Source of the DNA: an uncultured Erysipelotrichaceae bacterium
GTDB taxonomy: Bacteria; Bacillota_I; Bacilli_A; RF39; UBA660
DNA length: 43,340 nucleotides
Assembly: GCA_902778125.1 (NCBI GenBank)
Contig: CACYWH010000015.1
Location: forward strand, 1-43,340
Direction: 5' to 3'
Shown here one piece after another: positions 1-43,340 of this stretch. Numbering within the stretch: position 1 is the stretch's first letter; the number at the start of each line of letters is the position of its first letter. The notes beneath the pieces were generated by a model. The model saw only the letters and a list, made by a program, of their open reading frames with translations. It made no database searches and was not told the origin of the DNA. Made by a program: the position numbers and the translations under genes.

Positions 1-469
1 TTCATCTCCTACTGTTATACTTCCTTCATTTTGTCTATTTACATATGTTATTGATGAACTACCGCTTCCTCCTGCACAGCTAAGTTCATAATTACTTTCT
101 GCTGTTGAAACTTCTGTACTATGTACCTCTTCTACTATTCCACTACTTTCATATTTATAGTTTCCATTTGTTGCTTTTAATTCTGTTATCTTTCCATTCC
201 CATCTATACTTACACAATATTCTAAACTTGAATTCCCTGTAAGTGGTAATTTATTTGAACTACTATTAAATGATTGAGGTATTCCTCCATCAAGTAGATA
301 TTGTTGTCTAGTTGTTCTAATTATAGTATTTACTTCATTACTAAATGTATCAATTCTTGCTTGGTTAAACATTCTAAGTACTGCTGGTAATGCCATAATA
401 ACTAATATAGCAAGAATAGCTATTACAGCTAAAAGTTCTACTAATGTAAATCCTTTTTTATTTTTTCAC
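1..469 (-). pseudogene. Type IV prepilin-like protein, N-terminal part; start out of frame
   Basis: The minus strand from 453 down to 1 is open and encodes a classic prepilin N-terminus: KKGFTLVELLAVIAILAIL, with the Gly/Phe cleavage-methylation site, Glu5 and a hydrophobic helix, then a pseudopilin-like body with two cysteines. The 3' end lies outside the window. The only plausible start is GTG at 469-467, followed by A6-T-A6 before the GGA codon of the GF site. This is one base too many: GTG reads into TAA after three codons, and the prepilin frame meets TGA just upstream. With five As the product would start MKNKKGFTLVELL. So it is either a frameshifted gene, a sequencing or assembly error in a homopolymer, or a slippage-dependent start. 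The family acts in type IV pili or DNA-uptake pseudopili after cleavage by a prepilin peptidase. Family identity is sure; intactness is not. Confidence 0.75.
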
Positions 470-478
470 CTATTATCA

Positions 479-507
479 ATTATAATTGTTTTACTTTCTA
501 ATATCAA
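479..507 (-). promoter_or_regulatory. Sigma-A-type promoter of the prepilin gene
   Basis: Minus strand TTGATA (507-502), 17-base spacer, TATAAT (484-479). The -10 box ends only nine bases before the GTG at 469, so transcription should start within a few bases of that codon, leaving almost no leader. Confidence 0.75.
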
Positions 508-570
508 TATTTTTGTAGAGAACTTTTCGTTTTGCTGTGCGTTTTGTTGTGTAAATGTTTGTATCGTAAA

Positions 571-596
571 AAATAAAAAACTTGATTGCTCAAGTT
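571..596 (-). terminator. Terminator of the heat-shock operon
   Basis: Minus-strand hairpin with 7-bp stem AACTTGA/TCAAGTT and loop GCAA, followed by TTTTTATTTTTT. It overlaps the dnaJ stop codon and separates the operon from the prepilin promoter. Confidence 0.8.
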
Positions 597-1731
597 ATTT
601 ATTTAATTTATAGAATTTATCAAATTCTGAACTATCTTCCAAATCAGTTTCTTCAAGTTCTTCTAAAATATTCTTTTGTTTTCTTGATAAACTTGTTGGT
701 ATTATTAATTTTAATATACAATAGAAATCACCTTTTTTCCAAGAATCTCTATTATCTATACCTTTTCCTTTGATTCTAAGTATTTCGCCTGGTTGACTTC
801 CTGATGGAATTTTTAAATCTACTGTTCCGTCCATTGTTTTAATGGTTTTCTTAGTTCCTAAACATAAATCAGTTATTGTAACAGGAACTTCTAAATAAAT
901 ATCGTTTCCTTTTCTTTCATAGAATTCATGCGGTTTAATTCTAATTTCAATATATAAGTCTCCATTAGGTCCACCATTAATTCCTGCTTCTCCTTTTCCA
1001 GCAAGTCTTAATTGCTCTCCATTATCGATTCCAGCAGGTATAGTTACAGTAACAGTTTTACTTACTCTAACTTTTCCCTTACCTTTACATTTAGAACATT
1101 TTGATTTAAATGATTTTCCAGTTCCATTACATTCTGGACAAGTTGTCTTAGTTTGAATTGTTCCAAGTATAGTATTAGTTTGTTTAATAACAACACCTCT
1201 ACCACCACACTCAGAACATGTAGATTCACCATGCCCACCTTTACCATCACATTCATCGCAATCATCGTAGTATTCTAAATCTATATCTTTTTTACATCCA
1301 TAAACCGCTTCCATAAAATCAATTTGCATTCCGTAAAGATTGTCATTTCCTTTACGAGCTCTTGATGATGATCTAGAGTTTCCACCAAAAGATGAAAATC
1401 CTCCTAAACCACCTGAAAACAAATCTTCAAATATATCACTGAAATCAAATCCACCAAATGGATTACCCTGAAATCCTCCAGCACCACCGCCTGCATTTCC
1501 ATATTGATTTTCAAAAGCAGCATGACCAAATTGATCATATTTAGCTCTATTATCTTTATCAGAAAGACAAGCATATGCTTCTTGTGCTTCTTTAAATTTT
1601 TCAGCAGCATCAGGACTTTTATTTACATCTGGGTGAAATTCTTTAGCTTTTTTTCTAAATGCACTTTTAATTTCTGCTTCAGATGCATCTTTAGAAACAC
1701 CTAAAACTTCATAATAATCTCTTTTTGCCAT
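595..1731 (-). CDS. dnaJ: Chaperone protein DnaJ (Hsp40)
   Basis: Co-chaperone that binds unfolded clients and stimulates DnaK ATPase in the cytoplasm. The 378 residues hold a J domain with the HPD motif at 33-35, a Gly/Phe-rich linker (about 71-125), four CxxCxGxG zinc repeats (about 158-221) and the C-terminal peptide-binding domains, so it is a full-length type I DnaJ of normal size. It is the last gene of the hrcA operon, 20 bases after pepF, and ends inside a terminator. Expression should follow HrcA/CIRCE control. Confidence 0.97.
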
Positions 1732-1751
1732 ATATCACTACTCTTCCTTTT

Positions 1752-3506
1752 CTATAGTTCTTTTAACATATCTAGTTTATTTTTAAACATTTCAAATGCT
1801 TTATCTAATGTATTTTCATCTTTCAAGTCTATTCCAATATCAAGTAATAGTAGAAGTGGATCCTTAATACTACCACTACTTAAAAATTTAATATATTTAT
1901 CTTTAAAATCTTTTTCTGTTAATAACTTGTTAACAATTACTAATGCACATATAAATCCAGTAGCATATTTATAAACATAAAATGAATCATAAAAATGAGG
2001 AATTCTTGCCCATTCATATTTGATAGTATCATCAACACAAACAACTTTATCAAAATGTTTTTTATTTAATTTTAAATATTCTTCGCATAATAAATCTTTT
2101 GTTAATGATTTGCCACTTTCATAAAAAGCATGTATATTTCTTTCAAATTCAGCAAACATTGCTTGTCTATAAACAGTAGATTTAAATTTATCTAAGAATT
2201 CTATTAGATAATACTCTTTCTCATTTTTGTTATTACTAGTGTTAATTAAATATTCACTTAATAATATTTCATTCACTGTTGATGCTATTTCAGCTAAAAA
2301 TATTGGATATCCTGCATATAAATAATCTTGTGTTGAATCACTATAATAACTATGCATAGCATGTCCCATTTCATGTGCTAGTGTACTAACAGAATCAATA
2401 TTATTTTCATAATTTAATGATACATATGGAAGTACTCTATATGTACCCCATTCATATGCACCACTTCTTTTTTTGTCTTTAGGATAAACATCAACACATC
2501 TATTAGAAAGTAACATATTAAATTTATCTAAATATTCTTTTCCGAGTGGAGATAATGCTTCATTAACAAGTTTTATTGCATCTTCATAATTTATTTTTTT
2601 ATCTACCATGGAACTAGAATTTACATATAAATCATACATGTGTAGTTTATATCCCAAGGATTTACTTTTAAATGAATAGTATTCCTTTAAATATTTTATA
2701 TTTTTATTTGTTGCATCAATTACACTATTGTATAAAGATGTATCAACATCATCCGGAAATAATTTCATATCTAAAGTACTATCATAATTTCTTGTTTTAG
2801 CAATAAAAGAATTACTCTTAACTTTTCCAATATATAATGAACTTATAGTATTTATATGATCTATATAATATTTATATAATTTATTAAAAGCACTCTTTCT
2901 TACCCTTCTATTTTTAGACATTAAAAATGTTCCATAATTAGAATTTGTAAGTGGTACCATTTTACCATTTTCATCTTTTATTTTACCAAATTTTACATCT
3001 ATATTATTTAATGCATCATATGTACTTTTAGATATTCTAATTATTTCAGACATATCACTTAATAATTTTTCTTCTTTTTCACTTAGAACATGTTTTTTAT
3101 ATTTAAATGTTCTTTTAAGTGATAATTCATATTTTTTTAATTTATTATTTTCTCTAATATACTTCTCTATTAACTTATAATCAGAAGATAAAAGTTCTGG
3201 AGTCACAAAACTAGTCATATTACTTATCTTATCAATAAGTCTTAAACTTTCTTCTTTATATTCTTGGAATTTTGAAGATGACATATCACTATAATATCCA
3301 AGATGAGCATAAATATATATTCTTTCAGTTAATAATTCAATTTTATTATCTAATTCTAGTAATTGATATAAGTTATTACTATCTTTAAGAATATTTCCTT
3401 TATATTTAACAATTTCATTTGATAAATCTTCTGCTTCTTTTATGCTCTTCTTAAATTCAGCTTCAGTTTTAAATATTCTAGTCAAATCCCATGTATATTT
3501 ATCCAT
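1752..3506 (-). CDS. pepF: Oligoendopeptidase F (M3 family)
   Basis: Zinc metallopeptidase that cleaves short peptides in the cytoplasm. The 584-residue length is typical of PepF. The zinc site HEMGH is at 378-382, with a downstream AEIASTVNE segment supplying the third ligand. The ATG is preceded by AAGGAG at good spacing. The gene sits between dnaK and dnaJ, which are usually adjacent, so it probably shares heat-shock control and may clear peptides released by proteolysis; that role is inference. A strong hairpin lies between dnaK and this gene. Confidence 0.93.
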   Translation of the reverse strand: MDKYTWDLTRIFKTEAEFKKSIKEAEDLSNEIVKYKGNILKDSNNLYQLLELDNKIELLTERIYIYAHLGYYSDMSSSKFQEYKEESLRLIDKISNMTSFVTPELLSSDYKLIEKYIRENNKLKKYELSLKRTFKYKKHVLSEKEEKLLSDMSEIIRISKSTYDALNNIDVKFGKIKDENGKMVPLTNSNYGTFLMSKNRRVRKSAFNKLYKYYIDHINTISSLYIGKVKSNSFIAKTRNYDSTLDMKLFPDDVDTSLYNSVIDATNKNIKYLKEYYSFKSKSLGYKLHMYDLYVNSSSMVDKKINYEDAIKLVNEALSPLGKEYLDKFNMLLSNRCVDVYPKDKKRSGAYEWGTYRVLPYVSLNYENNIDSVSTLAHEMGHAMHSYYSDSTQDYLYAGYPIFLAEIASTVNEILLSEYLINTSNNKNEKEYYLIEFLDKFKSTVYRQAMFAEFERNIHAFYESGKSLTKDLLCEEYLKLNKKHFDKVVCVDDTIKYEWARIPHFYDSFYVYKYATGFICALVIVNKLLTEKDFKDKYIKFLSSGSIKDPLLLLLDIGIDLKDENTLDKAFEMFKNKLDMLKEL

Positions 3507-3528
3507 TTTATCTCCTTATTATAAGTGA

Positions 3529-3550
3529 GGGACTCAAAGTATTGAGTCCC
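3529..3550 (-). other. Intercistronic hairpin between dnaK and pepF
   Basis: Perfect 9-bp inverted repeat GGGACTCAA/TTGAGTCCC with a 4-base loop in the gap between the dnaK stop and the pepF ribosome site. In the minus direction it is not followed by a U tract, so it does not look like an ordinary terminator. It could protect the dnaK message 3' end or be an RNA processing site. Confidence 0.6.
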
Positions 3551-3563
3551 ACTACTTATTTAA

Positions 3564-5775
<2,212 letters not shown>

Positions 5776-5776
<1 letters not shown>

Positions 5777-6351
5777 TATTTATTTACCTTAACCATTGCT
5801 GGTCTAATTAATTTATCTTTGTATGTATATCCTTTAGTTAATATTTCAAGGACAACATTTTCAGGTTTATTTTCATCATGTTCAGTAAGAACTGCTTCTT
5901 CAAAATGAGGATCAAACTCTTTACCTAAGCAATCAACTTCACGGACTTCATATTTATCAAACAATCCAGTTAATGCACCAAGTATCATTTTAAATCCACT
6001 TAAGTATTTACTAACTTCATCTGATAAATCATTATCATCCATCATTACTGCTCTTTCTAAATTATCTTTAATAACTAGCATTTCTTTAATGAATGATTCT
6101 CCTTCATACATAAGCATTCTACTTACTTCACCTTGAGTTCTAGTTTTGAAGTTCAAATATTCTGCTTGTAAACGAATATATTTTTCTTCAAGTTCTTTAT
6201 TTCTTGAGTCAAGAATTTGAATAACTGTTTCGGGATCTAACGTTGGTTCACATCCAGCGCATCCTTCACAAGAACCAGCACAACCTGATTCTGAATTTAC
6301 TTCTTCATTCTTAACTTCTTCTTTTACTTTTTCATGTTTTTCTTTTGCCAT
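5776..6351 (-). CDS. grpE: Nucleotide exchange factor GrpE
   Basis: Releases ADP from DnaK. The 191 residues hold the long coiled-coil helix (about 50-100, with LQAEYLNFKTRTQ) and the C-terminal beta domain that ends in a typical LIRPAMVKVNK. An unusual cysteine cluster precedes the coiled coil: C-x3-C-x2-C-x2-C in GCAGSCEGCAGCEPT at about residues 23-37. GrpE tails are normally acidic and cysteine-free, so a metal or redox role is possible. It lies about 30 bases after hrcA and is coupled by TAATG to the next gene. Confidence 0.96.
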
Positions 6352-6381
6352 TTATTTCATCCTTTCAAAATGGTATTTCCA

Positions 6382-7389
6382 TCATTTATCGTTGTTTAAT
6401 TTACTTTCAATATTTTCTTTTAAATACTCAAGCATATTAACCACTCTTTCATATTCCATTCTTTTTGGTCCAATTACAGCAATAGAACCCTCACGTCCAT
6501 TTGCTTTATATTTTGTCTTAACTATTGTTACATTATCATCTATGTCAGATTCGCTACCAATATATACTTTAACCTCATCATCAGTTTCTTCAATTTTACT
6601 CACCATATCTTTGCTTTCAAATTTACTTATAATGTTCTTAACATCATCAACCGTATTGAATTCTGGTTGTTTTAATATATTAGTTTTACCTGTAAATTTA
6701 ACATCCCTATCAGTTGTAAAGTTTGAAAGTGCACTGTAAAATGCATTGTAAACAACTTCATAATTTTGAATATAGTTTCTAATTATAGGCTTTATTTCAA
6801 ACTCTAATTTACTAGGAACATCATCTATAGGCGTCCCAACTAACATTTTGTTAAGTAACTCAGTAGTTTTGGAAATCTCAGATGCTGGTATATTTTCTTC
6901 AAGAACTATGTTCTTATTTTCAACATGACCAGTATCTGTAATAACAATCGCAATAAGTTGTCTTTCACTTATTGGAACAACTTCTACTTTTTGCAATTTG
7001 TTATCACTAGATTCTTTACCTAAAATAACTGAAGTATAATTAGTCATATCACTAATTATTTCCAAACTTTTACTAATTGCATCATTTAACTCAAGTTCAT
7101 TATTGTTAAATATTGTCTGCAATTTAAGCATGTCTTCTCCACTTATCTTTTTAGGCTCCATTAAGTTATCAACATAATATCTGTAACCACTTTCAGATGG
7201 AACTCTTCCCGAAGATATATGTGTTTTTTCTAAGTAACCCAAATCTTCAAGTAAAGCCATATCATTTCTAATAGTTGCACTAGAACATTTAAATTTTTTA
7301 CACAAAGATTTACTTCCGACTGGTCTAGCACTTTTAACATATTCTAGAACTATTTCTTTAAGTAACTCTTTTTGTCTACTTCCAAGCAC
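6382..7389 (-). CDS. hrcA: Heat-inducible transcription repressor HrcA
   Basis: Represses the class I heat-shock operon by binding CIRCE and is kept active by GroEL in related bacteria. The 335 residues start with a winged-helix domain (CSSATIRNDMALLEDLGYL, then SSGRVPSESGYRYYVD), followed by the GAF-like and dimerisation domains. The start is a GTG at 7389, seven bases after AGGAGGT. It is the first gene of the operon, just downstream of two CIRCE elements, so it autoregulates. Confidence 0.96.
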   Translation of the reverse strand: MLGSRQKELLKEIVLEYVKSARPVGSKSLCKKFKCSSATIRNDMALLEDLGYLEKTHISSGRVPSESGYRYYVDNLMEPKKISGEDMLKLQTIFNNNELELNDAISKSLEIISDMTNYTSVILGKESSDNKLQKVEVVPISERQLIAIVITDTGHVENKNIVLEENIPASEISKTTELLNKMLVGTPIDDVPSKLEFEIKPIIRNYIQNYEVVYNAFYSALSNFTTDRDVKFTGKTNILKQPEFNTVDDVKNIISKFESKDMVSKIEETDDEVKVYIGSESDIDDNVTIVKTKYKANGREGSIAVIGPKRMEYERVVNMLEYLKENIESKLNNDK

Positions 7390-7401
7390 AATATACCTCC
7401 T

Positions 7402-7428
7402 TTAGCACTCTTTTCTTTTTAGTGCTAA
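7402..7428 (-). promoter_or_regulatory. CIRCE operator, start-site copy
   Basis: TTAGCACTC-N9-TAGTGCTAA, a single mismatch to the CIRCE consensus TTAGCACTC-N9-GAGTGCTAA. It lies between the -10 box and the hrcA ribosome site, where HrcA binding would block transcription. Confidence 0.92.
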
Positions 7429-7432
7429 TACC

Positions 7433-7461
7433 ATTATAATATTATATGTTAGCAATGTCAA
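7433..7461 (-). promoter_or_regulatory. Heat-shock operon promoter
   Basis: Perfect sigma-A consensus on the minus strand: TTGACA (7461-7456), 17-base spacer, TATAAT (7438-7433). The -35 box lies inside the upstream CIRCE-like repeat, and the downstream CIRCE covers the start site. Confidence 0.92.
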
Positions 7462-7475
7462 GATATGAGTGCTAA
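7449..7475 (-). promoter_or_regulatory. Second CIRCE-like operator over the -35 box
   Basis: TTAGCAATG-N9-GAGTGCTAA: one half is perfect and the other has two mismatches. It overlaps the -35 box, so the promoter is sandwiched between two HrcA sites. Confidence 0.8.
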
Positions 7476-7489
7476 ATTTTTTTTGATGC

Positions 7490-7517
7490 AAAATAAAACT
7501 TAGAAATTAATCTAAGT
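7490..7517 (-). terminator. Terminator after recO
   Basis: Minus-strand stem ACTTAGA/TCTAAGT with a 6-base loop and following TTTATTTT. It overlaps the recO stop codon and insulates the heat-shock promoter. Confidence 0.75.
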
Positions 7518-8232
7518 CTTTTAAAAATTTCTTACTTTTACTAGTTATTCCAGAATAAGTATCATAGTATTCACTAATAATCATATTTATATGATCTCTT
7601 ATATTTTTATCTATATCAAGATTTGAAATTTTAGATATATCAACATAACTATATAGTCTTAATAATTTTAATACTTTTTCGTCAATTAAAGGTTCATTTG
7701 TTCTACAATTTCCACATATGTACCCACCTTTATCCATAGATAAAGTAACTATTTTAGATGATCCGCATTTAACACATTCATCTAAATTAAGATCAATACC
7801 TATATATTTTAAGTATTGAAGTTCAACAATATTAGTAATTACTTTAGGATCATACCCTTCCTCTATTTTCAATATTGCAGACTCCAATAATGGATATATA
7901 TCATCACTTTCACTTTCTTTAAACACATTAGTAGAAAGTTCGCATAAGTATGATAAATAACTTATTCTATTAATATCACTTTTAGAATTTATTAAGTAAT
8001 TTTTAATATCACCATCAATTAATGTAGATAATTTATCTTCTTTGTAGTATAAATGAAATGTTCCATAAGCAAAGTTTTCGCTAACAAGTCGTAATGGACT
8101 TTTTAGTTTTTTACATCCCTTTGAAACACATCCAATAATACCTTTATCTTTAGTTAAAATATTTATTATTTTACTATTTTCTTTAAAAGGCATACTGCTT
8201 ACAACAATTCCATCTACACTAATTACTTCCAT
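7507..8232 (-). CDS. recO: DNA repair protein RecO
   Basis: Recombination mediator that helps load RecA at gaps with RecR. It has an N-terminal OB fold (EVISVDGIVVSSMPFKENSK) and a zinc finger with CVKCG about 28 residues from the C-terminal CGNC pair. I chose ATG 8232, giving 241 residues, because family members begin at this point; a GTG at 8250 would add six residues, and neither start has a clear ribosome site. It is the last gene of the yqfC-to-recO operon, as in Bacillus. Confidence 0.92.
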   Translation of the reverse strand: MEVISVDGIVVSSMPFKENSKIINILTKDKGIIGCVSKGCKKLKSPLRLVSENFAYGTFHLYYKEDKLSTLIDGDIKNYLINSKSDINRISYLSYLCELSTNVFKESESDDIYPLLESAILKIEEGYDPKVITNIVELQYLKYIGIDLNLDECVKCGSSKIVTLSMDKGGYICGNCRTNEPLIDEKVLKLLRLYSYVDISKISNLDIDKNIRDHINMIISEYYDTYSGITSKSKKFLKDLD

Positions 8233-8268
8233 CTTGTTAACTAAAAGCACAAAGAATTATCTTTATGC

Positions 8269-8349
8269 TTATTTTCCTTTCTTATATTTTAAATAATATT
8301 CAATCTTTCCTGTTTCTTTAAATTTATTCCAAGCTTCAGTTTTATTCAT
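8269..8349 (-). CDS. YqzL-like small protein (26 residues)
   Basis: Reads MNKTEAWNKFKETGKIEYYL followed by KYKKGK. The ATG is preceded by GGAG at good spacing. Bacillus carries a tiny gene, yqzL, at the same place between era and recO, with a similar 'W..F..TG.I..YL' pattern. The match in position and pattern supports a YqzL-family call from memory; function is unknown. Confidence 0.75.
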   Translation of the reverse strand: MNKTEAWNKFKETGKIEYYLKYKKGK

Positions 8350-8392
8350 TTTTATCTCCTTACAATATTATATTGTAGGAAATTTAAAATAT

Positions 8393-9280
8393 TTATTCAT
8401 CTTTTAATAAATAACCTAAATCTTTGATATACTTTTCTTTTTCTCTCCATTTTTTAATTGTTTTACAATATAATTCAAGATAAACTTTTTTACCAAGTAA
8501 TTTTTCCATATCGAGTCTTGCTTCATATCCAATAGTTTTAATCATGCTACCTGATGCTCCAACTATTATCTTTCTTAGGGAGTCTCTATCAACAATAATA
8601 TCTACATATACATATGCTATATCATTCTTTTCTTCATAACCAATTAATTTGCAAGATATTGAATGAGGCACTTCATCATTAGTATGTATAAATATTTTTT
8701 CACGTACTATTTCAGATAATCTAAAATCAAGTTCAGCAGTTGTTACTTCATTATCATAAAAATATTTTACACTATCAGGTAAATAATCCTTTAATACTTT
8801 TATTATTCTATCTACATTATCATTATTTAAAGCAGATACAGGTATTATTTCAGCAAATTCATATAAATCTTTATATTCATTTATCTTAAGTAAAATCTGT
8901 TCTTCAGTTAATTTGTCAATCTTATTTAATATAAGAAAAACAGGTTTATTTACACCAGATAATTTATCAATAATAAATTGATCACCTTTACCATATGGAA
9001 CAGATGCATCAACTACTAGTAATAAGATGTCTACATCATTAATAGAATAATATGCTTGATTATTAAGTGCATGTCCTAGTTTATCTATTGGTTTATGTAT
9101 ACCAGGAGTATCTACAAATACAATTTGAGTATCTTCTTCATTATATATTCCTTCGATTAGATTTCTAGTTGTTTGAGGCTTTGGTGAAATAATTGCAATA
9201 TGTTCTTTTAAAATTTGATTTAATAGTGTACTTTTACCAGTATTAGGTCTACCTATCAAGCTTACAAAGCCACTTTTCAT
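8393..9280 (-). CDS. era: GTPase Era
   Basis: Ribosome-assembly GTPase that binds the 3' end of 16S rRNA. The 295 residues show the G1 loop GRPNTGKST at the N-terminus, DTPGIHKP (G3), NKID (G4) and a C-terminal KH domain (IIVGASGSMIKTIGYEAR). The ATG overlaps the cdd stop as ATGA, so the two are coupled. Confidence 0.97.
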   Translation of the reverse strand: MKSGFVSLIGRPNTGKSTLLNQILKEHIAIISPKPQTTRNLIEGIYNEEDTQIVFVDTPGIHKPIDKLGHALNNQAYYSINDVDILLLVVDASVPYGKGDQFIIDKLSGVNKPVFLILNKIDKLTEEQILLKINEYKDLYEFAEIIPVSALNNDNVDRIIKVLKDYLPDSVKYFYDNEVTTAELDFRLSEIVREKIFIHTNDEVPHSISCKLIGYEEKNDIAYVYVDIIVDRDSLRKIIVGASGSMIKTIGYEARLDMEKLLGKKVYLELYCKTIKKWREKEKYIKDLGYLLKDE

Positions 9281-9657
9281 ACTAAGTCCTCCTTAGTAAA
9301 TGTTGTATTCATTATTTTTTCAAAAGACATTACTTCCATTTTTCCACTTTTAGTCATAATATTAAATATTACATCTTTATCAAAAAATTCTAAAAATGTT
9401 TGTTTACATAAATTACATGGATAACATATTTCAGGACTACTTGTCATTAAATACAATGCCTTGAATTCTCGTTTCCCATGACTTACAGCATTATTAATTG
9501 CATTTCTTTCTGCACATATTGTTGCTCCATAAGAAGCATTTTCAATATTAACACCTTCGTAGAATTCTCCATCTTTTGTTTCTACTATACAAGCAAAATG
9601 CATATTTGAATATGGTGCATAACTATTTTCTAATAATTTTTCTAATTTTTCTTTCAT
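9277..9657 (-). CDS. cdd: Cytidine deaminase
   Basis: Converts cytidine or deoxycytidine to uridine forms for pyrimidine salvage. It is a 126-residue small tetrameric-type enzyme with the zinc and catalytic motif CAERNAI and the PCNLC pair. It sits between dgkA and era as in Bacillus and ends in TGA, showing that UGA is a stop here. Confidence 0.95.
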   Translation of the reverse strand: MKEKLEKLLENSYAPYSNMHFACIVETKDGEFYEGVNIENASYGATICAERNAINNAVSHGKREFKALYLMTSSPEICYPCNLCKQTFLEFFDKDVIFNIMTKSGKMEVMSFEKIMNTTFTKEDLV

Positions 9658-9666
9658 ACTACTCCT

Positions 9667-10065
9667 TTAAAATAAACCGATAAGTTTAGGTAAAAAGATT
9701 ATAATTCCAACTACTACTGCCATTATTGCAAGGATAAATACTGCAGCTGCAGAAGTATCTTTTGCAACTTTAGCTAATGGATGATACTCTTCTGTAACTA
9801 AATCAACTACTGCTTCAATCGCAGTATTTATTAATTCTCCAGCTATTACAACTCCTATTGTCATAGCAATAATTACCCATTCATATGTTTCCAATTGAAA
9901 TATAAATCCAGCTATTAAAACTAATAATGAAATTCCAACATCAACTGCAAGGTTTTGTTCATTTCTATATGCATACTTTAATCCTTTAACTGGATAAGTA
10001 AAACTCAATAGAAATTTTTTAATACCCTTTTGACGTTTTCTTTCATCTCTTGATATCATATTCAT
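9667..10065 (-). CDS. dgkA: Diacylglycerol/undecaprenol kinase family membrane protein
   Basis: Small integral membrane lipid kinase of 132 residues with three hydrophobic helices and the conserved segment GELINTAIEAVVDLVTEE, then HPLAKVAKDTSAAAV. Gram-positive members phosphorylate undecaprenol to supply the cell-wall lipid carrier. The ATG follows GAGGAGG and overlaps the end of ybeY by 23 bases. Confidence 0.93.
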   Translation of the reverse strand: MNMISRDERKRQKGIKKFLLSFTYPVKGLKYAYRNEQNLAVDVGISLLVLIAGFIFQLETYEWVIIAMTIGVVIAGELINTAIEAVVDLVTEEYHPLAKVAKDTSAAAVFILAIMAVVVGIIIFLPKLIGLF

Positions 10066-10483
10066 CTAATATTTCCTCCTCAAGAGCTCTCATTACTTTT
10101 TTATCTTCCTCTTTTATATGATCATATCCAAGTAAATGTAAAAGTCCATGAACTGCTAAATAGCAAAATTCTCTTTTAAAACTATGACCATATTCTTTAG
10201 CTTGCTCTACACATTTATCATATGAAATATATATTTCACCTAAAAATCTCATATTATCATATTCTAAATTATCGCTTTCTTCAAATGCAAAAGATATTAC
10301 ATCTGTAACAGAATCTTTATTTCTATATACTTTATTTATTTCTTGTATCTTTTTATTATCAACAATTACTATATTTAAAAGTGGATTTACTACATTTAAT
10401 TTTTTACAAGCAAATTTTATCACTTTATCAATATCTTCAGTTTCAACTATTTCATCAGTTGTATTAAAAATATAATCTTCCAT
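10043..10483 (-). CDS. ybeY: Endoribonuclease YbeY
   Basis: Metal-dependent endoribonuclease in 16S rRNA maturation and ribosome quality control. It has 146 residues with the histidine site HGLLHLLGYDH near the C-terminus and DVISFAFEE in the middle. The following gene, dgkA, overlaps its end. Confidence 0.96.
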   Translation of the reverse strand: MEDYIFNTTDEIVETEDIDKVIKFACKKLNVVNPLLNIVIVDNKKIQEINKVYRNKDSVTDVISFAFEESDNLEYDNMRFLGEIYISYDKCVEQAKEYGHSFKREFCYLAVHGLLHLLGYDHIKEEDKKVMRALEEEILDEYDIKR

Positions 10484-10491
10484 TTTACCTC

Positions 10492-11091
10492 CTAAACAAC
10501 CTTAATTATATATATAACTATTAATGCTATTATTAAAATACTAATAACATTATAAATCCAGTCTTTTTGCATAAATTTTGGTAAATGATTCTTTATAGCA
10601 GAAAGTCCTGTATACAACAAGAAACCTACAATCCCACCTACCACATTTAATATTATATCATCTATATCAAAAGTTCTACCAATAAAGTGTTGAACTGTTT
10701 CTATAACAGAACTAGCTAATAAAGACACAAGTGTAATTGTTCCCAAATTTTTGATTTTACAATAACTAGTTGCGTAATATCCTAAAGGAACAAACATTAA
10801 TATATTACCAAAAACTTGTTTATAAAAAGATCTGGTACCATAATCATACCTAAGTATTTCTCTAAAAGGCATAAAATTAGTCCCACCGCCAGGTAAATCT
10901 TGACTAGTAACAAGTTCGAATAAAACAATTAAATATGCTAAGAATAATAAATTAAATAATTCTTCATGCAACACCATACTTTTTCTTTCACTTTTAAAAA
11001 TATAAGTCAATCTTAAAATGATTATAATAGATAATACTATAACTAATGTTGGCCAAGTAAGATTAATTACATTTTTAATTTCGTGTTCCAT
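10492..11091 (-). CDS. VanZ-like membrane protein
   Basis: The 199-residue protein has about five hydrophobic segments and matches the VanZ-like family pattern: LPGGGTNFMPFREI after the second span, GNILMFVPLGY, and a final region with SSVIETVQHFIGRTFDIDDIILNVVGG. VanZ relatives lower teicoplanin binding in some enterococci, but most have no known role. It lies between yqfD and ybeY, where Bacillus has phoH. Five bases separate it from yqfD. Confidence 0.85.
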   Translation of the reverse strand: MEHEIKNVINLTWPTLVIVLSIIIILRLTYIFKSERKSMVLHEELFNLLFLAYLIVLFELVTSQDLPGGGTNFMPFREILRYDYGTRSFYKQVFGNILMFVPLGYYATSYCKIKNLGTITLVSLLASSVIETVQHFIGRTFDIDDIILNVVGGIVGFLLYTGLSAIKNHLPKFMQKDWIYNVISILIIALIVIYIIKVV

Positions 11092-11095
11092 TATT

Positions 11096-12229
11096 TTATT
11101 CCTTTTCTTCTATTTCTTTATTCATTCCAATATTTTGATATATTTTAAAAAATATTTCTAATTTAATTTTACTACTAAATACCTCTTTTTTCAAAACTTT
11201 TTTAGAAATAATATATTCATCATCATTAAGTGTCTGTTTAATTTTTTCTTCACTTCTTTTAATTGCCTCGTTATATGCTTCATCTACTGATATATTAAAT
11301 TCTTTATATTTATATATTTTCATTTCTTCTTTATATAATTTAAATGGTAAATATGGTTTATCGAGAATAATTGATTTAGTCTTAATAACATTAGGATTAT
11401 TGTATTTACCGATTAAAGTAAATTCGTGATTAAACATATCTAAATAATAGTGATTTACTTTTCTTCCAGTATTAACATATTCAATATAATTAAAAGGTAT
11501 AGTTATATTAACAGTATTCCATACTTCAGCATACACTTTGCCTTTTGCATTAGTAAGATAAACTGTATCTTCGTTCTTAACTACATTACCGCTTATTAAT
11601 ATATCTCCCTTTTTAACATAATCATTTATATCCTTTGCTTTAACCCCATTTTCAACCACTATAGAAAGAATTTTACCATCCTTACTAGCAATTACATCAT
11701 TTAAAATTTTTTCTTCATCGTTTCTTTCTTTTTTAACCCTTTTAGTTACGTCTATATTATAAGTACATCCCTTTTCACTAATTTCAATCCATTCTAAAAC
11801 ATCTCTATTTTCATTTAATATTTTCTCTTTAATATTTAAAAGTTCATCAAAGGATTTCTTCTTTTTATACATTTCTATACCATTGTCAATTAAAGCTTCA
11901 TTTATTACCTTTTTTAAAGATACATCACTAGTATTAATATTAATCTTAAATATAGTAGATGTTAATAAGTGTAAAAGAAATAAACCTATTATAAATGATA
12001 TTAATAAGTATTTATTAACAGTTAAAAAATTAATAAAATAATTTTTACCATAATATCTTATTATTTCACACTTATATCTTCTAGAAATTTTTTTATAATC
12101 ATCAATATTAACAGTTAAAATATAACTGCTTTTATTACATATTAGATCTTCATAATAAATATTGTTATATATTAAATAATTGATTAAATTAATTCCTTCA
12201 CTATCAACATATATTCTTACATTATTCAT
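11096..12229 (-). CDS. yqfD: Sporulation protein YqfD
   Basis: The 377 residues show one membrane span (about 73-92, FLTVNKYLLISFIIGLFLLH) and a large extracytoplasmic part with ILSIVVENGVKAKDINDYVKKGDILISG, the usual YqfD core. The family is needed for sporulation stage IV in Bacillus and is under mother-cell control there. It overlaps yqfC by eight bases. Its presence suggests an ability, or a past ability, to sporulate. Confidence 0.9.
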   Translation of the reverse strand: MNNVRIYVDSEGINLINYLIYNNIYYEDLICNKSSYILTVNIDDYKKISRRYKCEIIRYYGKNYFINFLTVNKYLLISFIIGLFLLHLLTSTIFKININTSDVSLKKVINEALIDNGIEMYKKKKSFDELLNIKEKILNENRDVLEWIEISEKGCTYNIDVTKRVKKERNDEEKILNDVIASKDGKILSIVVENGVKAKDINDYVKKGDILISGNVVKNEDTVYLTNAKGKVYAEVWNTVNITIPFNYIEYVNTGRKVNHYYLDMFNHEFTLIGKYNNPNVIKTKSIILDKPYLPFKLYKEEMKIYKYKEFNISVDEAYNEAIKRSEEKIKQTLNDDEYIISKKVLKKEVFSSKIKLEIFFKIYQNIGMNKEIEEKE

Positions 12230-12440
12230 CTTTAATTTCTATTTCCTTTACTATGCCTTTAATTAACAAATCATATTTATCCATTTTACTAATAATCAAA
12301 TCATTTCCCTTAATACAAATTATAACTTTTAACATTTTAATTAATATATTGCATGAAGATATACTAATTATTTGCTTATAATTTCTTATATAAGTATTAT
12401 TTTTATTAATTATTATCTCGTAATCATCTTTGTTTATCAT
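12222..12440 (-). CDS. yqfC: Sporulation protein YqfC (YabP/YqfC family)
   Basis: Only 72 residues, but it shows the family pattern of short beta strands: NTYIRNYKQIISISSCNILI, then a VIICIKGNDLIISKMDKYDL segment, then LLIKGIVKEIEI. It is the first gene of the block and overlaps yqfD. Family length is usually about 90, so the N-terminus is short. No ribosome site is visible before the ATG. The call rests on pattern plus the yqfD neighbour. Confidence 0.8.
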   Translation of the reverse strand: MINKDDYEIIINKNNTYIRNYKQIISISSCNILIKMLKVIICIKGNDLIISKMDKYDLLIKGIVKEIEIKDE

Positions 12441-12478
12441 ATTTAATTTTATTAGTTAAAACGCTTCTTTATACTAAT

Positions 12479-12510
12479 AAAATAGTTAGCATTTATTTGC
12501 TAACTATTTT
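12479..12510. terminator. Terminator after the sortase gene
   Basis: Perfect 13-bp inverted repeat AAAATAGTTAGCA/TGCTAACTATTTT with a 6-base loop, flanked by A/T runs so that it can work in both directions. The repeat and its left flank, 21 bases in total from 12471, are identical to those of the terminator at 15481. Confidence 0.85.
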
Positions 12511-12512
12511 AT

Positions 12513-13271
12513 TTATATTTTACTAATTAATTTGGCATGTAATACTACTCTTTTAGTACCTCTAGCTGTACAAGAAGATAGTGTTAATATCTGAGCAGTA
12601 TCATTTAAATCTGTATCATAATTATAAATTGATCTTGACTTAAGTATACTTATAAATTCATTATATTCATCATCACTATTGAAATCAGTTTTAATATAAT
12701 AGTTTTCTGGTTTTATTGAGTATGTAGAAAACACTTTGTAAATGTATGTTCCAGATTCAGTAACTAATACTATTTTATGATTATCTTCATTTGAGTACCA
12801 TTCCTCATTTAATATATTTTTTAAAGTTCCAAACATACTACCATTTTGCATATTGTGACCATATATTACTAGATTCTTATCTTGATTATCATATTTATTA
12901 TGATAATCAGCAAATACCCATCCAGCAATATTATATTTTTTTTCAAAATTATGATGTAGATAATAGTCATTATCTTTCCCCTTAACTACTATATAATCTA
13001 TATCAGTACCATTAACCTTTAAATATGCAATTGTATCAGAATTTTGCTCTTTTAGTTTTTTAAAATCTATATTATATTTTTCTTCTAATGATTCATTTTT
13101 ATTTTCTTCTTTGACTTTATCTTTATTTTCATCTATTATTAACTTTTTTGCTTTTTCTTGAATCATTTCATTTTCATCATTGTCAATTTTCCAAGTAATA
13201 ATTTTAAATAACGAAAAAACAATACCAAATAAGAATATAAAAATAATTATTATTTTTAATTTATTGTTCAT
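12513..13271 (-). CDS. srtB: Class B sortase
   Basis: Cysteine transpeptidase that anchors surface proteins to peptidoglycan. The 252 residues have an N-terminal membrane anchor (about 5-25), a Lys/Glu-rich spacer and a sortase domain with His139 (YGHNM), Cys234 (TLSSC) and Arg241 (GTKRVV). The order NSDTIAYLKVNGTDIDYIVV then NIAGWVFADY is typical of class B. It lies just after an adhesin whose C-terminus carries NPQT, the class B type sorting motif, so it is probably its dedicated enzyme. The ATG follows AGGGGAA. Confidence 0.93.
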   Translation of the reverse strand: MNNKLKIIIIFIFLFGIVFSLFKIITWKIDNDENEMIQEKAKKLIIDENKDKVKEENKNESLEEKYNIDFKKLKEQNSDTIAYLKVNGTDIDYIVVKGKDNDYYLHHNFEKKYNIAGWVFADYHNKYDNQDKNLVIYGHNMQNGSMFGTLKNILNEEWYSNEDNHKIVLVTESGTYIYKVFSTYSIKPENYYIKTDFNSDDEYNEFISILKSRSIYNYDTDLNDTAQILTLSSCTARGTKRVVLHAKLISKI

Positions 13272-13299
13272 ACTTTTCCCCTAATCCTTTTATATACAG

Positions 13300-13326
13300 A
13301 AAAAGCTTATAGTTATAAACTATAAG
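13300..13326 (-). terminator. Terminator or attenuator between adhesin and sortase
   Basis: Minus-strand stem CTTATAGT/ACTATAAG with a 5-base loop, followed by CTTTTT. It overlaps the adhesin stop codon and would lower sortase expression relative to the adhesin unless read through. Confidence 0.65.
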
Positions 13327-15368
13327 TTATTATTTTTTATTAATGAATAAGAAGATTTAATAAGTCCTAACAAGCATATGATTAATAACATTATATAACT
13401 CATAACATTATCTACAGTTTGAGGATTATCAGTTGGTGGTTCATCGTTTCCACCTTGTCCAAAATGTGTATTAATTACAGTAAATCCGATTTCCATATCT
13501 CCAGTGATTTGAGTATCATATTCTGAAACTTCAATCTCATTAATAGTATATTCTATTTTTTTACCTTTATTATATACATCTAAATTTTCGAATTTGTGAT
13601 TCCAATTGTTTTCTTCATTTAATTCTACAGTTTCATATAATTCTCCATCAGCATATAAATTAACTGTAACGCTATTTGGTCTTAATTCATTATAGTCTTC
13701 TTTATCTTCCCATATTTTTACTACTGGAATATCTCTCTTTTCTGTACTATAATCATTCTTCATTGTAATTTCTTTAGCTTTAGGTGTAACATCTTCTAAA
13801 TATCCTGTAATTCCTAATAAGTTTTGATATTTTTCACCATCTTCAGCAGTATTTAAAGCATTATATATATAAATGTGCATATCATCTGGATGGACTAAAC
13901 TATTAGAAACTTCATCTCCTAGTAAGAAGTAGAAGAAATCTGCATAAATAGGATGATCTACAGATAAATTATTAGTTCCATGCAATGAATTTTTTTGTGT
14001 CCAGTGTCTTGCAAAGTTTCCAAAAGCATCACCTTGACCAATAATAGTTCTAAATCCATTTGGACTTTCAGGATCATATTTATAATCTTTATACATGTGC
14101 ATTAGATACCAATAATAGTTTCCTTCTTTAACGTATATAGCTTCATCTCCACTTTGTATACTATCCCATCTTTGAATTTGTGTTACTCCAGCATTTGTAT
14201 ATGTTTTTAATGCCATTTCAGTTATAAAACTTATAGCTTCATCAGGAAGAGCTTCTGTATCAGAAAATTTGTCTTGACTTCTTGCAAGAGTACGACGATA
14301 AATTATATTTAATAAAGTGTCATATAGTTCTTGATTAGATAATGACGTATCAGATACATCTATTGGTTCATCTGTTAAATGACCATGATTATAAATAGCT
14401 CCTTCTCCCCCAGGATTATATTCTGGATCCTTATAAACTATTTGTTGTGTATAATTTCTTATTGTTTCCGGTGTCAATATACTTCCATTATAGTTTGCAT
14501 CCGGTCCTGGTTCAGTTAAGAATTGATTTATACAATATACTTCATGTTTTTCACCTTTAATTTCAACATAATAAGTTGTTGCTGTCTCACAAGGTATATT
14601 TGGATTTAATGTATTCGCTGCATAACCAACTTCAATTTCTACTGTAATAGTAAATTCTATATCCTCAGCTAAATCATATCCCTCTGGCGCTTCTACTTCA
14701 TGTAAAGTATAATTTCCCTCAGGTAATAAAGTTTTTCTTGGGTTTTCATCTGAAATCCATTCATCTACGATATTATTATCTGAATCTAATATTTGAAGCT
14801 TAGCTCCTGATAACATATTACCATCAGTGTCAGTTTTCTTTGTTATAACTTCAACTTTTTGTACTTTATTTTGTACATTATCATTATTATTTGTTGTATC
14901 AGGAACTTCTTTATTGTCAGGTACAGTTTTGTCTTCGTCCTTTGAATTTGCACCTAGTGTATTATCATTAGAATTGTCATTATTATCAGGTGTAGTTTCT
15001 TTTCCACCTTCAGGAACTATATCTAATGTATTATCTTTAGGATCATCATTATTATCAGGTGTAATACTTTCTCCATTTCCTGAAACTATATCTGATGTAG
15101 TATTATTGTTGTTATTTTCTTCACTATTAGCATCAGTTTGTTCTTTAGAAGTTTCAAATGTATTTTCATCATTAGTTTCTAATACATTTTCATTTTCTTT
15201 TTCAAAGACATCTGAATCTTCTTCTTTTATTAATTCATCTTTTGTAGGTAGTGTATCTACCATTTCAATATTATTTTGATTTTCATTTTCTTCTGCATAT
15301 ATTTCACAAATATTTAGAAACATAAAACTTAAAACAATAAAAATCAAAAATTTAATGCTCTTTTTCAT
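13320..15368 (-). CDS. Cell-wall anchored thioester-domain adhesin
   Basis: A 682-residue surface protein. In order: signal peptide (1-25), an acidic Asn/Asp/Glu-rich stalk with imperfect repeats of TPDNND...DNTL (about 26-165), a SpaA/Cna-B-like domain (about 168-245), a thioester domain with Cys279 in VYCIN and Gln397 in TQIQRW, a second Cna-B domain (about 540-635, KIWEDKED start, VINTH end), then NPQT at 648-651, a hydrophobic helix and a short tail. Thioester domains of this type bind host surfaces covalently in Gram-positive pathogens and commensals. The NPQT motif and the adjacent class B sortase fit anchoring by that enzyme. Its own promoter lies upstream. Domain assignment is by motif and pattern. 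Confidence 0.88.
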   Translation of the reverse strand: MKKSIKFLIFIVLSFMFLNICEIYAEENENQNNIEMVDTLPTKDELIKEEDSDVFEKENENVLETNDENTFETSKEQTDANSEENNNNNTTSDIVSGNGESITPDNNDDPKDNTLDIVPEGGKETTPDNNDNSNDNTLGANSKDEDKTVPDNKEVPDTTNNNDNVQNKVQKVEVITKKTDTDGNMLSGAKLQILDSDNNIVDEWISDENPRKTLLPEGNYTLHEVEAPEGYDLAEDIEFTITVEIEVGYAANTLNPNIPCETATTYYVEIKGEKHEVYCINQFLTEPGPDANYNGSILTPETIRNYTQQIVYKDPEYNPGGEGAIYNHGHLTDEPIDVSDTSLSNQELYDTLLNIIYRRTLARSQDKFSDTEALPDEAISFITEMALKTYTNAGVTQIQRWDSIQSGDEAIYVKEGNYYWYLMHMYKDYKYDPESPNGFRTIIGQGDAFGNFARHWTQKNSLHGTNNLSVDHPIYADFFYFLLGDEVSNSLVHPDDMHIYIYNALNTAEDGEKYQNLLGITGYLEDVTPKAKEITMKNDYSTEKRDIPVVKIWEDKEDYNELRPNSVTVNLYADGELYETVELNEENNWNHKFENLDVYNKGKKIEYTINEIEVSEYDTQITGDMEIGFTVINTHFGQGGNDEPPTDNPQTVDNVMSYIMLLIICLLGLIKSSYSLIKNNNL

Positions 15369-15401
15369 TTAAATGCCCCCTATAAATGTTTACGAGTTGT
15401 T

Positions 15402-15430
15402 ATGATATCACTCATTTTTTTTATTGTCAA
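15402..15430 (-). promoter_or_regulatory. Promoter of the adhesin-sortase cassette
   Basis: Minus strand TTGACA (15430-15425), 17-base spacer, TATCAT (15407-15402), about 34 bases before the adhesin ATG. It lies directly after the terminator of the bacteriocin operon. Confidence 0.8.
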
Positions 15431-15480
15431 TAATTATAATTCATATTAATATATTCAAAAAATGAATTATTTATACTAAT

Positions 15481-15511
15481 AAAATAGTTAGCAATGAATG
15501 CTAACTATTTT
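15481..15511. terminator. Terminator after the bacteriocin peptides
   Basis: Perfect 13-bp inverted repeat AAAATAGTTAGCA/TGCTAACTATTTT with a 5-base loop. Stem and left flank match the terminator at 12479. It lies four bases past the second peptide stop. Confidence 0.87.
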
Positions 15512-15514
15512 ATA

Positions 15515-15697
15515 TTAACAATAACTTCCATCAGTATGTCTTCTAAGAGCACTTCCTAAAGACCTACCTATTTCTAGTGCAAATCCTATTGCTCTTACGA
15601 TACCATTTATTACTGTTCCAGAAATTCCTCCACCTTTTACTTCACAAAGTTCTATATCTGTCATATTATCTACATTTAACTGGATTAGTATATCCAT
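15515..15697 (-). CDS. Double-glycine bacteriocin precursor, second peptide
   Basis: A 60-residue precursor starting at ATG 15697 (a TTG lies one codon upstream). The leader ends NMTDIELCEVKGG, a classic double-glycine leader of 23 residues cut by C39 peptidases. The mature part is 37 residues, begins GISGTVING, is Gly/Ala-rich and helical, has a GxxxG motif in GRSLGSALRR, and ends in DGSYC. This fits one half of a class IIb two-peptide bacteriocin. It overlaps the first peptide gene by 32 bases and comes last in the operon after the exporter. Confidence 0.82.
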   Translation of the reverse strand: MDILIQLNVDNMTDIELCEVKGGGISGTVINGIVRAIGFALEIGRSLGSALRRHTDGSYC

Positions 15698-15797
15698 CAA
15701 ATATACCTATTAGAAAAGCCGCTATTGCGCCACCTATTCCAACAGCAATCCAGTTAACACCTCCTTTCACGCTCAATAATTCTTGTTTCTCTAACAT
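15666..15797 (-). CDS. Double-glycine bacteriocin precursor, first peptide
   Basis: A 43-residue precursor with the short leader MLEKQELLSVKGG, then a 30-residue mature peptide that begins VNWIAVGIGGAIAAFLIG and ends in a Pro-Val-Lys-Cys-Arg tail. It is hydrophobic and Gly/Ala-rich with GxxxG-type spacing, as in membrane-active class IIb peptides. AAAGGAG stands seven bases before the ATG, which overlaps the exporter stop by seven bases, so translation is coupled. Leader, hydrophobic helix, spacing and neighbours all agree. Confidence 0.85.
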   Translation of the reverse strand: MLEKQELLSVKGGVNWIAVGIGGAIAAFLIGIFDGYTNPVKCR

Positions 15798-17803
15798 ATA
15801 TTCTCCTTTCTTATTTCATATTTTTCATTAAACAAATCAATAATTTCTTTTTTATGAGAAATATATATGATTGTTTTATATACTTCTGATAATGCTTCAT
15901 CAAGAATAATATAATTACTCTTTTTGAGCAAACTTCTTGCAAGCATTATTTTTTGTCTTTCACCACCTGATATATTAAATCCATTATCCTCAATAATAAA
16001 ATTATCTCTAAATTTACTATTGTTTCTAAGTTTATCTAAATTGCATAAGTGTATTATTCTTTCATAATCATCATCTCTTATGTTTCTGAAATAAATTATA
16101 TTGTTTTTCAATGTATCATTATTAATATAGCTATTTTGTGAAACATAAGTAAAACTATTTAATATGATATTTTTATTTATGTCTTTTAAATTAATATTAT
16201 TTATAAATATATCTCCATCATATTCTTCATAATATTTTAAAAGTATTTTTAAAATTGTACTCTTACCAAAACCACTTCCACCATATATTAAAAACTTACT
16301 CCCATATTTAATATCTATATTTATATTATTAAATAATTTATCAATACCATTATAACTATAAGATAAATCTTCGATTTTAATATCTCCTTTTATTGTTTTA
16401 TCTGTCTCATCATATGTTTTACATTTATATATTAATAAATCATTTATTCTTCTATAAATGTTTTTAAGATGATTATATTTAGGTTCAAAATCTAAAATAT
16501 CTTTAAGAGGCTCAGTAAAATAGTAAACTATTGAATTAAATAAAATAAATTCACCAATAGTAATTAAATTATTATGTATAAAGATAGCACTAATAAAAAT
16601 TGAGATAATATAAGTAGTATTGACAATTATTTCTTTAATAAAACTTTGATTATTTAAAGAAGTTGAATAATTACTAATATTAAAAGAATTACTAATATTT
16701 TTAACATCTAATTCTCTTAATACTTCCTTAGTAACATTTATATTCATATTGCTTTCATATGAATATATACTTTCACTTAAACACTTATTGTATTTAGCAT
16801 CACTAACTAACATTTCTTCACTTTGAATCATATATTTTTTCTTATACAATAATACAACAAAAAAGTATAAGACCATTTCAAAAAAATAAAGAAGAAATAA
16901 TTTAGTATTTATAAATAACAGAATAATTATACTTAAAATAACTAGAATTATATCAGTAGAAATATTAACAATTAAATTTGAAACTATTTCTTTGAAAGAT
17001 TTTAAATCATTTATACGATTTAATACTTCAGAAGTTGATTTACTCTTGAAAAATTGATATGGAAGATTAAATAGTTTTCTAGTAACTACATTTATAAATT
17101 TAATAGAAACATCATTCATAATTCTAATAAGATTTTTTCCTCTTATCAAAGTTAAAATATTTTTTATAAATGTTGATGTTAAAAACAAACAACTAACAAT
17201 CAATAAATAACTAATGTTAAAATTGGGAATTATATAATCAATTACTATCATAGAAAAATAATTAATACTTATACCAATTATAAGAATAATTAATGAAAAA
17301 ATAACTAATTTAATAATATTAGTTTTTTCTTCTTTTATTATTGGAAATAAGTAATTATAAATGTTCTCGTTTGATAAATCATTATATACACATTTAACTG
17401 GATAAATAAATATTGATGTACCTAGATATATTTTTTCGAATTCTTCTTTTGAAATGTTTTTCCTATATGAAGATGGATCCATAATATATATTTTGTCTTT
17501 AATAACTTTATATACAACGATAAAATGAAACATATTATCTTTCAATACATGACAAATTATTGGGAAAGAAATTTTTTTATTAAAAATATCATTTACAGAT
17601 AAATGCATTCCATATCCATCAAATCCATATAATCTAGAACCATTAATTATGTTAAATGCATTAGTTCCATCTCTATCAGTTTTTAAAGCATATGTAATTT
17701 CTTCATGTGAGGCCTCACATCCATAATACTTCATTATAGATAATAAACATGAAGGACCACAATCTTTAAAACCGTTTTGTCTAACATAGTATTTATTACT
17801 CAT
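15791..17803 (-). CDS. C39 peptidase-containing bacteriocin ABC exporter, ATPase domain shortened
   Basis: Cuts double-glycine leaders and exports the mature peptide. The 670 residues hold an N-terminal C39 peptidase with Gln9, Cys15 (DCGPSC), His93 and Asp109; six membrane segments (about 155-430); and an ABC ATPase with Walker A GGSGFGKST, signature SGGERQK and Walker B YIILDE. Between the Walker B Glu and the switch His there are only 14 residues (ALSEVYKTIIYISH) where relatives have about 29-31. The D-loop Asp and following helix are missing. The reading frame is intact, so this looks like an in-frame deletion that could disable transport. No accessory protein or immunity gene is adjacent. 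BlpA/LagD/ComA relatives are about 715 residues. Confidence 0.9.
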   Translation of the reverse strand: MSNKYYVRQNGFKDCGPSCLLSIMKYYGCEASHEEITYALKTDRDGTNAFNIINGSRLYGFDGYGMHLSVNDIFNKKISFPIICHVLKDNMFHFIVVYKVIKDKIYIMDPSSYRKNISKEEFEKIYLGTSIFIYPVKCVYNDLSNENIYNYLFPIIKEEKTNIIKLVIFSLIILIIGISINYFSMIVIDYIIPNFNISYLLIVSCLFLTSTFIKNILTLIRGKNLIRIMNDVSIKFINVVTRKLFNLPYQFFKSKSTSEVLNRINDLKSFKEIVSNLIVNISTDIILVILSIIILLFINTKLFLLYFFEMVLYFFVVLLYKKKYMIQSEEMLVSDAKYNKCLSESIYSYESNMNINVTKEVLRELDVKNISNSFNISNYSTSLNNQSFIKEIIVNTTYIISIFISAIFIHNNLITIGEFILFNSIVYYFTEPLKDILDFEPKYNHLKNIYRRINDLLIYKCKTYDETDKTIKGDIKIEDLSYSYNGIDKLFNNINIDIKYGSKFLIYGGSGFGKSTILKILLKYYEEYDGDIFINNINLKDINKNIILNSFTYVSQNSYINNDTLKNNIIYFRNIRDDDYERIIHLCNLDKLRNNSKFRDNFIIEDNGFNISGGERQKIMLARSLLKKSNYIILDEALSEVYKTIIYISHKKEIIDLFNEKYEIRKENIC

Positions 17804-17875
17804 TTAACCCTCCTATTATTATAATTAGAGTTAAATAGTCAAAACACTACTTTTTTAATAAAAAAACATTTAAGA

Positions 17876-18253
17876 TTATTTCATAACAACATCATTATTT
17901 GTACCTGTTAATTCACTAGCTTTTTCTTCGCCAAACATTAATTTAGCAATTTCTACATAATTATTATAGTTTTCTTCTTCACTTTTACTTCCATATGTTG
18001 CATCAATATAAGGATTATAATATAAAACATCTCCATCTTGAAGTCTTATTCCTATAATAGCACTTTCTTTAGTTATATAGTAATACTCTTTTCCACTAAT
18101 TGAGACACTATTATCTGTTACATTATCAAGTATTCCATAATATTCTTCTCTATTACCTTTATCGCATATAACTAATAAAACATCTCTATTTTTATTCTTA
18201 TATAGATCTTTTAATAAGTATTCTGCATGTAATTTTCTTTCATTATCTTCCAT
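17876..18253 (-). CDS. Unknown 125-residue protein
   Basis: Not recognised. It is a soluble protein with a charged N-terminal helix, then a beta-rich middle (DVLLVICDKGNREEYYGIL, SVSISGKEYYYITKESAIIG, IRLQDGDVLYYNPYI) and an acidic C-terminal helix. The middle resembles a small Sm-like or SH3-like barrel, but this is only an impression. It is the last gene of the rlmN-prpC-prkC-rsgA-rpe operon, nine bases after rpe. Confidence 0.85.
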   Translation of the reverse strand: MEDNERKLHAEYLLKDLYKNKNRDVLLVICDKGNREEYYGILDNVTDNSVSISGKEYYYITKESAIIGIRLQDGDVLYYNPYIDATYGSKSEEENYNNYVEIAKLMFGEEKASELTGTNNDVVMK

Positions 18254-18262
18254 ATTACCTCT

Positions 18263-18898
18263 TTATATATTTTTTAAAACATTTATATTATTAGTAATAT
18301 CTTTATGAATATATGATGCTGATACTAACATATCAACTCCAGCTTCTTTACATAAAAGACCAGTTTCATCATTTATACCACCATCTACAGATATTATAGT
18401 TTTTACATCTTGCTTTATTATTTCATCTTTTAACATTTTAATTCTATCAGGAGTATTATCTATAAATGGTTGTCCGCTTGATCCAGGAAAAACACTCATA
18501 ACTAATACAATATCAATATCTTTTAAATATGGATAAACTACACTCACATCTGTATCAGGATTTATAGCAATTCCAACTTTTAAGCCATAGCCTTTTATGT
18601 AATTTATCATTTCATTAACATCTTTTACTGCTTCATAATGAAATATAATATCATTTGTATTTAACAATGCATAATCCTCAATATATTTTTTAGGATTATC
18701 TACCATTAAATGTACATCTAATGGTAATTGTGAATAACTTGTTATTTTCTTTATTTCAGAAATTGTCCAAGTCTTATTTTCTACAAATTTTCCATCCATA
18801 ATATCTATATGAATATAATTAGCATTTGTTTTGTCTAGTTTTTTAACTATATCTTGGGGTTTAATACTACTAGATAATATTGAAACACTTACTTTCAT
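18263..18898 (-). CDS. rpe: Ribulose-phosphate 3-epimerase
   Basis: Interconverts ribulose 5-phosphate and xylulose 5-phosphate in the pentose phosphate pathway. The 211-residue TIM barrel shows IHIDIMDGKFVEN, DVHLMV, VLVMSVFPGSSGQPF and SVDGGIN, all standard. Its ATG overlaps the rsgA stop as ATGA. The order rsgA-rpe is the Bacillus order. Confidence 0.96.
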   Translation of the reverse strand: MKVSVSILSSSIKPQDIVKKLDKTNANYIHIDIMDGKFVENKTWTISEIKKITSYSQLPLDVHLMVDNPKKYIEDYALLNTNDIIFHYEAVKDVNEMINYIKGYGLKVGIAINPDTDVSVVYPYLKDIDIVLVMSVFPGSSGQPFIDNTPDRIKMLKDEIIKQDVKTIISVDGGINDETGLLCKEAGVDMLVSASYIHKDITNNINVLKNI

Positions 18899-19725
18899 TT
18901 ACTCACTTCTTCCATAAATTTTATATAATTTTCATATCTCCATGAAGGTATTTTACCTTTTAGAACTAGTTCAATTATACTGCATCCGTCTTCCTTAACA
19001 TGAGTACAACTCCTATACTTGCATGGTTTATTAAAATCAGGATAATATTTCTTTAAGTCTTTTTTATCCATATTAATTTCAAGTGAACTAAATCCTGGAG
19101 TATCTGCAATTAATCCATCATTAACTTCTAATAATTCTACTAATCTAGTAGTATGTTTACCTCTTCCTAAAGACAATGATACTTCACCGGTTTTTAGTTT
19201 TAGTGAGGCATCTACTTTATTTAGTAAACTAGATTTTCCACTTCCGGTTTGTCCACATAATGCAACTGTTGAGTCCTTGAATTCTTGTCTTATTTTTTTA
19301 ACACTAGTATTTACATAAACTTTAATACCTAATTTTCTATAATAATTAATATATTTTTTAATATCCATTTTTTCTTTAACACTTATCATATCAGTTTTTG
19401 TTATTATAATGATTGGTTCAATATGGTTTGAATAAGCTATTAAAAGAAATTTATCAATTAGGTAACTAGAAAAAACTGGAATTGAAGTGCTCATAACAAT
19501 TAACAGTTTATCTATATTTGCTATGAGAGGTCTTTCCAGATAATTTTTTCTAGGTAATACTTTTTCTATTGTTTTATTTTTTACATCTACTTCTACATTG
19601 TCACCTACAACAGGAGTTACATTATTATTTCTAAGTTTCCCCCTAGTTCTAGTATCTATTATTGTATTATTTGAAAGAAGTACTTTGTGGATATACTTGT
19701 TAATACATATAATTTTACCATTCAT
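18895..19725 (-). CDS. rsgA: Ribosome small-subunit GTPase RsgA
   Basis: Late 30S-assembly GTPase. The 276 residues hold an N-terminal OB fold, a circularly permuted GTPase domain with motif order TKTD (109-112), GQTGSGKSS (158-166), DTPG (208-211), and a zinc motif with Cys235, Cys240, His242 and Cys248. It lies directly after prkC; in Bacillus the kinase PrkC phosphorylates this protein's orthologue. Confidence 0.96.
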   Translation of the reverse strand: MNGKIICINKYIHKVLLSNNTIIDTRTRGKLRNNNVTPVVGDNVEVDVKNKTIEKVLPRKNYLERPLIANIDKLLIVMSTSIPVFSSYLIDKFLLIAYSNHIEPIIIITKTDMISVKEKMDIKKYINYYRKLGIKVYVNTSVKKIRQEFKDSTVALCGQTGSGKSSLLNKVDASLKLKTGEVSLSLGRGKHTTRLVELLEVNDGLIADTPGFSSLEINMDKKDLKKYYPDFNKPCKYRSCTHVKEDGCSIIELVLKGKIPSWRYENYIKFMEEVSK

Positions 19726-19727
19726 AC

Positions 19728-21479
19728 TTATTCTCCAGTGTCTTCTTCTCCTACAGGATTTTCTTCTATTACAGCAGGTGCTTTAGCAACAGTTATAACT
19801 AGTGTTGCTCCGGGTGTCACTACTGATTTGGCAGCCCTACTTTGTTTTAAAATTGTTCCTTCTTTTGAAGAAGAAGTTTCTTGATATTTAATTTCTAATT
19901 TTAATTCATGCTTTTTAGCAAATTCTTCTATTTTAGCAATTGTGTAACCACTAGTAAAATCAGGATATTTATATTCTACATTAGGAATAATTATTTTAAT
20001 TTGACTTCCAAGTTTACTTGCTTCTCCTGCAGCAGGTTCTGTTCTTAATACTGTATCTTCTTTTGGTTTTTTATCTTCACTTACTGTTTCAGTTTCAACT
20101 GTTACATTACATTCACATTGAGCTTCTATTTTACCTTTAGCAACTAAATAGTTTTCACCAGTAAAGTCTTCCACTATATACTTTCCTTCTCCAGTAGATA
20201 AATATAATGTTACTTCTACAGTGCTTTTTACTTTTCTATTAACATCAGGATTTGTTTTGGCAACTTTTCCTTCTTCTACAGTATCACTTGATGTGTATTC
20301 GTATTCTGTTTTTACATTGAATCCTAAATCTGTAAGTTTATTTGATGCTTCAACTGGATCCATTCCGATAATAGATTCTGGTATTGCTATTTCTTTAACT
20401 TCTGTTTTTTTCTCATATAAGTAAAGTCCTACTGCAACTGCTATTGCTATTGTTATAAAAATACTTACTAAAACTATTAAAGTTATATTAGTTTTTCTAT
20501 CTTCATCTTTTATTTCTTCTACTTTAGGTGCTTCTTTAGATTCTTCAACTTTCTTAACAGCAGCAACCTCTTTATCTAAAACTTTAGTTTCATCTAAATC
20601 ATTTTCAGGATATGGATATACATATCTTTTTTCGTCTTTTCTAGAATCATCTAAAGCAGTTTTTAAATCTTCATGCATTTGTCTTGCATCATTATATCTA
20701 TTTTTAGGATTTTTAGCTGTTGCTTTAATAATTACATTTTCAATAGATTGAGGAATTGAAGGATTTGCTTTTCTAACACTTGGTAATGGTTCTTTTAAGT
20801 GCTTTAAAGCTATCTCAACTGCACTCTCTCCTTTATATGGAACAAGTCCAGTAAGTAATTCATACATCATGATTCCCATTGAATATATGTCACTACGAAT
20901 AGTTGATCCCTTACCATTTGCTTGCTCTGGAGGTAAATAATGTACTGTACCCATAACTGAATTTGTTTGTGTTAATTGTGTTGAATTAAGTGCTGTTGCA
21001 ACTCCAAAATCAGTTATTTTAATCATTCCATTAGAAAGCATCATTATATTTTGAGGTTTTATGTCTCTATGAATAATATAAGCATCATGTGCATGTGCCA
21101 TACCATCAGTTACTTGTAACATAATATCAACGACTTCTGTTACAGATAAATGACCTCTTTGTTTTAGAACTTGCTTTAATGTCTTACCATCAACATATTC
21201 CATTACTATATAGTATTGACCATCATCTTCACCAACATCATACATTTCTACAATATTAGGATGTGATAAACTTGATGCAGACAATGCTTCTCTTTGAAAT
21301 CTTCTTACGAATTTTTCATCACTTGCAAGATCCCCTCTTAAAACTTTTACAGCTACATTTCTATCTAATATATTATCGTGGGCTAAATAAACATTAGCCA
21401 TTCCACCTTCACCTAAAGTTTTAATAATTTGGTATCTATCATTTATTTTAGATCCCTTAACTATCACACTACTCACCAC
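19728..21479 (-). CDS. prkC: Ser/Thr protein kinase with PASTA domains
   Basis: Membrane kinase that senses cell-wall fragments and controls growth, division or germination. The 583 residues hold a Hanks-type kinase domain (GEGGMANVYLAHD, Lys45, HRDIKPQN, DFGVA), a Lys/Glu-rich linker, one membrane span (about 332-354) and three PASTA repeats outside, ending in a short acidic tail. The start is a GTG overlapping prpC by 11 bases; further GTG codons nearby make the exact start uncertain by a few residues. Confidence 0.95.
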   Translation of the reverse strand: MVSSVIVKGSKINDRYQIIKTLGEGGMANVYLAHDNILDRNVAVKVLRGDLASDEKFVRRFQREALSASSLSHPNIVEMYDVGEDDGQYYIVMEYVDGKTLKQVLKQRGHLSVTEVVDIMLQVTDGMAHAHDAYIIHRDIKPQNIMMLSNGMIKITDFGVATALNSTQLTQTNSVMGTVHYLPPEQANGKGSTIRSDIYSMGIMMYELLTGLVPYKGESAVEIALKHLKEPLPSVRKANPSIPQSIENVIIKATAKNPKNRYNDARQMHEDLKTALDDSRKDEKRYVYPYPENDLDETKVLDKEVAAVKKVEESKEAPKVEEIKDEDRKTNITLIVLVSIFITIAIAVAVGLYLYEKKTEVKEIAIPESIIGMDPVEASNKLTDLGFNVKTEYEYTSSDTVEEGKVAKTNPDVNRKVKSTVEVTLYLSTGEGKYIVEDFTGENYLVAKGKIEAQCECNVTVETETVSEDKKPKEDTVLRTEPAAGEASKLGSQIKIIIPNVEYKYPDFTSGYTIAKIEEFAKKHELKLEIKYQETSSSKEGTILKQSRAAKSVVTPGATLVITVAKAPAVIEENPVGEEDTGE

Positions 21480-22221
21480 TCAATCTAGCATAAGCTATTG
21501 TTATATTATCCGTACCCCCACGCATATTAGCTTTCATTATCATTTTTCCAACTTGTTCTTCTATATCTAAATCTTTATCATTTAAGACTTTTTCCATTTG
21601 TTCAACTGTTAACATATTAGTAAGACCATCACTACATAAGAATATTCCATCTATTTTATCTGACTCGTTATTAATAATAACCTCAAAAATATCCATATCT
21701 ATTACTTCTGCAGCGCCTAATGCTTTCATTAACACATTTTTCTGAGGATGTGTTTTAGCATCATTTTCAGTGATTTCGCCACTTTCAAGTAATATATTTA
21801 CAAGAGTATGATCTTTAGTAACTTTATAAAGTTTACCTTTTTTAAACACATATCCAGATGAATCTCCAATATTACCAAATAATAAGAAATCTTTTGTTAA
21901 TATAGAACATACACAAGTAGTACCAAGTCCACTAGCATCAATATGTTCTTCAGCATATCTTAATATTTTAACATTTATTTCATCTATTATTTCTTTAAGC
22001 CATACAACCGCTTCTTCTTTTGTTCCTATACTGGAAAGTTCTGAAAATCTTTTACTAAGTTCATTTACAGCCAAAGAACTAGCCACTTCTCCAGCTCTGT
22101 GACCACCCATTCCATCTGCTACTACAAGTAAATATTCAGAATTTAGATTTTTTACTATTGTAACAGAATCTTCATTATGACTTCTTACCTTTCCAGGATC
22201 TGTTTGATAATACGTTAACAT
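21469..22221 (-). CDS. prpC: PP2C-family protein phosphatase
   Basis: Removes phosphate from PrkC and its targets. It is a 250-residue PPM phosphatase with the metal-binding motifs DPGKVRSHNEDS, VADGMGGHRAGE, GDSSGYV and the late CSDGLTN and GGTDNIT segments. It overlaps both rlmN (7 bases) and prkC (11 bases), consistent with coupled expression of the kinase-phosphatase pair. Confidence 0.96.
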   Translation of the reverse strand: MLTYYQTDPGKVRSHNEDSVTIVKNLNSEYLLVVADGMGGHRAGEVASSLAVNELSKRFSELSSIGTKEEAVVWLKEIIDEINVKILRYAEEHIDASGLGTTCVCSILTKDFLLFGNIGDSSGYVFKKGKLYKVTKDHTLVNILLESGEITENDAKTHPQKNVLMKALGAAEVIDMDIFEVIINNESDKIDGIFLCSDGLTNMLTVEQMEKVLNDKDLDIEEQVGKMIMKANMRGGTDNITIAYARLSGE

Positions 22222-23243
22222 TTTCCACTTCCCTCTTCTGACGCTCTAAGTTGACCACAAGCAGCAGATAAATTACCGCCCATTTCTTTCCTTATTGTCA
22301 CATTAATGTTATTCGATTTAAGTATATCATAAAAACTCTTTATTTTAAAGTCATTACTTCTTTTCATATTGAAATTTGATGTTTCATTATAAGGTATTAA
22401 ATTTACATACATAAGTTTTCCATTAATTAATTTAGATAATTCATAAGCACACTCATCACTATCATTAATACCTGCAAGCATAATATATTCAATGGTTACA
22501 CGCCTATTTGTCTTAGATATATAGTAATCAAGTGCTTTCATAACTTCTTCTATTTTATAAGCATGATTTACTTTCATTATCCTATCTCTTATTTCGTTAT
22601 TTGGAGCGTGTAAACTAATTGCCAAGTTTACACCGGTTTCCATATCGGCAAATTCATATATTTTAGGAACAAGTCCACAAGTAGAAATTGTTAAGTGTCT
22701 TTGCCCTATATTAATCATTTTATTATTTGTAACAACACTTATGAATCTTTTAATATTATTAAAGTTATCAAAAGGTTCTCCAATTCCCATAACAACTATC
22801 GAGTCTATTCTAATGTTTTCATACTTACTTACGCATATTACTTGGCCAACAAGTTCTCCTAAAGTTAAATCTCTTACTTTTTTAAGTCTACCACTTTCAC
22901 AAAATGAGCAACCCATATTACATCCAACTTGACTTGAAACACATAGGGAATATCCATAATCATGGTTCATAAGAACACATTCTATTTTATTATGATCATT
23001 AAGTTCTAATAAATATTTATTAGCAAGTGGACTTTTTTCTACTTTAACAATATTTAAATCTTTTATTTGTAAATTCTCTACACAAAAAGAAATAAGTTTT
23101 TTACTTAAATTTGTCATATTATTAAAATCATATACTTTATGTTCATAAATCCATTCTATTATTTGTGTAGCATTATACTTTTTAAATCCATTTTCTATTA
23201 AATATTTTTCTAATTCATCTAAAGTAAAATCATATATATTCAT
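22215..23243 (-). CDS. rlmN: 23S rRNA (adenine-2503-C2)-methyltransferase RlmN
   Basis: Radical SAM enzyme that methylates A2503 of 23S rRNA and A37 of some tRNAs. The 342 residues carry the cluster motif CNMGCSFC (Cys108, 112, 115), VVMGIGEPFDN, and the methyl-carrying Cys329 in AACGQL. It is a housekeeping RlmN, not a Cfr resistance enzyme, judging by context and the Bacillus-like operon order. AGGTGG precedes the ATG. Confidence 0.95.
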   Translation of the reverse strand: MNIYDFTLDELEKYLIENGFKKYNATQIIEWIYEHKVYDFNNMTNLSKKLISFCVENLQIKDLNIVKVEKSPLANKYLLELNDHNKIECVLMNHDYGYSLCVSSQVGCNMGCSFCESGRLKKVRDLTLGELVGQVICVSKYENIRIDSIVVMGIGEPFDNFNNIKRFISVVTNNKMINIGQRHLTISTCGLVPKIYEFADMETGVNLAISLHAPNNEIRDRIMKVNHAYKIEEVMKALDYYISKTNRRVTIEYIMLAGINDSDECAYELSKLINGKLMYVNLIPYNETSNFNMKRSNDFKIKSFYDILKSNNINVTIRKEMGGNLSAACGQLRASEEGSGKC

Positions 23244-23259
23244 AAATCCACCTATATCA

Positions 23260-23268
23260 ATTATAACA
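23260..23268 (-). promoter_or_regulatory. Extended -10 promoter of the rlmN operon
   Basis: Minus strand TGTTATAAT, an extended -10 box (TGnTATAAT), about 17 bases before the rlmN ATG. The short leader just holds the AGGTGG ribosome site. The -35 region is poor. Confidence 0.65.
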
Positions 23269-23304
23269 AAATTAAAGGAAAATTTATATAATTATAAATT
23301 TTCC
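23268..23304 (-). terminator. Terminator of the alaS operon
   Basis: Perfect 12-bp inverted repeat GGAAAATTTATA/TATAAATTTTCC (23277-23304) with a 4-base loop, followed on the minus strand by TTTAATTTT. It contains the stop codon of the preceding gene. Confidence 0.8.
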
Positions 23305-23645
23305 ATAGTTAATGTTAATTCTTTTGCCTTTTCTTTTCTTTTTTTCATAATACTTAATTTAGTAATAACCAAATCGCTTCTTTTATTTAATAGTTTAATA
23401 GATGCTTCAATATTCTTATTATCACTTAATATATCATCTATACTATAACAACCAAGTTTATTTAATAATAAGCGAATATCTTCATCTTTAATAGATAAAT
23501 CTACATATAGTTGACGGGCATATATTATTTTCTTTTCATCTTCTGTTAGTTTAGATTCATCTATATTGCCAAATAACCACAATGTAAATATTGGGTTATT
23601 TTCAATTTCATCTAATTTTTCTCTTGTTAACAATAAATCTTCCAT
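23292..23645 (-). CDS. Unknown 117-residue protein downstream of alaS
   Basis: Not recognised. It is a charged, mostly helical soluble protein without signal peptide, beginning MEDLLLTREKLDEIENNPIF and ending with a basic helix (SIMKKRKEKAKELTLTMENL). It lies three bases after alaS and ends in the operon terminator, so it should respond to alanine-tRNA charging through the alaS T-box. Confidence 0.85.
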   Translation of the reverse strand: MEDLLLTREKLDEIENNPIFTLWLFGNIDESKLTEDEKKIIYARQLYVDLSIKDEDIRLLLNKLGCYSIDDILSDNKNIEASIKLLNKRSDLVITKLSIMKKRKEKAKELTLTMENL

Positions 23646-23648
23646 AAA

Positions 23649-25382
23649 CTACTCCAATACTGCTTTAATTCTTCTTACCCCTGCACTTGATGCTTCTTCC
23701 TTAGTTATTTTAAAATGTCCTAATTCACTAGTATTTTTAACGTGTGGGCCTCCACATAATTCCTTAGATACATCTCCAATACTATAAACAGTTACTATAT
23801 CTGGATATTTTTCAATAAACATACATTCAGCACCACTTTTAATAGCATCTTCTTTCTTCATCTCATCACATCTAACATCAAGTCCTTCACTTATCCACTT
23901 ATTTACTAACTCTTCTGTTTTCTGTTTTTCTTCTTCAGTTAATTTATGATCGCAGCTAAAATCGAATCTCATTCTCTCACTAGTAATATTGCTTCCTTTT
24001 TGATGTACATCTTTTGAAACCACAACTTTAAGTGCAGCATTTAATAAATGTGTAGCAGTATGATATCTTGTTTCAATTTCTCCATTACCAGCAAGCCCAC
24101 CTTTAAATTTACCTGCTGATGCTGTTCTAGATAATTCTTGATGTTCTTTAAATTTTGCTTTAAATCCTTCAGTATCAACTTTTAAATTTCTTTCATTAGC
24201 AAGTTCTATTGTCAATTCAATTGGAAAGCCATATGTATCAAACAAATGAAACGCTGTTAAACCATCTATGTCTTTAGATGCAACCTTTTCAAATTCGCGA
24301 AGTCCTTTTTCTAAAGTTCTATTAAATTTAATTTTTTCATTTTTTAATACATCTAATACTACATTATAATTATCTTCAAGTTCTTTATAATAAGATTTAT
24401 ATTTATCAAGTATTAATTTTGCTATTTGTTCTTCAAAATTGCTATTAATATCTATATTAAGTTTTTTAGCATGTCTTATTGCTCTTCTAATTAATCTTCT
24501 TAAAATATATCCTTGATCAGTATTACTTGGTTTAATACCAGCAGGATCTGCTGAAATAAATACAGCAGTTCTAATATGGTCTGCAATAACTCTCATACTA
24601 AGTTCATTTCCTTCATATGGAAGATTTGATATTTTAGATATTAATTCTATAACATCTTTCCATAAAGAAGATTTATAGTTATCATTTACACCTTCCAATA
24701 TTGCAGTTGTTCTTTCTACACCCATTCCTGTATCAACATTCTTTTTAGGTAATTCTGTAACTTTTCCATCTTTATCTTTATAGTATTGCATAAATACATT
24801 ATTCCATATTTCAACCCACATATCATCTTCTGTATCAAACATTTCAGGTACATTTTCACCTTTATAATAGAATATTTCAGTATCAGGTCCACATGGTCCA
24901 CTTTCACCAGCAATCCAGAAGTTGTCTTTAACTGTCTTAGCTATTCTAGATTCTTTTATACCTAAACTTAACCATTTATTATAACTAACTTCATCAAAAG
25001 GTACATTATCATCTCCAGCAAAAACTGTAACAGCTAGTTTATTAACTGGAATATTCAATACCTTAGTTAAAAATTCAAAACTCCAACTAATACTTTCATC
25101 TTTAAAATAGTCACCTAAACTCCAGTTACCTAGCATTTCGAAAAAGGTATGATGTGTAGTGTCTCCTATAGATTCTAAATCATTAGTTCTAACACACTTT
25201 TGATAATCACAAAGTCTTGTACCATATGGATGACTTTCTCCCATAAGATATGGAATCAATGGTTGCATACCTGCAGTATTAAATAGTACGCTCGGATCAT
25301 TTTCCGGTACTACTGGAGCACTAGGTATTTGTTTGTGTCCTTTGCTTACAAAAAAATTAATATACATGTCTTTTAAATTCAT
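23649..25382 (-). CDS. alaS: Alanyl-tRNA synthetase, short form without C-terminal domain
   Basis: Charges tRNA-Ala. The 577 residues include the class II catalytic core (FFEMLGNWSLGDYF, GYILRRLIRRAIRHA), the tRNA-binding helices and the editing domain with HTATH and CGGPH. Typical bacterial AlaRS has about 850-880 residues; the coiled-coil C-Ala domain is absent, and the protein ends cleanly after the editing domain (SSAGVRRIKAVLE). The frame is intact and the next gene follows in three bases, so the short form is natural here. A T-box leader with an Ala specifier lies upstream. Confidence 0.95.
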   Translation of the reverse strand: MNLKDMYINFFVSKGHKQIPSAPVVPENDPSVLFNTAGMQPLIPYLMGESHPYGTRLCDYQKCVRTNDLESIGDTTHHTFFEMLGNWSLGDYFKDESISWSFEFLTKVLNIPVNKLAVTVFAGDDNVPFDEVSYNKWLSLGIKESRIAKTVKDNFWIAGESGPCGPDTEIFYYKGENVPEMFDTEDDMWVEIWNNVFMQYYKDKDGKVTELPKKNVDTGMGVERTTAILEGVNDNYKSSLWKDVIELISKISNLPYEGNELSMRVIADHIRTAVFISADPAGIKPSNTDQGYILRRLIRRAIRHAKKLNIDINSNFEEQIAKLILDKYKSYYKELEDNYNVVLDVLKNEKIKFNRTLEKGLREFEKVASKDIDGLTAFHLFDTYGFPIELTIELANERNLKVDTEGFKAKFKEHQELSRTASAGKFKGGLAGNGEIETRYHTATHLLNAALKVVVSKDVHQKGSNITSERMRFDFSCDHKLTEEEKQKTEELVNKWISEGLDVRCDEMKKEDAIKSGAECMFIEKYPDIVTVYSIGDVSKELCGGPHVKNTSELGHFKITKEEASSAGVRRIKAVLE

Positions 25383-25394
25383 AAGATACCTCCA

Positions 25395-25580
25395 AATAAA
25401 AAAGAATGGTTTAAGGAGTCATTATGACGGTACCATCCTTTATTTAACTTATTTAATTGTAACGTTATTAACGTGAGTGATTAACTCATAAGAGAAAGTA
25501 GCTTCAAATAAATATAATTATTAGTTTACACCAACCACTAACTCTCTATGAATATATTTACTCTACTCGTCTTCCAATGC
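25395..25580 (-). promoter_or_regulatory. T-box leader, Ala specifier
   Basis: Minus-strand leader of alaS. It has the stem I segment GAGAGTTAGTGGTTGGTG, a specifier GCT (25502-25500, in TGAAGCTACT), and the conserved T-box bulge region AGGATGGTACCGTC near the end, followed by a terminator stem and TTTTTT just before the alaS ribosome site. Uncharged tRNA-Ala should favour the antiterminator and turn on alaS. Confidence 0.93.
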
Positions 25581-25584
25581 AATC

Positions 25585-25613
25585 ATTTTATCAAATTAAA
25601 TAATATTTTTCAA
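25585..25613 (-). promoter_or_regulatory. Promoter of the alaS T-box transcript
   Basis: Minus strand TTGAAA (25613-25608), 17-base spacer, TAAAAT (25590-25585) with an upstream TG. Predicted start about 25578. Confidence 0.75.
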
Positions 25614-25625
25614 TAGTTATAAAAT

Positions 25626-25649
25626 AAAAAGTAGTTTTCACTACTTTTT
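25626..25649 (-). terminator. Terminator after the Ala/Pro-rich protein gene
   Basis: Perfect 10-bp inverted repeat AAAAAGTAGT/ACTACTTTTT with a 4-base loop, then TTTTATTTT on the minus strand. Confidence 0.85.
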
Positions 25650-26361
25650 ATTGTTGTATTGTATTTTGATATACTTCTTGTGGTGTAGGCATAGGTGCTG
25701 GTTGTGCTACTTCAGGAGCTGGTGCAGGTGCTGCAGGTGTTGGTGCCTCAGGTGTCATTGACACTGGCATTGGTTCTGCAGGTGCAGCTTCCATAACAGG
25801 TGCAGGGCCACTTTCTTGCATAGGTATTTGTCCACCAACGGCAGGTGTAGTTGACTCTACTCCAACAGCTTGTTCAATAGTTAATGGAGCTTCTGGCACT
25901 GTAGGTGCAGCTTCTGTTGAAACTGCTGGTGCACTTTCTAAAACCTCTTCTGATAATGAACCATTAGGCATTTCAATTACTAATTTTTCCTCTTCAGCTG
26001 GTGCAGCCTCAACAGGACCAAAAGTTAATGTTTCTCCACCTTGTTGTGGTGCACTGGCAGGTGCATCAAGCCCATCTAAGCTTGGCCCTTCAACAGGTGC
26101 TTGAACTGCAACAGGTTGTGCAGGCGCTGCAACATTAGTTTGAGCAGGACCAGCAGGTGTTTGAGCTACAGCTTGATTATTTAAGTTTTGAACAGTATTA
26201 ACTTGTCCATTTGTAGGCAACGAAGCTGGTGTATTACTGCTATCATCTTTTTTCTTTCTTTTTCCATCTACTATAAATCCAATTAACGCAAGTAATAATA
26301 CTCCAGCGCCAATCATAAACCATTTATAGTTATCTGCTAAAAAATTTAAAACGTTATCCAT
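25648..26361 (-). CDS. Membrane-anchored Ala/Pro-rich protein
   Basis: Family not recognised. The 237 residues have an N-terminal span (about 14-31, WFMIGAGVLLLALIGFIV), then basic DGKRKKKDD, which predicts the long C-terminal part to be cytoplasmic. That part is low complexity: rich in Ala, Pro, Glu, Val and Gln, without Cys. Composition differs sharply from the Asn/Lys/Ile-rich neighbours, and the DNA is locally richer in G+C. Such linkers often bridge the membrane to division or secretion proteins, but no function can be assigned. Confidence 0.85.
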   Translation of the reverse strand: MDNVLNFLADNYKWFMIGAGVLLLALIGFIVDGKRKKKDDSSNTPASLPTNGQVNTVQNLNNQAVAQTPAGPAQTNVAAPAQPVAVQAPVEGPSLDGLDAPASAPQQGGETLTFGPVEAAPAEEEKLVIEMPNGSLSEEVLESAPAVSTEAAPTVPEAPLTIEQAVGVESTTPAVGGQIPMQESGPAPVMEAAPAEPMPVSMTPEAPTPAAPAPAPEVAQPAPMPTPQEVYQNTIQQ

Positions 26362-26389
26362 TTAGCATCCTCCTTATTCTATCAATATC

Positions 26390-26418
26390 ATTCTAACATT
26401 TATAGATTGATATTTCAA
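26390..26418 (-). promoter_or_regulatory. Promoter of the Ala/Pro-rich protein gene
   Basis: Minus strand TTGAAA (26418-26413), 17-base spacer, TAGAAT (26395-26390); AGGAGG precedes the ATG. Confidence 0.7.
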
Positions 26419-26453
26419 TGTTTTTTTATAAATTATATGTCCAGTAGTTTTAT

Positions 26454-27506
26454 TTATTCTATTTTTAATGATTGATTTTTAGGTTGAATATGAATCCAAG
26501 TATTACCATCATTTACAATAAGTTCAGATCCATCCATCAAACTATATTTGGTTTTTTCACTTCTGCTTTTTTTAGCCCATTTTATTTTAATTGCTTCACC
26601 ATTTGAAATATAATAACCTTCTCCAGATCCTATATTTTCTAAGTTTTGTCTACCTTTTTCATCATTTAAAGAGACATTTTCAACTTGATAAGTTATAATG
26701 TTTTTAACTGTGTATTGCTTTTTAGTATCTAAATCACTATGTTCTTTTCCTGACATAAACATTTTATACACCATATTTTCACTATCATACTCATATGATG
26801 TTGTTTGATATGTTGAATATTTAATTGTTACCTTATTTGCTTTTTGTAATGTTTCATCTTTACTGTAATCAACCTTTATTGGATTATATTTTAGTAACTG
26901 AACATCAGAAGTATTCCTATATCCTTTTGATTTAATTCCTTTTTGAATCTTTTCCATAGTTGTAAATGCTGTATGTTCATATGCTCTATTTAATGTTTTA
27001 TCTCTATAAAATACGCTACTATCATAAAGACCATTTAAATTATTTATCTTAAGACTATTTATATCTTCTTTTGCTTGTGGTGAATATCCAAAGTGCACAA
27101 ATATAGCATCATTTTCTAATATATAATCTAAAAAATAATGTCTAGCACTTCTTACAGATCCAATTTTACTAGTATCTTTATCTTTATAAAATGCAAGTAA
27201 TCTAGTAATACCTCCTTCAGCAATTAATTCATAACATAAATATGCATCCTGAAGTCCAGCATGTGGCCATGCTGCATGATTATTATTAATAGAAACAGCT
27301 ATTGGCCTAGTTTTACTTTCTTCATTAATAATTTTTACTTTTGGCTTTTCTATATATATTGTTCCAAGTTTCACAGTTGTTTCATGAAAAATACTTTCTA
27401 TTTTTTCCCACAAATGAAAATATCCAAAAGTAAAGCTTGCTACTCCTGCAAAAACTATAAAGTATAAAATATTTCTAATACTTTTTTTTAATCTTCTTCT
27501 TTTCAT
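26454..27506 (-). CDS. DUF3048 (YerB-like) secreted protein
   Basis: A 350-residue protein with an N-terminal signal or anchor (about 10-28) after a basic start. The conserved DUF3048 core follows: RPIAVSINNNHAAWPHAGLQ, YELIAEGGITRLLAFY, IGSVRSARHYFLDYI and VHFGYSP. A second domain ends near IKIKWAKKSRSEKTKYSLMDG. YerB of Bacillus is a lipoprotein of unknown role; here there is no lipobox Cys, so it is more likely an anchored protein. There is no ribosome site; the -10 box lies six bases before the ATG, which suggests a leaderless message. Confidence 0.88.
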   Translation of the reverse strand: MKRRRLKKSIRNILYFIVFAGVASFTFGYFHLWEKIESIFHETTVKLGTIYIEKPKVKIINEESKTRPIAVSINNNHAAWPHAGLQDAYLCYELIAEGGITRLLAFYKDKDTSKIGSVRSARHYFLDYILENDAIFVHFGYSPQAKEDINSLKINNLNGLYDSSVFYRDKTLNRAYEHTAFTTMEKIQKGIKSKGYRNTSDVQLLKYNPIKVDYSKDETLQKANKVTIKYSTYQTTSYEYDSENMVYKMFMSGKEHSDLDTKKQYTVKNIITYQVENVSLNDEKGRQNLENIGSGEGYYISNGEAIKIKWAKKSRSEKTKYSLMDGSELIVNDGNTWIHIQPKNQSLKIE

Positions 27507-27512
27507 AGTAAT

Positions 27513-27521
27513 ATTATATCA
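27513..27521 (-). promoter_or_regulatory. Extended -10 promoter, probably leaderless start
   Basis: Minus strand TGATATAAT followed by six bases and the ATG at 27506. The expected start site is the A of the ATG or within a base of it. No Shine-Dalgarno sequence is present. Confidence 0.65.
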
Positions 27522-27523
27522 AT

Positions 27524-27556
27524 TAAAAAGCATACATATTACTTTAATATGTATAC
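27524..27556 (-). terminator. Terminator of the 116-residue protein gene
   Basis: Inverted repeat TAATATGTATA/CATACATATTA around loop CTT, followed on the minus strand by GCTTTTTAATT. Confidence 0.75.
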
Positions 27557-27565
27557 TTTACAGTA

Positions 27566-27916
27566 CTAATTATTTTGAGATTGAACTAATTTATGAACAA
27601 TAGCTTTTTCTTTATTCTTTCTTTCAGCTATTTTATATCTCATAATAGCTGCATATAATCTGTTATCATCCATAATTTTAATTAAAACTTTTTGTTTTCT
27701 TTTAAAGTCTTCTACTGCAATTGAACTAACACTATTGTTCCCTTCAATTTTAACTTTTAATAAAGAAACATTATCATAAAGTGATACTAAAGATGCAATT
27801 ATTGATTCCATTGGCGCTTTATCAAAATTTACACCAAGTAAATACTCTGAATCATATAATTCCTCGTTAGTAAGCTTCTTTAAAAAACTTCTCATTCTAA
27901 ATTCATCATATACCAT
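27566..27916 (-). CDS. Unknown 116-residue protein
   Basis: Not recognised. Start chosen at ATG 27916, which has a GGGGG ribosome site and lies below a perfect promoter; a longer reading upstream would cross that promoter. The protein is soluble and helical: an N-terminal charged part (MVYDEFRMRSFLKKLTNEE), a middle with a hydrophobic heptad-like run (MESIIASLVSLYDNVSLLKV), and a basic helix rich in Lys/Arg near the end. It is a single-gene unit between two terminators. Confidence 0.85.
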   Translation of the reverse strand: MVYDEFRMRSFLKKLTNEELYDSEYLLGVNFDKAPMESIIASLVSLYDNVSLLKVKIEGNNSVSSIAVEDFKRKQKVLIKIMDDNRLYAAIMRYKIAERKNKEKAIVHKLVQSQNN

Positions 27917-27917
27917 A

Positions 27918-27940
27918 ATTAGAATCCCCCTTTTTCTAAT
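27918..27940 (-). promoter_or_regulatory. Leader hairpin with the ribosome site in its loop
   Basis: Minus strand ATTAGAA/TTCTAAT, a 7-bp stem, encloses AAAGGGGGA. The start codon follows one base after the stem. The ribosome site would be displayed in the loop, so the fold could tune initiation. Confidence 0.5.
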
Positions 27941-27947
27941 GATGGAT

Positions 27948-27976
27948 ATTATATCATATTTGATACACATTGTCAA
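27948..27976 (-). promoter_or_regulatory. Perfect consensus promoter of the 116-residue protein gene
   Basis: Minus strand TTGACA (27976-27971), 17-base spacer ending TGA, TATAAT (27953-27948). It has both consensus boxes and an extended -10, so strong expression is expected. Confidence 0.88.
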
Positions 27977-27978
27977 AA

Positions 27979-28005
27979 TAAAATAGTTCACAATGAACTA
28001 TTTTA
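27979..28005 (-). terminator. Terminator after gatB
   Basis: Perfect 12-bp inverted repeat TAAAATAGTTCA/TGAACTATTTTA with a 3-base loop, overlapping the gatB stop and followed by TTTTG on the minus strand. It ends just before the next promoter. Confidence 0.75.
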
Positions 28006-29425
28006 TCTTCTCTAACAATTTGTTTTTAGCATCTACAGGATTTGCTTTACCTCTAGATTTCTTCATTACTTGACCAACTAAATAATCAAGCATGTTAGTT
28101 CTACCATTTTTATAATCCTCTATTGCTTTTTCATTTTCACTTAAAACTTCATCTACTAAAGAATTAACTAAATTATCATCTTCTAATATTTCCATATTAT
28201 ATTTTTTAACTATTTCTACAGGTGTTAGATGTTCTTCTAACATTTTAGTAAATACTTCTTTTCCTTGATTATTAGTTATTTTTTTATCAGCAATCAATTT
28301 AATTAATTCTGCAATCATGGATGGTCTTATAAACACATCATCAATAGTGATTTCATCACTTTTATTAACTTCGGCTAAAACTTTTGTAGTAATCCAGTTA
28401 CAAGCACTTTTAGCATCAGCACCTAGACGTACACATTCTTCAAAGTAATCAGAAACTTTTTTATTTTTAACTAATACTTTTGCATCATATTCTGATAAGT
28501 TATATTCACTAATATATTTATTTTTTCTTTCATGAGCAAGCATAGGAATATTTTTCTTAATCTCTTCAAGTAATTCATTAGTAATTTTATATTTAGGAAT
28601 ATTTGGATCAGTAAAATATTTATAGTCTATAGCATCTGCTTTACTTCTCATATGAATAGTTGTTCCAGTTTCATCATCAAATCTTCTTGTTTCCTGAACT
28701 ACCTCGTCATATCTACCTTCACTCTTAAGTTTACTTTGTCTTTCTATTTCATATTCAATAGTTTTTCTAATAGAATCAAAACTATTAACATTTTTAACTT
28801 CAACTTTAGTACCCAATTCTTTAGAATCATTATCCATAATAGATACATTTACATCAGCTCTAATTTGTCCCTTTTTAGTGTCACAATCAGATATATCAGT
28901 ATATTCATATATTCTCTTAATATATTCTAAAAATTCAATTGCTTCATCAGCTGAATTTAAACATGGTTCAGTTACAAGTTCTAATAATGGAACTCCAGAT
29001 CTATTATAATCTATATTAGAAGTATCATAATAATGATCAAGAGATGCAGAATCCTCTTCTAAATGTATATCATGTATTAATACTTCTTTTTCTTTTCCAT
29101 TTACTTCAATTACAACTTTGCCATCCACACCTACTGGATTAAAAAATTGAGTAAGTTGATAACCTTTAGGTAAATCAGGATAGAAATAATTCTTTCTATC
29201 GAATTCCATATATTCAGGAATTTTACAATTAAGTATCATAGCCATTTCAATTGCTTTTTTAACACAAGTTTTGTTAACAACAGGTAATGTACCTGGAAAG
29301 CCCATATCCAAAGGAGCAACTAATTGATTTGATAATTTAGAAAAACCATTTATAGCATTTGAAAATACTTTCGTATGTGATTTCATTTCGCAATGGAATT
29401 CTAAACCAATAACTGCTTTATACAT
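27998..29425 (-). CDS. gatB: Asp/Glu-tRNA amidotransferase subunit B
   Basis: Binds the misacylated tRNA and phosphorylates the Glu or Asp side chain in the GatCAB complex. The 475 residues begin YKAVIGLEFHCEM (GLEIHxQ-like) and show FPDLPKGYQLTQF, RSGVPLLELVTEP, IRADVNVSI and the C-terminal YqeY-like tail. It follows gatA by one base. Confidence 0.97.
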   Translation of the reverse strand: MYKAVIGLEFHCEMKSHTKVFSNAINGFSKLSNQLVAPLDMGFPGTLPVVNKTCVKKAIEMAMILNCKIPEYMEFDRKNYFYPDLPKGYQLTQFFNPVGVDGKVVIEVNGKEKEVLIHDIHLEEDSASLDHYYDTSNIDYNRSGVPLLELVTEPCLNSADEAIEFLEYIKRIYEYTDISDCDTKKGQIRADVNVSIMDNDSKELGTKVEVKNVNSFDSIRKTIEYEIERQSKLKSEGRYDEVVQETRRFDDETGTTIHMRSKADAIDYKYFTDPNIPKYKITNELLEEIKKNIPMLAHERKNKYISEYNLSEYDAKVLVKNKKVSDYFEECVRLGADAKSACNWITTKVLAEVNKSDEITIDDVFIRPSMIAELIKLIADKKITNNQGKEVFTKMLEEHLTPVEIVKKYNMEILEDDNLVNSLVDEVLSENEKAIEDYKNGRTNMLDYLVGQVMKKSRGKANPVDAKNKLLEKIK

Positions 29426-29426
29426 A

Positions 29427-30878
29427 TTAATTTTCCTCCCTTGCCAATTGATTTTTATAATTCATAGTACTTTCAAGAGCATATGCAATATTTAAAACAC
29501 TAACATCATCTTTAACTTTACCTGTTATATTCACACCTACTGGTAAATTATTAACAAACCCATTTGGAATTGTAATTGAAGGATAACCACCAAAATTACC
29601 AATTTGTAATAATTCTTCTAAAACTCTTGTTTCTTTGTCATGAACATTTTTGTTATCATCTATATATTTAGCGGGTCCAGTACCAACTGGTGCTATCATA
29701 GCATCATATTCTTTAAACAATTCATTCATTTTATTAACAATTAATCTTCTTACTCTTTTAGCATTCAAGAAGAATTTTTCTTGATTTTCTCTTTGTAAAA
29801 CATAAGATCCAATTACAAATCTTCTCTTGATCAATGGACTAAATCCTTTCGTTCTATGGTCTTTAATCATTTCATCTGGGCTTTTACCTTCTCCGCCTGG
29901 TCCAAATGAGATACCAGTTAAATTAGCCATATTACTAGTAGCTTCAGCACAAGATATAACTACATAAGTTGAATATAACGCATTTAATAATTTAGAATCA
30001 ATATTTACTTTTGATACGCTTATACCAAGTTCTTCACATCTTTTTATTGTTTCTTTAAAATTATTTAGATGTTCTTTAAGTTCTTCACTAGGATTAGAAT
30101 AATTGTTAATATCACATACATTTTCTATATAGAAAAGTTTTTTCCCTTTAACATCTTTATTTAATGATTTAAATAAATTAATTGAACTTGAATCCCACGT
30201 AGTCATATCATTTTCATCAAGTCCTTTCATACCATCTACTGCTATAGCGGCATCTTCTACATTTCTTGTAAGTACACCTACAGTATCTAGAGAACTTGCA
30301 AATTGAAACATTCCAAATCTAGAAATCATTCCATATGTAGGTTTGTATCCAACTATTCCACAATAAGCAGCTGGTTTACGAATAGAATCACCAGTATCAC
30401 TTCCAAGAGCATATGGATAAACACCACATGCAACAGAAGCAGCGCTTCCAGCAGAAGAACCAGCAGTTTGACGCTCTAAATTCCAAGGATTATGTACAAT
30501 ACCAGTATGTCCAGTAGTACCAGTTCCACCCATACCAAGTTCATCTAATACCGTTTTTGCCACTCCTACTGCTCCATGTTTTTTTAGATTGGCTACACAA
30601 GTAGCATCAAAGAATGGAACATAATTATTCAAAGTATTAGAACTTCCTGTAGATAATATATCTTTTGTTGAAAATATATCTTTTATTCCATAAGGTATCC
30701 CAGATAATAAGTCATCTGTTACTTCGGAACCTTTAGCATCATCAATAATGGTTACAAATGAATTTGTTTTATCTTGAATTTCATGACATGCTTTAAGTGA
30801 TTCATTTACTAATTCATTGCTAGTAACTTTTCCATTTTTTAATTCATCATGCAATTCTAAAATACTTTTACCTATCAT
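29427..30878 (-). CDS. gatA: Asp/Glu-tRNA amidotransferase subunit A
   Basis: Glutaminase of the amidase-signature family that delivers ammonia to GatB. The 483 residues show the catalytic Lys in GIPYGIKDIF, and the Ser pair in QTAGSSAGSAASVACG with SDTGDSIRKPA. It starts at the last base of the gatC stop, so the two are coupled. Confidence 0.97.
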   Translation of the reverse strand: MIGKSILELHDELKNGKVTSNELVNESLKACHEIQDKTNSFVTIIDDAKGSEVTDDLLSGIPYGIKDIFSTKDILSTGSSNTLNNYVPFFDATCVANLKKHGAVGVAKTVLDELGMGGTGTTGHTGIVHNPWNLERQTAGSSAGSAASVACGVYPYALGSDTGDSIRKPAAYCGIVGYKPTYGMISRFGMFQFASSLDTVGVLTRNVEDAAIAVDGMKGLDENDMTTWDSSSINLFKSLNKDVKGKKLFYIENVCDINNYSNPSEELKEHLNNFKETIKRCEELGISVSKVNIDSKLLNALYSTYVVISCAEATSNMANLTGISFGPGGEGKSPDEMIKDHRTKGFSPLIKRRFVIGSYVLQRENQEKFFLNAKRVRRLIVNKMNELFKEYDAMIAPVGTGPAKYIDDNKNVHDKETRVLEELLQIGNFGGYPSITIPNGFVNNLPVGVNITGKVKDDVSVLNIAYALESTMNYKNQLAREEN

Positions 30879-31177
30879 TATCCCACCACCTTTGGAACTT
30901 CTACTTCTCTTCCTTCAACTCTAGATGCATTTCTTAAAAGCTCATCAATAGGAATTTCTTTTCCTTCATTGTCATCACTTCTAAGTTCACTAACTTCCAT
31001 TTCAAAAGGATAACTTAATACTTCAACATCTTTTATATTAGGAATATCATTAATCAATTCCATATCTTTTTCAATATCATCAAACTCAGTTTGAATCATT
31101 TTTCTTTCTTCTTCTGTAAGACCAATAAGTAATTTATCAGCATAATTATCAATCATTTCTTCAGTAAAATTACTCAT
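30878..31177 (-). CDS. gatC: Asp/Glu-tRNA amidotransferase subunit C
   Basis: A 99-residue subunit that wraps GatA and stabilises the complex. It has the expected helical N-terminus and a C-terminal region with LRNASRVEGREVEVPKVVG, close to the usual 'aP...gf.vP.v.' ending. A strong AGGAGG lies before its ATG, 12 bases after asnS. Confidence 0.93.
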   Translation of the reverse strand: MSNFTEEMIDNYADKLLIGLTEEERKMIQTEFDDIEKDMELINDIPNIKDVEVLSYPFEMEVSELRSDDNEGKEIPIDELLRNASRVEGREVEVPKVVG

Positions 31178-31189
31178 TATTTCCTCCTT

Positions 31190-32569
31190 TTAATATTCAC
31201 AATTATTTGGTGTTCTTGGGAATGGTATTACATCTCTAATATTGTCAACACCAGTTAAATACATAATTAATCTTTCAAATCCAAGACCAAATCCACCATG
31301 ATAACATCCACCAAAACGTCTAAGGTTAGTATACCAATCTAAATTTTCAAGTGGAATATTCATTTCTTTCATTCTTGCTACTAGTTTATCATAATCATCT
31401 TCTCTTTGACTACCACCCATAAGTTCACCGGCGCCTGGAACTTCAAGATCAACTGCAGCAACAGTTTTTCCATCTGGATTTTGCTTCATATAAAACGCTT
31501 TAATATCTTTTGGCCAATCAGTTATAAATACTGGTCCATTAAAATGTTCTGTAATATATTTTTCGTGTTCTTTAGCAATATCTTCTCCATATTCAGGAGT
31601 AAATTCCCATTTAACATTTGCTTCTTTTAATAAAGTAATTGCATCATGATGAGTTATTCTTACAAACTCACTATTTATTACTTTATTTAATTTTTCTTTT
31701 AATCCTTTTTCTACAAATTGATCAAAAAAATCTATTTCTAATGGACATTTATCCATTACATACTTAACTACATATTTAAGCATCTCTTCTTCAATATCCA
31801 TAATACCATTTAAATCACAAAATGCAATTTCAGGTTCTATCATCCAAAATTCATTAGCATGTGTTTTAGTATTAGAATTTTCAGTTCTCATGGTTGGTCC
31901 AAAAGTATATATTTTCTTGTATGCAAGAGCAAATGTTTCACCATGAAGTTGTCCACTACCAGTAATGTATGCCTGTTTACCAAATAAATCTTTTTTAAAA
32001 TCAACTTTCTTATCTTCTGTAAGTGGTAAATTATCCATATCTAATGTTGTAATTTTAAACATTTGTCCACTACCTTCGCAATCGGCACCTGTTATTATTG
32101 GACTGTGGAAATAAACATAGTTATGGCTTTGAAAATATTCATGTATAGCATGAGCAGCTACACTACGTACTCTAAAGACTGCATTAAATAAATTAGTTCT
32201 TGGTCTAAGATATGCAACTTCTCTTAAAAATTCACGCGTATGTCTTTTAGGTTGAATTGGATAGTCATCAGTACAATCACCTAATACCTCTATTTCACTT
32301 ACTTTTAATTCATGAGATTGTCCACTACCTTGACTCTTAACTAGAGTACCTTTAACTCTTAAAGCAGATCCGACTTTTATTTTACTTATCTTATCAAAAT
32401 CTTTTAATTCTTTATCATATACAAGTTGTAAACTCTTAAAATATGTCCCATCATTAAAATCGATGAACCCAAAATTAGATTGATTCCTATTATTTCGAAC
32501 CCAACCTTCTAAAGTGACTTCCTTATTTTCATATTTTTCAATATCTTTGAATAAATCTTTAATATCCAT
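31190..32569 (-). CDS. asnS: Asparaginyl-tRNA synthetase
   Basis: Class IIb synthetase that charges tRNA-Asn. The 459 residues hold an N-terminal OB fold (VTLEGWVRNNRNQSNFGFID), class II motif 2 around PTMRTENSNTKTHANEFWMI and motif 3 at GFGLGFERLIMYL. Because this gene is present, the GatCAB complex encoded just downstream is probably used mainly for Gln-tRNA formation. A T-box leader with an Asn specifier controls it. Confidence 0.96.
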   Translation of the reverse strand: MDIKDLFKDIEKYENKEVTLEGWVRNNRNQSNFGFIDFNDGTYFKSLQLVYDKELKDFDKISKIKVGSALRVKGTLVKSQGSGQSHELKVSEIEVLGDCTDDYPIQPKRHTREFLREVAYLRPRTNLFNAVFRVRSVAAHAIHEYFQSHNYVYFHSPIITGADCEGSGQMFKITTLDMDNLPLTEDKKVDFKKDLFGKQAYITGSGQLHGETFALAYKKIYTFGPTMRTENSNTKTHANEFWMIEPEIAFCDLNGIMDIEEEMLKYVVKYVMDKCPLEIDFFDQFVEKGLKEKLNKVINSEFVRITHHDAITLLKEANVKWEFTPEYGEDIAKEHEKYITEHFNGPVFITDWPKDIKAFYMKQNPDGKTVAAVDLEVPGAGELMGGSQREDDYDKLVARMKEMNIPLENLDWYTNLRRFGGCYHGGFGLGFERLIMYLTGVDNIRDVIPFPRTPNNCEY

Positions 32570-32589
32570 ATTTCATCTTCCTTTCCAAA

Positions 32590-32790
32590 AAATAAAAAGG
32601 AATAGTAAGGAGTCTATATAAGACGATACCATCCCTTTATTTAACTTAATTTTAATAACGGTATTAACCGAGAATATTTACTAAAATTCAATATTCCACT
32701 CCGTGGTGTTCTTTCATATAACAATTTTATTAGTTTTCACCAACCACTAACTCTCTAGAAAATTAATTATATTACTTTTCCACATCAAAG
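32590..32790 (-). promoter_or_regulatory. T-box leader, Asn specifier
   Basis: Minus-strand leader of asnS. Stem I carries GAGAGTTAGTGGTTGGTG, the specifier is AAC (32710-32708, in AAGAACACC), and the T-box region is GGGATGGTATCGTC, followed by a terminator stem and TTTTTATTTTTT. It should switch on asnS-gatCAB when tRNA-Asn is uncharged. Confidence 0.92.
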
Positions 32791-32802
32791 ATTTACTAAT
32801 AA

Positions 32803-32831
32803 AGTATAACATTTAAATAACTTCTTTACAA
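32803..32831 (-). promoter_or_regulatory. Promoter of the asnS T-box transcript
   Basis: Minus strand TTGTAA (32831-32826), 17-base spacer, TATACT (32808-32803) with an upstream TG. It begins nine bases after the stop of the preceding gene. Confidence 0.65.
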
Positions 32832-32839
32832 GTATTTTG

Positions 32840-33439
32840 TTAATTTCCATTAACTTCTGAATCTTGAGAATATTGTATTTCTATTCCTAGATTATTTACA
32901 GTTACATTAGTACTAGGTATCCTACTAGATGATGTTTCACTTTTTAACACTAATTTTAATGTAATATTTTTTGTTTGTCCCTTTTTTAGTTCATCATCTG
33001 CTTTAACATCTTGATTATCACCTGTATATTTAAGAGTATATTCTAAATTATTACATATATATGAATTAGTTCCCTCATCACTTCCAGTACAATTTAATTG
33101 TTTTTTAACAAGCGCAGATACCTTGGCATCATAGTCTCCATTATTAACAACATCAAACGTATATGTTATAGAGTCTCCTGGACTATGTAATATTACAGAG
33201 TAATCACCAATTGTTGTATTTCCATTTTTTAATTTAGCCGGCGTTGTAACACTAGCATTTCCAGTAGTAATAGCATCTTTAAGATTTTCAAAATGAACAT
33301 CCCATTTCGTTGACACAACGGTTCCTGTACCATTTATTTTAAGTGTTTGAGTATATTCAGCATACACAATAGATACAGCAATTACACTTACAATAATTGC
33401 AAGAACACTAAGTATTATAGTTATATTTTTTCCATTCAT
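32840..33439 (-). CDS. Secreted Asn/Thr-rich surface protein
   Basis: Family not firmly recognised. The 199 residues begin with a signal or anchor helix (about 6-28) followed by YAEYTQTLKINGTGTVVSTKWDVHF, then an Ig-like beta-rich body with two cysteines (LNCTGSDEGTNSYICNN) and a Ser/Thr/Asn-rich end. This start is like that of secreted TasA/camelysin-type or archaellin-like proteins seen in Firmicutes, but the match is only by pattern. It lies 13 bases after a glycosyltransferase gene, so it may be part of that transcript. Confidence 0.8.
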   Translation of the reverse strand: MNGKNITIILSVLAIIVSVIAVSIVYAEYTQTLKINGTGTVVSTKWDVHFENLKDAITTGNASVTTPAKLKNGNTTIGDYSVILHSPGDSITYTFDVVNNGDYDAKVSALVKKQLNCTGSDEGTNSYICNNLEYTLKYTGDNQDVKADDELKKGQTKNITLKLVLKSETSSSRIPSTNVTVNNLGIEIQYSQDSEVNGN

Positions 33440-33452
33440 TTTTTTCCTCCAT

Positions 33453-34163
33453 TTATACTAATATAAGAATGCATACCAATAACACTATTACTAATAGTAT
33501 TATTATCCATTTATGTATTAATATTGAATCTCTAATAACATTAAAATGTGAACCATCATTATTATCTTCATATATTGTTTTAATTCTAACAGTGTGAATT
33601 TTAATTTTATTTTTAGCAAGATTATTTAAAAAATTCATTTCATATTCATATCTATTTCCACTAGTATTTAATGCTAAGTCTTTATATTTAATATTTATAC
33701 CTCTAAGACCAGTCTGAGTATCTTTAAGATTTACTCCTGTTCTTATTTTAAATACTAATGAAGATATCTTATTTCCAAATTTACTTCTTTTGGGAACATT
33801 TTTTAAATTAAAATTCCTTATTCCTAAAACAATATCATATTTAAGTAATTCATTTGCTATTTTTATTACATCTTCTACACTATGTTGACCATCACTATCA
33901 ACTGTAATAAATCCATCCACATTTTTTAGTTCCTTTATAGCTGTTTTTAATGCAGCACCCTTACCTAAGTTAGTTTCATGATTTAGCAGTTTTACACTTT
34001 TAGGTAATTTTTCAAAAATATTGTTGTATTCTTCACCACTTCCATCATTTACCACTATTATTTCATTAAATCCATTGTTAGTAAGCTCATCTACCAATGT
34101 TAATAACTTGTCAGTTGGATTCAACGTAGGAATTATTATTGTATACTTCTTATTATCATTCAT
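33453..34163 (-). CDS. Family 2 glycosyltransferase (dolichyl-phosphate-type)
   Basis: A 236-residue enzyme transferring a sugar from a nucleotide donor, probably to a lipid carrier. It has the GT-A start YTIIIPTLNPTDKL, VVNDGSGEEY, GKGAALKTAI, the metal-binding VDSDGQHSVED, and one C-terminal membrane span (about 217-235). It has no Shine-Dalgarno sequence; the -10 box ends six bases before the ATG. Confidence 0.9.
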   Translation of the reverse strand: MNDNKKYTIIIPTLNPTDKLLTLVDELTNNGFNEIIVVNDGSGEEYNNIFEKLPKSVKLLNHETNLGKGAALKTAIKELKNVDGFITVDSDGQHSVEDVIKIANELLKYDIVLGIRNFNLKNVPKRSKFGNKISSLVFKIRTGVNLKDTQTGLRGINIKYKDLALNTSGNRYEYEMNFLNNLAKNKIKIHTVRIKTIYEDNNDGSHFNVIRDSILIHKWIIILLVIVLLVCILILV

Positions 34164-34169
34164 ATTTAA

Positions 34170-34178
34170 ATTATATCA
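34170..34178 (-). promoter_or_regulatory. Extended -10 promoter, probably leaderless start
   Basis: Minus strand TGATATAAT followed by six bases and the ATG at 34163, the same arrangement as at 27513. Confidence 0.65.
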
Positions 34179-34243
34179 CATATTAGTAGTTTATAAATAT
34201 TTTTTCGAAAATAAAACACATATAGAATTCTTTTTTTGGTAAT

Positions 34244-34327
34244 ATGACAAAAAAGGATTCTTTGACTATATCATTAATCTTTGTTATCTTTATGCTTATT
34301 ACACTACTCTTCGTAGTTTTATTATAA
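34244..34327 (+). CDS. Possible 27-residue hydrophobic peptide
   Basis: Plus-strand ORF MTKKDSLTISLIFVIFMLIT followed by LLFVVLL: a charged N-terminus and one membrane span. Ribosome site and promoter are weak (GGT five bases upstream). It converges with a putative small RNA whose U-tract DNA meets the stop codon. Size, charge and span resemble type I toxin peptides. It could also be a chance ORF in AT-rich DNA. Confidence 0.35.
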   Translation: MTKKDSLTISLIFVIFMLITLLFVVLL

Positions 34328-34398
34328 AAAAAAACGCCTAACAAAATGTTAGGCTAACCAAACAGGTAACGTCTGACATTATACGTCAGTTGTTCCTT
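34326..34398 (-). ncRNA. Putative small RNA of about 73 nt
   Basis: An orphan transcription unit with no ORF on the minus strand. A TTGAAA-N17-TATAAT promoter lies upstream. The predicted RNA has a short 5' hairpin CTGAC-GTATAAT-GTCAG, a linker around GTTACCTGTTTGGTT and a strong terminator, GCCTAACA/TGTTAGGC with a 3-base loop followed by nine Ts. I do not recognise an RNA family. Confidence 0.7.
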
Positions 34399-34404
34399 AA
34401 CTAT

Positions 34405-34433
34405 ATTATAATATGTTGGCTTCTATTTTTCAA
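34405..34433 (-). promoter_or_regulatory. Promoter of the putative small RNA
   Basis: Minus strand TTGAAA (34433-34428), 17-base spacer, TATAAT (34410-34405). It starts 15 bases after the stop of the DUF1846 gene, and no coding gene follows on that strand until 34163. Confidence 0.8.
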
Positions 34434-34447
34434 TATTAAAAAAGATG

Positions 34448-35920
34448 TCACATTAAATCGACATCCTCTTCTCTTAAATATTCTGGTTCACATGTTAGGT
34501 TGATTTTTAATCCCTTTAACGTTTTTTTATCTCCATTATCAACAATATATGTTGCATGTGCTTCAGCATCTTTTAGTTTGCCTAGACATGAAAGTGCTTT
34601 TTCTGTCATAGCATTCGTAGCAGAACAAATACTAAGTGCAGTTAATACTTCAGGAAGTGTAAGCCTATTTCCATTATTTAAATCACTTTTAAGTCTTAAC
34701 ATTGGATCTAATACTTTAGGAGATAATAATTTAATATCATCAGGTATTTTACTTAAATATTTTATTGCATTGATTACAACACTACTAGCAGGTGTTAATA
34801 TATTTGTTTGTTTACCTGTTATTATTTTTTTACCAATTTTCAATGATATAACAGGGACACCCTCTTTATCTCTCTTATCTAAAGCAGGTTTAATAACATC
34901 TAAATAATTTTCATCCACACCCACTTCATTCATCAATAATTTAATTTTTTCACAAGTTTCTGCTTCACTAAGACCTAATTTATAATTGTTGGTTTCTTGA
35001 TAATATCTTCTAACGATTTCTTTTTTTGCTGCTTCTTCTACAACTTCATTATCAATAATACAAGAACCAATAACATTTACTCCCATATCCGTTGGAGATT
35101 GATATACATCTTTACCAGTTGCTTTATTTAAAATAGTTTTTAATATTGGAAATGTTTCTATATCTCTATTGTAATTTACAGCAGTTACTCCATATGCTTC
35201 TAAATGAAATGGATCTATCATATTAACATCTTTTAAGTCTGCAGTAGCAGCTTCATATGCAAGATTGACAGGATGCTTTAAAGGTAAATCCCATACAGGA
35301 AATGTTTCAAATTTAGCATATCCAGCATTTACACCTCTTAAATGTTCATGATAAACCTGTGATAAACTTGTAGCTAGTTTACCACTACCTGGGCCAGGTG
35401 CATTTACAAGTATTAAAGGTTTAGTAGTTTCTATATATGGATTAGCACCATATCCCTCTTCACTAACAATAGTATCTACATCTGTAGGATATCCTTTAGT
35501 AAATGTATGTATATATGTTTTAATTCCATTTCTATTTAATTTATTAATAAATTTATCTACACTTGGTTGATTTTTATATAGGGTTATTACAACACTATTT
35601 ACAGAAAATCCCATACTTTTAGATTTATTTATTAATTTCAATATTTCTGTATCATATGTTATTCCATATTCACCACGAGTTTTATTTCTTTCAATATCTC
35701 CGGCATTAATACAAAAAATTATTTCTAAATCATCTTTTAATTCTCTAAACATATTGATTTTAGCATCACTTTTAAATCCAGGTAATACTCTTGATGCATG
35801 AGAATCATCGAATAATTTTCCACCAACTTCAAGATATAATTTATCAAATAGACCAAACCTCTCCCTGATTTTAGCGCTTTGTATTTTTACATACTTAGCG
35901 TTATCAAATCCTTTCTTCAT
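34448..35920 (-). CDS. DUF1846 family protein
   Basis: A 490-residue protein matching the DUF1846 family from its start (KKGFDNAKYVKIQSAKIRER) through LEVGGKLFDDSHASRVLPGF, VNAPGPGSGKLATSLSQVYH and FPVWDLPLKHPVNLAYEAAT. The family is conserved in Firmicutes; it has a P-loop-like segment (APGPGSGKLAT) and no settled function. The ribosome site AGGTGAGG is good, and an extended -10 box (TGATATAAT) lies upstream. Confidence 0.9.
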   Translation of the reverse strand: MKKGFDNAKYVKIQSAKIRERFGLFDKLYLEVGGKLFDDSHASRVLPGFKSDAKINMFRELKDDLEIIFCINAGDIERNKTRGEYGITYDTEILKLINKSKSMGFSVNSVVITLYKNQPSVDKFINKLNRNGIKTYIHTFTKGYPTDVDTIVSEEGYGANPYIETTKPLILVNAPGPGSGKLATSLSQVYHEHLRGVNAGYAKFETFPVWDLPLKHPVNLAYEAATADLKDVNMIDPFHLEAYGVTAVNYNRDIETFPILKTILNKATGKDVYQSPTDMGVNVIGSCIIDNEVVEEAAKKEIVRRYYQETNNYKLGLSEAETCEKIKLLMNEVGVDENYLDVIKPALDKRDKEGVPVISLKIGKKIITGKQTNILTPASSVVINAIKYLSKIPDDIKLLSPKVLDPMLRLKSDLNNGNRLTLPEVLTALSICSATNAMTEKALSCLGKLKDAEAHATYIVDNGDKKTLKGLKINLTCEPEYLREEDVDLM

Positions 35921-35939
35921 ATTTCCTCACCTATTATAA

Positions 35940-35948
35940 ATTATATCA
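35940..35948 (-). promoter_or_regulatory. Extended -10 promoter of the DUF1846 gene
   Basis: Minus strand TGATATAAT, about 20 bases before the ATG; AGGTGAGG follows in the short leader. Confidence 0.6.
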
Positions 35949-36019
35949 ATTAACTTTTTATATCCACAAGCAAACATTATTATTTATTTAAAATTTTCAC
36001 ATTTATTTACAATAATAAT

Positions 36020-36051
36020 GTAAATAAAAAGATATAGAAAATCTATATCTT
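36020..36051 (-). terminator. Terminator after parC
   Basis: Minus-strand stem AAGATATAGA/TCTATATCTT with a 3-base loop, then TTTATTTA. It contains the parC stop codon. Confidence 0.8.
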
Positions 36052-38598
36052 AAATTCTTCAAAAAAATCACTCATTGTAAGTTGCTGTTCTTTAGGTTTT
36101 TCTTCTTGTTTTGCTTCTTCAAGCTTCTCTTCTTTTGATTCAATAGAATCAGTTTTTTCAACTAATTGATTTTTATTTTGTACTGTAATATCAGTATATC
36201 TTGTTAATACAAATATATCATCTACATTCTTTTTAGTAAATGTAGTTCCAGTAGATGCTTTATCAAAAATACCAATATCACTAGATTTAATATATCCTAT
36301 TTCTTTGTCAATAATTCCAAAAATATTTTTACTTCCAATATTAAAGGCTTTTAGAATTGTATATTGTTTAGATTTAGGACTTTTAATGATAGGTGTACCT
36401 TTTTTAGCTCTAGTTGTTTTATCAATATCAGATACATGCATTCTTTTAGCAGTATTTCTATCAGTAAATATTCCCAAATATTCTTTTGATTCGCTTACTA
36501 CAAATGCAGATACTACTTCACTATTGGCATTTAATTTTATTAGTTTTACTCCACTTGCTTTCACTCCTAGTAAAGGTATTTCTGAAGTACTAAACCTTAA
36601 CGCATACCCATCTTTAGTAACAACAAGAGTATCCTCTCCATCACATCTACTTACACTTATAATTTCATCATTGTCTTTAAGTTTCATACAAGTTACTGGT
36701 TTAGTATATCTACTAACCTCTAGATCTTTTAATGGTACTCTTTTTACCATACCTTGTTTTGTAAACAATGTAATTTTACTGTCATCAAATTTGTTTACGG
36801 CAATTGATTTAATAATTTTTTCTCCATCACTTACTTTAATTAAATTTGATATGTGATTACCTATTTCTTTAAATTTAACTTCATTTATCTCTCTAACAGG
36901 AACATATAAATAATTTCCAAGAGATGTAAACATTATTATAGTGTCTAAGTTATTTGCTTTATATAGTCCTTCAATATAGTCTCCTTCTTTAACAGCAGGA
37001 TACTCATTTTTGTTTGCTTCAAATGCTTTAATTGAATGTTTTTTAACATATCCCGCACTTGATACACAAACTATGAAGTCATCTTTACTAACCATATCAA
37101 GTTCATCTATCTTAATTTCTGTAATTTCATCTTTAATCACAGTTTTTCTTGGAGTATTATAGTTCTTTTTAATTTCACGAAGTTCACTCTTCATTACATT
37201 TTTAAGTTCATTTTCATCTTCAAGAATATGTTCACATTCTTTTATTAATTCTTGTAATGTTTTACTTCTTTCTTCAAGAGTAACAATATCAGTATTAGTT
37301 AATTTATAAAGTTGTAACATTACAATTGCTTCTGCTTGTTCTTCTGTAAATTTATATTTATCAACCAAATTATATTTAGCATCTATTTTATTCTTACTAG
37401 CACGAATTGTTTTAATAACTTCATCTAAAATAGATATTGCCTTAATAAGACCTGAAACAATATTATATTCTTTTTTATATGCTGCTAAATTAAACTCAGT
37501 TCTTTTAGTGATAACTTCTTTAAAATGGTCTATATAAGCATCTAGTATTGGAATAATACCAAGAGTCTTAGGTGTTCTATTTACAATTGCTACCATATTG
37601 TAATTGTATGATACTTGTAAATCAGTGTTCTTAAGTAAGTAGTTAAGAACAAATTCCTTATTAGCTCCACTCTTTAAATCTATCGCAATTCTAAGTCCCT
37701 CTCTATCAGTTTCATCTCTAACTTCACTAATTCCATCTATTTTTTTATCAATTCTAAGAGCATCTATTTTTTGAACTAATAATGCTTTATTAACTTCAAA
37801 AGGTATTTCAGTAATTATAATTTGTTCTTTACCTTTTTCTTTTTTAAATTCAGTTTTGCTCTTTACAATTACTTTACCACGGCCAGTTGTAAAGGCATCT
37901 ACGATACCACCTTTTCCTTCTACTATACCGCCAGTAGGAAAGTCAGGACCTTTTACTATTTCTAATATTGTATCTAATCTACAATTAGGAGAATCTATTC
38001 TTTTAATTGTGGCATCTACTATTTCACCTAAATTATGAGGTGGTATATTTGTTGCATATCCAGCTGAAATACCATTTGTACCATTAACAAGTAAATTTGG
38101 AAACTTAGCTGGTAATACTGTTGGTTCCAAAAATCTATCATCAAAGTTAGGTGCCCATTTAACAGTATCTTTATCTAAATCACATAATAGTTCACTACTT
38201 ATTTTAGCAAGTCTTGCTTCTGTATAACGATATGCAGCAGCAGAATCACCATCTATTGAACCATTGTTTCCCTGAATATCTACTAATATTTGATTTTGTT
38301 TCCACCATTGGCTCATACGAACCATTGCATCATAAACACTTGAGTCCCCATGTGGATGGAATTTACCAAGAACATCTCCTACTGTCGCAGCACATTTTAT
38401 ATAGCCTTTATCCCAAGTATTATTTGCTTTATACATCGCATATAATATTCTTCTTTGAACAGGTTTTAAACCATCTCTAACATCAGGAATAGCTCTATCT
38501 AAGATAATTTCTTTAGCATAAGATCCAAATCTATCACCCATTATTTCTTCTAAAGCATAATCTTGTATTCTTTTTAATAAATCATTTGTATTTTTCAT
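36043..38598 (-). CDS. parC: DNA topoisomerase IV subunit A
   Basis: DNA-cleaving subunit of topoisomerase IV, which unlinks daughter chromosomes. ATG 38598 follows GGGGTGA at good spacing, giving 851 residues. The winged-helix region includes RAIPDVRDGLKPVQRRIL, HPHGDSSVYDAMVRMSQ (quinolone region with the usual Ser) and the catalytic Tyr in AAAYRYTEARL; six-bladed C-terminal beta repeats and an acidic tail follow. It lies after parE and lacks a GyrA-box that I could see, so ParC is preferred over GyrA. Confidence 0.95.
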   Translation of the reverse strand: MKNTNDLLKRIQDYALEEIMGDRFGSYAKEIILDRAIPDVRDGLKPVQRRILYAMYKANNTWDKGYIKCAATVGDVLGKFHPHGDSSVYDAMVRMSQWWKQNQILVDIQGNNGSIDGDSAAAYRYTEARLAKISSELLCDLDKDTVKWAPNFDDRFLEPTVLPAKFPNLLVNGTNGISAGYATNIPPHNLGEIVDATIKRIDSPNCRLDTILEIVKGPDFPTGGIVEGKGGIVDAFTTGRGKVIVKSKTEFKKEKGKEQIIITEIPFEVNKALLVQKIDALRIDKKIDGISEVRDETDREGLRIAIDLKSGANKEFVLNYLLKNTDLQVSYNYNMVAIVNRTPKTLGIIPILDAYIDHFKEVITKRTEFNLAAYKKEYNIVSGLIKAISILDEVIKTIRASKNKIDAKYNLVDKYKFTEEQAEAIVMLQLYKLTNTDIVTLEERSKTLQELIKECEHILEDENELKNVMKSELREIKKNYNTPRKTVIKDEITEIKIDELDMVSKDDFIVCVSSAGYVKKHSIKAFEANKNEYPAVKEGDYIEGLYKANNLDTIIMFTSLGNYLYVPVREINEVKFKEIGNHISNLIKVSDGEKIIKSIAVNKFDDSKITLFTKQGMVKRVPLKDLEVSRYTKPVTCMKLKDNDEIISVSRCDGEDTLVVTKDGYALRFSTSEIPLLGVKASGVKLIKLNANSEVVSAFVVSESKEYLGIFTDRNTAKRMHVSDIDKTTRAKKGTPIIKSPKSKQYTILKAFNIGSKNIFGIIDKEIGYIKSSDIGIFDKASTGTTFTKKNVDDIFVLTRYTDITVQNKNQLVEKTDSIESKEEKLEEAKQEEKPKEQQLTMSDFFEEFKI

Positions 38599-38609
38599 GC
38601 ACTTCACCC

Positions 38610-40514
38610 CTAGTTTCTATAATCGTCTTCCATAGTAAATTCAACATTTTCATTAATCCATTCTTTTCTAGGTTCAACTTTATCACCCATAAGAACATTA
38701 ACTCTTTTATCAGCTAAAGCTGCATCTGTTATATTTACTCTTATTAAACTTCTTGAGTCTGGATTCATAGTTGTTTCCCAAAGTTGATCTGCATTCATTT
38801 CACCAAGACCTTTATATCTTTGAATACTGCATTTGCCAGTATTTGAAGATTTAAGTTCATTTAATTCATCATCTGAATAAGCATAAAATCTTTTACCTTT
38901 TCCATAATCCAATTTATATAAAGGTGGTAATGCAATATAAAGTTTTCCGCTCTCAATTAATGGTCTCATATAATGATAAAAAAATGTCAAAAGTAATATT
39001 TGAATATGTGCACCATCTACATCGGCATCTGTCATTATAATTACTTTATCATAGTTAGATTCACTAACATCAAAGTTTTGACCAACTCCAGCTCCAATAG
39101 TGTATATAAGTGTATTTAGTTCTTCATTCTTATATACTTCTTCTATACTTGCTTTACTTGTATTCAAAACTTTTCCCCTAAGTGGAAGTATAGCTTGGAA
39201 TTTTCTGTCTCTACCGCTTTTAGCAGAACCTCCTGCACTATCACCCTCAACTATGAATAATTCATTAATTTTAGGGTTTTTACTTCCCGCAGGTGCAAGT
39301 TTACCAGATAAATTCTTTTCAACTTTGGATTTATTTTTTCCATTTCGAATATCAGCTCTTGCTTTTCTAGCCGCTTCACGAGCAAGTTTACTCTTTAACG
39401 CTTTTTCCATTACAGTACTTGCTGTTTCTTTATTTTCTTCTAAATAATAACTCAATTTTTCATAAACTAAACTCTCTACAACTGTTTTTGCTTGTGGTGT
39501 ACCTAATTTACCTTTAGTTTGACCTTCAAATTGAAGTAATGCTTCTGGAATTTTTAAACTTATAATTGCACTTAATCCCTCTCTTACATCGCTTCCATCT
39601 AAAGTATCACTACCTTTTAATAAATTATTCTTTTTAACATATTCATTAAATGCTTTTGTAAGACCTGTTTTAAATCCAACTTCATGTGAACCACCATCAA
39701 TTGTTTTAACATTATTTACAAAAGACATAATATTTTCATTATATGTATCAGTATACTGCATTGCAATATCAACAACTATTCCGTTTTTTTCACCACTAAA
39801 GCTTATAACTTTATGAATAGGATTCTTATCATCATTAATATATTCAATAAATGATACTAAACCATTTTCATAGTGAAATACACTTTTCTTATCATCTTCT
39901 TCATCTACTACTTCCATAGTAAGATTATTTATTAAAAATGCACTTTCTTGCATTCTTTCACATATTGTTGTATAACTGAATCTTGCATTACCAAATATTT
40001 CTGGATCAGGAAAAAATTCAACTGTCGTACCAGTTGCTCTTGAAGTACCAATTTGTTTTAATGGAGTGTCTACTTTACCACCATCTTTAAAAGTAATTTC
40101 ACTTATTTTTCCTTCTCTATATATTGTAACTTTCATCCACTTAGATAAAGCATTTACTACAGAAGAACCAACACCGTGAAGACCACCACTAACTTTATAT
40201 CCATCAGCTTCAAATTTACCACCAGCATGTAGTACTGTATATATTACTTCTGGTGTTGATTTTCCAGATGCATGTACCCCGATTGGAACTCCACGTCCTT
40301 CATCACTAACACGTACGCTACCTTCTTTAGTTAATGTAACTACTATTTTATTACCATAACCATTTATTGCTTCGTCAATAGCATTATCAACAATTTCCCA
40401 TATTAAATGATGTAGTCCTCTTTTATCGGTAGAACCAATATACATACCAGGTCTTTTTCTAACTGCTTCTAATCCTTCTAATATTTTAATTGATTTTTCA
40501 TTATATTCTGCCAT
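38610..40514 (-). CDS. parE: DNA topoisomerase IV subunit B
   Basis: ATPase subunit of topoisomerase IV. ATG 40514 with GGAG upstream gives MAEYNEKSIKILEGLEAVRK; a longer reading to 40631 would run through a terminator and promoter and is rejected. The 634 residues show the GHKL site (EIVDNAIDEA, GGLHGVGSSVVNALS), transducer domain, EGDSAGGSAKSGRDRKFQAI and the TOPRIM DADVDGAHI. It precedes parC by 11 bases. Confidence 0.96.
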   Translation of the reverse strand: MAEYNEKSIKILEGLEAVRKRPGMYIGSTDKRGLHHLIWEIVDNAIDEAINGYGNKIVVTLTKEGSVRVSDEGRGVPIGVHASGKSTPEVIYTVLHAGGKFEADGYKVSGGLHGVGSSVVNALSKWMKVTIYREGKISEITFKDGGKVDTPLKQIGTSRATGTTVEFFPDPEIFGNARFSYTTICERMQESAFLINNLTMEVVDEEDDKKSVFHYENGLVSFIEYINDDKNPIHKVISFSGEKNGIVVDIAMQYTDTYNENIMSFVNNVKTIDGGSHEVGFKTGLTKAFNEYVKKNNLLKGSDTLDGSDVREGLSAIISLKIPEALLQFEGQTKGKLGTPQAKTVVESLVYEKLSYYLEENKETASTVMEKALKSKLAREAARKARADIRNGKNKSKVEKNLSGKLAPAGSKNPKINELFIVEGDSAGGSAKSGRDRKFQAILPLRGKVLNTSKASIEEVYKNEELNTLIYTIGAGVGQNFDVSESNYDKVIIMTDADVDGAHIQILLLTFFYHYMRPLIESGKLYIALPPLYKLDYGKGKRFYAYSDDELNELKSSNTGKCSIQRYKGLGEMNADQLWETTMNPDSRSLIRVNITDAALADKRVNVLMGDKVEPRKEWINENVEFTMEDDYRN

Positions 40515-40536
40515 ATCTATCTTATCTCCATAATTA

Positions 40537-40565
40537 ATTATACGAAAAAAAATAAAAAGTGTAAA
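40537..40565 (-). promoter_or_regulatory. Promoter of parE-parC, embedded in the upstream terminator
   Basis: Minus strand TTTACA (40565-40560), 17-base spacer consisting mostly of the terminator U tract, TATAAT (40542-40537). The -35 box is part of the terminator stem of the preceding gene. Confidence 0.75.
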
Positions 40566-40583
40566 CATGTACTTTACACTTTT
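40543..40583 (-). terminator. Terminator of the upstream membrane protein gene
   Basis: Perfect 11-bp inverted repeat AAAAGTGTAAA/TTTACACTTTT (40555-40583) with a 7-base loop, then TTATTTTTTTT on the minus strand. Confidence 0.85.
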
Positions 40584-41286
40584 AGAAGTCAATATATTCG
40601 ATTTTTTCCTCTTTTTTAGGTTTATTATCACTTAACTCTTTTATTTCAAATGAATTATTTGTTTTTTTAACTTCTTCTTTCTGTTTATTATCCATTTTTT
40701 CAGTTATATTTGCATTCTTAAGTTTTTCAACACCTATTAAGTCAATTCTAACTGCTTTATATGGTTCAATATTTTGTTCTATCTTAGAATCATCCTTAAA
40801 TATTGAATCTACTTTAGGTTCCTCTACAACAGGTTCCTTATTTAATTGTTGAATATCTTTTTCAGTCATTAAATTTAAATTTTTACGTCTTGTGTTATCA
40901 AGCATTTTAAAATATTCTTGATCATTTAATTTATATTGTTTATTACCAAATGCTAATATTGGATAAAATATAACCGGCATTATTACAAGCCCTAGTTTAT
41001 ACATAAAACTACATCCAAAGACACTACCCAGTTTATAAAACATAATAAGTAAAACTATAACATTTAAACCAGGAACAAAGAATAATATCCCTAGGAATAT
41101 AGATAACTCAGTAATTTCTAATACGGTAAACAAGTTAACAATTGGATAGAAAGCATTTATTGGCTTTTTAGATGCTTTTTTAAATATATTATTTCCACCT
41201 ATCATCAACAATAAAGATGAACCCAATGTTGAAGATAATAATATTAACAAAACTTCAGCTATCATATTTAAAGTAGATGCTTCCAT
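40582..41286 (-). CDS. Multi-span membrane protein with charged tail
   Basis: Start chosen at ATG 41286, eight bases after AAGGAG, giving 234 residues. About four hydrophobic spans fill the first 115 residues, with NAFYPIVNLFTVLEI and FVPGLNVIVLLIMFYKLGSVFG. This resembles the DUF5684 family often next to signal peptidases. The remaining part is a long soluble Lys/Glu/Asn-rich tail, presumably cytoplasmic. Function unknown. It is a single-gene unit with its own promoter and terminator. Confidence 0.8.
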   Translation of the reverse strand: MEASTLNMIAEVLLILLSSTLGSSLLLMIGGNNIFKKASKKPINAFYPIVNLFTVLEITELSIFLGILFFVPGLNVIVLLIMFYKLGSVFGCSFMYKLGLVIMPVIFYPILAFGNKQYKLNDQEYFKMLDNTRRKNLNLMTEKDIQQLNKEPVVEEPKVDSIFKDDSKIEQNIEPYKAVRIDLIGVEKLKNANITEKMDNKQKEEVKKTNNSFEIKELSDNKPKKEEKIEYIDF

Positions 41287-41313
41287 GCCATTCACTCCTT
41301 ATTATTCTCTTTA

Positions 41314-41342
41314 ATGATACTATAAATTTATATTTTTTTCAA
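41314..41342 (-). promoter_or_regulatory. Promoter of the multi-span membrane protein gene
   Basis: Minus strand TTGAAA (41342-41337), 17-base spacer, TATCAT (41319-41314). It is divergent from the tRNA promoter. Confidence 0.7.
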
Positions 41343-41368
41343 TATTTTAGCAATTTTTTTAAAAAAAT

Positions 41369-41396
41369 CTTGCTTTTTAAGAAAAAATAGTATAGA
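41369..41396 (+). promoter_or_regulatory. Likely promoter of the tRNA pair
   Basis: Plus strand TTGCTT (41370-41375) and TATAGA (41391-41396) with a 15-base gap; using CTTGCT gives 16. About 33 bases upstream of tRNA-Ile. Spacing is short, so moderate confidence. Confidence 0.5.
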
Positions 41397-41429
41397 ATTA
41401 AGTAGTCGATGCAGAAATTGGCTTAATTT

Positions 41430-41506
41430 GGGCTTGTAGCTCAGCTGGTTAGAGTGTTCGTCTGATAAGCGAAAGGTCGATGGTTCAAGTCCATCCAGGC
41501 CCACCA
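41430..41506 (+). tRNA. tRNA-Ile (GAU)
   Basis: A 77-base cloverleaf: acceptor GGGCTTG with CAGGCCC, D arm AGCTCAGCTGGTTAGAG, anticodon loop CTGATAA (anticodon GAT), T arm GGTTCAAGTCC, and an encoded CCA end. Confidence 0.97.
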
Positions 41507-41513
41507 TTTTATT

Positions 41514-41589
41514 GGCCCGTTGGTGAAACGGTTAACACACACGCCTTTCACGCGTGCATTTATGGGTTCAAATCCCGTACGGGTCACCA
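41514..41589 (+). tRNA. tRNA-Glu (UUC)
   Basis: A 76-base cloverleaf: acceptor GGCCCGT with ACGGGTC, anticodon loop CTTTCAC (anticodon TTC), T arm GGTTCAAATCC and an encoded CCA end. Eight bases after tRNA-Ile. With GatCAB, a glutamyl-tRNA route to Gln-tRNA is expected. Confidence 0.95.
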
Positions 41590-41599
41590 TTAGTAAATA

Positions 41600-41626
41600 A
41601 ACAACTTATAAAAAGTTGTTTTTTTT
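41600..41626 (+). terminator. Terminator of the tRNA pair
   Basis: Plus-strand stem AACAACTT/AAGTTGTT with a 5-base loop, then TTTTTTATTTTTT. Confidence 0.85.
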
Positions 41627-41644
41627 ATTTTTTAATTATATAAT
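41616..41644 (+). promoter_or_regulatory. Promoter overlapping the tRNA terminator
   Basis: Plus strand TTGTTT (41616-41621, inside the terminator stem), 17-base spacer, TATAAT (41639-41644). It would start within a few bases of the AGGTGA ribosome site of the next gene. Confidence 0.6.
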
Positions 41645-41661
41645 TACTATAGGTGAATATC

Positions 41662-42189
41662 ATGGAAGAAAAAGATAAAAAGAAATATATTGCATTTGGT
41701 ATTGGCATTGCCATACTAATAATTCTTATAATAATATTATTAATCGTTAAAAAATCAAACTCTGGATCATCTAAATTTAGTGCTGAAATAGTATGTACTC
41801 CAGTTAAAATCTCAAACATAAAAAAATGGACATTCAATATTAAAAATGGGAAAATTAAAACTACTAAATTAGAAATGATGGAAGATTATGCTAATTATGG
41901 ATACGAATTAGCAGAAGATGTTATTCCTGAAACTCAAAATGAAATAAAAAGTTTAGTATTGAAAGATTTAATGCTTAGTAGTGAAAAAGAAGAAGGAATT
42001 AATTTAAATATATATTTCGATAATAATGTTAATATAGATATTAATATTGATTATGATAAGGCAAACAAAGAAAAGTTAGAATATATGGGACTTAATTTTG
42101 AAGGAAACATTGATTTTAATAACTTTGTAGAATATGTTGATAATTATGGAAATGGTACATTTAAATGTAAAAAAATCTCTAATGATTAA
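41662..42189 (+). CDS. Single-span membrane protein of unknown function
   Basis: ATG 41662 follows AGGTGA by five bases; a GTG at 41653 overlaps that site and is less likely. The 175 residues have a charged start (MEEKDKKKY), one very hydrophobic span (about 9-31) and an outside domain rich in Asn, Asp, Lys and Ile, with two cysteines (EIVCTPVKIS and GTFKCKKIS) placed near its two ends, as for a disulfide. The family is not recognised. It is the only plus-strand protein gene here with good support, and it converges on the epimerase gene. Confidence 0.85.
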   Translation: MEEKDKKKYIAFGIGIAILIILIIILLIVKKSNSGSSKFSAEIVCTPVKISNIKKWTFNIKNGKIKTTKLEMMEDYANYGYELAEDVIPETQNEIKSLVLKDLMLSSEKEEGINLNIYFDNNVNIDINIDYDKANKEKLEYMGLNFEGNIDFNNFVEYVDNYGNGTFKCKKISND

Positions 42190-42201
42190 TTAGAGATTTT
42201 T
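42171..42201. terminator. Bidirectional terminator between convergent genes
   Basis: Perfect 13-bp inverted repeat AAAAATCTCTAAT/ATTAGAGATTTTT with a 5-base loop and flanking A and T runs. It holds the ends of both genes, which overlap by 11 bases. Confidence 0.85.
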
Positions 42202-43340
42202 TTGTTAATAAGTTATTGTTTTCTGATAGTATCTTGTCTTTGTATCTTTCTAAAATAGCTTTTGCTATTCTTTCACTAGCATGGCCATCACCATATGGAT
42301 TTGATGCATGACTCATATTATTATAACTTTTATCATCTGTTAATAATTCTTTTATAGCTTTATATATATTTTCTTCATTAGTTCCAGTTAATTTTAAAGT
42401 CCCCGCCTCTATTCCTTCTGGTCTTTCAGTTGTATCTCTTAATACCAAAACAGGTTTACCAAGTGAAGGTGCTTCTTCTTGTACACCACCAGAATCGCTT
42501 AAAATCAAATATGATTTATTTTGAAAATTATGAAAGTCAAATACCTCTAATGGTTCAATTAAATGTACCCTATCACAATCTTTAAATTCTTCATTTGCTA
42601 TCTGTCTTACAATTGGATTTAAATGAATTGGGTAAATAACTTTAACATCACTATATTCATCAACTATTCTTCTTATTGCTTTAAATATATGATGCATTGG
42701 TTCTCCAATATTTTCTCTTCTATGAGAAGTTAAAAGAAGCATTCTTTCATCATCTTTTATCCAATCAAGTTCAGGATGTTTGTAATTTTTATCAACAGTC
42801 ATTTTCATAGCATCTATTGCAGTATTACCTGTTATAAATATATTATTAGGATTTTTACCTTCCTTAATTAGATTTTCAGCGCTCGTTTTAGTAGGAGCAA
42901 AAAGCATGTCTGCAACATTATCTATCCATTGCCTATTCATTTCTTCTGGAAAAGGACTATATTTATCAAATGTTCTAAGACCCGCTTCTACATGTCCAAT
43001 ATCAACTTGATTATAATAAGCGCATAAAGCAGCTGCAAAAGAAGTTGTAGTGTCACCATGAACTAATACGATATTAGGCTTTTCTGTTTTAATTATTTCA
43101 TCCAGTCCATATAATACTTTACTTGTTATATCTCCTAGTGTTTGCCCTTTTTTCATTATATTAAGATCATATTTTGGTTCAATTTGAAAAGTTGTTAATA
43201 CCTGATCTAGCATTTCTCTATGTTGAGCAGTTACGCATACTATACTTTCAATTTCATCATTACTTTCTAATTCTCGAACAAGAGGTGCCATTTTAATAGC
43301 TTCAGGTCTTGTTCCAAATACACTTAATACTTTAATTTTT
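42179..43340 (-). CDS. mnaA: UDP-N-acetylglucosamine 2-epimerase (non-hydrolysing), 5' end outside
   Basis: Makes UDP-ManNAc from UDP-GlcNAc for wall teichoic acid or other surface glycans. The frame runs open to the window edge and reads KIKVLSVFGTRPEAIKMAPL, so the true start lies only a few codons outside; an internal Met at 43291 is not the start. Further motifs: VHGDTTTSFAAALCAYY, GHVEAGLRTFDKYSPFPEEMNR, TSHRRENIGEP, and LSDSGGVQEEAPSLGKPVLVLR. About 386 residues are visible, close to full length. Confidence 0.96.
   Translation of the reverse strand, partial: KIKVLSVFGTRPEAIKMAPLVRELESNDEIESIVCVTAQHREMLDQVLTTFQIEPKYDLNIMKKGQTLGDITSKVLYGLDEIIKTEKPNIVLVHGDTTTSFAAALCAYYNQVDIGHVEAGLRTFDKYSPFPEEMNRQWIDNVADMLFAPTKTSAENLIKEGKNPNNIFITGNTAIDAMKMTVDKNYKHPELDWIKDDERMLLLTSHRRENIGEPMHHIFKAIRRIVDEYSDVKVIYPIHLNPIVRQIANEEFKDCDRVHLIEPLEVFDFHNFQNKSYLILSDSGGVQEEAPSLGKPVLVLRDTTERPEGIEAGTLKLTGTNEENIYKAIKELLTDDKSYNNMSHASNPYGDGHASERIAKAILERYKDKILSENNNLLTKKSLINH

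What the first reader, a model, noticed from the sequence alone, without database searches (positions are those of the whole stretch)
15515..17803. Two-peptide-type bacteriocin locus with very short, overlapping precursor genes
Two double-glycine precursors (43 and 60 residues) follow a C39 exporter, and all three genes overlap. Both mature parts are Gly/Ala-rich, helix-forming and contain GxxxG-type spacing, as in class IIb bacteriocins. The 43-residue gene starts inside the exporter stop. I cannot match either mature sequence to a known bacteriocin, and the setting appears to be a compact commensal-type Bacilli genome.
Basis: partly seen in the sequence, partly recalled or inferred. Interest (0 to 1): 0.75.

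Follow-up and report, generated by a model that had tools for sequence, protein, structure and literature searches.

The report
Clade-wide secreted two-peptide bacteriocin-like locus
Two tiny secreted peptides and their dedicated exporter look like a two-part antibacterial toxin, but unlike ordinary toxins of this kind they are present once in almost every species of one large family of small-genome bacteria and apparently nowhere else in their class, and about half of the other genera also carry a membrane protein that copies one of the peptides and may neutralise the pair.

Summary
On the - strand a C39 peptidase/ABC exporter (15791..17803) is followed by two double-glycine precursors: A (15666..15797, 43 aa) and B. 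B most likely starts at ATG 15664, one base after A's stop (49 aa, 12-aa leader), so it is not 60 aa and does not overlap A. A passes the NCBIfam class IIb model TIGR03949 narrowly; B matches no family. The surprise is the distribution. B is found in 223 of 243 genomes of the window's family (162 of 171 good ones; housekeeping control GatB 166 of 171), nearly always once, and in none of 341 sampled genomes of other families in the class. Exporter and ParC trees agree, rpsU lies just downstream in most genera, dN/dS is below 1, and exporter and peptides disappear together. Mature peptides keep one GxxxG and almost always a C-terminal cysteine. In about half of the other genera a leaderless one-helix protein, C, overlaps the end of B and mimics B's C-terminal half, suggesting decoy immunity. 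The window's genus lacks C, and the window's exporter has a 17-residue deletion. Best reading: a class IIb-like membrane-active heterodimer that became a core trait of one bacterial family. Activity is untested.

The parts
15791..17803 (-). C39 peptidase/ABC exporter (PCAT), 670 aa; dedicated exporter of the locus. Catalytic Cys and His-Asp region, Walker A and signature present; 17 residues missing between D-loop and H-loop (junction near 15880/15881) compared with 28 of 28 relatives
   Evidence: Pfam PF03412, PF00664, PF00005; nearest solved structures ComA and PCAT1; alignment of 29 orthologues
15666..15797 (-). Precursor A, 43 aa: leader MLEKQELLSVKGG (15759..15797) and mature VNWIAVGIGGAIAAFLIGIFDGYTNPVKCR (15669..15758)
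   Evidence: TIGR03949 22.8 bits; family profile A2
15803..15809 (-). Ribosome-binding site AAAGGAG of A, inside the exporter's last codons
   Evidence: sequence
15515..15664 (-). Precursor B, 49 aa: leader MTDIELCEVKGG (15629..15664) and mature GISGTVINGIVRAIGFALEIGRSLGSALRRHTDGSYC (15518..15628); start 1 nt after A's stop (probable translational coupling)
   Evidence: profile A1
15479..15513 (-). Strong hairpin (15-bp stem) directly after B's stop; candidate operon end, although the T-tract is weak and the strict terminator scan did not call it

Best explanation
The locus makes and secretes a pair of short membrane-active peptides that work like a class IIb (two-peptide) bacteriocin. The C39 domain of the exporter cuts A and B after the double glycine and the ABC part exports them (inferred from homology). 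Outside or at the membrane, each mature peptide forms one long helix; the invariant GxxxG of A (IGxxDG) packs against that of B (GRxxG); and the C-terminal cysteines may lock the pair by a disulfide (inferred). The pair would insert into membranes of neighbouring, probably related, cells and permeabilise them (inferred). In about half of the genera outside the window's own, a leaderless one-helix protein (C), whose end copies that of B, would bind A in the producer's membrane in place of B and so give immunity (inferred). The locus is inherited vertically as a near-universal, single-copy gene set of one bacterial family (shown). In the window's genus C is absent, so protection there must come from elsewhere. 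In this particular genome the exporter carries a 17-residue deletion and may not work.
For: Two adjacent GG precursors behind a C39-ABC exporter, with A's leader in class II form. B profile in 223/243 family genomes, 162/171 good ones; GatB control 233/243 and 166/171 (difference not significant, P = 0.41). 0 of 341 other-family genomes of the class have more than a leader-type match (phylum draw, agrees). A is likewise restricted. A C39 exporter in 20/20 genomes with B, within 1.8-2.6 kb of B in the 17 whose coordinates were listed, against 4/20 genomes without B (P = 1.5e-7). Exporter and ParC trees share 14 of 26 splits (random maximum 3) and distances correlate at r = 0.89. rpsU within 1.5 kb downstream in 37 of 51 non-genus loci. 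dN/dS below 1 in every computable pair, about 0.0-0.4. GxxxG in all 71 distinct mature B; the matching motif in 72 of 73 A; a cysteine near the end in 71/71 B and 71/73 A. C resembles B's end (hhalign 93.6%, E 2e-7, score 34; 200 column shuffles reach at most 14) and not A. Small one-helix immunity proteins exist: CbnZ, 42 aa (PMC6957408).
Against: No activity data. Core-gene distribution and conserved mature sequences are unlike typical bacteriocins: about 24% of 213 lactobacillus-complex strains carried any complete operon in one survey (PMC5471241). No immunity gene in the window's genus, and C was found in only about half of the other genera. The window's own exporter may be broken. B matches no bacteriocin family above cut-off.
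Confidence: 0.58

Rival explanations
1. The pair is not a weapon. A core secreted heterodimer serves a house-keeping or communication role in this family (cell-to-cell signal, envelope or membrane organisation), and C is a membrane partner or receptor-like subunit rather than an immunity protein.
For: Single copy, near-universal, family-restricted, vertically inherited, syntenic next to rpsU/yqeY, mature parts conserved across scores of genera; no C in the window's genus although the peptides are kept; closest solved exporter structure is ComA, which exports a signal peptide.
Against: A, where it matches anything, matches class IIb and lactococcin G-beta models; paired peptides with GxxxG and a small overlapping membrane gene are the class IIb layout; about 5% of good genomes lack the locus, so it is not strictly essential. 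Sensor kinases nearby were not searched for systematically.
Confidence: 0.28
2. A and B act as two separate single-peptide bacteriocins or pheromones that only share an exporter.
For: A and B are alike only in their leaders.
Against: A lies just upstream of B in 68 of 71 loci, with one GxxxG and usually one terminal Cys each; they are restricted to and lost from the same genomes.
Confidence: 0.08
3. The window's copy is decaying: the exporter is inactivated by the 17-residue deletion, and A and B are no longer exported in this strain. (Compatible with the main explanation; it concerns this genome only.)
For: In-frame gap in the ATPase domain between D-loop and H-loop, absent from all 28 aligned relatives.
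Against: Frame intact; A and B against the nearest relative have dN/dS about 0.13-0.17; could be an assembly error.
Confidence: 0.25

Closest known systems
Class IIb two-peptide bacteriocins (lactococcin G, plantaricin EF/JK, carnobacteriocin XY)
   Same: Two adjacent double-glycine precursors, C39-ABC exporter, short helical Gly-rich cores with GxxxG, and in many relatives a small membrane gene directly behind the second peptide
   Different: Family-wide core distribution; very short leaders (12-13 aa in the window); almost invariant C-terminal cysteine in both peptides; the candidate immunity protein copies peptide B; no immunity gene in the window's genus; activity unknown
NCBIfam TIGR03949, class IIb bacteriocin, lactobin A/cerein 7B family
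   Same: A scores 22.8 bits (cut-off 21.5); 23 of 30 A homologues match at E <= 0.05
   Different: The match covers A residues 2-36, mostly leader and the glycine-rich stretch, and ends before the C-terminal NPVKCR part; B does not match above cut-off
CbnZ, immunity protein of carnobacteriocin XY (PMC6957408)
   Same: Very small, one transmembrane helix, encoded in the bacteriocin operon; C of the relatives is 44-70 aa with one hydrophobic stretch
   Different: C has sequence similarity to peptide B, which is not described for CbnZ in the passages read; C is untested
ComA/PCAT1 peptidase-containing ABC exporters
   Same: Same domain order over the whole length
   Different: In most non-genus loci read, the exporter is followed by a 118-152 aa one-helix protein (X) of no known family, absent in the window's genus

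Membership tests
Class IIb (two-peptide) bacteriocin | Two adjacent precursors with double-glycine leaders | tested here: met
Class IIb (two-peptide) bacteriocin | Dedicated C39 peptidase/ABC exporter | tested here: met
   but the window's copy has a 17-residue gap
Class IIb (two-peptide) bacteriocin | GxxxG or GxxxG-like motif in each core peptide | tested here: met
   A GIFDG, B GRSLG; motif in 72/73 A and 71/71 B distinct mature sequences
Class IIb (two-peptide) bacteriocin | Peptides become membrane helices | tested here: inconclusive
   Single-sequence AlphaFold2 helices, mean pLDDT 77 and 81; no membrane test
Class IIb (two-peptide) bacteriocin | Both peptides needed together for killing | not testable with these tools
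   needs synthetic peptides and indicator strains
Class IIb (two-peptide) bacteriocin | Cognate immunity gene in the operon | tested here: not met
   Not met in the window's genus (C in 0 of 15 loci; no C in 18 genomes). In other genera a B-like membrane gene follows B in at least 25 of 56 loci
TIGR03949 lactobin A/cerein 7B family | Score above the curated cut-off | tested here: inconclusive
   A 22.8 against 21.5, barely above; B no match
PF10439 Bacteriocin_IIc | Score above the gathering cut-off | tested here: not met
   No match for window A or B; 5 of 29 B and 18 of 30 A homologues match weakly
ComC/BlpC-type signal peptides | Cognate sensor kinase and regulator encoded nearby | not tested
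   flanking genes were clustered and the neighbours read, but not scanned systematically for kinases

The most novel reading that the evidence does not exclude
A two-peptide, possibly disulfide-linked secreted heterodimer of bacteriocin ancestry has become a core gene product of a whole bacterial family and is controlled in many genera by a leaderless membrane copy of one of its own peptides. Either it is a family-wide weapon with decoy immunity, or a peptide toxin turned into a house-keeping factor.
Probability: 0.4. Interest if true: 0.85.

Novelty: new variant of a known kind. Interest (0 to 1): 0.7.

Why it matters
Bacteriocins are usually treated as accessory, patchy, fast-changing genes. 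A two-peptide pair about as widespread in a family as a housekeeping gene challenges that picture and suggests a role tied to the lifestyle of these reduced-genome bacteria. How two-peptide immunity proteins work is stated to be unknown (PMC6957408, PMC8538875). The B-like protein C offers a simple testable answer: a decoy of one peptide that captures the other. The paired terminal cysteines make a second clean prediction, a covalent heterodimer.

Tried and rejected
1) 60-aa B: rejected, because ATG 15664 follows A's stop by 1 nt and relatives use the equivalent start. 2) Chance ORFs: rejected by recurrence and dN/dS. 3) Mobile or phage origin: no match for B on plasmids, phages or viral contigs (the phage and viral searches used a relative's B, and close relatives' records may be left out). 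5) AlaS and GatB as species markers: dropped for the tree because AlaS falls into two divergent groups within the genus and GatB varies widely, with two copies in some genomes; ParC used instead. 6) X as a known accessory protein: no convincing Pfam match. 7) B profile against PDB: nothing significant. 8) Immunity gene hidden elsewhere in the genus: C profile finds only B itself or weak hits. 11) Consensus terminator scan found none, although the hairpin is strong.

Full report
What is there. On the minus strand of the window, between rpe (18263..18898) with a small unknown gene (17876..18253) upstream and a surface-protein/sortase pair (12513..15368) downstream, lies a compact three-gene unit: a 670-aa C39 peptidase/ABC exporter and two short double-glycine precursors, A and B. 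A (43 aa) begins 7 nt before the end of the exporter behind AAAGGAG. B is best read from ATG 15664, one base after A's TAA, as a 49-aa precursor with leader MTDIELCEVKGG. The 60-aa reading of the first stage has no good ribosome-binding site and is not what the orthologues show: in the nearest relative, G012, B starts at the equivalent ATG (MTDNELIEIKGG) just after A's stop. Directly after B's stop comes a 15-bp hairpin (66-nt stretch -20.1 kcal/mol; z = -5.7), so nothing else seems to belong to the transcript, although a consensus terminator scan did not call it.

Conservation. The exporter has full-length orthologues in most of the 17 sampled relatives of the genus and in more distant form across the family. 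Reading downstream of these exporters gave A and B in nearly every case. Alignments show A as [leader]GG...fxIGxxDGYxRPLxC and B as [leader]GG..SgTxxNAxxRAxxxxLELGRSLGSAIRRx..xC. A and B resemble each other only in the leader.

Distribution. A profile of B finds 223 of 243 genomes drawn from the window's family, 141 of 148 genera, 162 of 171 good-quality genomes, almost always one copy. The same 243 genomes searched with GatB as a control give 233 of 243 and 166 of 171 (difference in the good genomes not significant, P = 0.41). In a class-wide draw of 395 genomes every match covering the whole peptide is in this family; the 341 other genomes give only four leader-type matches, all in one Mycoplasma-like family. 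A phylum draw says the same. A is restricted likewise, with six marginal outside matches. Of the 20 family genomes without B, 19 also lack A. Twenty of 20 tested B-bearing genomes have a C39 exporter, on the same contig 1.8-2.6 kb from B in the 17 for which coordinates were listed, against 4 of 20 B-less ones (P = 1.5e-7). Three of those four C39 frames are short (380-458 aa), as expected if the contig ends there. Exporter and peptides are therefore one unit.

Inheritance and selection. Trees of the exporter and of ParC from 29 genomes share 14 of 26 internal splits (random relabelling: mean 0.23, maximum 3 in 2000), and pairwise distances correlate at r = 0.89 (0 of 2000 permutations reach it). 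Outside the window's genus, rpsU lies within 1.5 kb downstream of B in 37 of 51 loci with enough flank. dN/dS of the mature parts is below 1 in every computable comparison of close species (about 0.0-0.4; one dS was saturated). This is vertical inheritance under purifying selection. [quoted passage not shown]

Anatomy of the mature peptides. All 71 distinct mature B contain GxxxG and a cysteine within the last four residues. Of 73 distinct mature A, 72 have the matching glycine motif and 71 have a cysteine near the end; the two without it are a truncated copy in G032 and the copy in G280, which has no B match. GxxxG motifs are the helix-packing signature of class IIb peptides (PMC8538875). If the two helices pack in parallel through these motifs, the two cysteines come to the same side; a disulfide-linked heterodimer is my inference, not shown.

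The third and fourth genes in relatives. In most non-genus loci read, the exporter is followed by X (118-152 aa, one N-terminal hydrophobic helix, no convincing Pfam match). In at least 25 of 56 non-genus loci (22 of 47 genera; three more were seen by eye in L047, L051 and L054), B is overlapped by a few bases by C, a 44-70 aa protein with one hydrophobic stretch and no GG leader. C's end, LGxxxGTxxRxxxxxxxC, matches B's end by profile comparison (probability 93.6%, E 2e-7, score 34; 200 column-shuffled controls reach at most 14) and not A. The place of C is that of a class IIb immunity gene, and one-helix immunity proteins as small as 42 aa are known (CbnZ, PMC6957408), yet how such proteins protect is described as a mystery in that paper. 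A membrane-anchored copy of B that captures A is the simplest reading; it is inferred. Caveat: the rows of the C alignment were chosen by position behind B and by eye for the shared motif, so the profile score is somewhat favoured.

The window's own case. The window's genus has neither X nor C, and no C-like gene elsewhere in 18 genomes. Producers in this genus must be protected otherwise or be insensitive. In addition, the window's exporter lacks 17 residues between the D-loop and the H-loop that all 28 aligned relatives have; it may be inactive in this genome, or the gap may be an assembly error.

Judgement. It works like a class IIb bacteriocin on anatomy. Membership is not established, because activity and two-peptide dependence could not be tested and an immunity gene is absent in this genus. 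What is new is the combination of core-gene distribution, near-invariant paired terminal cysteines and a B-like candidate immunity protein. I give 0.58 to the membrane-active class IIb-like reading and 0.28 to a core non-weapon role. The taxon is unnamed; the class behaves as Bacilli, since it holds 0.7-1.3 Mb single-contig, Mycoplasma-like genomes.

Noticed in passing
window 15866..15890: In-frame loss of 17 residues in the exporter's ATPase domain (LDEALSEV|YKTIIYISHK) compared with 28 of 28 relatives; real deletion or assembly error.
   Followed up: partly
window 12513..15368: Class B sortase and a 682-aa surface protein with SpaA and Cna_B domains lie between B and yqfC in the window; in the relatives G012 and G017 yqfC follows B directly.
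   Followed up: partly
window 17876..18253: 125-aa gene upstream of the exporter with no Pfam or NCBIfam match; other genus members have a different ~70-aa gene (cluster c16) or large repeat-type proteins (cluster c12) near that place.
   Followed up: no
L047, L049, L051, L053, L057, L058, L059 and others, directly after B: Small leaderless membrane protein C whose C-terminal half resembles peptide B.
   Followed up: yes
L046, L047, L049, L051, L053-L058, L061, L063, between exporter and A: Protein X of 118-152 aa with one N-terminal helix and no known family; possibly an exporter accessory protein.
   Followed up: partly
G039:C1:578344, G417:C5:1470, G659:C6:4531 and other genomes of family f4: Leader-type matches of the A and B profiles to 76-139 aa frames in small Mycoplasma-like genomes: candidate GG-leader peptides there.
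   Followed up: no
L046 (G032) and L125 (G280): The only two A copies without the terminal cysteine; in G032 A is truncated and B lies on another contig (G032:C5:49928), and G280 has no B match.
   Followed up: no
L034, L040, L042, L043, L044: A pair of further ABC transporter genes lies downstream of B in several genus members.
   Followed up: no
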